This document shows, piece by piece, positions 1 through 44,034 of a stretch of DNA of 44,034 nucleotides (positions are counted from its first letter, which is position 1; each line of letters opens with the position of its first letter). A program made the translations under genes and the position numbers. The stretch spans positions 1-44,034 of the forward strand of contig CANRCD010000015.1 of NCBI GenBank assembly GCA_947629005.1, in the 5' to 3' direction. This stretch comes from an uncultured Clostridia bacterium (GTDB lineage: Bacteria > Bacillota > Clostridia > UMGS1883). Under the pieces are notes generated by a model. That model was not told where the DNA came from. It saw only the letters and a program-made list of their open reading frames with translations, and made no database searches.

Positions 1-61
1 GCTCCGTAGTGCCGATGATACTTGGCGGGAAGCTGCCCGGGAAAGTAGGAAGCCGCCGGCT
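1..61 (+). rRNA. rrf: 5S ribosomal RNA, 3' part
   Basis: The first 60 or so bases match the 3' half of clostridial 5S rRNA: the GCCGATGATACTTGGCGGGA segment, the GCCCGGGAAAGTAGG stretch and the closing CCGCCGGC that would pair with the missing 5' end. The gene is cut by the window edge, so an rRNA operon probably lies to the left. It is followed at once by an intrinsic terminator. The exact 3' end is uncertain by a few bases. Confidence 0.9.
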
Positions 62-69
62 AAAGAAGA

Positions 70-96
70 AGCAGTCCGTAAGGGCTGCTTTTTTTT
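70..96 (+). terminator. Rho-independent terminator of the rRNA operon
   Basis: AGCAGTCC, a GTAA loop and GGGCTGCT form an 8-bp stem with one G-U pair, followed by a run of T. It starts 9 bases after the 5S 3' end, as expected for the end of an rRNA operon. Confidence 0.9.
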
Positions 97-110
97 CGCA
101 TGATTCGTAG

Positions 111-133
111 GGAGCGCCGAACCCCGGCGCTCC
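111..133. repeat. Palindromic hairpin, GGAGCGCCG family copy 1
   Basis: GGAGCGCCG and CGGCGCTCC form a perfect 9-bp inverted repeat with a 5-base loop. No T run follows, so it is not a convincing terminator. The same stem recurs at 1723-1743, suggesting a small interspersed palindrome family. Confidence 0.6.
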
Positions 134-223
134 GTCGGTACTGGCGTATTTTCAAGCCGCCTAACGAAGTATGGCGCGAAAAATACCGTCGCGAATGTCT
201 TATTTTAATCGGGATTAGTATAA

Positions 224-264
224 AAACCCGGCACAGCGTCATGAAATGGCGCTGTGCCGGGTTT
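224..264. terminator. Strong bidirectional hairpin terminator
   Basis: AAACCCGGCACAGCG (224-238) pairs with CGCTGTGCCGGGTTT (250-264), a perfect 15-bp stem whose loop can partly pair as well. Stem ends are A/T-rich on both sides, giving T runs in both directions. It lies downstream of the minus-strand XRE gene and probably ends that transcript. Confidence 0.8.
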
Positions 265-309
265 CCGAGCGACGCCTCTTTTCCGCAAAAAGTATGCGGC
301 AGAGCCGTA

Positions 310-1386
310 TTAGGCTCGGTATGAGTTCAGAATATCTCCGAACGCCGCCTTCATATCGGCGTTCTTTTCTATCTCACTGATCTCATATGAAAGAAGGCTC
401 AAGGGCGACGTGTTATACACATCACCTAAATCCTCCGTGTCCCCGCACATAAGAAGCGAGGTGTGGCGAACCTTTTCGGGCAATTCGTCGTACTTTTTTG
501 AATGCGCCAGCCCCTGCTCCAAGAAAAGCGCGGCGTTTTCCCAATCTTTGTTTTGATAGAAAAGCTTGGCGAGTAGACATGAGATGTGCCCGTAATGATG
601 ATGTGAAAACCCATAGTCCCCATCTTCATTCATCAGCTCTATCAAAGCAAGACACTTTCGGTAGACGCTTATTTTATCATCGCCCGTTTTGGCGACAAAC
701 GTTCCGAAATTCCGTAGCTTATTGACAAGGAACTCCGCACATATGCGGATATTCTTCTTGATGCAAGCCTCGTATTTTTCTTTATCCGACCGGATATATA
801 CCTGCTCTAGGCATTCGTTTGCCGTATCAAGATAGCTTTCCGGTAATTCCGTACAAATCTCTTCCGCCTTTTTTGTCATACCGTCGTTCAGATACAAAAC
901 GGACATTACTTCCATGGCGGAATACCGTATCTTCTGTATTGTGCACTTATCCAGAATTTCACCGCAAAGTTTATACAGTTCTTCTTTATGGATTTCCTCT
1001 CCGAAAGGTTCTTCCGGATAATTTGGATCATTAAACAGTTCAAACAGATATTTCTCCATGACGCGAAAGTCATTCGGATATTTTTTATACATTCCCTCCG
1101 TGAGTACGAATTTCTCTTTCTGCTTTCCTTCATGCGAAAGCCTGTCATATTCCGAAAGAAATGCGTTGATGTCCGACGCCCTTCTTCCGCCCTCGATTTC
1201 CAAAAGCACATCAGCGCTGACGTCGAAAACGGAGGCAAGAACGGGCAGCCAGGAAATGTCAGGCGCTGTTCTGTCGCATTCCCATTGGGAAACCGCACGC
1301 GAAGTAATGCCGAGATACCCCGCCAGATCTTCCTGAGTCATGTTTTTCTCTCGGCGAAGGCGTTTTATAGTTGTTCCGATAGACAT
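310..1386 (-). CDS. XRE-family transcriptional regulator with TPR-like C-terminal region
   Basis: A 358-residue protein with an N-terminal XRE/lambda-repressor helix-turn-helix at about residues 4-60 (TIKRLRREKNMTQEDLAGYL, then SRAVSQWECDRTAP). The long alpha-helical remainder resembles the helical-repeat sensor regions of clostridial regulators of this type. The start at 1386 is chosen for its AAAGGAG ribosome site seven bases upstream; the reading frame stays open to 1452. A paralogue lies at 27920-29440 and shares the HTH plus a YPND motif just after it. A sigma-A-like promoter at 1443-1471 and a perfect palindrome at the predicted transcription start suggest autoregulation. DNA binding is well supported; the ligand and target genes are unknown. 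Confidence 0.85.
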   Translation of the reverse strand: MSIGTTIKRLRREKNMTQEDLAGYLGITSRAVSQWECDRTAPDISWLPVLASVFDVSADVLLEIEGGRRASDINAFLSEYDRLSHEGKQKEKFVLTEGMYKKYPNDFRVMEKYLFELFNDPNYPEEPFGEEIHKEELYKLCGEILDKCTIQKIRYSAMEVMSVLYLNDGMTKKAEEICTELPESYLDTANECLEQVYIRSDKEKYEACIKKNIRICAEFLVNKLRNFGTFVAKTGDDKISVYRKCLALIELMNEDGDYGFSHHHYGHISCLLAKLFYQNKDWENAALFLEQGLAHSKKYDELPEKVRHTSLLMCGDTEDLGDVYNTSPLSLLSYEISEIEKNADMKAAFGDILNSYRA

Positions 1387-1421
1387 AAGTTTGCTCCTTT
1401 TTATTTTGGAATGTGTTACTT

Positions 1422-1435
1422 CAAAAGCGCTTTTG
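1422..1435. promoter_or_regulatory. Candidate operator palindrome
   Basis: CAAAAGC followed by GCTTTTG is a perfect 14-base palindrome. It lies just downstream of the -10 box at 1443-1448, at the predicted transcription start. This is a typical place for an autorepressor site, but no partner site with the same sequence was seen. Confidence 0.45.
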
Positions 1436-1442
1436 TACTTGT

Positions 1443-1471
1443 AGTATACCACGCTTAATAAGGCGATTCAA
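1443..1471 (-). promoter_or_regulatory. Promoter of the XRE regulator gene
   Basis: Read on the minus strand: TTGAAT (1471-1466), 17-base spacer, TATACT (1448-1443). This is 57 bases upstream of the ATG at 1386. Confidence 0.7.
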
Positions 1472-1494
1472 CGAAGCAAATGCGGATATATAGC

Positions 1495-1527
1495 AAAGCG
1501 CCGCTTTGTTTTTCGAAGCGGCGCTTT
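1495..1527. repeat. Inverted repeat in intergenic region
   Basis: AAAGCGCCGCTT (1495-1506) and AAGCGGCGCTTT (1516-1527) form a perfect 12-bp stem with a 9-base loop. It sits upstream of the XRE promoter. There is no clear T run on either side, so its role is unclear. Confidence 0.6.
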
Positions 1528-1593
1528 AGGAAGTCGAGAACAACGAATAAAATATTTGTGGCGATTGTTGGGCGACGACCATATTAAAATTGC

Positions 1594-1652
1594 GTAAACC
1601 CCCTCATCCGTCGCTCGCTTTGCTCGCGCCACCTTCTCCCCGAGGAGAAGGC
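1594..1652. repeat. Probable short interspersed repeat (CCCCTCATCCGTC type)
   Basis: The stretch starts with CCCCCTCATCCGTC, contains a GCTCGCTTTGCTCGCGCC segment and ends in a hairpin, CCTTCTCC CCGA GGAGAAGG. From memory, sequences of this form recur many times in Oscillospirales genomes between genes. Only one copy is visible here, so the assignment rests on recollection. Together with a tandem pair of GCGAGAATTATAT (1665-1677 and 1679-1691), it fills most of the gene-free stretch 1387-1793. Confidence 0.45.
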
Positions 1653-1722
1653 AAGACGATATGTGCGAGAATTATATTGCGAGAATTATATATAGTGGAA
1701 GATATACACGCAATAAATAAAC

Positions 1723-1743
1723 GGAGCGCCGAGTCGGCGCTCC
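1723..1743 (-). terminator. Palindrome copy 2 acting as terminator of the decarboxylase-cupin gene
   Basis: GGAGCGCCGA and TCGGCGCTCC form perfect 10-base arms around one base. On the minus strand the stem is followed by GTTTATTTATT, so it can end the transcript of the gene that stops at 1794. The stem matches the hairpin at 111-133. Confidence 0.55.
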
Positions 1744-1793
1744 ATACGATGGTTAGTGAAAACGATGGCGCGGCTATGGGGATTTTTAGGGAA

Positions 1794-2567
1794 TTACTTC
1801 GCGGAGCAGGCGGCCATATACTCGGCGTCGCCCACGGCTTCGAGCCATTCGCTGCCGGAGCTTTCGCCGGGAACTTCGACGGCGAGGTGCGAAAACCAGC
1901 TATCCGGCGCGGCTCCGTGCCAATGCTTTACGCCGGCAGGGATATTGACACAGCTGCCGGGCCTCATTTCGACGGCGGCCTTGCCCCACTCCTGATAAAA
2001 GCCGCGCCCGCCCACGCAAATCAAAATCTGGCCGCCGCCGCTTTCGGCGCGGTGGATATGCCAGTTGTTGCGGCAGCCGGGCTCGAAGGTGACGTTGAAT
2101 ATCCCCACCTGAGAGTCGGACACCGGGGCGAGGTAGCTTTGCCCGATGAAGTATTTCGCGAACGCGTCGTTCGGCTCGCCGATGGGGAAGAAGATGCCGC
2201 TCTGATACCTTTCTTTATCCGTATTCCCCGCCTCGGCCTCGTTCCACACGCCCTTCGCCAGATTGAATACCGCCCAAGCCTTGGGCCAACCGGCATAAAA
2301 GGCCGCATGAGTGATAATGGCGGCGATTTCCGCCCTCGTCACGCCGTGGGCCTTGGCGTTTTGCAGGTGATACGTCAGCGACGAATCCGTCACGCCGGAG
2401 GCCATGAGCGCGACGACCGTTACAATGCAGCGCGTTTTCAGGCTTATATCGCCGTTGTTCCAGTTTTCGCCGAACAGCACGTCGTCGTTGTAGTGGGCAA
2501 AGTCGGGGGCGAATTCCCCAAGACCGTCGCGGCCGGCGGTCTGCACAATTTTTTCAGACATTTTCAT
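1794..2567 (-). CDS. Carboxymuconolactone decarboxylase-like / cupin fusion protein
   Basis: A 257-residue two-domain protein. Residues about 30-110 look like a carboxymuconolactone decarboxylase domain (KTRCIVTVVALMASG, ITHAAFYAGWPKAW) without the CxxC of AhpD peroxidases. Residues about 150-240 are a cupin: WHIHRAESGGGQILICVGG holds the two metal-binding histidines and a later H lies in PAGVKHWHGA. Fusions of this kind occur in anaerobes and may act on small oxidised or aromatic compounds, but the substrate is unknown. Two ATG codons (2567 and 2561) are both possible after the AAAGGCGG ribosome site; the second is better spaced. The gene stands alone between opposite-strand neighbours. Confidence 0.85.
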   Translation of the reverse strand: MKMSEKIVQTAGRDGLGEFAPDFAHYNDDVLFGENWNNGDISLKTRCIVTVVALMASGVTDSSLTYHLQNAKAHGVTRAEIAAIITHAAFYAGWPKAWAVFNLAKGVWNEAEAGNTDKERYQSGIFFPIGEPNDAFAKYFIGQSYLAPVSDSQVGIFNVTFEPGCRNNWHIHRAESGGGQILICVGGRGFYQEWGKAAVEMRPGSCVNIPAGVKHWHGAAPDSWFSHLAVEVPGESSGSEWLEAVGDAEYMAACSAK

Positions 2568-2651
2568 TTCCGCCTTTCTGTGTTTTTTACTATTTTATCA
2601 CAAACACGCTCCGCCGTCAATAATTCGGGCGAAGATTTAAAAACATTCGTG

Positions 2652-2680
2652 TTGACTGAACCGCCAAAAAGTGGTATAAT
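2652..2680 (+). promoter_or_regulatory. Sigma-A promoter of the DUF362 gene
   Basis: TTGACT (2652-2657), 17-base spacer, TATAAT (2675-2680). A short leader of about 25 bases precedes the GGGAGG ribosome site. Confidence 0.85.
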
Positions 2681-2712
2681 AATATTAAACACAGAAAATG
2701 GGAGGAAAAATT

Positions 2713-3573
2713 ATGGCAAAGGTTTATTTTTCGGAAACGATAACCCCGAAGAAAATATCGGAGCTTTTCGATAAGGTGGGCAAGCCGCTCGGCGGACGGG
2801 TAGTCGTAAAGCTGCACTCCGGCGAGGCGGGCAACCAGAACTTCCTTGGGCCGGCGCTTTGGAAGGACGTGGTGGCCAAGGTTCACGGAACCGTGGCCGA
2901 ATGCAACACGGCCTACGATGGCGAGCGCGACACTACCGAAAAGCACCTTAAAACCATAGAAAACCACGGCTGGACCAAATTTTTTGATTTTGACCTTCTC
3001 GACGCGCAGGGCCCCGACATGGAGCTTGCCGTGCCTCACGGGCGTGTGATACACAAGAATTTTGTCGGCGGGAACCTCGCGAAATACGATTCCATGCTGG
3101 TGCTCTCGCACTTTAAGGGCCACCCGATGGGCGGCTACGGCGGCGCGTTGAAGCAGCTTTCCATCGGGCTTGCGTCGTCGTTCGGCAAGGCTTATATCCA
3201 CGGCGCGGGCGAGCCCGAGAAGATATGGAGCTCGGAGCATGATGCCTTTCTCGCGTCTATGGCTGACGCCGCCTCGTCTGTTGTGGAATACTTCAAGGGA
3301 AATATTGTTTATATTAACGTGATGAAGAATATGTCGGTGGACTGCGACTGCTGCGCCGTGGCCGAGGATCCCTGCGTCGGTGACATCGGCGTGCTGGCCT
3401 CGGACGACCCCGTTGCCATCGACCGCGCCTGCCTCGATTTGCTTTACGCCTCGGACGACCCGGGCAAGGCTCATCTTATTGAGAGAATAGAGTCGCGCAA
3501 CGGCTGGCATACCCTGCACTGTGCCGCCGAGCTGGGCATAGGCAGCGAGGAGTACGAGCTGGTTCGCGTGTGA
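2713..3573 (+). CDS. DUF362 domain-containing protein
   Basis: A 286-residue protein that matches the DUF362 family along its length: VVVKLHSGE near residue 40, the conserved LSHFKGHPMGGYGGALKQLS stretch near residue 135, and the DPVAIDRACLDL signature near the C-terminus. A cysteine cluster, CDCCAVAEDPC at about residue 215, could bind an iron-sulphur cluster or zinc. Longer relatives carry a separate 4Fe-4S ferredoxin domain that is absent here. The family function is unknown. ATG at 2713 is chosen because GGGAGG lies eight bases upstream; an ATG at 2698 would place the ribosome site inside the gene. Probably co-transcribed with the next gene, 13 bases downstream. Confidence 0.88.
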   Translation: MAKVYFSETITPKKISELFDKVGKPLGGRVVVKLHSGEAGNQNFLGPALWKDVVAKVHGTVAECNTAYDGERDTTEKHLKTIENHGWTKFFDFDLLDAQGPDMELAVPHGRVIHKNFVGGNLAKYDSMLVLSHFKGHPMGGYGGALKQLSIGLASSFGKAYIHGAGEPEKIWSSEHDAFLASMADAASSVVEYFKGNIVYINVMKNMSVDCDCCAVAEDPCVGDIGVLASDDPVAIDRACLDLLYASDDPGKAHLIERIESRNGWHTLHCAAELGIGSEEYELVRV

Positions 3574-3586
3574 GGAGAGGCGGAAG

Positions 3587-4108
3587 ATGACGACGACGAA
3601 AAGGAAGGGCCTTATTATTGCCGCCGCCGTACTTTTGATAATTTTGTGCCTTGGAGCGTATCGGTACTATTCACGGCCGGACGGCGGCACGGTTGAGAGC
3701 CGCGAGGAAATGTTGAGAGGCACACCGAAAGGAATCGAGTGGAATATCGCTCTGGAGCGGGAATTGAACGGGTATATTCTGAGCGGGATTTATAGCGGTA
3801 ATAAAGCCGGTATTGCCGTATTTGAACCGACCGGCAACGGAAAATACAGATTGGTTTCCCGCGAGTGGAGGAACGCCGACCAAATTATTACGTCCGGGTT
3901 TTTGGACGGCGGCGAACGGTACGACGTTATTTGGTTCAACGGCGCTCCCACAAGCCGCGCCGAGGTTCGATACACGATTGACGGGGCGGAAGCCGAGCCG
4001 CTGGTTTTTGATACGAGCGGCGGGGAAATCATTTGCGAAAATGCTCCGGCAAAGGATTACGAGCTTAACGTGAAATACTATGACAGCGACGGCAACGTAT
4101 ATGAATAA
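3587..4108 (+). CDS. Hypothetical membrane-anchored protein
   Basis: A 173-residue protein I do not recognise. Residues 6-25 (KGLIIAAAVLLIILCLGAYR) form one hydrophobic segment after a basic N-terminus, so it is probably anchored in the membrane with the rest outside. The outer part is predicted to be mostly beta-strand, with two repeated-looking units (YILSGIYSGNKAGIAVF and RYDVIWFNGAPTSRAEV). No lipobox cysteine is placed for cleavage. It starts 13 bases after the DUF362 stop with a GGAGAGGCGGAAG ribosome region, so the two genes are likely one operon ended by the terminator at 4107-4137. Confidence 0.75.
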   Translation: MTTTKRKGLIIAAAVLLIILCLGAYRYYSRPDGGTVESREEMLRGTPKGIEWNIALERELNGYILSGIYSGNKAGIAVFEPTGNGKYRLVSREWRNADQIITSGFLDGGERYDVIWFNGAPTSRAEVRYTIDGAEAEPLVFDTSGGEIICENAPAKDYELNVKYYDSDGNVYE

Positions 4109-4137
4109 AAAAAGGACTGCTTGCGCAGTCCTTTTTT
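4107..4137. terminator. Bidirectional terminator between converging genes
   Basis: AAAGGACTGC (4111-4120), TTG loop, GCAGTCCTTT (4124-4133), with A and T runs on either side. It serves the plus-strand operon ending at 4108 and the minus-strand rplT operon ending at 4151. Confidence 0.92.
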
Positions 4138-4150
4138 CTTTGCCTTATTT

Positions 4151-4504
4151 TTACAGATTAGCCTTTGCAGTCTCCACCAGCTGGGTGAAAGCCGCGGCGT
4201 CGTTTATGGCGATCTCGGAAAGCATCTTTCTGTTGATTTCGATGCCGGCCTTCTTAAGACCGTTCATAAAGCGGGAATAGTTGATGCCGTTTATCTTGCA
4301 GGCAGCGCTGATCCTTGTGATCCACATGCTGCGGAAATCTCTCTTCTTCTGTTTTCTTCCGATGTAAGCATAAGAAAGGGATTTCATAACGGCCTGATTG
4401 GCAACCCTGTAAAGCTTGCTCTTACCGCCGCGGTAACCCTTGGCAAGCTTCAATATTTTCTTGTGATGTTTTCTTGTGTTAAGCGCGCCTTTTACTCGAG
4501 CCAC
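4151..4504 (-). CDS. rplT: Large ribosomal subunit protein bL20
   Basis: A 117-residue basic protein of normal bL20 length, with the family N-terminus [20 protein letters not shown] and the conserved [20 protein letters not shown] segment. bL20 binds 23S rRNA early in large-subunit assembly and in Bacillota also represses its own operon. The start codon is GTG at 4504, preceded by AAAGGAGG. It is last in infC-rpmI-rplT, 18 bases after rpmI, and is followed by a shared terminator. Confidence 0.97.
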
Positions 4505-4522
4505 TGTAAATACCTCCTTTAA

Positions 4523-4720
4523 TTATTTGTAGGGAATGAGCTTCTTGATTACCTTTGCGTTGGGAGCGGACGCATACGTTCCCTTCCTGAGGCGTCTCTT
4601 TCTCTTGGTATCCTTCTTTGTGAGGATGTGGCTCTTATAGGCTCTGCTCCTCTTTACCTTGCCGGATTTTGTAAGACTGAAGCGCTTTGCGGCGGCTCTG
4701 TGCGTCTTTATTTTAGGCAT
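4523..4720 (-). CDS. rpmI: Large ribosomal subunit protein bL35
   Basis: A 65-residue, very basic protein matching bL35: [20 protein letters not shown] at the N-terminus and [20 protein letters not shown] in the middle. It has the usual length and the usual position between infC and rplT. ATG at 4720 follows a GAGAGGAGAG ribosome site. Confidence 0.97.
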
Positions 4721-4768
4721 ACTATCTCTCCTCTCAAATGTGTTTATAAATTCGGCGTGAGCCGAAGC

Positions 4769-5281
4769 TTACTGTTTTTTGGGCGAAATAACCATCGCCA
4801 TGTTCCTGCCCTCAAGTTTGGGGGCCTTTTCAACGCTGCCGACCTCGGCCGCGCCCTCGGCAAAGCGGTTCATCAGCTCCTCGCCGAGCTTCGCGTGCTG
4901 CACTTGCCGCCCGCGGAAGCGAACCGTGACCTTTACCTTGTCGCCGCCGGAAAGAAACTTGACGGCGGCCTTAAGCTTTGTTTCAAAATCGTGAGTGTCG
5001 ATGGAAGGTGATAACTGAATTTCCTTGATGTTAACCACCCGCTGGTTTTTGCGGTTCTCCTTTTCCCGCTTGGACATTTCAAAGCGGTACTTGCCGTAGT
5101 CCATTATCTTGCAAACGGGCGGGTTGGCCTGTGGGGAGATTTTCACCAAATCAAGATTGAGCGCGGCGGCCGCGTCAAGCGCCTGCGCCGAGCTCATAAT
5201 GCCGAGCTGCGCCCCGTCCTGACCGATAACGCGAACCTCTTTGTCGCGTATCTCCTCATTGATCATCAATTCCCTGCTAAT
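4769..5281 (-). CDS. infC: Translation initiation factor IF-3 (ATT start codon)
   Basis: A 170-residue IF-3. The N-domain starts INEEIRDKEVRVIGQDGAQLG, the linker contains PPVCKIMDYGKYRFE, and the C-domain carries VKEIQLSP-like VNIKEIQLSPSIDTHDFETK and GDKVKVTVRFRGRQ. IF-3 binds the 30S subunit and checks the start codon. The chosen start is ATT at 5281: GGAGGTG lies seven bases upstream, and ISRELMINEEIR aligns with the N-terminus of other clostridial IF-3s. The first ATG (5264) has no ribosome site. Rare ATT or ATA starts are a known feature of infC and make its translation sensitive to IF-3 itself. The frame remains open upstream to 5539, but that part is the leader. Confidence 0.95.
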   Translation of the reverse strand: MSRELMINEEIRDKEVRVIGQDGAQLGIMSSAQALDAAAALNLDLVKISPQANPPVCKIMDYGKYRFEMSKREKENRKNQRVVNIKEIQLSPSIDTHDFETKLKAAVKFLSGGDKVKVTVRFRGRQVQHAKLGEELMNRFAEGAAEVGSVEKAPKLEGRNMAMVISPKKQ

Positions 5282-5300
5282 CGTAAAACACCTCCGACGA

Positions 5301-5346
5301 AAAAATAAAAATAAAAAACGTGCTGCAAAGCACACTTTGCCGCACG
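5301..5346 (-). terminator. Leader attenuator of the infC-rpmI-rplT operon (L20-leader type)
   Basis: On the minus strand GTGC-G-GCAAAG, TGTG loop, CTTTGC-A-GCAC form a stem followed by GTTTTTTATTTTTATTTTTT. This intrinsic terminator lies between the promoter at 5441-5469 and the infC ribosome site, inside a leader of about 150 bases. In Bacillota this leader is known to be controlled by bL20 binding; here I infer the same from position and structure. I could not fold the full L20-binding region. Confidence 0.75.
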
Positions 5347-5440
5347 GTCGCACACAAAAAAGGCGAATGTTGACCCACGCTCGATTTTCGGCGGGGTGAG
5401 AGCGGCGGCTTTGCGGCGGCTCTGCTTTGTTGTCGAAAAG

Positions 5441-5469
5441 ATTATAGCACACCCGCACGGGAATGTCAA
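5441..5469 (-). promoter_or_regulatory. Consensus sigma-A promoter of the infC operon
   Basis: Minus strand: TTGACA (5469-5464), 17-base spacer, TATAAT (5446-5441), a perfect match to consensus. Transcription should start near 5434, giving a leader of about 150 bases. Confidence 0.9.
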
Positions 5470-5532
5470 GCCCTTTTTTGAAAAAATCGCGCTTTTTTTC
5501 GCATTTTTTTGGCGGGGCTTCCTCTTTTTGCC

Positions 5533-5561
5533 TTGACAACTTTATTTTGTAGTGATATAAT
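5533..5561 (+). promoter_or_regulatory. Consensus sigma-A promoter of thrS
   Basis: TTGACA (5533-5538), 17-base spacer, TATAAT (5556-5561). The leader is only about 30 bases, leaving no room for a T-box riboswitch, although many Bacillota thrS genes have one. Confidence 0.9.
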
Positions 5562-5597
5562 TACTCTTATAACAGATACACGAAAGGATGTATGGCA

Positions 5598-7505
5598 ATG
5601 ATAAAAGTCAGCCTGAAGGGCGACGAGCGCGAATTTGAAAGCGGCTCCGTCCTTACGGATATAGCCAAAAGCATAAGCGAGGGCCTCGCGCGCGGCAGTT
5701 TCTGCGCCCTTGTCGACGGCGAGGTTACGGATATGCGCGCCGCACTGACAGCCGACTGCGCGGTGGAGTTTTGCGGCTTCGATACCGACGCAGGCCGCCG
5801 CGCCTTTCGCCATACCGCCAGCCATATAATGGCGCAGGCCGTGAAAAGGCTTTACCCGAACGTGAAGCTGGCTATCGGCCCCGCGATAGATAACGGCTTC
5901 TATTACGACTTTGATACCGAGGGTATGAGCCTCGTCCCCGAGGATTTGCCCAAAATCGAGGAGGAAATGAAGAAAATCGTTAAGGAAAATCTACCGATAG
6001 AGCGGTTCGAGCTTCCCCGCGGCGAGGCGATAAGGCTTATGACCGAAAGGGATGAGCCCTATAAGGTCGAGCTGATAAACGACCTCCACGAGGGCAGCGT
6101 AATTTCGTTTTACCGTCAGGGCGAGTTCACCGACCTGTGCGCCGGCCCGCATTTGATGTCCACCGGCGCGGTGAAGGCATTTAAGCTGACCGGCCTCGCC
6201 GGAGCTTATTGGCGCGGCAGCGAAAAGAACAAAATGCTCACCAGAATTTACGCCACCGCCTTCCCGAAGGCAAGCGAACTGGAGGCCCACCTCGCCGCCA
6301 TCGAGGAGGCCAAAAAGCGCGACCACAGAAAGCTGGGCAAGGAACTCGGACTGTTCGCCCTGCTCGACGAGGGCCCCGGCTTCCCCTTCTTCCTGCCGAA
6401 GGGCATGGTTCTGCGCAACACGCTGCTCGACTACTGGCGCGCCGTTCACAAGCGCTACGGATATGTGGAGATAAACACACCCATAATCCTCAATCAGGAG
6501 CTTTGGCACCGCAGTGGGCATTGGGATCATTACAAGGACAATATGTATACCACCGTTATTGACGGCGAGGATTACGCCGTGAAGCCCATGAACTGCCCCG
6601 GCTGTATGCTTGTCTATAAGCTCACGCCACATTCCTACCGCGACCTTCCGCTCAGAATGGCGGAGCTCGGCTTGGTTCACCGCCACGAGCTTTCCGGCGC
6701 GCTCCACGGCCTGTTCCGCGTGCGCTGCTTCACTCAGGACGACGCCCATATCTTCATGACTTGGGAGCAGATAGAGGGCGAAATCCAAAACGTCGTGCGC
6801 CTCTTTGACGAGGTGTACTCCGTGTTCGGCCTCACCTACAGCATAGAAATATCCACCATGCCCGAGGATCACATCGGCGATAAGGAAACTTGGGATTTGG
6901 CCACCGACGCCTTAAAGAAGGCCATCGAGGACATGGGCAAGGAATATACCATAAACGAGGGCGACGGGGCGTTCTACGGCCCCAAGATAGACTTCCACCT
7001 TGCTGACTCGCTTGGACGAACTTGGCAGTGCGGTACCATTCAGCTCGATATGCAGATGCCGGAGCGCTTTGAGCTCGAGTATACCGCGCCCGACGGCTCC
7101 AAGAAGCGCCCCGTCATGATACACCGCGCCATGCTCGGCTCCATTGAGCGGTTCATCGGCGTTATAACCGAACACTTTGCCGGTGCGTTCCCCACTTGGC
7201 TTTCGCCAGTGCAGGTAAAGCTGCTGCCCATTGCCGACAGGCACCTCGAATACCTCAAGGGCATTGCCGCCGCGCTCGAGGAGAAGGGCGTCCGCGTTGA
7301 AATAGACGAGCGCAATGAAAAAATCGGTTATAAAATACGCGAGGCTCAGCTTGAAAAAACGCCTTATATGCTCATCGCCGGCGATAAGGACATGGAGGGC
7401 GGCGTAGTCAGCGTCCGCTCGCGCAGCGGCGGCGACCTCGGCGCAATGAGCGTTGAGGCTTTCACCGAAAAGCTGCTTGAAGAAATTGAAACCATGGCAA
7501 GATAA
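5598..7505 (+). CDS. thrS: Threonine-tRNA ligase
   Basis: A cytoplasmic class II aminoacyl-tRNA synthetase of 635 residues, the usual bacterial length. In order: TGS domain (about 1-60), editing domain with HTASH near residue 70 and CAGPH near 180, catalytic core with MNCPGCMLVY, the motif 2 region RCFTQDDAHIF, motif 3 HRAMLGSIERFIGVI, then the anticodon-binding domain ending ETMAR. ATG at 5598 lies nine bases after AAAGGA; an ATG at 5592 is also possible but too close to the ribosome site. It is 22 bases upstream of the KDPG aldolase start. Confidence 0.97.
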   Translation: MIKVSLKGDEREFESGSVLTDIAKSISEGLARGSFCALVDGEVTDMRAALTADCAVEFCGFDTDAGRRAFRHTASHIMAQAVKRLYPNVKLAIGPAIDNGFYYDFDTEGMSLVPEDLPKIEEEMKKIVKENLPIERFELPRGEAIRLMTERDEPYKVELINDLHEGSVISFYRQGEFTDLCAGPHLMSTGAVKAFKLTGLAGAYWRGSEKNKMLTRIYATAFPKASELEAHLAAIEEAKKRDHRKLGKELGLFALLDEGPGFPFFLPKGMVLRNTLLDYWRAVHKRYGYVEINTPIILNQELWHRSGHWDHYKDNMYTTVIDGEDYAVKPMNCPGCMLVYKLTPHSYRDLPLRMAELGLVHRHELSGALHGLFRVRCFTQDDAHIFMTWEQIEGEIQNVVRLFDEVYSVFGLTYSIEISTMPEDHIGDKETWDLATDALKKAIEDMGKEYTINEGDGAFYGPKIDFHLADSLGRTWQCGTIQLDMQMPERFELEYTAPDGSKKRPVMIHRAMLGSIERFIGVITEHFAGAFPTWLSPVQVKLLPIADRHLEYLKGIAAALEEKGVRVEIDERNEKIGYKIREAQLEKTPYMLIAGDKDMEGGVVSVRSRSGGDLGAMSVEAFTEKLLEEIETMAR

Positions 7506-7527
7506 ATAAAAAAAAGGAGTGTTGAAA

Positions 7528-8172
7528 ATGGACAAGGAACTTGTTCTCACAAAAATTACCGACGTCGGCGTGGTTGCCGTCGTTCGCGCCGAAAACGGCG
7601 AAAAGGCTAAGCGTATTGCCGACGCCTGCATGGAGGGCGGCGTGCCCGCAATCGAGCTCACCTTTACTGTGCCCTTCGCCCATAAGGTGATTGAGGAGCT
7701 CGCCAAGGAATATTCCGACGGCTCGATGATACTCGGCGCGGGGACCGTTATGGATTCCGAGACCGCCCGTATTGCCATTCTCAGCGGAGCGCGGTATATC
7801 GTCAGCCCCTATTTTGACGCCGAGACCGTGCGCCTGTGCAACCGCTACCGCGTGCCCGCCATGCCCGGAGCTATGACCATTAAGGAAGTCGTTTCCGCTA
7901 TGGAGGCCGGGGCCGATGTTGTAAAGGTGTTCCCCGGCGAGGCTTTTGGCCCGAAGATACTTAAGGCCATCAAGGGGCCGGTGCCTCAGGCCAAGCTCAT
8001 GCCCACAGGAGGGGTTGACGTGAATAACGTCGGCGAGTGGATAAAGGCCGGAGCCTGCGCAATCGGCGCAGGCGGCGCGCTCACCGGCGGGGCCAAGACG
8101 GGCGATTACGCCGCTGTCACTGCCACCGCCAAGGAGTTTGTCCGTAAGGTTCAGGAGGCCCGCGCCAAATAA
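7528..8172 (+). CDS. eda: Bifunctional KDPG / 4-hydroxy-2-oxoglutarate aldolase
   Basis: A 214-residue class I aldolase of normal length for the KDPG/KHG family. It cleaves 2-dehydro-3-deoxy-6-phosphogluconate to pyruvate and glyceraldehyde 3-phosphate, the last step of hexuronate and Entner-Doudoroff catabolism. Visible signatures are VVAVVRAEN at the N-terminus, the catalytic glutamate in AIELTFTVP, the Schiff-base lysine in DVVKVFPGE, and the phosphate-binding PTGGV. The start at 7528 has AAGGAG eight bases upstream. Sitting right after thrS is probably incidental, but the product would fit the pectin-type glycan genes at 22972-27593. A terminator follows. Confidence 0.92.
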   Translation: MDKELVLTKITDVGVVAVVRAENGEKAKRIADACMEGGVPAIELTFTVPFAHKVIEELAKEYSDGSMILGAGTVMDSETARIAILSGARYIVSPYFDAETVRLCNRYRVPAMPGAMTIKEVVSAMEAGADVVKVFPGEAFGPKILKAIKGPVPQAKLMPTGGVDVNNVGEWIKAGACAIGAGGALTGGAKTGDYAAVTATAKEFVRKVQEARAK

Positions 8173-8183
8173 CACAGCAGCTG

Positions 8184-8210
8184 AAAAAGGAGCCGTGCGG
8201 CTCCTTTTTT
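8184..8210 (+). terminator. Rho-independent terminator after the aldolase gene
   Basis: AAAAAGGAGCC, GTGC loop, GGCTCCTTTTTT. It ends the thrS-eda transcript 11 bases after the stop codon. Confidence 0.92.
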
Positions 8211-8241
8211 GCGGCGGGGACGCAATAATCGGAGGTTTGCC

Positions 8242-9009
8242 ATGATAATCACATCACGCGAAAACAAAATTTATAAAAGCCTAAAGGCCCTAAAAGACAA
8301 AAAGCAGCGCGAAAGCGAGGGTCTGTTCCTCATCGAGGGGCTGCGCGGCGTCAGAGACGCGATGGAAAACGGCATGAAGCCGCGCCTTATCGCGCTGTGC
8401 AAGGGCTGCGAAATCAGCCTCGGCGGGGGGAAGGCCTATGTGCTGGCGAAAAAGCTGTTCAACGAGATAGCCGACACAACCACCCCGCAGGGCGTTATCG
8501 CCGCCTTCGAGATGCCGCGCTTCGGCTATGACGACCTTAGGGGCGGCGAAAGCTCTTTCGTCGTGTTCTGCGAAAATCTGCGCGACCCGGGCAACCTTGG
8601 CACCATCATCCGCACCGCCGACGCCGCCGGAGCCGTCGGAGCCGTGCTCGGCAAGGGCTGCTGCGATTTGTTCAACCCCAAAACCGTGCGTTCTACCGTC
8701 GCAAGCATCGGCAACCTGCCCGTCGTTCGAGGAGTGGATTCCGCCGATGCCGCCGTTCGGCTTAAGAAACTGGGATATAAATTGGTGGCCGGCGCGCTCA
8801 CGCCCGAGGCCGAAGGCCTTTACGGGGCCGACCTCGGCGGGAGGGTGGCCTTCGTCGTCGGCAGCGAGGCCGACGGCATAAGCCCCGAGCTTTTGTCACT
8901 CTGCGACGCCGCCGTCACCATACCCATGCTCGGCCGGGCCGAGAGCCTGAACGCCGCCGTGGCAGCCGCCGTAATGATGTATGAAAAAGTACGAAAAAAC
9001 GCAAATTGA
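8242..9009 (+). CDS. TrmH/SpoU-family RNA 2'-O-methyltransferase
   Basis: A 255-residue SPOUT enzyme expected to transfer a methyl group from S-adenosylmethionine to a ribose in rRNA or tRNA. The N-terminal substrate-binding domain (ITSRENKIYKSLKALKDKKQR, SEGLFLIEGLRGV) is that of the RlmB/AviRb-like group. The C-terminal knot has all three SpoU motifs: NLRDPGNLGTIIRTADAAG, FVVGSEADGISPELL and IPMLGRAESLNAAVAAAVMM. ATG at 8242 follows CGGAGGT. The exact target nucleotide cannot be told from sequence. Confidence 0.92.
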   Translation: MIITSRENKIYKSLKALKDKKQRESEGLFLIEGLRGVRDAMENGMKPRLIALCKGCEISLGGGKAYVLAKKLFNEIADTTTPQGVIAAFEMPRFGYDDLRGGESSFVVFCENLRDPGNLGTIIRTADAAGAVGAVLGKGCCDLFNPKTVRSTVASIGNLPVVRGVDSADAAVRLKKLGYKLVAGALTPEAEGLYGADLGGRVAFVVGSEADGISPELLSLCDAAVTIPMLGRAESLNAAVAAAVMMYEKVRKNAN

Positions 9010-9038
9010 AAATTTTTTGTGTTTTTTTAATTTTCCCC

Positions 9039-9067
9039 TTTACAAAAGCATAAATTTAGCGTAAAAT
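9039..9067 (+). promoter_or_regulatory. Promoter of topA
   Basis: TTTACA (9039-9044), 17-base spacer, TAAAAT (9062-9067), with an A/T-rich region just upstream. Confidence 0.75.
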
Positions 9068-9123
9068 ACTTTAGGTGCGGGGAAACGCTCCGCGCGAGAG
9101 AAAAATACCCGGGAGGAAATGAA

Positions 9124-11250
9124 ATGCCGAATTATCTTGTAATCGTGGAATCGCCGTCCAAGGCGAAAACCATCAATAAATATCTCGGCAAGAATTATAC
9201 GGTGATGGCTTCGGTGGGCCATCTGCGCGACCTGCCCAAGAGCAAGCTGGGCGTGGACGTGGAGCACGGCTTTAAGCCCGATTATATCACCATTCGCGGC
9301 AAGGGCGAGCTTATAAGCAAGCTCAAAAAGGCCGCAAAAACCGCCGATAAGGTATACCTTGCCACCGACCCCGACCGCGAAGGCGAGGCCATAAGCTGGC
9401 ATATCGCGTCCCTGCTCGGGCTGGACGACACTTCTAAGTGCCGCGTCACCTTCAACGCCGTCACCAAGAGCGCGGTCACGTCCTCGTTCAAGGAAGCCCG
9501 CGCCATTGATAAAAACCTTGTGGACGCGCAGCAGGCCCGCCGTGTGCTTGACCGTATAGTGGGCTATAAAATCAGCCCCCTTCTGTGGGACAAGGTGAAA
9601 AAGGGACTCAGCGCCGGCCGCGTGCAGTCGGTCACTACCAAAATGGTTGTGGACCGTGAGCGTGAGATAATGGCCTTTGAGCCAAAGGAATATTGGACAA
9701 TAACAGTCAAGCTGACCGACGATAAGGGCAAAAACCCATTCGAGGCCCGTTACTACGGCGAAGGCGGCAGGAAAAAGGAACTCGCGGGCAAAGCAGAGGC
9801 CGACGCGGTTCTGGCAAAAATTTCAGGAGCGGACTTTGTTGTTGACGACGTGAGCTACGGCAAAAAGACGCGTCACAGCGCGCCTCCGTTCACCACGAGC
9901 ACGCTTATTCAGGACGCGGGCCGCAAGTTAGGCTTTGCTTCCAAGCGCACTATGGCTACGGCTCAGGGCCTTTACGAGGGCGTTGACGTCCCCGGCAGGG
10001 GCTCGCTCGGCCTGATAACCTATATGAGAACCGACTCCCTGCGCGTGGCTCCCGAGGCTCAGGCCGCCGCACGCGCGCTTATCGGCGAGCGCTTTGGCAA
10101 GGAATATGTGCCCGAAAAGCCGAATTTTTACAAAACGAATAAAAATGCCCAAGACGCTCACGAAGCCATCCGCCCCAGCGTGGTGGACATTGATCCCGAG
10201 TCGCTTAAGGGCAAGCTGACGAACGACCAATACCGGCTTTACAAGCTTATATGGGAGCGTTTTATCGCGAGCCAGATGGCGAACGCCGAGTACGACACTA
10301 TGAACGCCGACATCTCGGCGAACGGCGTGAACTTCAAGGCCTCCGCAACCGCTCTCCGTTTCGCCGGCTATACCGCCGTTTACGATTCCGATGACGAGGA
10401 CGAAAAAAAGAGCAAAAGGCTCATATCCCTTGAAGCCGGCGCAAAGCTCACGGCGGGTGAGATAAAACCCGACCAGCACTTTACCGAACCGCCGGCCCGC
10501 TACACCGAGGCCTCGCTGACCAAGGCCATGGAGGAAAACGGTATCGGCCGCCCCAGCACTTACGCCGCGACCATCAGTACCATTATGAGCCGCGACTATG
10601 TGACGAGGGAGAAAAAGATGCTTAGGCCCACTGAGCTCGGCTTTATCGTTACCGACCTCATGGCGGCTAATTTCAGCGATCTTGTGGATGTGGATTTCAC
10701 CGCTAATATGGAAAAGCAGCTCGACAGCGTGGAGGAAGGCGAGGTCGGCTGGGTTGACGTTGTGTCGGATTTTTACGGCCCCTTTGAAAAAACGCTTGAA
10801 AAGGCCCGCGCTTCCATTGAAAAGGTGAAAATAAAGGATGAAGAGACCGACGTAATATGCGAGAAATGCGGCCGCCGCATGGTTATCAAAATGGGCCGCT
10901 ACGGCAAATTCCTCGCCTGTCCGGGCTTCCCCGAGTGCCGCAATGCTAAGCCCATCCTTAAGGATACCGGAGTTGCCTGCCCCAAGTGCGGCGGAAGGAT
11001 AGTCGAAAAAAAGAGCCAGCGCGGCAAGAAGTACTATGCCTGCGAGAACGCTCCGAAATGTGATTTTTACCTTTGGGACGAACCGCTTAAAACGCCCTGC
11101 CCCAAGTGCGGCAGTATCATGACGCGTAAATATCTAAAAAAAGGAAGCATAACCGTATGCACCAATAAGGACTGCGAGCTCGCCGCTAAGCCGGCCCCCG
11201 TAAAAACGACGGCTAAAGCCGCCCCAAAAAAGAAAACCGCCGCGAAATAG
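9124..11250 (+). CDS. topA: DNA topoisomerase I (type IA)
   Basis: A 708-residue type IA topoisomerase that relaxes negative supercoils. The TOPRIM domain carries E9 and the TDPDREGE motif at 81-88. The active-site tyrosine is Y300 in LITYMRTDSLR. Three C-terminal cysteine motifs follow (CEKCGRRM with CPGFPEC, CPKCGGRI with CENAPKC, CPKCGSIM with CTNKDC), then an Ala/Lys-rich tail that probably touches DNA or RNA polymerase. ATG at 9124 follows a GGGAGGAAA ribosome site, and a terminator follows the stop codon. Confidence 0.97.
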   Translation: MPNYLVIVESPSKAKTINKYLGKNYTVMASVGHLRDLPKSKLGVDVEHGFKPDYITIRGKGELISKLKKAAKTADKVYLATDPDREGEAISWHIASLLGLDDTSKCRVTFNAVTKSAVTSSFKEARAIDKNLVDAQQARRVLDRIVGYKISPLLWDKVKKGLSAGRVQSVTTKMVVDREREIMAFEPKEYWTITVKLTDDKGKNPFEARYYGEGGRKKELAGKAEADAVLAKISGADFVVDDVSYGKKTRHSAPPFTTSTLIQDAGRKLGFASKRTMATAQGLYEGVDVPGRGSLGLITYMRTDSLRVAPEAQAAARALIGERFGKEYVPEKPNFYKTNKNAQDAHEAIRPSVVDIDPESLKGKLTNDQYRLYKLIWERFIASQMANAEYDTMNADISANGVNFKASATALRFAGYTAVYDSDDEDEKKSKRLISLEAGAKLTAGEIKPDQHFTEPPARYTEASLTKAMEENGIGRPSTYAATISTIMSRDYVTREKKMLRPTELGFIVTDLMAANFSDLVDVDFTANMEKQLDSVEEGEVGWVDVVSDFYGPFEKTLEKARASIEKVKIKDEETDVICEKCGRRMVIKMGRYGKFLACPGFPECRNAKPILKDTGVACPKCGGRIVEKKSQRGKKYYACENAPKCDFYLWDEPLKTPCPKCGSIMTRKYLKKGSITVCTNKDCELAAKPAPVKTTAKAAPKKKTAAK

Positions 11251-11258
11251 GATATGTG

Positions 11259-11292
11259 AAAAGCCCTAAGGCTAATGCTTTAGGGCTTTTTT
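11259..11292 (+). terminator. Rho-independent terminator of topA
   Basis: AAAAGCCCTAA (11259-11269) pairs with TTAGGGCTTTT (11280-11290), followed by further T residues. Confidence 0.92.
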
Positions 11293-11479
11293 GCGGCAGT
11301 ACAAAGCTTGCAGCCGCGAGCATTTTGTATCCGACGATATGAAGATGCGCATACGACCGCACAACAATTTTTGGAAAAAATTAGCCGCCGAAGGCTGCAC
11401 ACTCGCTAAAGGTTGGTAGCGAGCCGAAGCCGACGCGAGGACTGCTTATCGGCCCGAGCAGGCGACGCGAACGTGACCT

Positions 11480-11565
11480 TTTGCGAAAAAGGAGAAGCAG
11501 CGGAGCGAGCCGAACGACGACTTTTGAAAAAAGTCGTCGCAAGCGAAGCGACGCTTGCGACGACA
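11480..11565 (-). repeat. Structured interspersed repeat, copy 1 (three-armed hairpin element)
   Basis: Immediately 3' of tRNA-Pro on the minus strand. The arm at 11533-11539 (GTCGTCG on plus) can pair either with 11558-11564 or with 11515-11521, both CGACGAC. The first pairing extends through a CAAGCG/CGCTTG core to a 13-bp stem and is followed on the minus strand by TTTTTTC, making a terminator (11527-11564). The second gives an 11-bp stem (11515-11525 with 11529-11539) that hides the T run. An AGCGGAGCGAGCC segment flanks it. A second copy with different arm sequence but the same layout is at 35337-35404. The rest of the gene-free stretch 11293-11479 shows only small hairpins. Confidence 0.7.
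11527..11564 (-). terminator. Intrinsic terminator of tRNA-Pro
   Basis: Minus strand: a 13-bp perfect stem (11564-11552 with 11545-11533), 6-base loop, then a run of T. It begins two bases after the tRNA CCA end and is part of the three-armed repeat. Confidence 0.8.
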
Positions 11566-11641
11566 TGGTCCGAGTGGCGCGACTCGAACGCGCGGCCTCC
11601 ACATCCCAAATGTGGCGCCCTACCAGCTGGGCTACACCCGG
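11566..11641 (-). tRNA. tRNA-Pro (anticodon TGG)
   Basis: A 76-base cloverleaf on the minus strand: acceptor CCGGGTG/CACTCGG, D stem GCCC/GGGC, anticodon stem CCACA/TGTGG with loop TTTGGGA giving anticodon TGG, T stem GCGCG/CGCGC with TTCGAGT loop, discriminator A and an encoded CCA end. It has its own promoter and terminator. Confidence 0.97.
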
Positions 11642-11671
11642 ATACGGCCGATGAACCGGCTCAACAAAATT

Positions 11672-11700
11672 ATTTTACCATAAGTCCGCCAAATTTGCAA
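11672..11700 (-). promoter_or_regulatory. Promoter of tRNA-Pro
   Basis: Minus strand: TTGCAA (11700-11695), 17-base spacer, TAAAAT (11677-11672), 31 bases upstream of the mature tRNA 5' end. Confidence 0.8.
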
Positions 11701-11805
11701 GGACTTTTTTTAAAAAACTGAGGAAAAATGCTGAGCGGTCCGCTTTAATTTTTACGCGGTTAAAAACAGTTGCCCCACTCAAAAATTTGCTCTGCAGTTT
11801 GGCAC

Positions 11806-11837
11806 AAAAAAACCGCCCCAGTGGGGACGGTTTTTTT
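11806..11837. terminator. Terminator of the DUF805 gene
   Basis: CCGCCCC, AGT loop, GGGGACGG (one bulged A) inside long A and T runs. It lies nine bases beyond the stop of the minus-strand DUF805 gene and can work both ways. Confidence 0.85.
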
Positions 11838-11845
11838 GCGTTAAA

Positions 11846-12334
11846 TTACATACCCTTGGGATTGGGGCCGTATTGATTTTCACCGTGCTGACTGTCTGCA
11901 AGGAAAATCAAGATAAAGTTCGTCACGCCAAGAATGAATGTGATGAAGGCAAAGGCTGCGGCGGCTATGTAAACCTCAACGGTCGCCGTAAGGAACGACG
12001 ACAGATAGAAGGCCACAAGGAACAGTATCCACAGCGCGCTATGGCCCGTATCGTGCAGACGGCGCACAACCACGGCTATGGTGGGGCAGATGAATATTGC
12101 GGTAACTGCGGCCGCTATGCCGAGAGCTACCGGCGACATACCAAACAGCGTTCTGGCGTTGCCGGTGGTCTCGTAATCTACAAAGCGATCCAGCCCGCCG
12201 GTTGCGGCTATGGCTATCATTGTCACAACGAAGGTTATAAGCGTGGAAACAATGAGATATATCCACAGTTCCTTCCTTCTGGCCCTACCCTTGAAGTTGG
12301 CATAATTCTTCATCGCATTGACGAAATGGCTCAT
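11846..12334 (-). CDS. DUF805 family membrane protein
   Basis: A 162-residue polytopic membrane protein of the DUF805 type. It opens with the family motif NYANFKGRARRKELWIYLI, has four predicted transmembrane helices (about 23-45, 68-88, 99-117 and 121-145), and keeps the VVRRLHDTGHSALWIL segment typical of the family. The C-terminal ADSQHGENQYGPNPKGM is also typical. Function unknown. ATG at 12334 follows AAAGGAGG. It is monocistronic, with a consensus promoter and its own terminator. Confidence 0.92.
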   Translation of the reverse strand: MSHFVNAMKNYANFKGRARRKELWIYLIVSTLITFVVTMIAIAATGGLDRFVDYETTGNARTLFGMSPVALGIAAAVTAIFICPTIAVVVRRLHDTGHSALWILFLVAFYLSSFLTATVEVYIAAAAFAFITFILGVTNFILIFLADSQHGENQYGPNPKGM

Positions 12335-12365
12335 AAAATACCCTCCTTTAATATCTCTTTCCTTA

Positions 12366-12394
12366 ATTATACAATTTTATTTGTCCTTTGTCAA
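12366..12394 (-). promoter_or_regulatory. Consensus sigma-A promoter of the DUF805 gene
   Basis: Minus strand: TTGACA (12394-12389), 17-base spacer, TATAAT (12371-12366). Confidence 0.9.
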
Positions 12395-12421
12395 TACTTT
12401 TTGCAAAATAAGCTCGCGTAT

Positions 12422-13693
12422 TTACCCGACAAGGCCGGTGAGACCCGCGAGTATCTCCGGATTGCCTATTGCAAAAGCGTAATTTTCAATAATCACGTCG
12501 TTTATGGCATGGTCTGCGCAGAATTGGGCGATACTTGTGCAGGCGGAGCGGGGGTCAAGCACGTAGACCTCCTCATAGTGGGCCGAGAGGAAGGGTACGA
12601 AGGCGTTGCCGAACGAGTCCTTCACAACGAGGACGCGGCGGCCGTTCTTGCAGGTGGTGACAATCCTCATCAGCGGATTGTCGCCTCCGAGGAAGGTAAG
12701 GTACTTGTTGCCCGATTTGCCTGGGTCGACTATTACTCCGGCCTCGTAGGGGTATTCCATCGAGGCGGAGGTGTAGGCCGTGCAGCTCTCTACCGCAGGC
12801 ACGCTCAGCACCTCCACAGAGTCGGGATCGTCGGCAATGACCTTTTTCTTTGTATAGCGGTACAGCGTGCCTAAGAAGCGGCCCTCGACATAGTACGAGC
12901 TGAAGTCCTCCTCGGGCGTGGGCTCAAGTCCGGCGGCTTTGCAGAAGGCGTAATATCCCTGATACGCTCCGCGCACCGTCCAGTGGTGGTCGCTGCGAAA
13001 GTAAATATAGCGGTCGGCCGCGGCGGCAAGATAAGTATATGCGTCTACGGGAGTGACGCCTTCTGTCATCATGGCCTGCATACCGGCTATGGCCTCCTTT
13101 TGCGAGCGGCGGCCCTCATGGTACTGAACGGGCGAATAGAATTCCGCCGCCGTGGGCACGATGAGCGAATATACCGAAACATCGGGCGGCAGAGCCTGCC
13201 TTATGGCGTTTATTTTCGAGGAGTAGCGCTCGAGCATACTGTACTCCGCGCCGAAAAGCTCCATCGCGCGTGAGCCGACGATGATTATCCCCCTATTGTT
13301 GTAATCGGCCTCGTCGGCGAGCTCAATTTTGGCGGGGGCGGGCTTTTTTTCGGCCTCGGGCTCGGGTATCTCGGTCAGGGTCTCTCCCTCGCCCATATCC
13401 ATGTTACCCCCGAGGACTACCTCCACATCGCCGCCTCCCAGTGTGAGCGCCGCGCGGAGCCTGTCGCCCACGGCGATGAGTTTGTCGCGGAATGGGAACT
13501 GGTCTTTCATGTATTCGTCCATATCCTCGGAAAAACTGCCGTCGACAAGCGAAGCCGCCGTAAGGCGCGGCAGCGAGGCGAGGCGGCGGTTTTCACTTTC
13601 GGACGCATCTCTGTCCGGCACGGCAAGGTAAAGCAGCCCCACGGCCGTCAGCGCCGTGATGAAAAGCGCGGGGAGGATATAATCCCTTTTCAT
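12422..13693 (-). CDS. DHHW-motif (AlgX/AlgJ-like) cell-surface acylation partner
   Basis: A 423-residue protein with one N-terminal membrane segment (residues 5-25) and an extracytoplasmic SGNH-like domain. The family name motif is visible as FRSDHHWTVRGAY near residue 240, and VVKDSFGNAF near 365 gives the nucleophile-type serine. ENRRLASLP after the membrane segment is also typical. Proteins of this kind work with MBOAT acyltransferases to O-acetylate surface polysaccharides. The gene is 12 bases downstream of the MBOAT gene and clearly in its operon. A Pro/Glu/Ala-rich linker (about 105-125) separates the anchor from the catalytic part. Confidence 0.9.
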   Translation of the reverse strand: MKRDYILPALFITALTAVGLLYLAVPDRDASESENRRLASLPRLTAASLVDGSFSEDMDEYMKDQFPFRDKLIAVGDRLRAALTLGGGDVEVVLGGNMDMGEGETLTEIPEPEAEKKPAPAKIELADEADYNNRGIIIVGSRAMELFGAEYSMLERYSSKINAIRQALPPDVSVYSLIVPTAAEFYSPVQYHEGRRSQKEAIAGMQAMMTEGVTPVDAYTYLAAAADRYIYFRSDHHWTVRGAYQGYYAFCKAAGLEPTPEEDFSSYYVEGRFLGTLYRYTKKKVIADDPDSVEVLSVPAVESCTAYTSASMEYPYEAGVIVDPGKSGNKYLTFLGGDNPLMRIVTTCKNGRRVLVVKDSFGNAFVPFLSAHYEEVYVLDPRSACTSIAQFCADHAINDVIIENYAFAIGNPEILAGLTGLVG

Positions 13694-13705
13694 TGGCTTT
13701 GCCTC

Positions 13706-15085
13706 CTAAAATCTGAAGTACAGGAAGGGGTTGTACGTGTCGCCGATTATCGCGGCGACGCTGACAAAGAGCATTGCCGCCGTAAACACGGCGCACACGG
13801 CCGTCCACAGCGTGGCGGGAAGCGCGCGTCTGACGACGCGAGCTGCCTTGGCGGGCAGCGGCGTGGAGCCTACGGCGCATACGCCGAGCACGGGCAGGGC
13901 CGAGCGCAGCAGGCTCAGCGAGAGCGGGTCGGCAAGCGCGCCGCCGCCGAACATTATCCTGAGCGCGGAGCCGAGGTCGGCCATGCTTTCAAAGTAGAAC
14001 AGCGTCCAGCCAAAAACCACCAGCGCAAACGTAAACAGCGCGGCGGGAACGGCAGGCAGACGGAGCCTGTCGCCGAGGAACTTTCCGATTGTAAGCAGAA
14101 CGAAGAAATACAGCCCCCACAAAAGGAAGCCCGGCCCCGCGCCGTGCCACAGCCCCGTCAGCGACCAGACCACGAACATATTGAAAAGCTGATGACGGCG
14201 GTTTCCGCCAAGGGGAATGTAGACATAGTCGCGAAAAAAGGTGTTCATCGAGATGTGCCACCTGCGCCAGAATTCCTTGACGGAGCGGGATATATACGGA
14301 TAGTTGAAGTTTTCCTTATAAGTAAAGCCCAGCATTTTTCCAAGACCGATGGCCATGTCGCTGTAGCCCGAGAAGTCAAAATAAATCTGGAAGGCGTAGC
14401 AGAGCATAGCGCCCCACACGCCCGCCGCGCCCAGCTCGTTAAGCGGATTGGCAAATATATCGGCCACCACCTTGCCCACCGTGTTGGCAAGCAGGGCCTT
14501 TTTGCCAAGGCCGGTGATAAAGCGAAGCACTCCCTCGGAGAACATCTGCGCCGTCACGGGCCGTTCGGCAAGTTGCCGCTCAACGTCGGCGTAGCGCACG
14601 ATAGGGCCCGCAATGAGCTGTGGAAACAGGGATATGTAAAGCATGAAATTCAGCGGGTTTTTCTGCACCGAAGTCTCGCCGCGATAAAGGTCCGCCGCGT
14701 AGGTGATTATCTGGAAGGTGTAAAATGATATGCCGATGGGCAGGGCCAGCTTGGGGAAGGGTATGCTCAGAGCGGGGATGATGTTCAAGAGCCCCGTTAT
14801 CATCGCGCCATACTTGAAAAACAGCAGCGGCAGCAGCGCCGCTGCAACAGTCAGCCCGAAAACAAGGCCCCTCCGCCTCGAGCGCGACATCCACAGACAC
14901 ATCAGCCAGCACAGCAGCGATGTGGCAAGCATTAGGAATATGTAAACCGGTTCGCCCCACGCGTAAAACAGCAGCGACATAACAAGCAGCATGACATTGC
15001 GCGCCGTCACGTTTTTTACCAAAAGCTGCGATATCAGGCAGACCGGAAGGAATACGAATAAAAACAGCGGTTCCGTAAAAAGCAT
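13706..15085 (-). CDS. MBOAT family O-acyltransferase (AlgI-like)
   Basis: A 459-residue integral membrane protein with about ten hydrophobic segments. It matches the AlgI/DltB-like MBOAT group: ALPIGISFYTFQIITYAADLYRG, FPQLIAGPIVRYADVERQL, FDFSGYSDMAIGLGKMLGF, EFWRRWHISMNTFFRDYVYIPLGG, and the catalytic histidine in SLTGLWHGAG. It should move acyl groups across the membrane to a DHHW partner that modifies a cell-surface glycan. First gene of a two-gene operon; ATG at 15085 follows GAGGTA. The glycan acceptor is not evident. Confidence 0.93.
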   Translation of the reverse strand: MLFTEPLFLFVFLPVCLISQLLVKNVTARNVMLLVMSLLFYAWGEPVYIFLMLATSLLCWLMCLWMSRSRRRGLVFGLTVAAALLPLLFFKYGAMITGLLNIIPALSIPFPKLALPIGISFYTFQIITYAADLYRGETSVQKNPLNFMLYISLFPQLIAGPIVRYADVERQLAERPVTAQMFSEGVLRFITGLGKKALLANTVGKVVADIFANPLNELGAAGVWGAMLCYAFQIYFDFSGYSDMAIGLGKMLGFTYKENFNYPYISRSVKEFWRRWHISMNTFFRDYVYIPLGGNRRHQLFNMFVVWSLTGLWHGAGPGFLLWGLYFFVLLTIGKFLGDRLRLPAVPAALFTFALVVFGWTLFYFESMADLGSALRIMFGGGALADPLSLSLLRSALPVLGVCAVGSTPLPAKAARVVRRALPATLWTAVCAVFTAAMLFVSVAAIIGDTYNPFLYFRF

Positions 15086-15119
15086 ACGTGTTTACCTCAT
15101 AAATTGCAGTTATTAATTT

Positions 15120-15148
15120 ATTATACACGATATTTTGTCGAAAAACAA
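15120..15148 (-). promoter_or_regulatory. Promoter of the MBOAT-DHHW operon
   Basis: Minus strand: TTGTTT (15148-15143), 17-base spacer, TATAAT (15125-15120), 35 bases upstream of the start codon. Confidence 0.75.
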
Positions 15149-15228
15149 GAGAAAATTAATATTTTTTAATTTTTTGCCGTCGCACCCGAGCGGGCAATGG
15201 AGCATATTATATTCGGGAGGCGAATTGT

Positions 15229-15867
15229 ATGAACGAAAACGGCTGCGGAAACTGTCCGGCGGGCAGATTGCCATATACGGTGAGAGCCGGCGACACCCTT
15301 TGGGCGCTGGCAAGGCAGTACGGCACAACGGTTGAGGACATAAAAAAAGCGAACCCGGGGCTCGACCCTCAAAACCTGATGGTAGGAGAAAGGCTGTGCC
15401 TTCCGTTGGGGGACGAAATCTACCCCATGTGCCGAATAGGCAACTACTATGTGGTGCGGGGAGGAATAAGGTTCGCTGCGATAGCCGCCTATTTCGGCGT
15501 TACAACGGATATGCTGTATAAGAACAATATCGGCATTGATCCCGATAACCTATACGACGGGCAGGTGCTGTGCATACCCGTGGCTCCCTCGCCGGTGAGG
15601 ATTGAGGTCGGCGGCGGAATACTCAGGGTGTATCACAAAAACGGCGGACGCACCGAGTGCGAAGCCGAGGGCGAGCTTGCGGGAAGCTCCTGCGTGGTGA
15701 CAAAGCAGCTCGACATAGGCATAAGCGGCGCGAGAATACTCAACCTTTCCGACGGCGGGGCCATCTCGGGCCGCAGCAGCCGCTACGGCGGGGTAGTGGT
15801 GCCCGACGCCGACATGGACGCCCTGTTTAATCTCGCTCCGGTGGGTACGGCGGTCAGTCCGAGATAA
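15229..15867 (+). CDS. Protein with two LysM domains
   Basis: A 212-residue protein with two LysM peptidoglycan-binding repeats: YTVRAGDTLWALARQYGTT to LCLP (about 16-60), and YVVRGGIRFAAIAAYFGVT to LCIP (about 72-115). There is no signal peptide, which resembles spore-coat LysM proteins that associate with the cortex from the mother-cell side. The C-terminal 90 residues are not recognised. It starts at ATG 15229 after GGGAGG. Its last 14 bases overlap the end of the opposite-strand decarboxylase gene, a tail-to-tail overlap. Confidence 0.85.
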   Translation: MNENGCGNCPAGRLPYTVRAGDTLWALARQYGTTVEDIKKANPGLDPQNLMVGERLCLPLGDEIYPMCRIGNYYVVRGGIRFAAIAAYFGVTTDMLYKNNIGIDPDNLYDGQVLCIPVAPSPVRIEVGGGILRVYHKNGGRTECEAEGELAGSSCVVTKQLDIGISGARILNLSDGGAISGRSSRYGGVVVPDADMDALFNLAPVGTAVSPR

Positions 15868-17200
15868 CCCGTAGCTTTCCGCCCTCAAGGCCGCGTATTT
15901 CGGCTCCGGCGCCGAGCAGATCCGTAAGAGCGGCAACGTCGCCTTCGGTGATTAGCTGCCCCGGGACGATAAGCGGAACTCCGGGCGGATACGGCACGGC
16001 CTCAAGGGCGCATACACGGCCGACGGCGGCCTCGGGAGCGGTTTGCTCAAAATCGGAATAAAAGGCCCGCCGCGGGGAGACAGGATAGCGTCCCTCAGAC
16101 GGCGTTAGAGTAAGCGTGGCCGGCTCGCCGGCAAGCTCCTCAGCGGCCCGACGCAGCCGCGCGAGCTCCTCGCGGGTGTGTGAGGGGTGAGCTATGCACA
16201 CCACTCCGTTCCCGCAGCAGCATTCCGCGTCAATGCCGTAATCAAGGCGCAGCTTTTCGGCGGCCCTGAAGGGGCTGCCGCCCGTGGGGATAATAAGCCG
16301 CGTGGCGTCCCTGTATTTAACAAATTGCCCCGACAGGGTCTCCTGCTCGGGGAACAGGGCGCGCAGGCGGCGGACAAGCTCCGTCCACGGCGCTTCCCCC
16401 CAAGCCTCAAGTTTAGCGCGGGCAAAGTCCAGCGAGGCCATGAGTATGTAGCTCGGCGAACTGCTCTGGTGCATACGGAGCATGGTCTCAAGGCGCGGAA
16501 ATTCGCCGTTTATGTGCAGATAGGCCGTCTGCGTCAGGGCGGGGAGAGTTTTGTGCGCTCCGGCCACGGTGATATCGGCTCCAAGCCTCCACGGAGGAGG
16601 CGGCAGCAGCGGCGAAAGTCCGAAATGCGCCCCGTGCGCGCCGTCCACCAACAGCGGGAGGCCTCGGCTGTGGGCCGCGGCGGCGATGGCCTCCACATCG
16701 GAGCAAAAGCCAAAGTAATTCGGCGAGGTGATGAAAACGGCCTTGGCGTCAGGATTGGCGGTTATGGCCGCCTCAACGGACGCGGGGCTTATGCCGCCCC
16801 ACAGGGCCCCGCCTTCAAGGGTCTTAGGGCTAATCCATACGGGATCCGCTCCCGAAAAAATCAGCGCGGAAATAAGGCTCCTGTGGCAGAAGCGGTCGCA
16901 AATTATTTTTTCGCCCTCGCGGACAACCGCCCCCACCATGGCCAGCGCTCCCGCGCTGGAGCCGCCCGTAAGAAAGCGCGTTTTTTCCGCGCCGAAAAAG
17001 GCTCCCGAGGCGCGCTCGGCCTCGGCTATCGGGCCCGCGGCGCAAAACAGGTCGTCGGTTTCGGCAAGCTCCGTTACGTCAATGTCGGCAAGCGAGGCAA
17101 AACCTTCAAGCTCGCGGCCGCCAATATGGCCGGGCGTATGAAAGCCGAGCCTGTTTTTTGCGCTGAATTCAAGAAGGGCGGAATATAGCGGCGTATACAT
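15854..17200 (-). CDS. Orn/Lys/Arg decarboxylase-family PLP-dependent enzyme
   Basis: A 448-residue fold-type I PLP enzyme of the SpeA/YaaO-like group. The conserved N-terminus FHTPGHIGG, the PLP phosphate-binding LTGGSSAGALAMVGAV, VDGAHGAHFG with the aspartate that contacts PLP, and the Schiff-base lysine in VAGAHKTLPALTQ are all present. The C-terminal part is the short domain typical of this group, ending in RYPGVPLIVPG-like PYPPGVPLIVPGQLI. It probably makes a polyamine or its precursor; arginine, lysine and ornithine cannot be told apart. The start at 17200 has GAGGAAA just upstream; the open frame to 17269 lacks a ribosome site. Confidence 0.9.
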   Translation of the reverse strand: MYTPLYSALLEFSAKNRLGFHTPGHIGGRELEGFASLADIDVTELAETDDLFCAAGPIAEAERASGAFFGAEKTRFLTGGSSAGALAMVGAVVREGEKIICDRFCHRSLISALIFSGADPVWISPKTLEGGALWGGISPASVEAAITANPDAKAVFITSPNYFGFCSDVEAIAAAAHSRGLPLLVDGAHGAHFGLSPLLPPPPWRLGADITVAGAHKTLPALTQTAYLHINGEFPRLETMLRMHQSSSPSYILMASLDFARAKLEAWGEAPWTELVRRLRALFPEQETLSGQFVKYRDATRLIIPTGGSPFRAAEKLRLDYGIDAECCCGNGVVCIAHPSHTREELARLRRAAEELAGEPATLTLTPSEGRYPVSPRRAFYSDFEQTAPEAAVGRVCALEAVPYPPGVPLIVPGQLITEGDVAALTDLLGAGAEIRGLEGGKLRVISD

Positions 17201-17336
17201 ATTTTTCCTCCGTAGTCGTAGTGATACTGATCTTAGGAAAAAAATGACATTCGCGGCGGTCTTTTTCACGCTATACTTAGTCAGGCATGAAAAATTATCG
17301 TCGCTCGGCGTCTCTTTTTCATTTTAGATTAGTATT

Positions 17337-17360
17337 AATGGCGGCCCGAGGGCCGCCATT
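17337..17360 (-). terminator. Hairpin after the polytopic membrane protein gene
   Basis: AATGGCGGCCC and GGGCCGCCATT form a perfect 11-bp stem with a GA loop. It lies eight bases past the stop of the minus-strand gene, but only a weak T run follows, so termination is likely rather than certain. Between here and 17200 there is also an 8-bp imperfect stem (CTTTTTCACGC with GCATGAAAAAT) and no clear promoter. Confidence 0.6.
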
Positions 17361-17368
17361 TTGCACGT

Positions 17369-18709
17369 TTATTCCTTATCCGCCGAGGCGTTGCCTATCA
17401 AGAAGATAAACGCGCCGATGACGGTAAACACGCCGGCGATAATGATGACCGCCGCGGTGAAAAAGCTGAAGTAATTTCCCAGTACGGTTTTCAAAAACTG
17501 GGAGCTCACCGCGTAGGACGGGCGATTGAACACCGCACCCAGCACCACCGCCAGTCCGCTGACGATGAAAGCCCATCCCAGCGGTATGTAGGACGATTCG
17601 CGGCAGACTACGCAGGTGAGAATGATTAACACAATGCAGATCAGCAGCGCCGCACCAAGTATCCCAAGCGACATAAGGTGGCGGACGGCGTCTGTATGCT
17701 TTGCGAGGGGCGTTTGGTCGAGAGCCTTGCGCGATACGTCCTCAAGATTGCCGTACTCCTCAAAATAGGCGGCGATTGCGGAGTAATCCTCGGGCCCCAG
17801 CGCCCTGCCCGTCAAATTCTGCACAAGGGTGGAGCTGCTCTTTATGGCGCCTGCAATGTCCTCGCCGCGAAGGTCGGAATATGGCTTGCCGCGCAGCAGA
17901 TAGTCCGCCGCGGCCTTGAGCCTGTCGGCAAGAAAATCGTTCACAGAGGAGCCGCGTATGGCGGAGCTTATCTCGCGGTATGTAATGGAAACGTCGGAAT
18001 TATCGCGGATTATGTCAACCAAGGCTGCGCTCGCGGGGGAGCGGACGAGGCCAAGGGCCTCATGGTTTTCTATGCTGCCGATGGAAATATTCGGCACGTC
18101 CATGTTGCGCACGGCCATTTTGAAGGCGTAGCGGCTGGTGGCTGTCTGCACGGAGAGCAGCGAAACGAAGCCCGCCAGCGCGCACGAGAGCAGCGCGAAC
18201 AGCAAAAATCCCGCCACAACCACAAGCACTCTGCGGCCAAGGCTCTTTTTGCGGCCGTTTTTGTTTTTGCGCGCCTGCACCTTTTTGACTTCCTTGCCGC
18301 GGTTTTTGCGGCGCTTGTCCTGTTTTTTCTTTTCCTTTTCCAAATCCACGTTCGGGATACTCATTGGCTTGGGGGCGAACTCGCTCAGAAGCTGGGCGTC
18401 GGTGCCGTCCACAGCGGTGTAACCCTCGCCGCTGTCAGGCGCGTGGCGGCGGGGAGCCTCGTCCTCGCTTTCGGGTTCGGCGCCAAGGTCCTTCTCAGCG
18501 GCGGACTCGTCCTCGGAAGCGGCTTCGGGTTCCTCTCCGCTGTCGGAGGGAGCCGCTGCGCGCAGGCCGGATATTTCGCTCAAATCAATGCGTTTGGTTT
18601 TTTCGTTATCTATGTCCGCCGCGTCCGCCTCGGGAGAGCTTCCCTCATTAACGGAACCGGCGGGCTTGGCGTCAAAGCCGCGCGTATCGTTGTTATCAGA
18701 CAATTTCAT
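17369..18709 (-). CDS. Hypothetical membrane protein with acidic and basic N-terminal tail
   Basis: A 446-residue protein I do not recognise. Residues 1-125 are acidic and low-complexity (many E, D, S, A). Residues about 128-165 are strongly basic (KKKQDKRRKNRGKEVKK). A transmembrane segment follows at about 170-193 (VLVVVAGFLLFALLSCALAG), then a soluble alpha-helical part, then three closely spaced membrane segments at the C-terminus (ILGAALLICIVLIILTCVV and two more). The layout suggests a long cytoplasmic tail and an outside domain between membrane spans. ATG at 18709 follows AAAGGAG. It is transcribed away from proS by its own promoter. Confidence 0.8.
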   Translation of the reverse strand: MKLSDNNDTRGFDAKPAGSVNEGSSPEADAADIDNEKTKRIDLSEISGLRAAAPSDSGEEPEAASEDESAAEKDLGAEPESEDEAPRRHAPDSGEGYTAVDGTDAQLLSEFAPKPMSIPNVDLEKEKKKQDKRRKNRGKEVKKVQARKNKNGRKKSLGRRVLVVVAGFLLFALLSCALAGFVSLLSVQTATSRYAFKMAVRNMDVPNISIGSIENHEALGLVRSPASAALVDIIRDNSDVSITYREISSAIRGSSVNDFLADRLKAAADYLLRGKPYSDLRGEDIAGAIKSSSTLVQNLTGRALGPEDYSAIAAYFEEYGNLEDVSRKALDQTPLAKHTDAVRHLMSLGILGAALLICIVLIILTCVVCRESSYIPLGWAFIVSGLAVVLGAVFNRPSYAVSSQFLKTVLGNYFSFFTAAVIIIAGVFTVIGAFIFLIGNASADKE

Positions 18710-18756
18710 CGCTCCTTTGCTTTCATATTCATACATCTTGTTGCTTGTCCATTTTT

Positions 18757-18785
18757 ATTATACAACATATCCGTATAAAAAGCAA
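18757..18785 (-). promoter_or_regulatory. Promoter of the polytopic membrane protein gene
   Basis: Minus strand: TTGCTT (18785-18780), 17-base spacer, TATAAT (18762-18757). Confidence 0.75.
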
Positions 18786-18837
18786 GACTTTTTTGAATTA
18801 ATTCACATTTTTCACGTTTGGAGCGCGATTTTGCCTC

Positions 18838-18866
18838 TTGACAATCCTTGTCTAAGGTGATAAAAT
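18838..18866 (+). promoter_or_regulatory. Promoter of proS
   Basis: TTGACA (18838-18843), 17-base spacer, TAAAAT (18861-18866). Only about 30 bases separate it from the start codon, so no T-box leader is present. Confidence 0.85.
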
Positions 18867-18897
18867 AAGTAAAATACTATTTCAAGGAGTGACACTG

Positions 18898-20337
18898 ATG
18901 GCGGAAGATAAAAGATTTGTCGAGGAAATAACGCCTATGGACGAGGATTTCACAAGGTGGTATACCGATATTGTCACGAAGGCCGAGCTCATCGAGTACT
19001 CGTCGGTGCGCGGCTGCTGCGTTATCCGCCCTTACGCTTACGCTATATGGGAGAATATCCAAAAAAATCTGGACGCCATGTTTAAGGCGACCGGCCATCA
19101 AAACGTATATATGCCCATGTTCATACCCGAAAGTCTGCTCCAGCGCGAAAAGGATCATGTGGAGGGCTTCGCCCCCGAGGTGGCGTGGGTCACAATGGGC
19201 GGCAACGAGAAGCTGGCCGAGCGTCTCTGCGTGCGCCCCACCAGCGAGACGCTGTTCTGCGAGCATTACAAAAACATAATCCACTCCCACCGCGACCTGC
19301 CCAAGCTCTATAACCAGTGGTGCAGCGTTGTCCGCTGGGAAAAGACCACCCGCCCGTTCCTGCGCACGATGGAGTTTTTGTGGCAGGAGGGCCATACCGC
19401 CCACGCCACGGCCGAGGAGGCCCAGGCCGAAACCGAGCGTATGCTGAACGTCTACGCCGATTTCTGTGAGCAGTACCTTGCCATACCCGTGGTGAAGGGC
19501 CGCAAGACCGACAAGGAGAAGTTCGCCGGCGCGGAGGCTACCTATACCATCGAAAGCCTCATGCACGACGGCAAGGCTCTCCAGAGCGGCACCAGCCATA
19601 ACTTCGGCGACGGCTTTGCCCGCGCCTTCGGCATACAGTATACCGATAAGAACAATCAGCTCCAATATGTTCATCAAACGTCGTGGGGCCTTTCCACCCG
19701 CATAATGGGCGCGATAATAATGGTTCACGGCGACGACAGCGGCCTTGTGCTGCCGCCGCGCATTGCTCCCGTGCAGATCATGATAATCCCCATTGCCATG
19801 CACAAGGAAGGCGTCCTCGACAAGGCGGAGGAGCTAAAGGCCCGTTTGGGCGCGTCCTTCCGCGTGGAGCTCGACAGCAGCGACAAAAACCCCGGCTGGA
19901 AGTTCAGCGAATACGAGATGAAGGGCGTTCCGCTGCGCCTCGAAATAGGCCCCAAGGACATAGAAAAGAACAGCTGCGTGCTCGTGCGCCGCGACACCCG
20001 CGAGAAGATTTTCGTTTCGCTGGACGAGCTCGAGGCCAAGGCGGCTGAGATACTTGACGACATTCAAGCCTCGCTTTACCAAAAGGCCCTTAAGCACCGC
20101 GAGGAGACCACCTCATCCGCCGTGACATACGAGGAGTTCAAGGACGCAATTGAAAACCGCCCCGGCTTTGTCAAGGCCATGTGGTGCGGCGACGAGGAGT
20201 GCGAGAACAAAATCAAGGAGGACACCGGCGCCACCTCTCGCTGTATGCCATTTGAGCAGGAGGTCCTCGGCGACAATAAGTGCGTCTGCTGCGGCAGGGA
20301 GGCTAAGGCCCTTGTTTACTGGGGCAGAGCTTATTGA
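18898..20337 (+). CDS. proS: Proline-tRNA ligase, archaeal/eukaryotic-type (ProS type 3)
   Basis: A 479-residue class II synthetase lacking the bacterial-type editing insertion. Visible signatures: motif 1 region [21 protein letters not shown], motif 2 [21 protein letters not shown], motif 3 [18 protein letters not shown], the anticodon domain, and the C-terminal zinc site with CGDEEC and CVCC ending in ALVYWGRAY, diagnostic for this subgroup. It charges tRNA-Pro; one such tRNA gene is at 11566-11641. ATG at 18898 lies eight bases after AAGGAG. It heads an operon with trmK, whose start overlaps its stop. Confidence 0.96.
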
Positions 20338-21035
20338 TTCCGGCGGATTACGGGGATATTCCCCTTTCGCCGAGGCTTAAAATGATACTGTCGCTGACGC
20401 CCGCCGCGGATTGCTGCTGCGACATCGGAACAGACCACGGTTATCTTGCCGCCGCCCTCGCCAAACGGGGCGGCCGCGTTATCGCGGCTGACGTGAACGC
20501 TGCGCCGCTGGCCTCGGCAGCGCGCAACCTGCGCCGATTCGGGGCGGCCAACGCCGAGACCCGCCTCTCGGACGGGTTTTCCGCCATAGCCGAGGGCGAG
20601 GCCGGCTGCGCCGTGCTGGCCGGTATGGGCGGCGACCTGATTAGGCGCGTGATTTCGGCTGGGATAAAGGGTACGAAATGGCTCGTGCTCCAGCCGCAGT
20701 CGCTCGTTTACGAGCTGCGCGGCTTCCTTTGCGAAAGCGGCTTCGCTATCCGCGACGAGGCCCTCTGCCGCGAGGATGGCAGGTTCTATACCGCAATGCT
20801 CGTTACGCGCGGGAGGATGAGCCTCGGCGAGGCGGAACTCCGCCTCGGGCCGGCGCTGATGGCGAAAAGGCCGCCGCTTTTCGCGCCTTACGTTGAGGAC
20901 GAAATGCGCAAGCTGCGCCTCGCCCTCGAAAAAATCAGACAAAACGGAGCCGATACCGAAAACGCCGCCGAATACCGGCGGCTGCTCGCTCTTTACGGAG
21001 GTGTTTTAAATGGTGAAGCTGAGCGAAATAATTGA
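20334..21035 (+). CDS. trmK: tRNA (adenine(22)-N1)-methyltransferase
   Basis: A 233-residue class I SAM-dependent methyltransferase of the TrmK (YqfN) family, which methylates A22 in tRNA. The SAM site is [19 protein letters not shown] with [11 protein letters not shown] as the acidic loop, and the catalytic-type motif [13 protein letters not shown] follows. [13 protein letters not shown] before it matches the family N-terminus, so the start must be upstream of the ATG at 20382. TTG at 20334 fits, overlapping the proS stop by four bases, which points to translational coupling. The nif3 gene overlaps its end by 26 bases, the same pairing as yqfN-yqfO in Bacillus. Confidence 0.9.
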
Positions 21036-21783
21036 ATTTATGGAGAAGCGCTTTCCTCTGGCTTATGCGATGGACTTCGACAACGTGGGCCTTTTGGCGG
21101 GCCGCGCGGAGGGAGAGGCCGCGAAGGCGCTGCTGTGCCTCAACTGTGATAAATTTGTGGTGGACGAGGCCGTGCGCGAGGGCGCGCGCCTCATTATCAG
21201 CCATCATCCCGTGATATTCGGCGGTATAAAGTCCGTAACCGATAAGGATGCGGACGGCGAAATGCTCATAAAGGCCATTGAAAACGGAATATCAATATAC
21301 TGCGCCCACACCAACCTCGACAACTGCCCGGGCGGGCTCACGGAGTATCTCTGCTCTCGGCTTGAGCTTACGCCGCTTGAGCCAATCGAGGACGGCGCGG
21401 GCCGCGTTTGTATGCCGAGGGAGGGTTTAAGGCTGCTTGAGCTCTGCGCGAAAATCAAGAGCGAGCTTGGCGTCGCGTCGGTTTACACCACTGCGCGTAT
21501 GAACCGTCCCGTCAAAAGAGTGGCCGTGGTAAACGGCAGCGGCGGCGATATGTGGCGGGCGGCCCGCGAAAAGGGGGCTGACGTTTACGTCACAGGCGAC
21601 GTGAAGCACCACGCGGCGCGGGATATGTACCTTGAGAATGGGCTGGAGTTCATCTCCGTCAGCCATTACGACAGCGAAAAAATTGTTACCGAGCTTTTGT
21701 TCGACGCCCTTAAGGAGCGCTTCGGCCAAAGGCTCGAGGCCGTCATTTCAAAGGCCGACTGCGACGCTTTGATAGAGGTTTGA
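21010..21783 (+). CDS. Nif3-like dinuclear metal-centre protein
   Basis: A 257-residue protein of the Nif3/YqfO family, without the inserted PII-like domain of Bacillus YqfO. The metal ligands are visible: LIISHHPVIFGG near residue 65, CAHTNLDN near 100, and the late SVSHYDSEKIV motif with H and E. The function of the family is debated: GTP cyclohydrolase-like metal site and hexameric toroid are known, its physiological role is not. ATG at 21010 follows ACGGAGGTG. Conserved pairing with trmK suggests linked tRNA or nucleotide work. Confidence 0.93.
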   Translation: MVKLSEIIEFMEKRFPLAYAMDFDNVGLLAGRAEGEAAKALLCLNCDKFVVDEAVREGARLIISHHPVIFGGIKSVTDKDADGEMLIKAIENGISIYCAHTNLDNCPGGLTEYLCSRLELTPLEPIEDGAGRVCMPREGLRLLELCAKIKSELGVASVYTTARMNRPVKRVAVVNGSGGDMWRAAREKGADVYVTGDVKHHAARDMYLENGLEFISVSHYDSEKIVTELLFDALKERFGQRLEAVISKADCDALIEV

Positions 21784-21835
21784 CACTGCATTTTTCGCTC
21801 CTCTCCCGCATAGTAATTGTGGGGGAGGTGATGCT

Positions 21836-22081
21836 ATGGGCGAGCTTGCGGCGCTCCTCGCGAGCGTGGTTATCTTTGCCGTGCTTGCTCGGTTTTCCAA
21901 GGAATCGGCGCTTGTGCTGTGCTGCTTTGTAAAAGGGGCGGCGCTGATACTTATTTCCAACTGGGCTTTGGGCCTTTTGCGGCTTGAGGGCGTGAGCCTG
22001 AACCTGTTCACGGCTCCGTTGGCGGGGCTTCTTGGCGTGCCTGCCGTGGCGCTGCTGTGGATAGTTTCGGTATTTTTTTGA
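21836..22081 (+). CDS. Pro-sigma-K processing inhibitor BofA family protein
   Basis: An 81-residue hydrophobic protein with two to three membrane segments. Its C-terminal half, LNLFTAPLAGLLGVPAVALLWIVSVFF (in parts), matches the BofA consensus of N-L-x-T-A followed by G-x-L-G-x-P-G/A-V-x-L-L. In Bacillus, BofA holds the SpoIVFB protease inactive in the forespore membrane until sigma-K is needed. Its presence points to a spore-forming lineage. The start at 21836 follows GGGGGAGGTG, and it lies 52 bases after the nif3 gene. Confidence 0.8.
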   Translation: MGELAALLASVVIFAVLARFSKESALVLCCFVKGAALILISNWALGLLRLEGVSLNLFTAPLAGLLGVPAVALLWIVSVFF

Positions 22082-22089
22082 AATAACTA

Positions 22090-22118
22090 TTGAAATCCGC
22101 GAATAATTGTAGTAAAAT
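22090..22118 (+). promoter_or_regulatory. Promoter of the transaldolase-like gene
   Basis: TTGAAA (22090-22095), 17-base spacer, TAAAAT (22113-22118). Confidence 0.8.
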
Positions 22119-22149
22119 AGAAAAAAACAAGGAAAGGAAATGATAACCA

Positions 22150-22797
22150 ATGAAACTGTTTATTGATACCGCCATTGTGGAGGATATCAGAAAGGCTAAC
22201 GATTTGGGCGTTATCAGCGGCGTTACTACCAATCCCTCGCTCATAGCCAAGAGCGGCCGCGACTTTAAGGAAGTTATAAAGGAGATAGCCTCTATCGTGG
22301 ACGGCCCCATCAGCGCCGAGGTCAGCCCCAACGCCGCCACGGCGGAGGAAATGGTGGCCGAGGCTTTGGAGCTTGTGAAGATACACAAAAATATCGTCAT
22401 AAAAATCCCCATGACGCTCGAGGGCCTCAAGGCCTGCAAGCAGCTCACCGCTAAGGGCATAAAGACCAACGTAACGCTGATTTTCAGCTCCACGCAGGCC
22501 CTGCTCGCCGCCCGAGCCGGCGCGACATACGTTTCGCCCTTCCTCGGCAGACTTGACGATATCGCCATGAACGGCATGAACCTCATTGAGGAGATCGTCG
22601 AGATATTCAACGTCCACGGCATTAAGACCGAGATAATCGCCGCATCCGTGCGCCACCCCATCCACGTTGTGGAGGCCGCCCGTCTGGGAGCGCATATCGC
22701 TACGATACCATATAAGGTAATCGAGCAGATGGCTAAGCACCCTCTCACCGATAGGGGACTGGAGCTTTTCGCGAAGGACTGGGCCGGAGTTAAATAA
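22150..22797 (+). CDS. fsa: Fructose-6-phosphate aldolase / transaldolase TalC-type
   Basis: A 215-residue class I aldolase with the length of the small transaldolase subfamily (Fsa/TalC/MipB). KLFIDTA at the N-terminus, [13 protein letters not shown], the Schiff-base lysine in [12 protein letters not shown], and the late [11 protein letters not shown] and SVRHPIHV motifs are all present. Members either cleave fructose 6-phosphate or act as transaldolases in the pentose phosphate pathway; sequence alone does not decide. Start at 22150 after GGAAAGGAAA, with its own promoter and a terminator at 22816-22839. Confidence 0.93.
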
Positions 22798-22815
22798 GCG
22801 TTTTGATTGATGATG

Positions 22816-22839
22816 AAACCCGCTCGATAGAGCGGGTTT
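22816..22839 (+). terminator. Terminator of the transaldolase-like gene
   Basis: AAACCCGCTC, GATA loop, GAGCGGGTTT, a perfect 10-bp stem 18 bases after the stop codon. The T run is short. Confidence 0.8.
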
Positions 22840-22911
22840 CCGCGTATTGACGTTAGTGACGCCGCCCTCCGTTTTCCCCGTTTTTTCGCGGCGGGGCGGG
22901 GAAAATAATTG

Positions 22912-22940
22912 TTGACATAAACCAATCTTTTCGTTATAAT
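22912..22940 (+). promoter_or_regulatory. Consensus sigma-A promoter of the GH2 gene
   Basis: TTGACA (22912-22917), 17-base spacer, TATAAT (22935-22940). Just upstream, TTTTCCCCG (22872-22880) and CGGGGAAAA (22897-22905) form an inverted repeat that might be a regulator site. Confidence 0.88.
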
Positions 22941-22971
22941 AAATGTAGAATATGCCAAAGGGGAGTAAGTC

Positions 22972-25302
22972 ATGAAAAGAATACGCCAGCGCTTCAACGA
23001 CGGCTGGAGGTTTTACCAAGGAGATATCGACGTTCGCTATGCCATCAAGGCGGGACGCACGGGCGGCCTGACCGACATCGGGAAAATGAACGACGGCGAA
23101 TGGACGCAGATAGCCTACAACGATGAGGAACAAAGGATTGACATAGACGAAAGGGCGTGGAAAAGCGTAACGCTGCCCCACGACTGGGTGGTTTACGGAG
23201 ATTTTTCAAAAAAGGAATGGGACGCGCAGGGCTATCTGCCCACGGGCGTGGGCTGTTACCGCAAGGTGTTCGACGTACCCGCAGAGTACGAGGGCGGCCG
23301 TGTGGAGCTTGAGTTCGACGGCGTTTCCCGTAACGCTACAGTCTGGCTGAACGGCCACCTGCTCGGCGCTCATTTCAGCGGCTACACCGCCTTTTCCTTC
23401 GATATAAGCGACTACCTGCGCTACGGGGACGAGGGCAAAAACGTGCTGTTCGTAAAGGTGGACGCCCGCGAGTACGAGGGCTGGTGGTACGAGGGGGCCG
23501 GCATTTACCGCCATGTGTGGCTCACTGTCACCGACAGGTTCCACGTGACCAAGTGGGGCACATACATCACCACCCCCAAGGTTTCGCAGCGGTCGGCCAC
23601 CGTCCGTGTGGAGACCACCATTCGGAACGACTGCGACGGCAACAGGAGCGGCGTGCTTGAAACGGAAATTTTTGACCCCGATGGGGAGAAGGTCGGAGCG
23701 GCATTCACCGGCGAGTCCCTTGTCGCGGGGGAGGAGAGAACCGTCGTTCAGGAGATAACCGTTAAGCGCCCGAGGCTTTGGGATATTGATTCTCCTAATC
23801 TTTACACTGCCAAGACGCGCCTGCGCGGCACCGGCACCCGCGTGACCGACAGCTATAAGACGACCTTCGGCATTAGGACGATTGCCTTCACTAAGGACGG
23901 CTTTTTCCTGAACGGAAGGCACGTCGCGATAAAGGGCACCTGCAACCATCAGGACTTCGCGGGCATAGGCTCGGCTCTGCCCGACAGCATACACGAATAT
24001 AAGATACAAAAGCTTAAGGAAATGGGCTCCAACGCATACCGCAGTTCGCACCATCCGGCCTCCGAGGCCCTGCTCGACGCCTGCGACCGCTTGGGTATGC
24101 TTGTGATGAACGAAAACCGCAAGCTCGACAGCTCGCCGCGCGGTGTGGAGGACCTAAAGGCCCTTATTCTCCAAAGCCGCAACCACCCGTGCATTGTGCT
24201 GTGGTGCCTCGATAACGAGGAGGTCATCCTCGGCACAAAGACGGGCAAGCGCATTGAAAGCTCCCTCCGCCGCCTTGCGCACAAGCTCGACCCCACGCGC
24301 CCGACGACCGCCGCCATGAACCACGGCTGGAACGAGAACGCTTACGAGGAATGCTTGGACATCATGGGCTATAACTACGGCCAGCGCGGCGACCAGTACG
24401 TTAAGGATCACGCCGCCCATCCCGACAGGCTTATGATATGCACCGAAAGCACCAGCAGCACCACCACCCGAGGCGTTTACGCAGACGACGACGAGCGCGG
24501 CTACTGCACAAGCTACGAGACCAACCTCGCAAGTTGGTGCTGTACCCACGAAAAGAGTTGGAAGGACTACCTCGCGAACCCGTACCTCACGGGCGTGTTC
24601 GTGTGGACGGGCTTTGACTACCGCGGCGAGCCCACGCCCTACGCATGGCCGTGCATAAGCTCGCACTTCGGCATTATGGATACCTGCGGCTTCCCCAAGG
24701 ACGCTTGGTACTACTATAAGGCCGTGTGGACGGATGAACCCATAGTACACTTTTTCCCGCACTGGAGCCTCAAGACCCCCGGCGAGGAGGTCAATGTGCG
24801 CATAGTCGGCAATTGCGACAGTGTAGAGCTGATACTGAACGGACGCTCGCTCGGCGAGAGGGAGCTCGATAAAACCGGCCACATCGACTGGCCCGTCGTT
24901 TTCGAGCCCGGCAGGCTCAGAGCCGTGGGTAAAATCGGCGGCGAGGCCGTGTGCCGCGAGGACAGCGTAACCGCCGGAGCTCCGGCGAAAATTATGCTTG
25001 AGACCGACCGCCGTCTCCGCCGTGACGGCGACGACGCCATTGTCGTCCGCGCGGGAGTGTACGACTCGAGGGGCCACATCGTGCCTTACGCCGATAATGA
25101 GATAAGCTTCTCCGTTTCCGACGGAGCTGAGATAATCGGCGTCGGCAACGGCAATCCCTCCGACCACGAGCCCGATAAGGCCGCCCGCCGCCGCGCGTTT
25201 AACGGACTTTGCGCCGCTGTTGTGCAGAGCCGCGGCAAGGCAGGTTCCATAACTGTAAGGGCGGAGGCTCTCGGACTTAAGGGCTGCGAAATACGGATAT
25301 AA
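22972..25302 (+). CDS. Glycoside hydrolase family 2 protein
   Basis: A 776-residue cytoplasmic GH2 enzyme with no signal peptide. Order: sugar-binding jelly roll (about 60-190, LPHDWVVYGDF, GCYRKVFDVP), immunoglobulin-like domain (about 195-305), TIM barrel (about 305-580), then a DUF4982-like and a further Ig-like domain (600-776). The acid/base residue is probably E416 in LWCLDNEE and the nucleophile E492 in ICTESTSS. RNHPCIVLWC and KGTCNHQDFAGIG support the family. It could be a beta-galactosidase, beta-glucuronidase or relative. The gene is next to a secreted GH105-like enzyme, so plant polysaccharide breakdown is likely. Confidence 0.93.
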   Translation: MKRIRQRFNDGWRFYQGDIDVRYAIKAGRTGGLTDIGKMNDGEWTQIAYNDEEQRIDIDERAWKSVTLPHDWVVYGDFSKKEWDAQGYLPTGVGCYRKVFDVPAEYEGGRVELEFDGVSRNATVWLNGHLLGAHFSGYTAFSFDISDYLRYGDEGKNVLFVKVDAREYEGWWYEGAGIYRHVWLTVTDRFHVTKWGTYITTPKVSQRSATVRVETTIRNDCDGNRSGVLETEIFDPDGEKVGAAFTGESLVAGEERTVVQEITVKRPRLWDIDSPNLYTAKTRLRGTGTRVTDSYKTTFGIRTIAFTKDGFFLNGRHVAIKGTCNHQDFAGIGSALPDSIHEYKIQKLKEMGSNAYRSSHHPASEALLDACDRLGMLVMNENRKLDSSPRGVEDLKALILQSRNHPCIVLWCLDNEEVILGTKTGKRIESSLRRLAHKLDPTRPTTAAMNHGWNENAYEECLDIMGYNYGQRGDQYVKDHAAHPDRLMICTESTSSTTTRGVYADDDERGYCTSYETNLASWCCTHEKSWKDYLANPYLTGVFVWTGFDYRGEPTPYAWPCISSHFGIMDTCGFPKDAWYYYKAVWTDEPIVHFFPHWSLKTPGEEVNVRIVGNCDSVELILNGRSLGERELDKTGHIDWPVVFEPGRLRAVGKIGGEAVCREDSVTAGAPAKIMLETDRRLRRDGDDAIVVRAGVYDSRGHIVPYADNEISFSVSDGAEIIGVGNGNPSDHEPDKAARRRAFNGLCAAVVQSRGKAGSITVRAEALGLKGCEIRI

Positions 25303-25309
25303 AAAACGC

Positions 25310-25338
25310 TTGAAATATCGCTTTGATTGTGTTAAAAT
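25310..25338 (+). promoter_or_regulatory. Promoter of the secreted GH105-like gene
   Basis: TTGAAA (25310-25315), 17-base spacer, TAAAAT (25333-25338), starting eight bases after the GH2 stop codon. The gene can therefore be expressed separately from GH2. Confidence 0.75.
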
Positions 25339-25367
25339 TAAGATATAAATAAAAAGGAGGAAAAAAC

Positions 25368-27593
25368 ATGAAAAAGCTTCTTGCGGCGGCCCTTTCGGCC
25401 GTAATGGCTCTGGCCTCGCTTCCGGCGTTAGCGGCGCCGACGCTGCCCGTTATGGCGCGTGACGAGGTCGAGGGCTACATTGAAAAGGTGAACGACTATT
25501 GGATCACCTCGAACCGCAAAAACTTGGGCTCCGCCTTCTGGGAGCGCGGCGCCTACAACACAGGAAACATGGAGGCCTATATGCTTACCGGCATAGAGGG
25601 CTACCGCAAGTATTCCGAGGACTGGGCCGAGGCCAATCTGTGGATGGGCAACCGAAATACCGGCGATAAGAGCAAGTGGGCGTGGAGCTACACCGGCGAC
25701 GAAAACTCCACCGGCGCGCTTTTCGGCGACTGGCAGACCTGCTTTCAAACCTACATCGACCTCTATAACTTCGATGCGGATAAGGACGAGCGTAAAATCG
25801 CCCGCGCCCTCGATGTTATGGGTTACGAGATAAACCGTGGCAACGACGACTTCTGGTGGTGGGCCGACGGCCTTTACATGGCCATGCCCGTTTTGGCGAA
25901 GCTCTACCTTGTGACCGGCGACAAGCAGTATCTCGACAGCCTTTACAAATTCTTCAACTACGCCGCCGAGCTCATGTATGACGGCGAGGAGGGCATTCCC
26001 ACCGAGGGCGAGGCCTATACCTCTTCCGCAAAGCTCTCCGACGGCGCCGAGCCCGCCAAGGCCGACGACTTCAAGCACCTTTTCTTCCGCGACGCCGGCT
26101 ATGTTTTCCCGCGCAATCCGCTCCCCGACGAGCTTGCCGGCACCAAAAACTTCTGGGCGCGGGGCAACGGCTGGGTTTTCGCCTCCCTTGCCAAAATACT
26201 TCAGGACACCCCCGATAACTGGGAGCACCGCCCGCTTTTCCTTAAAATATACAAGGATTTTGCCGCCGCGATACGCGACTGCCAGAAGGTGGACGACGAG
26301 GGCCGCGGCTTCTGGACGCAGTCCATGCTTGCGCACAGCTATTCCTGCTCCGACGATAATCCGCAGGGCTATGAGACCAGCGGCACCGCCTTCTTTACTT
26401 ACGGCTTCCTTTGGGGAATCAACAGCGGCATACTGCCCGAGGACGAGTATATAGATTGCGCTCTGCGCGGCTGGAAGTACCTGACCGAGGTCGCCATTCA
26501 GGACAGCGGCCGCGTCGGCTACGTCCAGTGGGTGGGCGGCGAGGCCGGCAGGGCCGCCGTCAAGGATAACACGCAGGATTTCGCCGTTGGCGCGACGCTC
26601 CTCGCGGGCTGCGAAATGGCCCGCTACAGCGGCGGCATGACGGGCGATTTCTACCCCTATCTTCAAAAACGCACCGTCGCTACGGTCAGCCTTAAAATCG
26701 GCTCGCCCTATTCCTTCGCCAACAATAAGGTGAGCGAGCTTGAAGCCGCTCCCGTTGTCGAAAATGGGCGCACGCTCGTTCCCGTTCGCGCCGTGGCCGA
26801 GGCTCTTGGCGCGGAGGTCGGTTGGGCGCAGGAGACCGGCGCCGTCACCTTGAGCAGGAACGGCAGTTCGGTTGTTATGACTGTCGGCAGCGTCGATTAC
26901 ACCGTGAACGGCGAAGCCAAAACCATGGAGACCGCTCCCGCCATTGTGAACGGGCGCACTCTGGTGCCGCTGCGCGCGGCGAGCGAGGCTCTGGGTAAGG
27001 TGGTTTACTGGAACGGCGACAAGCAGATAGTTTCCATCGGCCAAAAGGAGAATTTGTTCTACCCCTGCGAGGAGGGTATGCTGAATATGCTCGACGGCAT
27101 TCTCACCACAGGCCAGATACCCGTTTGGACGCCTGTGGAGAAGGACTTTATGCCCAACATCCCCGCCCTGCGCGATCCGGCGGCCTTCAGCCCCGTTTCG
27201 GCGCAGTCCGAGGTCGAGCCCGAAAGCTTCAACGCGCTTTCCATGGCATACGATAAGGACCCCGATACCCGCTACGCCAACAATAAGATCGGCAGCACGG
27301 TGACCTTCGATTTCGGCGAGGTGAAAAAGTTCGCCAAGCTGGGCATATACTTCTGGCATTACGAGGACAGAAGCACCAAGTTCAAGCTGGAGATTTCCTC
27401 CGACGGCGCGACCTTCACCGAGGTTTATAACGGCGCGAGCGAGCAGGGCGTTCAGGTGAGCGTGCTCGACGTCGGCGCCGAGGCCCGCTACGTCCGCCTT
27501 ACCAGCGGAGGCAACAGCACCAACGAGTGGTTCAATATTCTCGAGATAGTCGGCTATGGCGACGGCGTGACTACCGAAACCAACCTTAAATAA
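25368..27593 (+). CDS. Secreted GH88/GH105-like unsaturated glycuronyl hydrolase with stalk and discoidin domains
   Basis: A 741-residue exported protein. Residues 1-23 form a signal peptide ending in a LAA-type site. Residues about 35-430 are an (alpha/alpha)6 barrel like GH105, with the candidate catalytic aspartate D167 in WWWADGLYMAMPVLAKLY and the FWARGNGWVFASLAKIL segment. Residues about 440-560 are a copper amine oxidase-like stalk domain with two repeats of NGRTLVP(V/L)RA. Residues about 620-735 are an F5/8-type (discoidin) module that may bind glycan. GH105 enzymes remove the unsaturated uronate left by pectate or rhamnogalacturonan lyases. The start follows AAAAAGGAGG. Confidence 0.88.
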   Translation: MKKLLAAALSAVMALASLPALAAPTLPVMARDEVEGYIEKVNDYWITSNRKNLGSAFWERGAYNTGNMEAYMLTGIEGYRKYSEDWAEANLWMGNRNTGDKSKWAWSYTGDENSTGALFGDWQTCFQTYIDLYNFDADKDERKIARALDVMGYEINRGNDDFWWWADGLYMAMPVLAKLYLVTGDKQYLDSLYKFFNYAAELMYDGEEGIPTEGEAYTSSAKLSDGAEPAKADDFKHLFFRDAGYVFPRNPLPDELAGTKNFWARGNGWVFASLAKILQDTPDNWEHRPLFLKIYKDFAAAIRDCQKVDDEGRGFWTQSMLAHSYSCSDDNPQGYETSGTAFFTYGFLWGINSGILPEDEYIDCALRGWKYLTEVAIQDSGRVGYVQWVGGEAGRAAVKDNTQDFAVGATLLAGCEMARYSGGMTGDFYPYLQKRTVATVSLKIGSPYSFANNKVSELEAAPVVENGRTLVPVRAVAEALGAEVGWAQETGAVTLSRNGSSVVMTVGSVDYTVNGEAKTMETAPAIVNGRTLVPLRAASEALGKVVYWNGDKQIVSIGQKENLFYPCEEGMLNMLDGILTTGQIPVWTPVEKDFMPNIPALRDPAAFSPVSAQSEVEPESFNALSMAYDKDPDTRYANNKIGSTVTFDFGEVKKFAKLGIYFWHYEDRSTKFKLEISSDGATFTEVYNGASEQGVQVSVLDVGAEARYVRLTSGGNSTNEWFNILEIVGYGDGVTTETNLK

Positions 27594-27645
27594 ACGCGCC
27601 GCTTGTGGACGGAGTTTCGTAGGCTCTCGCTGCGCGGTGTCGTGC

Positions 27646-27714
27646 GCGTAATGTATATGCGACAAAAGGCTTCCCCAAGGGGAAGCCTTTTTATTGTGCA
27701 AGTATATATTACGC
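27646..27714. terminator. Terminator within a long imperfect inverted repeat
   Basis: The core (27664-27692) is AAAAGGCTTCCCC, AA, GGGGAAGCCTTTTT, a strong bidirectional terminator. Outside it, GCGTAATGTATAT (27646-27658) faces TATATATTACGC (27703-27714), so the whole 69 bases can form one long imperfect hairpin. That is more than a plain terminator needs and suggests a small repeat element. The rest of 27594-27919 holds no gene. Confidence 0.8.
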
Positions 27715-27847
27715 AAAGACGATGTGACGTAGGTAGAGCCAAATCGGCGCTCAGCCGCGTATTATTGCATGGATATCGTGTGCCTGCACCTTGTCCGCCC
27801 TTCGCCCCAAGGTTGAATGACGCGCCCCTAATTCCCCGTTTCGGTCA

Positions 27848-27876
27848 TTGCATAGGCGGGCCGCCTATGCTATAAT
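27848..27876 (+). promoter_or_regulatory. Promoter of the second XRE gene with palindromic operator in the spacer
   Basis: TTGCAT (27848-27853), 17-base spacer, TATAAT (27871-27876). The stretch 27850-27870 is a perfect palindrome with 10-base arms, GCATAGGCGG and CCGCCTATGC, around one G. A protein bound there would block RNA polymerase, so autorepression by the downstream XRE regulator is likely. Confidence 0.8.
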
Positions 27877-27919
27877 AACGGTAAAGAAGCTTCTTAATCT
27901 ATCGAAAAGGGGAATATTT

Positions 27920-29440
27920 ATGGAAATATTCATCTCGGAAAATCTCAAAAGGCTTCGGGCCGAAAGGGGCCTTCGTCAGGAGGATCTGGCAAATCACATC
28001 GGCATAAGCGTTCAGTCGGTCAGCAAATGGGAGCGGGGTGAAACGCTGCCCGACACGGCCTTGCTGCCGTATATCGCCGAGTTTTATTCGGTGACGGTGG
28101 ACGAGCTGCTGGGCGTTGGAGAAATGCGTCGGGCGGCGGAAATAAAAAAATTTAAGGCGGAGTTTGATTCCTTGGGCGAGAAAAAAGAATATGTCGCCCA
28201 GATGAAGCTTGCCAAGGGCATTTATGCCGATTACCCCAACGACATAACGGTTATGCGCTGCATGATGGACACGCTGCGCCAAAACGGCTGCTTTGAGGAA
28301 AGCCTGAAATTTACCGAACGGCTGCTTTCGGCAGGGGCCGACAGCAACGCCCGCTACGAGGCTATAAGGAGCGGCGCCTTCTGCGCGAGGTACGCGCCCT
28401 GCCGAACGGAGGAGCAGGCCCGAAGGAACGCCGAGCTGGCCGAGCGTTACGCCCTTATGCTGCCGAATTATTATGAAACGATAAATCAAGTTCTCGTGGG
28501 GATAAATCCGAGCACGGCCCTTGCCGCCGCGAACATTGAGTCTCTGATGCACTGCCTTTACGGCAATATTCTTGTCCTTCAGTCCGACGATGTTCGGGAA
28601 AAAATCGCTCTGTGGAAAAAGGCCGCCGGCCTTGTGGAGTATGTCTGCGAGGGGTGCTTTGGCTCGATGAGCGACATTCTTCTGCGGCTTTACCTGTTTA
28701 TAGCCCACGACAGCGCGATTATCGGCGATGACGCGGCCGCGCTTGAATATCTGCAAAGAGGCGCGCGGATAGCGGCAATGTGCGACGAACACCCCCGAGG
28801 AACCTATACCTCTCCGCTGCTTGGCGGCGGCGAATACGTCTGCTCCGGCAAGGCTCGGGCCGCTTTGCGCTGCCAGATGGAGCGTTGGGCAGGCTTTGCG
28901 CGGATAAAGGCCTGTCCGGAGTTCAGGGCCATTATGGATAGCCTTGGCGAGTATGAGGAGACTAATGAGGACCTTATGCGGGGCGAGATGTTTGCCTATA
29001 AAATCGTGAACCTCGCGGCTTTGGAGTGCAGGGCGTATAGCGGCGCGGCGGACATTTGCGGCATAGGGCCGGCCTCTGCGGCGGATTGCGTACCATGTCT
29101 GAAAAACCTGTTCACCGGCCTGCCCAATTGTCATGCCGCTGAATTTGACGAAGAATTTATCAGTGAGCTCAACACTAAAGAAAACGAGCTTTTTGCTCTG
29201 CGCGAGGAAGGCAAAATAACGGCTGTCGGCGTGGTGAACAAGGCCTCCGATGTGTGGGAAATAGCCCTGCTCAGCGGCCTCTCATCAAGCGAGGACCCCG
29301 ATTGGAGCCGCATGGAGCGTATGCTTGCCTATTGCACAAAATATATCACCGACAGCGGTCATACGGCCCGTCTGCGGATAAGCGTGCTTAACACCATCAT
29401 CATCTTTGCCGAGGATATGGGCTACGAAAGAGCGGAATAA
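27920..29440 (+). CDS. XRE-family transcriptional regulator with helical C-terminal region
   Basis: A 506-residue protein with an N-terminal helix-turn-helix (ISENLKRLRAERGLRQEDLA, SVQSVSKWERGETLPD) at about residues 4-60, ending in the YSVTVDELLG segment of XRE domains. The rest is mostly alpha-helical with TPR-like periodicity. It is related to the 310-1386 protein: both have a charged linker, then YPND. The C-terminal part is about 150 residues longer here. ATG at 27920 follows AAAAGGGG. The promoter palindrome points to self-repression. The two flanking terminators have related stem sequences. The signal it senses is unknown. Confidence 0.87.
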   Translation: MEIFISENLKRLRAERGLRQEDLANHIGISVQSVSKWERGETLPDTALLPYIAEFYSVTVDELLGVGEMRRAAEIKKFKAEFDSLGEKKEYVAQMKLAKGIYADYPNDITVMRCMMDTLRQNGCFEESLKFTERLLSAGADSNARYEAIRSGAFCARYAPCRTEEQARRNAELAERYALMLPNYYETINQVLVGINPSTALAAANIESLMHCLYGNILVLQSDDVREKIALWKKAAGLVEYVCEGCFGSMSDILLRLYLFIAHDSAIIGDDAAALEYLQRGARIAAMCDEHPRGTYTSPLLGGGEYVCSGKARAALRCQMERWAGFARIKACPEFRAIMDSLGEYEETNEDLMRGEMFAYKIVNLAALECRAYSGAADICGIGPASAADCVPCLKNLFTGLPNCHAAEFDEEFISELNTKENELFALREEGKITAVGVVNKASDVWEIALLSGLSSSEDPDWSRMERMLAYCTKYITDSGHTARLRISVLNTIIIFAEDMGYERAE

Positions 29441-29504
29441 TTGCCGCCAGGAAATGTGACCGAGGCTGCTACTTCGTCGCATAATGTGTATAGGTCTGTA
29501 CAAT

Positions 29505-29536
29505 AAAAAGGCTTCCCTCTAAGAGGGAAGCTTTTT
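29505..29536. terminator. Terminator between the XRE gene and cardiolipin synthase
   Basis: AAAAAGGCTTCCCTC, TAA loop, GAGGGAAGCTTTTT with one unpaired base; it works in both directions between converging genes. TGTGTATA (29485-29492) and TATACACA (29558-29565) frame it as an outer 8-base inverted repeat. The stem resembles the terminator at 27664-27692. Confidence 0.85.
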
Positions 29537-29575
29537 GCCATTCCGCTTAAATTTTTTTATACACAGAAACCCGCC

Positions 29576-31078
29576 TCAGCACAGCGGCGTAAATATCCGC
29601 AGCACGCCGTCGAACAGCCATTTCCAGAAGCCGCCGCCAATGTTTTCGGCGGTCTTTTCTTCGCATTTTTCCTCAGTGGCAAGGAAGTCCGCCTCCAGCG
29701 CCTTAAGCATGGACGAGCCGTAAAACAGGGAATTGTTCTCGAAATGCAGGAACAGGCTGCGGTAATCAAGGTTTACGGTGCCCACCGAGCAGACCGCGTC
29801 GTCTATCAGGCAGGCTTTGGCGTGGACGAAGCCCGGGGTATACTCGTATATCTTAACGCCGGCCTCGAGCAGCGAGGGATAAAAGCTGCGCGACATACGG
29901 AAAACCAGCTTTTTATCCGGCACGCCGGGCATGATTATGCGCACGTCCACCCCTCGGCGAGCGGCGCGTACAAAGGCGCTTTGCAGGGCCTCGCCGGGCA
30001 TAAGGTAGGGGGTGAAGAACCACGCGCGCTCCTTCGCCTGCGAAAGCAAATCTACATAGAGCTCATTGCTCGCGGCCTGCTCGCGCAGCGGAGAGTCATA
30101 GTAGCTGAGTACATAGCCGTCGCCGCCATTCTCCGTTCCGGAGGCGGGAAGAACAAGCCCGTCGGAAATAGGGTCGCCGGAAAAGGCATTCCAGAACTCG
30201 GCAAACATCCGCGTGTAGCAGCCTGCCGCCGCGCCCTCGATACGGAAGCCTATGTCCTTCCAGTGGCCGTGCTTTACAATTTTGTTTATATACTCGTCGG
30301 CCAGATTTACGCCGCCGCTGAAGGCAACGCGGCCGTCGATTATAAGCATTTTTCTGTGGTCGCGGTAGTTGAGCGTACCCTTAAGCGCTACCAGCGGGTT
30401 GAAGGCGGCGCAGCGAATACCCTTTTTGCGCAGCTCGTCGGCGTTCTTGCGCGAGTAGGTGGAAAGGCTGCCCATGTCGTCGTACATCACGCGCACGTCC
30501 ACGCCCTCGGCCGCTTTACGGCTGAGTATGTCCACTATCGAATCCCACATCAGGCCGTTTTCCACGATGAAGTACTCAACAAAAATGAAGCGTTCGGCCT
30601 TGTCGAGCTCCTCAAGCATGGCGGGGAAGAGCTCGTCTCCCAGCGGATAGTACCTGACGCCCTCGGCGCGTACAGCCGGATAGCCGGTGACGCCGCTGAG
30701 CCAACGGAACGTCTGCCCCATGCGCGTATCGGCCTCGGAAATGGCGGCAAGTCCCTCGTCCTTTGGCAGAGGAGGTAGGGCCGAAGCGGCGGCCAGCTTC
30801 CTTTTAAGAGGCTTTGTGGTGCGTTTGTTGCCAAAACACAAATAAAGCAGAGCTCCCACCAGCGGAAAGCTGAGAATTACCAGCAGCCACAGTATTTTAT
30901 AGGTACTCTCGTCCTGCTTTGTTACAATGTATAGCACAAAAATCAGCGCCAGCAGCGACAGTATAAAATTAATTGCCGCTGCCCACGGAGCCAACCATTT
31001 CATCAGCGCCAGTACCCACAGCGCTTGGATTATTACAGCGGGGATTATAGTTAAAATCCGCCTCATAGTTTTTCCCAC
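29576..31078 (-). CDS. cls: Cardiolipin synthase
   Basis: A 500-residue membrane phospholipase D-superfamily enzyme that joins two phosphatidylglycerol molecules. Two N-terminal membrane segments (about 8-28 and 35-55) and a third near 62-80 precede two HKD motifs: HRKMLIIDGR near residue 243 and HAKACLIDD near residue 420, each followed by the expected GGVN or GTVNLD segment. The start is GTG at 31078, with GGAGGGAG eight bases upstream; the ATG four codons later has a weaker site. It is likely monocistronic, since the next minus-strand gene ends 59 bases upstream of it. Confidence 0.93.
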   Translation of the reverse strand: MGKTMRRILTIIPAVIIQALWVLALMKWLAPWAAAINFILSLLALIFVLYIVTKQDESTYKILWLLVILSFPLVGALLYLCFGNKRTTKPLKRKLAAASALPPLPKDEGLAAISEADTRMGQTFRWLSGVTGYPAVRAEGVRYYPLGDELFPAMLEELDKAERFIFVEYFIVENGLMWDSIVDILSRKAAEGVDVRVMYDDMGSLSTYSRKNADELRKKGIRCAAFNPLVALKGTLNYRDHRKMLIIDGRVAFSGGVNLADEYINKIVKHGHWKDIGFRIEGAAAGCYTRMFAEFWNAFSGDPISDGLVLPASGTENGGDGYVLSYYDSPLREQAASNELYVDLLSQAKERAWFFTPYLMPGEALQSAFVRAARRGVDVRIIMPGVPDKKLVFRMSRSFYPSLLEAGVKIYEYTPGFVHAKACLIDDAVCSVGTVNLDYRSLFLHFENNSLFYGSSMLKALEADFLATEEKCEEKTAENIGGGFWKWLFDGVLRIFTPLC

Positions 31079-31137
31079 AGGTTATTCTCCCTCCATAGTA
31101 CGTCTTGACCGAATACGCATCTTTGAACGTAAAATTT

Positions 31138-32709
31138 TCACCACTTTAAATTGCCAAAAAATCCACGCAGAACCTTGTGCCCGATTTCGCGGCCTATAGT
31201 GTTAAAGGCGCTGTTGGTTACCTTAGTCACAATAGAGATTTTTTTCTTGAGTTCGCGCTCCTTACGATCGTGTTCGCGTTCCTCCTCGTGCTTCCTGCGA
31301 ATGGCCTCACGCTCCTGACGGGCCTCCTCCTTTTCTTGGGCGATTCGCTCCTTTTCGGCCTCCTTTTCCTGCTTGATACGTTCTTTCTCGGCTTCGGCCT
31401 CCGCCTCGGCCTTCTCCTCGGCCTCGCGAACTTCCTCCAGCACCTCGTATGCGGAGCGGTTGTCAACGGCGTCCTTGTATTTAAGGTAAAGGTCCGAGCC
31501 GTTCACTATCTTTTCGCGCAAATCGTCGCCGCAGGGGCCCATGAAGCTCTGCGGAGGCAGGATAAACGCTCGCTGAACAACAGATGGCGCGCCGTCCTCG
31601 TCGAGGAACGAAACCAGCGCTTCTCCGGTGCCGAGCACCATTATGGCCTCCTCGGTGTCAAAGGCTGGATTGGCGCGGAAGGTCTGCGCGGCTGTCTTTA
31701 CGGCCTTCTGGTCGGATGGGGTGAAGGCCCTGAGCGCGTGTTGTATTCTGTTGCCAAGCTGGTCGAGAATAGCGTCGGGGATATCGGCTGGATTCTGGGT
31801 TATGAAGTATATGCCCACGCCCTTCGAGCGTATCAGCCTTACCACCTGCTCTATTTTTTCGATAAGCGCCTTGGGCGCGTCGTTAAAGAGCATGTGAGCC
31901 TCGTCGAAAAAGAAGGCCATGCGCGGCTTGTCAAGGTCGCCCACCTCTGGCAGCATTTCGTACAGGTCGGTCAGCAGCCACAGCAGGAATGTTGAGTACA
32001 GCAGAGGCTGGTTTGCCAGCTTCACACAGTCCATCACGTTTATAATGCCGGCGCTGTTTGAAGTGGTTCTTATCCAATCCTTTATATCCAACTCCGGCTC
32101 GCCAAAGAAGATGTCGCCGCCGGCGTTCTCAAGCGAGAGCAGCGCGCGGGTTATCGCGCCCACGCTCTGGGACGATACGTTGCCGTACCGCACCTGTATC
32201 TCCTTTGCGTTGTCCGAAACATAAAGCAGCATCGAGCGCAGATCCTTAAGGTCTATAAGCAGCATCTGGTTGTCGTCCGCCACGCGGAACGTCACCTCAA
32301 GCACGCCCTCTTGAGTGGGGTTCAGCCCAAGCAGGCGTGAAAGCAGCGTCGGCCCCATGTGCGACACCGTGGTCCGCACAGGGATTCCCTTTTCACCGTA
32401 AACGTCCCAGAACATAACCGGATAGTCGCGAAAGGGAAATTCGTCCGTTATCTTGCACTTTTCCAGTTGCTCGGTCACGTGCTTGTTTTCCTCACCGGTC
32501 TTTGCTATGCCGCACACGTCGCCCTTTATGTCAACCATAAAAACAGGCACGCCGGCCGTGCTGAGCGTTTCGGCCATCACCTTAAGGCTGATGGTTTTGC
32601 CCGTGCCGGTGGCTCCGGCGATTAGCCCGTGTCTGTTAGCCATTTCCGGCCGCAGATAAAGCGGCGTTTCGCCGGTGGCTATCCAAAGCTTGCCGTCATT
32701 TGTATACAT
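31138..32709 (-). CDS. HerA-like ATPase of the DUF853 (YjgR) group
   Basis: A 523-residue P-loop ATPase. Walker A is GATGTGKT at about 33-40, Walker B is [12 protein letters not shown] near 270, and the late motifs [23 protein letters not shown] match the HerA/FtsK-related DUF853 family. Residues about 420-490 are a charged coiled coil rich in E, K, R and A. The family is widespread, but its cellular role is not settled; HerA relatives pump or unwind DNA. ATG at 32709 follows a GAGGAGG ribosome site. No nuclease partner of the NurA type is next to it. Confidence 0.9.
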
Positions 32710-32747
32710 TTTCGTGCCTCCTCAAGCGAAATTGCTTAAACATATTT

Positions 32748-32776
32748 ATTATATCATATAATGTAAAAAATTGCAA
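32748..32776 (-). promoter_or_regulatory. Promoter of the HerA-like ATPase gene
   Basis: Minus strand: TTGCAA (32776-32771), 17-base spacer, TATAAT (32753-32748). Confidence 0.8.
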
Positions 32777-32834
32777 TAATAACTGTAAACAAAAATAAGC
32801 CGCTTCAATTATACATATTGCCGCCAAAAAAAGC

Positions 32835-32886
32835 TTGACAAGCTTGGTCTATTGTGATAGACTCTAATTAGTCTATAGCTATAGAC
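32835..32886 (+). promoter_or_regulatory. blaI-blaR promoter with two operator dyads
   Basis: TTGACA (32835-32840), 17-base spacer, TAGACT (32858-32863). Two dyads share the half site GTCTAT/ATAGAC: 32847-32862 (GTCTAT TGTG ATAGAC), covering the -10 box, and 32871-32886 (GTCTATAG CTATAGAC), covering the early transcript. Their centres are 24 bases apart. This is the expected layout for BlaI/MecI-type autorepression. Confidence 0.85.
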
Positions 32887-32904
32887 CAAAAAAGGGGTGA
32901 TAGA

Positions 32905-33267
32905 ATGGAGCAGGGAAGGCTCAGCCGCAGCGACTACAGATTCATGTCGGTGGTATGGGAAAACGAGCCGCTCTCCTCGGGGCAGTTGGCGAAGCTGTGC
33001 TATGACGAGCTTGGCTGGAAAAAGTCCACCACTTATACCATGCTTAAAAAGCTGGCGGAAAAGGGCTGCCTGAAAAACGAAAACAGCGTTGTTTCGTCGC
33101 TCGTCTCAAAGGACGAGGCGCAGAGGCTTGAGAGCGAATATGTGGTGGACAACACCTTCGCGGGCTCCCTGCCGGCTTTTGTGGCTGCCTTTATGAACGG
33201 CCGCACTCTGAGCGGCTCGGAGGTGGAGGAGCTAAGGCGGCTGATAGAGCGGGAGGATGAAAAATGA
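32905..33267 (+). CDS. BlaI/MecI/CopY-family transcriptional repressor
   Basis: A 120-residue winged-helix repressor. It shows the family pattern SDYRFMSVVWENEPLSSGQLAKL, then the recognition region GWKKSTTYTMLKKLAEKGCL, then the dimerisation half VSKDEAQRLESEYVVDNTFAGSLPAFVAAFMN. It most likely binds the two dyads in its own promoter. ATG at 32905 follows AAAGGGGTG. It overlaps the blaR1-like gene by four bases (ATGA), so both are made together. In this family the paired membrane protease inactivates the repressor on signal. Confidence 0.93.
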   Translation: MEQGRLSRSDYRFMSVVWENEPLSSGQLAKLCYDELGWKKSTTYTMLKKLAEKGCLKNENSVVSSLVSKDEAQRLESEYVVDNTFAGSLPAFVAAFMNGRTLSGSEVEELRRLIEREDEK

Positions 33268-34466
33268 AGGAGATGTTTGCCGCCGTCCTTAGGATGAGCC
33301 TCACGGCGTCGGCGGCGGCTTTGATGTTGCTGCCGCTAAAGCTGCTTCTGCTGCGGCTCGGCTGCCCGAGAAGGGCGGCGCTCCCGCTGTGGATAGCCGT
33401 AGCGTTCCGTCTTGTGTCTCCCGCGGCCCCGAGGGCGCACATAAGCCCGTTTAATCTCACAGGGGAGAGCGGCCTTGCGGTAAATATTACCGAGCCGCCT
33501 CGGTTTGCCGCGGTAGGCGTTGATTTGACCGGCTTAGCGGCAGGAATCTGGCTTTTAGGGGCCGTCGCTATGGTTGTTTTTGGAATTGCGTCATATACTT
33601 CTCTGCGGCTCAAGCTGCGCTTTGCGGTTCGTGCCGGCGAAAACGTGTACGCCTCGGAAGCCGTGCGCTGCTCCTTTGTGCTGGGCATAGCGAGGCCGCG
33701 AATTTACGTCTCCGACGGCCTTTCGACGGATGACCTTGCCGTCGTAGTGTCCCACGAGAGGACGCATATTAAAAGGAAAGATTATCTGCTTAAAATATTT
33801 GCCTATCTGGTTTTGTGCGTTCATTGGTTCAATCCGCTTGTATGGCTGATGTATCGGCTGTTCTCAGACGATCTGGAATTAGTGTGCGACGAGCTGACGC
33901 TCATAGAGCTGGGGCCGGAAAACAAAAGGGGCTATGCCGAGCTGCTGCTGAGAACGGCGGCATCTCGGAAGAGGACTGTCATGTACGGTCTTGCAGGCTT
34001 CTCAGCCGGCGGCGCGAAAAGGAGAATAAAAAACGCTCTCAAAACAAAAGCGGCCTCGAAGCCGCGTCTTGCAGCGGGTCTCACGGTCTGTGCGCTGCTC
34101 GCCGCCGCCTTCGCGACGGACGCGGCTCCCGCCCTGACGACGGACATCGAGTTTGAGCGAGTGAGTGCGCTCCGGCCGGCGTCGGGTCGGGTTTCGGCTT
34201 ATGGTGAGATCAGTAGGGTGGAGGGCATTTTTCCCAACAAATACGGGAGTATATCTATATTTTTTGACGTCGGCGTCGAGGACATAGCCGAGGTGGATTT
34301 CTATGATTCCAAAAGCGGCGAGCGCGTGGGAGGCGCCGGCGTTATGGCCAAAAGCGAGAGCGCATATCTATTCACCGGCTTTGACAGAGGCAGGACCTAT
34401 GATGTGGAAATCCGCAGTCGGGCGAGTCGGGACTGGCTTATCGAGGGAAGCTTTATGGTCTATTGA
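33264..34466 (+). CDS. BlaR1-like M56 family membrane metallopeptidase
   Basis: A 400-residue membrane protease. Four hydrophobic segments (about 10-30, 40-55, 85-108 and 175-195) surround the zinc motif HERTH (H164, E165, H168) in VVVSHERTHIKRKDYLLK, with further acidic residues in DDLELVCDELTL near 205. A fifth segment at about 278-297 leads to a short outer domain of about 100 residues with beta-strand character. True BlaR1 has a penicillin-binding sensor of about 250 residues there; it is missing, so beta-lactam sensing is unlikely by that route. The protease should act on the partner BlaI-type repressor. What the outer domain senses is not known. Confidence 0.88.
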   Translation: MKEMFAAVLRMSLTASAAALMLLPLKLLLLRLGCPRRAALPLWIAVAFRLVSPAAPRAHISPFNLTGESGLAVNITEPPRFAAVGVDLTGLAAGIWLLGAVAMVVFGIASYTSLRLKLRFAVRAGENVYASEAVRCSFVLGIARPRIYVSDGLSTDDLAVVVSHERTHIKRKDYLLKIFAYLVLCVHWFNPLVWLMYRLFSDDLELVCDELTLIELGPENKRGYAELLLRTAASRKRTVMYGLAGFSAGGAKRRIKNALKTKAASKPRLAAGLTVCALLAAAFATDAAPALTTDIEFERVSALRPASGRVSAYGEISRVEGIFPNKYGSISIFFDVGVEDIAEVDFYDSKSGERVGGAGVMAKSESAYLFTGFDRGRTYDVEIRSRASRDWLIEGSFMVY

Positions 34467-34533
34467 ATCGAACAAGTTAATTTTCGCAAAGCCGGCCCCT
34501 GCGGCCGGCAGCATACTAAAGGAGGATTTTTAT

Positions 34534-35157
34534 ATGAAAAAACTTATCTGCGCTGCTTTGATACTCGCGCTTCTGCCTGTTACAGCCTTTGCCGCGGAGG
34601 ACAGCGCTGCAGCGGCGGAGAAACTTGGGCGGTACGGAATTATGACTGGAGGAGCGGACGGCGAGCTCAGACTTGGCGACAGCCTTACAAGGGCCGAGGC
34701 CGCGAAGCTGCTTTGCGCCGCAGGCCGTTTCGTCAATGAAACGGAGACAGACATCCCCGACGTGCCGAAAGAACATTGGGCGCGGCCTTATGTTCTCGCT
34801 GCCATCGGCCATGGCCTCATGGAGCTCCGTGAGGACGGCAACTTTAGTCCTGAAGCAGATGTTTCCAACGAGGAAATGGTAAAGATGCTGGTTATTTTGC
34901 TCGGTTGGCGAGAGGGCGCCGAGCAGCACGGCGGCTTCCCCGCAGGCTACACGAGCATTGCCGCGATTTTGGGTATTACTCAGGGGCTGAAGCTTAAACC
35001 CGGCGCGGCGGCAACGCGGGGCGACGCGGCTGTAATGCTTGCCAACGCCCTAGACGTGCCGGTCGAGGTAGCGGAGTTCGACGCCGAGCAGAATATCATG
35101 ACCCTCGCCCCGAGTGAAACCCTCCGTGAAATACTCAAAAATAGGGCGGGCGTCTGA
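34534..35157 (+). CDS. Secreted S-layer-homology (SLH) domain protein
   Basis: A 207-residue exported protein. Residues 1-21 are a signal peptide (MKKLICAALILALLPVTAFA). Two to three SLH-type units follow: LGRYGIMTGGADGELRLGDSLTRAEAAKLLC, then DVPKEHWARPYVLAAIGHGLM with FSPEADVSNEEMVKMLV, then a third weaker one with ATRGDAAVMLANAL. SLH repeats bind pyruvylated wall polymers. ATG at 34534 follows AAAGGAGG. It is 67 bases after the BlaR1-like gene with no obvious promoter between, only a GC-rich hairpin (near 34492-34510), so it may belong to the same regulon. Confidence 0.88.
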   Translation: MKKLICAALILALLPVTAFAAEDSAAAAEKLGRYGIMTGGADGELRLGDSLTRAEAAKLLCAAGRFVNETETDIPDVPKEHWARPYVLAAIGHGLMELREDGNFSPEADVSNEEMVKMLVILLGWREGAEQHGGFPAGYTSIAAILGITQGLKLKPGAAATRGDAAVMLANALDVPVEVAEFDAEQNIMTLAPSETLREILKNRAGV

Positions 35158-35182
35158 TTTTTGTGTAAAGAACAAAAATCAG
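35154..35182. repeat. Hairpin after the SLH gene, possible degraded copy of the structured repeat
   Basis: CTGATTTTTGT (35154-35164) and ACAAAAATCAG (35172-35182) form an 11-bp stem overlapping the SLH stop codon. The bases just after it, AAGCG A CGCTT then GTTCCGA (35186-35202), resemble the core and one arm of the three-armed repeat at 35337-35404. No T run follows, so termination is unsure. Confidence 0.5.
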
Positions 35183-35246
35183 GGTAAGCGACGCTTGTTC
35201 CGACGGTCTTATAGTACTTACGTCGCGGCTCGGGCGCACAAAAAAA

Positions 35247-36929
35247 TCACATCCCGAAGCTCGGGGCGCGATTTGGGTGCAGCGTCGTATTCGGGGCCCC
35301 CGCAAAGCTATAGGCTTTGTGGGGAAAAGGAGGAACAGCGGAGCGAGCCACGTTCCGATTTTCAAAAAGAAAATCGGAACAAGCGTAGCGAAGCTTGTTC
35401 CGATGTGGTGCGCCAGATGTTGCAAAACATGAACCACTCGGCCCGTCAGCGGCACCGCCGACGGCCTTTTCCACAAGCGACAGTTCAACCCTATTGTTGG
35501 CACCGCCCTTTCTATAATTCAACACAAGCACAAGCCTGTCGTCGTCATACAAATAGGCAGCGTTCAGCAACGTGTCTACGAGGAAAGCGCGGTACATCTC
35601 GTCGTTAATATTGCCGTCACGCAGACTCTCAAAAAAATAAACAATTTGATCACGCTCAATTTTCGGCTCCTTGACATTTTGCCGGGCGATCCCCTGCTCG
35701 ACGCGACCCTTTTCGTTCTCCAGCTCCACAAGGCGCGACTTCATGCTGGGCGTAACAATACCGTCCTCCATGGCGGCGAGCAAATTGTTTATTGACTTTT
35801 CAATGTCCTTTTTCCTTGCCTCCAAAGCGTCGAGGGCGCTATGATCCTGCTCGCGCTCTTGATACTCCATACACCCGTCGGCGACCTCATTTACAAAGTC
35901 GTCCGAATGTATCAGCTTCACCAGCTCGCCAACAACAAGCTCCTCAATCCAGCCCTTCGGGGCTCTTTCTTTTTTGCATTTATGAACCCGTCGGCCGTTG
36001 CAAGTGTAATAATTATACACCTCACCCGTCCGGCTCGTGCCACCGTCGCCGGTCATGGCCTCGCCGCAATGCCCGCAATATAACTTTGACGTCAGCAAAA
36101 AGGAGGTGTCGCGCTTTGCTGCTGGCGCCCTGTGGTGGCGAGCTAAAAGGGCTTGGCATTTTTCAAAAATATCTTTGTCAATCAAGGCGGGGATCACTCC
36201 TTCCTCGCGGATCAAGTCCTTATATGTGTAAATTCCTATATACTTCTCATTTTCTAAAATACGTCGCAGGCTCCCCTTGTTAAAAGGACCGCCCCGGCTC
36301 GTTTTGAAGCCATCAGCGTTAAGCCGATCGCAAATATCCTTTGCTCTCTCGCCGGCGGCATATTCCCGAAAAATTCGTTGCACGATCGGTCCCGTACCCG
36401 GATCGATCTCAAATTGACCGCCGGGACCCGTGCGCAGACCGAGCAACTTAACGCCGAGCGCCTTGTATTGCAGGGCGCTGTCATAATTTCCGCGCTGTAC
36501 GTTTTGGCTTAAGTTTTTACTGTAATACTCGGCGTACCCCTCCATGACAGCCTCTAAAATAATGCCCTCGTTCCCTTCGGGGATTGTTTCAGCGGCGTAA
36601 TACAGCCGGACACCGTTCTTTTTCAGCCTATACTTATAAGTTGCCGAGTCGTAACGGTTACGGGCGAAACGGTCCATTTTCCAGCATATAACCGCCTTGA
36701 AAATGCCGCGCTCGCTGTCGCGGATCATGCGCTGAAAATCCGGGCGCTTATCTGTCCGGCCGGTGAGGGCCTTGTCTGTATACTCTCCAACTATGGTGAA
36801 CCCCTTACTTTCGGCAAACTTCCGACATTCGCGAAGCTGGCCCTCTATGCTTTCCTCGCGCTGGCCGCTGGAGGAGTACCGAGCATAAATCACAGCCGGC
36901 GTGAAATATTGCGACGCTTGACTTTTCAT
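35247..36929 (-). CDS. Large serine recombinase (integrase)
   Basis: A 560-residue frame. Residues 12-160 are the resolvase catalytic domain with the nucleophile serine in YARYSSSGQREES (S19), DRPDFQRM-type substrate region and WKMDRFARN. The recombinase domain follows (ALGVKLLGLRTGPGG to LRRILENEKYIGIYTYKD), then a zinc ribbon (LYCGHCGEAMTG with C-x9-C at NYYTCNGRRVHKC) and a coiled coil (about 370-425). It integrates and excises the element. From about residue 504 on (SGAPHRNKLRYACSDF) the tail is encoded by the chromosomal repeat, so the true element-encoded protein may end differently in the circular form. The start overlaps the upstream gene by four bases after GGAGGGGG. Confidence 0.93.
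   Translation of the reverse strand: MKSQASQYFTPAVIYARYSSSGQREESIEGQLRECRKFAESKGFTIVGEYTDKALTGRTDKRPDFQRMIRDSERGIFKAVICWKMDRFARNRYDSATYKYRLKKNGVRLYYAAETIPEGNEGIILEAVMEGYAEYYSKNLSQNVQRGNYDSALQYKALGVKLLGLRTGPGGQFEIDPGTGPIVQRIFREYAAGERAKDICDRLNADGFKTSRGGPFNKGSLRRILENEKYIGIYTYKDLIREEGVIPALIDKDIFEKCQALLARHHRAPAAKRDTSFLLTSKLYCGHCGEAMTGDGGTSRTGEVYNYYTCNGRRVHKCKKERAPKGWIEELVVGELVKLIHSDDFVNEVADGCMEYQEREQDHSALDALEARKKDIEKSINNLLAAMEDGIVTPSMKSRLVELENEKGRVEQGIARQNVKEPKIERDQIVYFFESLRDGNINDEMYRAFLVDTLLNAAYLYDDDRLVLVLNYRKGGANNRVELSLVEKAVGGAADGPSGSCFATSGAPHRNKLRYACSDFLFENRNVARSAVPPFPHKAYSFAGAPNTTLHPNRAPSFGM
35337..35404 (-). repeat. Structured interspersed repeat, copy 2 (three-armed hairpin element)
   Basis: The middle arm ATCGGAAC (35373-35380) can pair with GTTCCGAT at 35397-35404 or at 35352-35359. 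The first pairing extends through the CAAGC/GCTTG core to a 12-bp stem (35373-35384 with 35393-35404), followed on the minus strand by TTTCTTTTT. The second is a perfect 12-bp stem (35352-35363 with 35369-35380) with an A5 loop. The core CAAGCGTAGCGAAGCTTG and the flank AGCGGAGCGAGCC match copy 1 at 11480-11565; the arms do not. It lies inside the reading frame of the recombinase tail. Confidence 0.7.
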
Positions 36930-37579
36930 GCTACGCCCCCTCCAGCGATAAATGCCGCCGCTGCCTTATATGCGTTTGTGCCTTTGTTTGGCTTTTTGAA
37001 GTCAGAAACGTCTCGACCTGTTATAGAACGAATTACCCCGGGATCGTTCAGAGCTTGATCCGCAAAGGCGTAAAAATGCCCAACCTCGGGATCGGCAAGC
37101 ATATCTCCGAATGGTTCACCGCGCAAGCTCTGGCGCACGGCGTAAATAAACAAAGCGGCGCGATCGCGGTCATTTGCGGCTGATACAATATGGCGAAATA
37201 GACCGTCTGCTCCTATACAAGCGGAATATTTCAACCCAAAACCATCGGCAAGCGCCACGAGCTCTGGGCCGGGACTTTCTTTACTGTCCTCGCCCGTCGC
37301 TCGACTTATCAAACAAGACACGTCGGACTTTGTAGAACCGGGAGGGATCACGAGGCCAAGATCGGCAGCATAGGCCAGTTGCTTGTCTGTTGGTTCCTCC
37401 AACTTATACGGCGTGTAATTTAATAAACTGCCAAGTTCGCCATCCGGTTTACCGAAGTCGAGGACACTAAGAACCCCGGCGGGATCGGACTCAATCTCCC
37501 GCATAGAGACTTTTACCGAAATAACAGGCTCGTCATTTTGGACGGGTTTGCCCTTCTTTAAAAAATTAAACAATCCCAT
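36926..37579 (-). CDS. Hypothetical element protein upstream of the integrase
   Basis: A 217-residue soluble protein I do not recognise. The N-terminus MGLFNFLKKGKPVQ is followed by a segment, PTDKQLAYAADLGLVIPPGS then TKSDVSCLISRA, that looks like the short helical motif (x-T-x-x-Q-x-x-Y-A-x-x-L-G) seen in several phage and element proteins. The C-terminal half is alpha-helical and Ala-rich. ATG at 37579 follows GGAGG. Its stop overlaps the integrase start (ATGA), so both are made from one mRNA. It might influence integration or excision, but nothing in it proves that. Confidence 0.75.
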   Translation of the reverse strand: MGLFNFLKKGKPVQNDEPVISVKVSMREIESDPAGVLSVLDFGKPDGELGSLLNYTPYKLEEPTDKQLAYAADLGLVIPPGSTKSDVSCLISRATGEDSKESPGPELVALADGFGLKYSACIGADGLFRHIVSAANDRDRAALFIYAVRQSLRGEPFGDMLADPEVGHFYAFADQALNDPGVIRSITGRDVSDFKKPNKGTNAYKAAAAFIAGGGVA

Positions 37580-37623
37580 TTTCAAACCTCCAATGCCCTG
37601 TAATATGCAGGGATTATTTTTTT

Positions 37624-38013
37624 CTATGACTCTTGTACCATGCCAGCCGAACCATATTTTTTATAGTTGCCGCTTGCGACCAAATCTTCGGCGTATCGCA
37701 ATAGGCGTTCTTTGCCTTCGTCGTTAAGGTCCCGATACAAATTGAGGAACTTTTTCTCGTCGCCAGCCATCGGCTCGTCAGTAGGGAAACCCGGCAGACC
37801 TTCGCGGGGATCGTCGGTCCAACCCAAAAGATACGCCGGCGAGCACCTAAGCGCCTGCGCAAATAATTCAACTGTGGAAGTATAAACATTTTTTATTACA
37901 TTTTTCTCGTACTTTTGAACGGCCGATCTGCTTATGCCAACGACTGCGCCAACTTCCTCCTGTGTTAGACCCATATCAATGCGCCGTTTCCGTAATCTTT
38001 CATTATCAAACAT
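37624..38013 (-). CDS. XRE-family repressor of the mobile element (CI-like)
   Basis: A 129-residue protein with a clean N-terminal XRE helix-turn-helix (NERLRKRRIDMGLTQEEVGA, then SRSAVQKYEKNVIKNVYTST) and an ALRCSPAYLLGW dimer-side segment, then a short helical tail (LYRDLNDEGKERLLRYAEDL) typical of phage repressors without a peptidase domain. ATG at 38013 follows AAAGGAGGG. The promoter at 38036-38064 faces the early plus-strand promoter at 38094-38122, and both overlap TTTGTAGCTT motifs, the likely operators. The gene probably keeps the element silent while integrated. Confidence 0.88.
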   Translation of the reverse strand: MFDNERLRKRRIDMGLTQEEVGAVVGISRSAVQKYEKNVIKNVYTSTVELFAQALRCSPAYLLGWTDDPREGLPGFPTDEPMAGDEKKFLNLYRDLNDEGKERLLRYAEDLVASGNYKKYGSAGMVQES

Positions 38014-38025
38014 TTTTTTCCCTCC

Positions 38026-38141
38026 TTTGTAGCTTATTATAACACATGCGGGAATAAAAATCAACATTTTTGAAAAAAAAATTCAAAAATAGCTTGACAA
38101 GCTACAAAAACGAGTGTATAATGAGATTATCAAGCTACAAA
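38026..38141. promoter_or_regulatory. Divergent promoters and shared operators of the element's genetic switch
   Basis: Minus promoter: TTGATT (38064-38059), 17 bases, TATAAT (38041-38036). Plus promoter: TTGACA (38094-38099), 17 bases, TATAAT (38117-38122). The palindrome TAGCTTG-A-CAAGCTA (38090-38104) covers the plus -35 box. Half sites of the same motif, TTTGTAGCTT (38026-38035) and CAAGCTACAAA (38131-38141), lie at both outer sides. The motif recurs at 39303-39321. This is the layout of a CI/Cro-type switch. Confidence 0.82.
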
Positions 38142-38159
38142 GCAAAGGAGCAAAAAAAT

Positions 38160-38744
38160 ATGATGTTAGAAGAATTTAAGGAAAGAACAGGTCGCTACCC
38201 TTCAATCGCTGAATTTAAGGCAATACAGAACGCATATATGAGCTTCGACGGCGACAAGGACGATTTTTGCCGGGCGTATCTTGAAAATGAGAATGGACTC
38301 GCCGAAAAAATTAGGCGTGCGATCGACACGGAGTATCTGAGAGCGAAGAATAAAAGCAAGACTAAAATCGTCGAGCTTGAGTCCAAAATCAGAAAGTTAG
38401 AAGAAGAGCTCGACAGGGAAATGGAGTGGAAGCCCTTCGTTGACGACAAAAATGTGCTTCAAGCCGAATATGACAAGCTGGCCGCCGACTCCTGCACCCG
38501 AACCTTGACCGATGACATGGCAAAGGAACTACTTTATAACGAATTTGGCTTCGCAAAAGAGAAAATCACGATCCACCACACAATTCCTAAACTCGAAGTA
38601 AATCGACACCGACTCCTCCGGCAAGTAGGCGAAATTGAAAGACGCCCACTCTATAACGCAACAGACTGGAATTATATTCGCTTTGACTGTGGCCGTCTGA
38701 GCTACGAATTAAGCAACGATAACCTTCGGCCCTTCCTTCATTAA
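38160..38744 (+). CDS. Hypothetical early protein of the mobile element
   Basis: A 194-residue protein, first gene of the plus-strand early operon. TGRYPSIAEFKAIQNAYMSF and DGDKDDFCRAYLENENGLAE at residues 13-55 look like a segment I remember from proteins of similar clostridial elements, usually of unknown function. Residues about 75-105 are a short coiled coil (KIVELESKIRKLEEELDREM). The C-terminal 90 residues are not recognised. ATG at 38160 has AAAGGAG nine bases upstream. It could act with the repressor or the replication proteins, but no catalytic motif is visible. Confidence 0.78.
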   Translation: MMLEEFKERTGRYPSIAEFKAIQNAYMSFDGDKDDFCRAYLENENGLAEKIRRAIDTEYLRAKNKSKTKIVELESKIRKLEEELDREMEWKPFVDDKNVLQAEYDKLAADSCTRTLTDDMAKELLYNEFGFAKEKITIHHTIPKLEVNRHRLLRQVGEIERRPLYNATDWNYIRFDCGRLSYELSNDNLRPFLH

Positions 38745-38771
38745 GGAGGGACCGAAAAGAAGGGAGCAAAA

Positions 38772-39014
38772 ATGAATATGAAAATTTTTTACACTTTTGG
38801 GAGCGATGAGCGTTTCCCGTTCCAAGGCGGCTGGATAGAAGTTGAAGCCCGGAACATAAGACAGGCGCACGCTATATTCCGAGCTCACTACCCCGACCGA
38901 ACACAGGGTGTCCTAAATTGCTCGGACTACTACGACGAACAACAATTCATTTCCAGCGGCATGTCCATAACCGGCAATCGGGGCGCATTTTGCCATCAAA
39001 AACTCACAGCATAG
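38772..39014 (+). CDS. Small conserved element protein
   Basis: An 80-residue protein with a compact alpha/beta look: FYTFGSDERFPFQGGWIEVE, then ARNIRQAHAIFRAHYPDR and LNCSDYYDEQQF. Proteins with this FGxDxxFPFxGGW start occur, as far as I recall, in many clostridial phages and conjugative elements; no function is known. ATG at 38772 follows AAGGGAG. It ends just before a small hairpin (CGCCCC ACG GGGGCG near 39021-39035). Confidence 0.75.
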   Translation: MNMKIFYTFGSDERFPFQGGWIEVEARNIRQAHAIFRAHYPDRTQGVLNCSDYYDEQQFISSGMSITGNRGAFCHQKLTA

Positions 39015-39097
39015 CCGAAACGCCCCACGGGGGCGTCTGTCGGACTCGGCCCACCGACACTGACGAGGCAGGCCAAAAAAGGAAAGGAGGCAATCGA

Positions 39098-39307
39098 ATG
39101 GTGAACACAACGGAGTTAAGGGTATACATGACGTTGCGCGACAATATGACGGTTAAAGAGCTTGCTCGTAAAATAGGCAAAAGCCCCGCCACTCTGAGCC
39201 GTTGGCTCGACAACAAAGACATGCCCGTAAGCAGCGCAGAAGCTATCGCTAACGTGTTGCATATACCCGAGGCGAAAATGACAAAAATTTTTTTTGCAAC
39301 TGTGTAG
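39098..39307 (+). CDS. Small XRE-type helix-turn-helix protein (Cro-like)
   Basis: A 69-residue DNA-binding protein made almost only of an XRE domain: LRDNMTVKELARKIGKSPATLSRWL is the helix-turn-helix, followed by SSAEAIANVLHIPEAKM. The size and its place in the early operon, opposite the CI-like repressor, suggest a Cro-like role. ATG at 39098 follows AAAGGAGG. A candidate operator (39303-39321) overlaps its stop codon. Confidence 0.85.
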   Translation: MVNTTELRVYMTLRDNMTVKELARKIGKSPATLSRWLDNKDMPVSSAEAIANVLHIPEAKMTKIFFATV

Positions 39308-39321
39308 CTTGACGCGCTACA
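39303..39321. promoter_or_regulatory. Operator-like dyad of the element
   Basis: TGTAGC, seven bases, GCTACA. The sequence GTAGCTTGAC matches the switch palindrome at 38090-38104 and its side motifs. No good -10 box follows, so it may be a remote repressor site or act inside the operon. Confidence 0.55.
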
Positions 39322-39344
39322 AAACCAAAAGGAAGTGAACCCAT

Positions 39345-39626
39345 ATGCCGCCCGAAGAATTTTCCGGCAATACAATGAACGCCATGGAACAGCTCGGCCG
39401 AGCTCTTTGCAAATTTGCCGAGGCCACCGCCAATGCTGTAATCGAGATCACCGAGGTTATCGCCTCAATAATTACGATTGCCACCATGCCGATTATGCCA
39501 ACCATGGGCGCGACAAACAAAAAATGGCTACACCTTTATAAGTACAGCAAAAAAGTTAGAACTCGCAAAAAATATCAAAAGAAAATTATCGAGGAATTTG
39601 CAAAAATGTTGAAAGAAGGTGGTTAA
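39345..39626 (+). CDS. Small hypothetical element protein with a hydrophobic segment
   Basis: A 93-residue protein. Residues about 25-55 (ATANAVIEITEVIASIITIATMPIMPTMG, in parts) are hydrophobic and could insert in a membrane. The last 35 residues are strongly basic (KKVRTRKKYQKKIIEEFAKM). ATG at 39345 follows AGGAAG. It abuts the next gene (stop TAA directly before ATG). Function unknown. Confidence 0.7.
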   Translation: MPPEEFSGNTMNAMEQLGRALCKFAEATANAVIEITEVIASIITIATMPIMPTMGATNKKWLHLYKYSKKVRTRKKYQKKIIEEFAKMLKEGG

Positions 39627-39827
39627 ATGGGAGGCTTACCTTATTACACCTGCCCATATTGCGGCAGTAATTTGGATCACGGCGAGCGTTGCACTTGCCG
39701 AGACGCGAAACCCTCCGAAACCGGCAGCTCCGGCGCTCAGACAGCGGCGCAGCCCGCAGTGCAGTCCGCGACCGGCGCCGAGCTCCGGCCGGAACCTCTG
39801 CGGCCCGCTCTCGCGTCCAGTGCGTAA
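39627..39827 (+). CDS. Small zinc-ribbon-like protein
   Basis: A 66-residue protein with YTCPYCGSNLDHGERCTC at its N-terminus, a likely four-cysteine zinc knuckle, followed by a low-complexity Ala/Pro/Ser tail. It starts directly after the previous stop codon, with AAGGTGG inside the preceding gene as ribosome site. Function unknown. Confidence 0.6.
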   Translation: MGGLPYYTCPYCGSNLDHGERCTCRDAKPSETGSSGAQTAAQPAVQSATGAELRPEPLRPALASSA

Positions 39828-39829
39828 GT

Positions 39830-39958
39830 TTGCGCTTAGAGCGGTGCCGCGTATGTGGGCGCGAGTGGAATATAAGCGTTAAAACCGTGCTACCGTTCAG
39901 CGGCTACGTTTGCCCAGTTTGCACGAGCAAAGAAATGAAAAGGAAGGTCAAATTATGA
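39830..39958 (+). CDS. Possible tiny zinc-ribbon protein (TTG start)
   Basis: A 42-residue reading frame with CRVCGREWNIS and YVCPVCTSKE, two CxxC pairs spaced for a zinc ribbon. Its stop overlaps the next ATG (ATGA), as do the other genes in this train. There is no clear ribosome site and the start must be TTG at 39830, three bases after the previous stop, so it would depend on translational coupling. Short conserved phage proteins of this form exist. Uncertain. Confidence 0.45.
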   Translation: MRLERCRVCGREWNISVKTVLPFSGYVCPVCTSKEMKRKVKL

Positions 39959-40173
39959 AAGTCGTCGGCAATAGCCCCGGCCCGGTGGAGATTGACCTCG
40001 GCGCCATGCCGAAACACGAGCGCGACCTAATGTGCCGAACGGTTCTCGGCGCCGTCGCCCGCATGTTTGAAAAACCCGAGGTAAAAGCAGATTATGAGTT
40101 GTGGAAAACCGACCACGAACGCTGGAAAGCGAAAAAACAGCGACAAAGGGAATTGAAGGGGGTGAACACATGA
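39955..40173 (+). CDS. Hypothetical element protein
   Basis: A 72-residue protein: VEIDLGAMPKHERDLMCRTVLGA, then a basic helical tail (ERWKAKKQRQRELKG). No recognised domain. ATG at 39955 follows AAGGAAGG. It overlaps both neighbours by four bases, so the train from 39345 to 40919 is translated as a unit. Confidence 0.72.
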   Translation: MKVVGNSPGPVEIDLGAMPKHERDLMCRTVLGAVARMFEKPEVKADYELWKTDHERWKAKKQRQRELKGVNT

Positions 40174-40919
40174 GCAACTTCCTTAAACTATTTGAAACCT
40201 ACGATCAGATCGTTTTCTTTGACACGGAAACAACCGGCCTTGACCACAACAAGAACAGAATAATTGAGCTTGCCGCCCTGCGTGTTGAAAAAAGCGCCGA
40301 CTTGCCGGAAGGGTATAAAACCACCCAAACGATGGACGTTTTTATAAACCTGCCTGACGGTGAAAAGGTTCCCGATGAAATTGTGAAATTGACTGGGATA
40401 ACCGACGCCACGCTGGAACAGGACGGCTACCCGGAACGACTTGCCGCCGAGTGGTTTGCTGACGCGATACGCTCGGGCCGGACGCTGCTCGCGGCCCACA
40501 ATGCGCAGTTTGATCTTCTTTTTGTCGAGGCCATGCTTTGCAGGGTGTACACATCGTTAGTGCTGCCGATCATAATTCAAAAATGTGACTACCTCGACAC
40601 GCTGACTGTTTACAAGGATCGTCGGGCCTATCCTCACAAACTTGCGAACGCGATCGCAGCTTACGGATTGGAGGATAAGGTGGAGAACTCACACCGAGCC
40701 TTTGACGATGTGGCGGCCCTGTTTGAGGTTTTCAAGGCCATGGACGCCGAGCGCCCGGACCTTGACACATACATAAATCGGTTTGGGTACAACCCTAAGT
40801 ATGGCATATACGGCCGAGAAATCAGCGGCGTGCGGTACTGCCCGCAGCCATTCCACGAAAAGATCGCCCCGCCGGAGCTCACGCTGCCGGCAATAGAGGC
40901 AAAAAGGAGAAAAAGATAA
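40170..40919 (+). CDS. DEDDh-type 3'-5' exonuclease (DnaQ/PolC epsilon-like)
   Basis: A 249-residue exonuclease. All motifs are present: FFDTETTG (Exo I, D18 and E20), AAHNAQFDLLF (Exo II) and SHRAFDDVAAL (Exo III, DEDDh form). The last 60 residues are an extra tail ending in a basic run. It may trim DNA during element replication or recombination. ATG at 40170 overlaps the previous stop, with AAGGGGGTG as ribosome site. The next gene starts on the final base of its stop codon. Confidence 0.9.
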   Translation: MSNFLKLFETYDQIVFFDTETTGLDHNKNRIIELAALRVEKSADLPEGYKTTQTMDVFINLPDGEKVPDEIVKLTGITDATLEQDGYPERLAAEWFADAIRSGRTLLAAHNAQFDLLFVEAMLCRVYTSLVLPIIIQKCDYLDTLTVYKDRRAYPHKLANAIAAYGLEDKVENSHRAFDDVAALFEVFKAMDAERPDLDTYINRFGYNPKYGIYGREISGVRYCPQPFHEKIAPPELTLPAIEAKRRKR

Positions 40920-41629
40920 TGAATAACAGCAAAAAAAGAACGGCGCCCGCCGCAAACAGACACCGTTCCACAAGCTCCAGACGCTCAATCAAAAGAGCCT
41001 TTAAAAATATTATAGCACAAATTAGAGCCTTCGTCAAGGATGACGAAATGTTTTTTGTCGGCATAATTGCCATAATCGCAATTTCGGTGATTGCGGCCGT
41101 TGTGGCCGTTGTGATCGCCCAAGATGAAGGGAAAAGGCCCGAAGGTCTGCCCGAGACACTGACGGCTCAAGCGACACCGCCCCCCGCCGTTTATTATTTT
41201 GAGTATGGCGACGGCTGTCCGATTAATATGGCCGAGTTGACGAGCGCATGGGCGAGCGAGGCCGGATTTGAACAGCGGTACACATTGACCGACGCCGAGC
41301 GCTGGGAGTTGGCGTCCGTGGTTACGGCCGAGGCTGGCGACGAACCCCTTGCCGGCAAAATGGCCGTTGCCCAATGTGTGCTTCAAGCGTGCGAGGACGA
41401 CGGCACACGCCCGTCGGACGCCCTGCGCAAGTACAATTATAGCAAGCGCCGGCCGGACCCTTCGTGGGAGTCCATGGAGGCCGTTGCTGCCGTTTTCGAC
41501 TTCGGCCGAATGGCGACCAGCGAGCCCATAAAATACTTTTACGCTCCCTCAGTGGTAAAAAGCGATTGGCACGAGTCGCAAGAACATGTCCTAACAATCA
41601 ATAATTTAAAATTTTTTAAGGAGAGATAA
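40919..41629 (+). CDS. Membrane-anchored SleB-type cell wall hydrolase
   Basis: A 236-residue protein with a basic N-terminus, one membrane segment at about 46-68 (FFVGIIAIIAISVIAAVVAVV) and a C-terminal hydrolase domain of the SleB/CwlJ family (Hydrolase_2): ERWELASVVTAEAGDEPLAG with the active-site glutamate, then AVAQCVLQACEDDG, and PSVVKSDWHESQEHVLTI near the end. Such enzymes cut peptidoglycan. In a mobile element this could open the wall for transfer or lysis. It is part of the overlapping gene train. Confidence 0.87.
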   Translation: MNNSKKRTAPAANRHRSTSSRRSIKRAFKNIIAQIRAFVKDDEMFFVGIIAIIAISVIAAVVAVVIAQDEGKRPEGLPETLTAQATPPPAVYYFEYGDGCPINMAELTSAWASEAGFEQRYTLTDAERWELASVVTAEAGDEPLAGKMAVAQCVLQACEDDGTRPSDALRKYNYSKRRPDPSWESMEAVAAVFDFGRMATSEPIKYFYAPSVVKSDWHESQEHVLTINNLKFFKER

Positions 41630-41633
41630 AGAA

Positions 41634-42545
41634 ATGCCATACTACCCAATAAACGAGGACGCCGCCCGCCGGGCGAAGGCGGCCAACAGCTTTTCGGACT
41701 ACATACCCGGCACAGCCACCGCAAGATATAAAAGCATGGTTGATGAGGCCGCTGAAATCGTTGAGCGCCAAAAAAAGAAAGTTGATCCCATGTACCACGA
41801 AAAAATAGACCGTCTCTTTGATACCTATTGCCGCAAGTTGGCCGACAACCTTAACGCTGCCAACGCCATTGACGCCCGCGTACCCTCTATTATGATTGCC
41901 GGAGGTTCAAATTTCCCCGTAAGAAAAAAGGAAAAACAGAACGCAGCCCGCGACCGAAACATGGAAGAATACAATTATATTCAGGGTTTGCTCCGTAAGA
42001 TAGAGAGCACCGGCACGGGAGGTATAAGCAGCGACGATAAAAACGCCTTAGAAAAGCTCCGTAAAAAGTTGGCCGGTCGGGAACAGCTTCAAACTATAAT
42101 GAAAGCAGTAAACACATACTTTCGCAAAAACAAAACCCTTGACGGGTGCCCCGACCTTAAACCCGAATATATAGAAAAACTTAAGGACGCAATGATTGGC
42201 AGTTGGCGCGATAATGCCGTTCCATTTGAAAGCTACGAGCTTACACTGAATAACGCCGAAATACGGCGTTTAAAAGGTCGCATAGAAGAACTCGAAAAAC
42301 GGCAGAAGGAACCGGCGCCGGAAGGCTGGGACTTTGCCGGTGGGCGCGTAGAAATGAATACCACCGAAAACCGTGTGCAAATTTTCTTTGATACCAAGCC
42401 CGATGAAGAAACCAGAAGCATATTAAAGGGTTACGCCTTTCGCTGGGCTCCTTCTCAAGGCGCTTGGCAACGCCAACTTACCCGAAACGGTATAAATGCA
42501 GCGAAAGCCGCGTTAAAAGAAATTTTCAAGGAGGAGCAACAATGA
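41634..42545 (+). CDS. Conserved protein of clostridial mobile elements
   Basis: A 303-residue protein that I recognise as a recurrent type in clostridial conjugative and phage-like elements, usually without assigned function. Landmarks: YYPINEDAARRAKAANSFSD at the start, DARVPSIMIAGGSNFPVRKK near 85, NAEIRRLKGRIEEL in a coiled coil near 210, and GYAFRWAPSQGAWQRQLTRN near 275. ATG at 41634 lies four bases after the hydrolase stop with AAGGAGAG upstream, and the next gene overlaps its end. Confidence 0.78.
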   Translation: MPYYPINEDAARRAKAANSFSDYIPGTATARYKSMVDEAAEIVERQKKKVDPMYHEKIDRLFDTYCRKLADNLNAANAIDARVPSIMIAGGSNFPVRKKEKQNAARDRNMEEYNYIQGLLRKIESTGTGGISSDDKNALEKLRKKLAGREQLQTIMKAVNTYFRKNKTLDGCPDLKPEYIEKLKDAMIGSWRDNAVPFESYELTLNNAEIRRLKGRIEELEKRQKEPAPEGWDFAGGRVEMNTTENRVQIFFDTKPDEETRSILKGYAFRWAPSQGAWQRQLTRNGINAAKAALKEIFKEEQQ

Positions 42546-42790
42546 ACGAACAGCAGACCAAAAACGCGCTCGAAATCTTGAGCGAGGCGCTGGCGGCAAT
42601 AACCGCTCGGGCTATGGACGCCGAACGGGAGCGGGACGAAGCTAAAGCAGAGGCCCGGTCATGGTACGAATACTACGAGCAAAAGAACGAGGCCCTAAAA
42701 GAGGCCGAGTCTAAACTTGCCGACGAGATCGCCAAAAATGACATAACCCGGCAGACCCTCGCAAGACAAGAACGGGCCGAGACTGCTTAG
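42542..42790 (+). CDS. Small coiled-coil element protein
   Basis: An 82-residue acidic helical protein (ALEILSEALAAITARAMDAE, ERDEAKAEARSWYEYYEQKN) predicted to be one coiled coil. ATG at 42542 overlaps the previous stop and follows AAGGAGG. Last gene of the train before the rep leader. Function unknown. Confidence 0.72.
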   Translation: MNEQQTKNALEILSEALAAITARAMDAERERDEAKAEARSWYEYYEQKNEALKEAESKLADEIAKNDITRQTLARQERAETA

Positions 42791-42848
42791 ACCGGTAGCG
42801 ACGCCGATTGAGGGTGACGGTAAACTGCCGAAAGGACAGCGGGACGTG

Positions 42849-42915
42849 AAAAAAGGCTTATCAAGCCACCAACTTGATAAGCCTCCGCGCTACTTGCCTT
42901 TGTAGCCCTGTTTAC
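42849..42915 (-). ncRNA. Predicted short antisense RNA upstream of the HUH rep gene
   Basis: The minus-strand promoter at 42922-42950 would start a transcript near 42915. A strong terminator, GGCTTATCAAG, TTGGTGG loop, CTTGATAAGCC and then T7 (42882-42849), would end it about 67 nt later. It holds no reading frame with a ribosome site. It lies in the leader of the plus-strand rep gene, the position of copy-control countertranscripts in rolling-circle plasmids. Existence and role are predictions. Confidence 0.65.
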
Positions 42916-42921
42916 ATAAAT

Positions 42922-42950
42922 ATTATAGCACAAAGGCAGCCGAAAGTCAA
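42922..42950 (-). promoter_or_regulatory. Promoter of the predicted antisense RNA
   Basis: Minus strand: TTGACT (42950-42945), 17-base spacer, TATAAT (42927-42922). A near-perfect sigma-A promoter facing away from rep and toward the terminator at 42849-42882. Confidence 0.82.
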
Positions 42951-42955
42951 TAGCG

Positions 42956-42979
42956 AAAAAAAGAGGGCTCGCCCTCTTT
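42956..42979 (-). terminator. Hairpin in the rep leader
   Basis: AAAGAGGGC (42960-42968), TC loop, GCCCTCTTT (42971-42979). On the minus strand it is followed by a T run and shields the antisense promoter from read-through. On the plus strand only TTT follows, so it could be a weak attenuator in the rep mRNA. AGCCCTGT (42904-42911) and ACAGGGCT (42979-42986) can also pair around it. Confidence 0.65.
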
Positions 42980-43075
42980 ACAGGGCTTGTAATGAATATT
43001 AACTTAACGGCCAGCGCAGCTCAAAACGCGCCCGCCCTGATCGGTATATGTTTATATACTGCAAGGAGGTTTATA

Positions 43076-43900
43076 ATGCGTTGTCTGTACAGAGAAAAAA
43101 AGCATTTTTGCGGCGACTATCTGGAGGTTGATATTTTTCCCGTATTCGAACAATCACATTGCAGAGGAAAGAGGCGAAGGCCGACAACCGAAACGCAAAA
43201 AAAACTAAATCAAAGAAACGCCGAAAGGAAACTAATCCGGCTGCTCAATACAAATTTTACAAAAAATGACATACGATTTGATCTCACATACGACGCCGAC
43301 CACCGTCCGGCCACACCGGAGGAGGCACAAAAGGAAATGCAGAATTTCCTCCGGCGCCTAAAACGCTACCGCAAAAAGAGGGGATTGCCCGATCTGAAAT
43401 ACATAGCCGTGACCGAGATCGGCAAAAGGAACGGCCGCTGCCACCACCACATTATTATGAATGGCGGCGTGCTGATCGGCGAGCTCGCGGAAATATGGGG
43501 CCGAGGATATACAACGGCCAAGCCTCTGCAATTCAATGATCAGGGCATTGTCGGAATTGCGAAATATCTAATCAAAGAACCCATACTCGGCAAAAGGTGG
43601 AGCGCCAGCAAAAACCTCGCAAAGCCGAAAGTTACACAGCGCGACGGCCGTCTCTCACGGCGTAAAGTTAGGGAATGGCACGACAGCGGCGCCGATAACC
43701 GGGCCGAGATTGAGGAAATATACGAGGGTTACCGCCTCTCCGAGATCAGCCCGTATTATAACGAGATAAACAGCGGCTATTATTTGACCGTCATGTTGTG
43801 CAAAAAGTCCATTCCAAGACAGCGGAAAGGGCGAGCCGGGCCCTCGGATATGCAAAAATTGGGAAAGGGAGAGGGCGGCAAAAAAGACTTTGGCTTTTAG
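43076..43900 (+). CDS. HUH-type rolling-circle replication initiator protein
   Basis: A 274-residue protein. The HUH motif is RCHHHIIMNG (H123-H125) and the nicking tyrosine is probably Y164 in IVGIAKYLIKEP, a Y-x-x-K motif. KYIAVTEIGKRNGRCHHH matches single-strand phage and plasmid Rep proteins. It should cut one strand at the element's double-strand origin and drive rolling-circle copying after excision, or act in transfer. ATG at 43076 follows AAGGAGG. The N-terminal 60 residues are basic and not recognised. The frame continues from an ATG at 42992, which has no ribosome site. Confidence 0.88.
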   Translation: MRCLYREKKHFCGDYLEVDIFPVFEQSHCRGKRRRPTTETQKKLNQRNAERKLIRLLNTNFTKNDIRFDLTYDADHRPATPEEAQKEMQNFLRRLKRYRKKRGLPDLKYIAVTEIGKRNGRCHHHIIMNGGVLIGELAEIWGRGYTTAKPLQFNDQGIVGIAKYLIKEPILGKRWSASKNLAKPKVTQRDGRLSRRKVREWHDSGADNRAEIEEIYEGYRLSEISPYYNEINSGYYLTVMLCKKSIPRQRKGRAGPSDMQKLGKGEGGKKDFGF

Positions 43901-44034
43901 TGGGGTGCGAGATGAGCATTACAAAATTTGTAGACGTGACTATAATCGGGTGTTGTGATTGGATCAATGTCAATAAAGTAGACAAAAAAGAGAGAAAAAA
44001 GTATTAAGGGATCATAAAAGTCTCCTCCTTTTGA

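Follow-up and report, generated by a model that had tools for sequence, protein, structure and literature searches.

A palindromic repeat family that recurs after tRNA genes in gut Clostridia and probably carries an intrinsic terminator

Introduction

The streptococcal SPRITE is a small interspersed repeat with a terminator-like hairpin and a T-rich tract that is enriched near the 3' ends of genes (PMC3049150); it is AT-rich (28% GC), with AAAA/TTTT ends and an 18-bp stem (PMC3049150). The BOX elements of S. pneumoniae are modular interspersed repeats of 67-637 bp that are bounded by terminal inverted repeats and form secondary structure (PMC3049150). In Neisseria, a dispersed repeat has been put to use as a terminator, with paired DNA uptake sequences forming the hairpin (PMC2267715, PMC3049150), and stem-loop repeat families in general offer a comparison class (PMC2267715).

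Here we describe a repeat family whose closest described kinds are the pneumococcal SPRITE and BOX. The element appears to act like a SPRITE, and its composition and size differ from those published for SPRITE: the present element has about 50-60% GC, four arms and three covarying helices, and is found after tRNA CCA ends in Clostridia. Like BOX, it occurs in modular composites (about 130-760 bp); BOX, in contrast, is built of boxA, boxB and boxC modules and makes target duplications, whereas the composites studied here have other modules and no duplication was found among them. The Neisseria terminators consist of inverted pairs of 10-bp uptake signals, unlike the ~80-bp unit described here, for which no uptake role is known. 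REP/BIME/REPIN sequences and other bacterial MITEs are likewise palindromic, intergenic, multi-copy and non-coding, but here neither a RAYT nor another mobilising enzyme was identified, copies are linked to tRNA 3' ends and the arms change between subfamilies with their pairing kept. No fitting description of the family was found in the literature searched, mostly papers available without subscription, or in Rfam. Judged from sequence, the element is probably an intrinsic terminator within an imperfect palindrome of ~80 bp that has been copied from place to place in the chromosomes of Clostridia as a MITE-like module.

Results

Two copies of one element in the window

The window, a stretch of 44,034 nt from an uncultured Clostridia bacterium (GCA_947629005.1, contig CANRCD010000015.1), carries two copies of the element, both on the minus strand. 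Copy 1 (11486-11567; 82 nt; E 1.1e-21 against R1, the sequence-only family model described below) starts at the CCA end of a tRNA-Pro (TGG) gene (11566-11641, minus strand; found by ARAGORN and Rfam), and copy 2 (35324-35408; 85 nt; R1 E 7.3e-24) lies at the 3' end of a serine-recombinase ORF. There is also a degenerate third copy (35154-35205, minus strand; R1 E 0.04), in which arm 1 and hairpin 2·3 are recognisable and helix 1·2 is lost. The original prediction had described a shared core and flank, and both are exact in the window: the core CAAGCG(A/T)AGCGA(C/A)GCTTG at 11540-11557 and 35380-35397, the flank AGCGGAGCGAGCC at 11499-11511 and 35337-35349. Allowing three mismatches, the core gave five matches against a shuffle mean of 1.07; the flank alone, with two mismatches allowed, gave an unremarkable number.

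Read 5' to 3' on the minus strand, the element runs through arm 1, the core loop, arm 2, a T run, arm 3 and the flank. An arm repeated around the core had been proposed for each copy; the repeats are indeed perfect, and the end of the flank adds a fourth arm that pairs with arm 1. In copy 1, arm 1 (GTCGTCGCAAGCG, 11552-11564) and arm 2 (CGCTTGCGACGAC, 11533-11545) pair into the terminator hairpin (-24.5 kcal/mol), and behind it comes a T run (11527-11532) that falls mostly within the loop of helix 2·3, in which arm 3 (AAAAGTCGTCG, 11515-11525) pairs with 11529-11539; the arm 4 position, GCTGCTTCTCC (GCTGCTTC, 11491-11501), is partial, with 6 of 8 bases complementary to arm 1. Copy 2 has the same layout, with arm 1 (ATCGGAACAAGC, 35393-35404), arm 2 (GCTTGTTCCGAT, 35373-35384), the T run (TTTCTTTTT, 35364-35372) and arm 3 (GAAAATCGGAAC, 35352-35363, an inverted repeat of 35369-35380), and its arm 4 (GCTGTTCC, 35332-35339) is complete, being complementary to GGAACA(A)GC of arm 1. 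All of these arms and T runs are given on the minus strand.

As first suggested, hairpin 1·2 and its T run are scored as a putative minus-strand terminator in both copies, and a GC-rich hairpin followed by a T run is found in most copies of the family. The predicted folds of both strands of both copies (four tested) beat shuffled sequences (z -4.2 to -6.2). Hairpins 1·2 and 2·3 are mutually exclusive, and the minimum-energy fold of full-length copy 2 is the nested 2·3/1·4 form. At the gathering score, Rfam matched a tRNA and a hammerhead ribozyme in the window, and nothing at the element.

A large family in gut Clostridia

R1 was built on seven copies of the window genome and gave 43 matches (E<=0.1) in its 2.04 Mb, with E values down to 1e-24. 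Among seven congeners it gave 30, 39, 45, 62 and 105 matches in five and 2-3 in the remaining two; genomes from other genera of the family, order and class had 0-5. A pattern fixing arms 1 and 2 only, scanned over one genome per species of bacteria and archaea, matched at least 117 stretches. Outside the genus, only Clostridia-type genomes were found among the matches listed, and the titled records among them belong to Oscillospiraceae, Ruminococcaceae, Christensenellaceae, Anaerotruncus, Agathobaculum, Intestinimonas and unclassified gut genomes. One of the carriers is a cultured strain, Anaerotruncus colihominis DSM 17241. To judge by these matches, the two window copies are members of a large, previously undescribed Clostridia repeat family; that the family would be large, with members in gut Clostridia, had been proposed. 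Spread on phages or plasmids was considered and rejected: the exact pattern had no match in the 2.9 million viral contigs of IMG/VR, and blastn against phage and plasmid records gave none.

Most of the genomes were assembled from metagenomes, and contig ends often coincide with these repeats. We also observed the element inside the ~179-bp unit of a tandem array, at G000:C12:1-380 and G000:C1:41-124 (L029, L025); assembly contigs stop within or next to these repeats.

Three helices covary, and arm types are shared

Covariation was counted on alignments fitted to the sequence-only model, with 500 shuffles and slid alignments as controls. In helix 1·2, 89-90% of cells were paired and five pairs had changed on both sides; helices 2·3 and 1·4 jointly were 88% paired, with both-sided changes in 12-14 of 16 pairs. 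For 1·2 and for 2·3 with 1·4, the covariation score exceeded all 500 shuffles and all slid controls in all four counts, which upholds the claim that the arms covary. Helix 3·4 was paired in 65.7% of cells against 64.8% in shuffles and showed no excess, and a bidirectional terminator that would use 3·4 on the plus strand was ruled out on this ground. Because shuffles ignore relatedness, both-sided changes between standard pairs were also counted on FastTree trees, giving 14-22 for 2·3, 8-13 for 1·4, 4-15 for 1·2 and 1-2 for 3·4, counts that are approximate given alignments of ~80 nt.

The two kinds of helix are kept in different settings. Of the 15 distinct arm sets seen after tRNAs, 14 form a perfect helix 1·2, compared with 22 of the 54 dispersed ones, and helix 2·3 stands at 92% in both groups, so that dispersed copies keep 2·3 and often lose 1·2. 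In some dispersed copies arms 2 and 3 are entirely different and still pair. Copies without the third arm had been named as a finding that would refute the original prediction, and this was borne out in part: some copies do lack a matching third or first arm, but 2·3 is kept in most, even where 1·2 is gone. Individual arm types, among them GTCGTCGC and ATCGGAAC/GTCGGAGC, are found at many loci and in several species; the window copies therefore differ as old subfamilies and not through two fresh changes.

Palindromes are hot spots for templated mutation, and covariation could in principle arise with no structural selection at all if template switching at quasi-palindromes homogenised the arms of each copy, a mutational and neutral process. 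Arms 1-4 are indeed alike within a copy and different between copies. Such a process should homogenise 3·4 too, yet 3·4 covaries no more than shuffles do; the arm types are common to many loci and species and so mostly inherited; and perfect 1·2 is kept specifically after tRNAs, as selection on termination predicts. We consider this account rather unlikely.

Many copies directly follow tRNA genes

Ten of the 42 tRNA genes of the window genome have an R1 match on the same strand at most ~10 bases past the CCA end, where ~0.005 would be expected by chance (our own arithmetic). They are the genes for Pro (C15 and C1), Val (C1), Met (C16), Tyr (C2), Lys (C4), Cys (C11), Ala (C3), Glu (C3) and Arg (C5, weak). 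Depending on the model boundary, copies start at -3 to +2 relative to the CCA end. Among the matches listed outside the genus there were 95 copies, of which 52 stand behind a recognised tRNA and a further 11 behind a T-arm-like end; about a third are without a preceding tRNA. At least 14 tRNA isotypes precede copies.

Most tRNAs of the window genome are followed by ordinary, unrelated terminators, which likewise start right after the CCA. At tRNA-Pro (TGG), the window genome has the element family and genomes G002, G003 and G006 have different hairpins; the neighbouring gene of this locus is present in congeners, with no tRNA beside it there. Terminators are usually viewed as private to each gene. 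In this case a single family is found behind at least 14 tRNA isotypes across many gut Clostridia, and sister species have unrelated terminators behind one and the same tRNA. These facts suggest a turnover of terminators by copying.

The same facts might be read as a site-specific mobile element that targets tRNA gene 3' ends and carries a terminator with it. The insertion point is always next to the CCA (-3 to +2), the same tRNA has unrelated terminators in congeners, and an apparent tRNA 3' part (GGGTTCGAGTCCCGTCATCGGCTCC), possibly an attachment-site remnant, precedes the copy at G000:C21:3035-3079 (L053). The ordinary tRNA terminators, however, share the start after the CCA, so the position of the copies is explained by function alone; no integrase or transposase is linked to them; and no inverted-repeat end lay within 700 bp of the tRNA-linked copies, copy 1 included, where that length was available. 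Targeted insertion is thus a distinctly unlikely source of the tRNA linkage.

A second shared hairpin family, GGCGTCGGAGCAAAGCCTGTCTTTGCTCCGACGCTTTTTT and variants, was also seen after several tRNAs (L312, L321, L324, L331, L303, L307, L335, L339), and in some copies the sequence further downstream is also similar (GGCTTGCTCC...). A third terminator module that recurs after tRNAs has the form GCAGCG..CGCTGCAC..CGCG..GATTTTTT (L318, L340, L299).

The nested fold and termination

The pairing of arm 2 with either neighbour had led to the suggestion of an antiterminator-like switch, in which hairpins 1·2 (terminator) and 2·3 (antiterminator) would compete on the minus strand and set readthrough. 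The two hairpins do exclude each other, both covary, and full-length copy 2 folds best in the nested form. Known attenuators place the competing arm upstream. In both window copies, as in the aligned family, the T run precedes arm 3, which is therefore made too late to be present when termination is decided; the opposite strand has no T run after its 2'·1' hairpin. A regulatory switch is very unlikely for these reasons. It would also have to accommodate copies after many tRNA isotypes, where no gene would benefit, and dispersed copies that lose 1·2 yet keep 2·3.

That independent, ordinary terminators came to look alike by chance is hardly credible even with most window-genome tRNAs having unrelated ones, because long sequence outside the hairpin (core, flank, arm 4 and downstream modules) is shared at tens of loci per genome, with E values to 1e-24.

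Dispersed copies and inverted-repeat composites

By simple ORF calling, a gene on the same strand precedes 61 of the 87 dispersed copies; 29 lie between convergent and 13 between divergent genes. Many are part of composites that have a left module, GGGGCTGTAAAAAAC(T)... or GGGGCTGTAAAAAATGGCGCAGACC, with its reverse complement at the other end. Strict pairing of the 23-nt end gave two pairs only, so 13-nt ends (GGGGCTGTAAAAA, one mismatch) were used; these formed 19 inward pairs and 0 outward pairs. The 23-nt end is present in 8 of 8 genomes of the genus and in 0 of 32 others. As in a MITE, the element is short, non-coding and multi-copy; unlike a MITE, it showed no evident target-site duplication, with a single 6-bp case among the 19 pairs and the rest at about chance level.

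Two near-complete palindromes of 128-129 bp with GGGGC(T/C)GTAAAAA ends (L215:6993-7120, L229:7375-7503) were also noted and are possibly a minimal dispersed form. Downstream of the element, the hairpin modules CCCACAAAC..GTTTGTGGGG and CTCGCAAAAGGTTGGTAGC..GTGACCTTTTGCGA turn up repeatedly, in one orientation or the other (L145, L150, L161 and others), and the CTCGCAAAAGGTTGGTAGC..GTGACCTTTTGCGA module also flanks copy 1 (~11400-11490).

A model for the spread of the element

If the element is an intrinsic terminator carried by a MITE-like palindrome, hairpin 1·2 is predicted to stop tRNA transcripts and also to end some mRNAs, that of the recombinase at copy 2 possibly among them. The nested 2·3/1·4 fold would then have no role in regulating termination and would reflect the palindromic DNA repeat itself, 2·3 and 1·4 being kept either by a role of the folded strand in repeat copying or by template switching within the palindrome. 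Within the genus, the repeat would have proliferated as a passenger of the small composites bounded by GGGGCTGTAAAAA... terminal inverted repeats; copy number and inverted-repeat ends are what point to transposition. Since the tRNA-linked form is class-wide and the inverted-repeat-bounded form is restricted to the genus among the 40 relatives sampled, the former is probably older and the latter a later, genus-specific expansion.

A fuller version, possible rather than probable, would treat the element as a mobile terminator: the palindromic repeat would replace the terminators of different tRNAs across Clostridia by copying between loci, and would have been captured by inverted-repeat-bounded elements in one genus. 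Selection on a folded single DNA strand would keep 2·3 and 1·4, and selection on termination would keep 1·2 only after tRNAs. The family lends itself to testing whether a mobile DNA structure does a housekeeping job.

The recombinase reading frame and neighbouring features

The reading frame at copy 2 encodes a large serine recombinase (35247-36929, minus strand) with Resolvase, Recombinase and zinc-ribbon domains in Pfam. Its last ~50 codons read through copy 2, giving a C-terminal tail that includes HRNKLRYACSDF; reading frames that enter these repeats gain spurious tails, as here. This translation had been given correctly, and the wide occurrence proposed for it holds at the DNA level only, in the spread of the motif in Clostridia: no Pfam family matched HRNKLRYACSDF, and the string was not found in the literature searched. 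Just downstream of copy 2, a stretch (~35235-35285, minus strand) resembles the GCAGCG..CGCTGCAC module. Further along the window, 39013-39077 on the plus strand is a full-length match to the type II hammerhead ribozyme, at 45.5 bits against a gathering score of 37.
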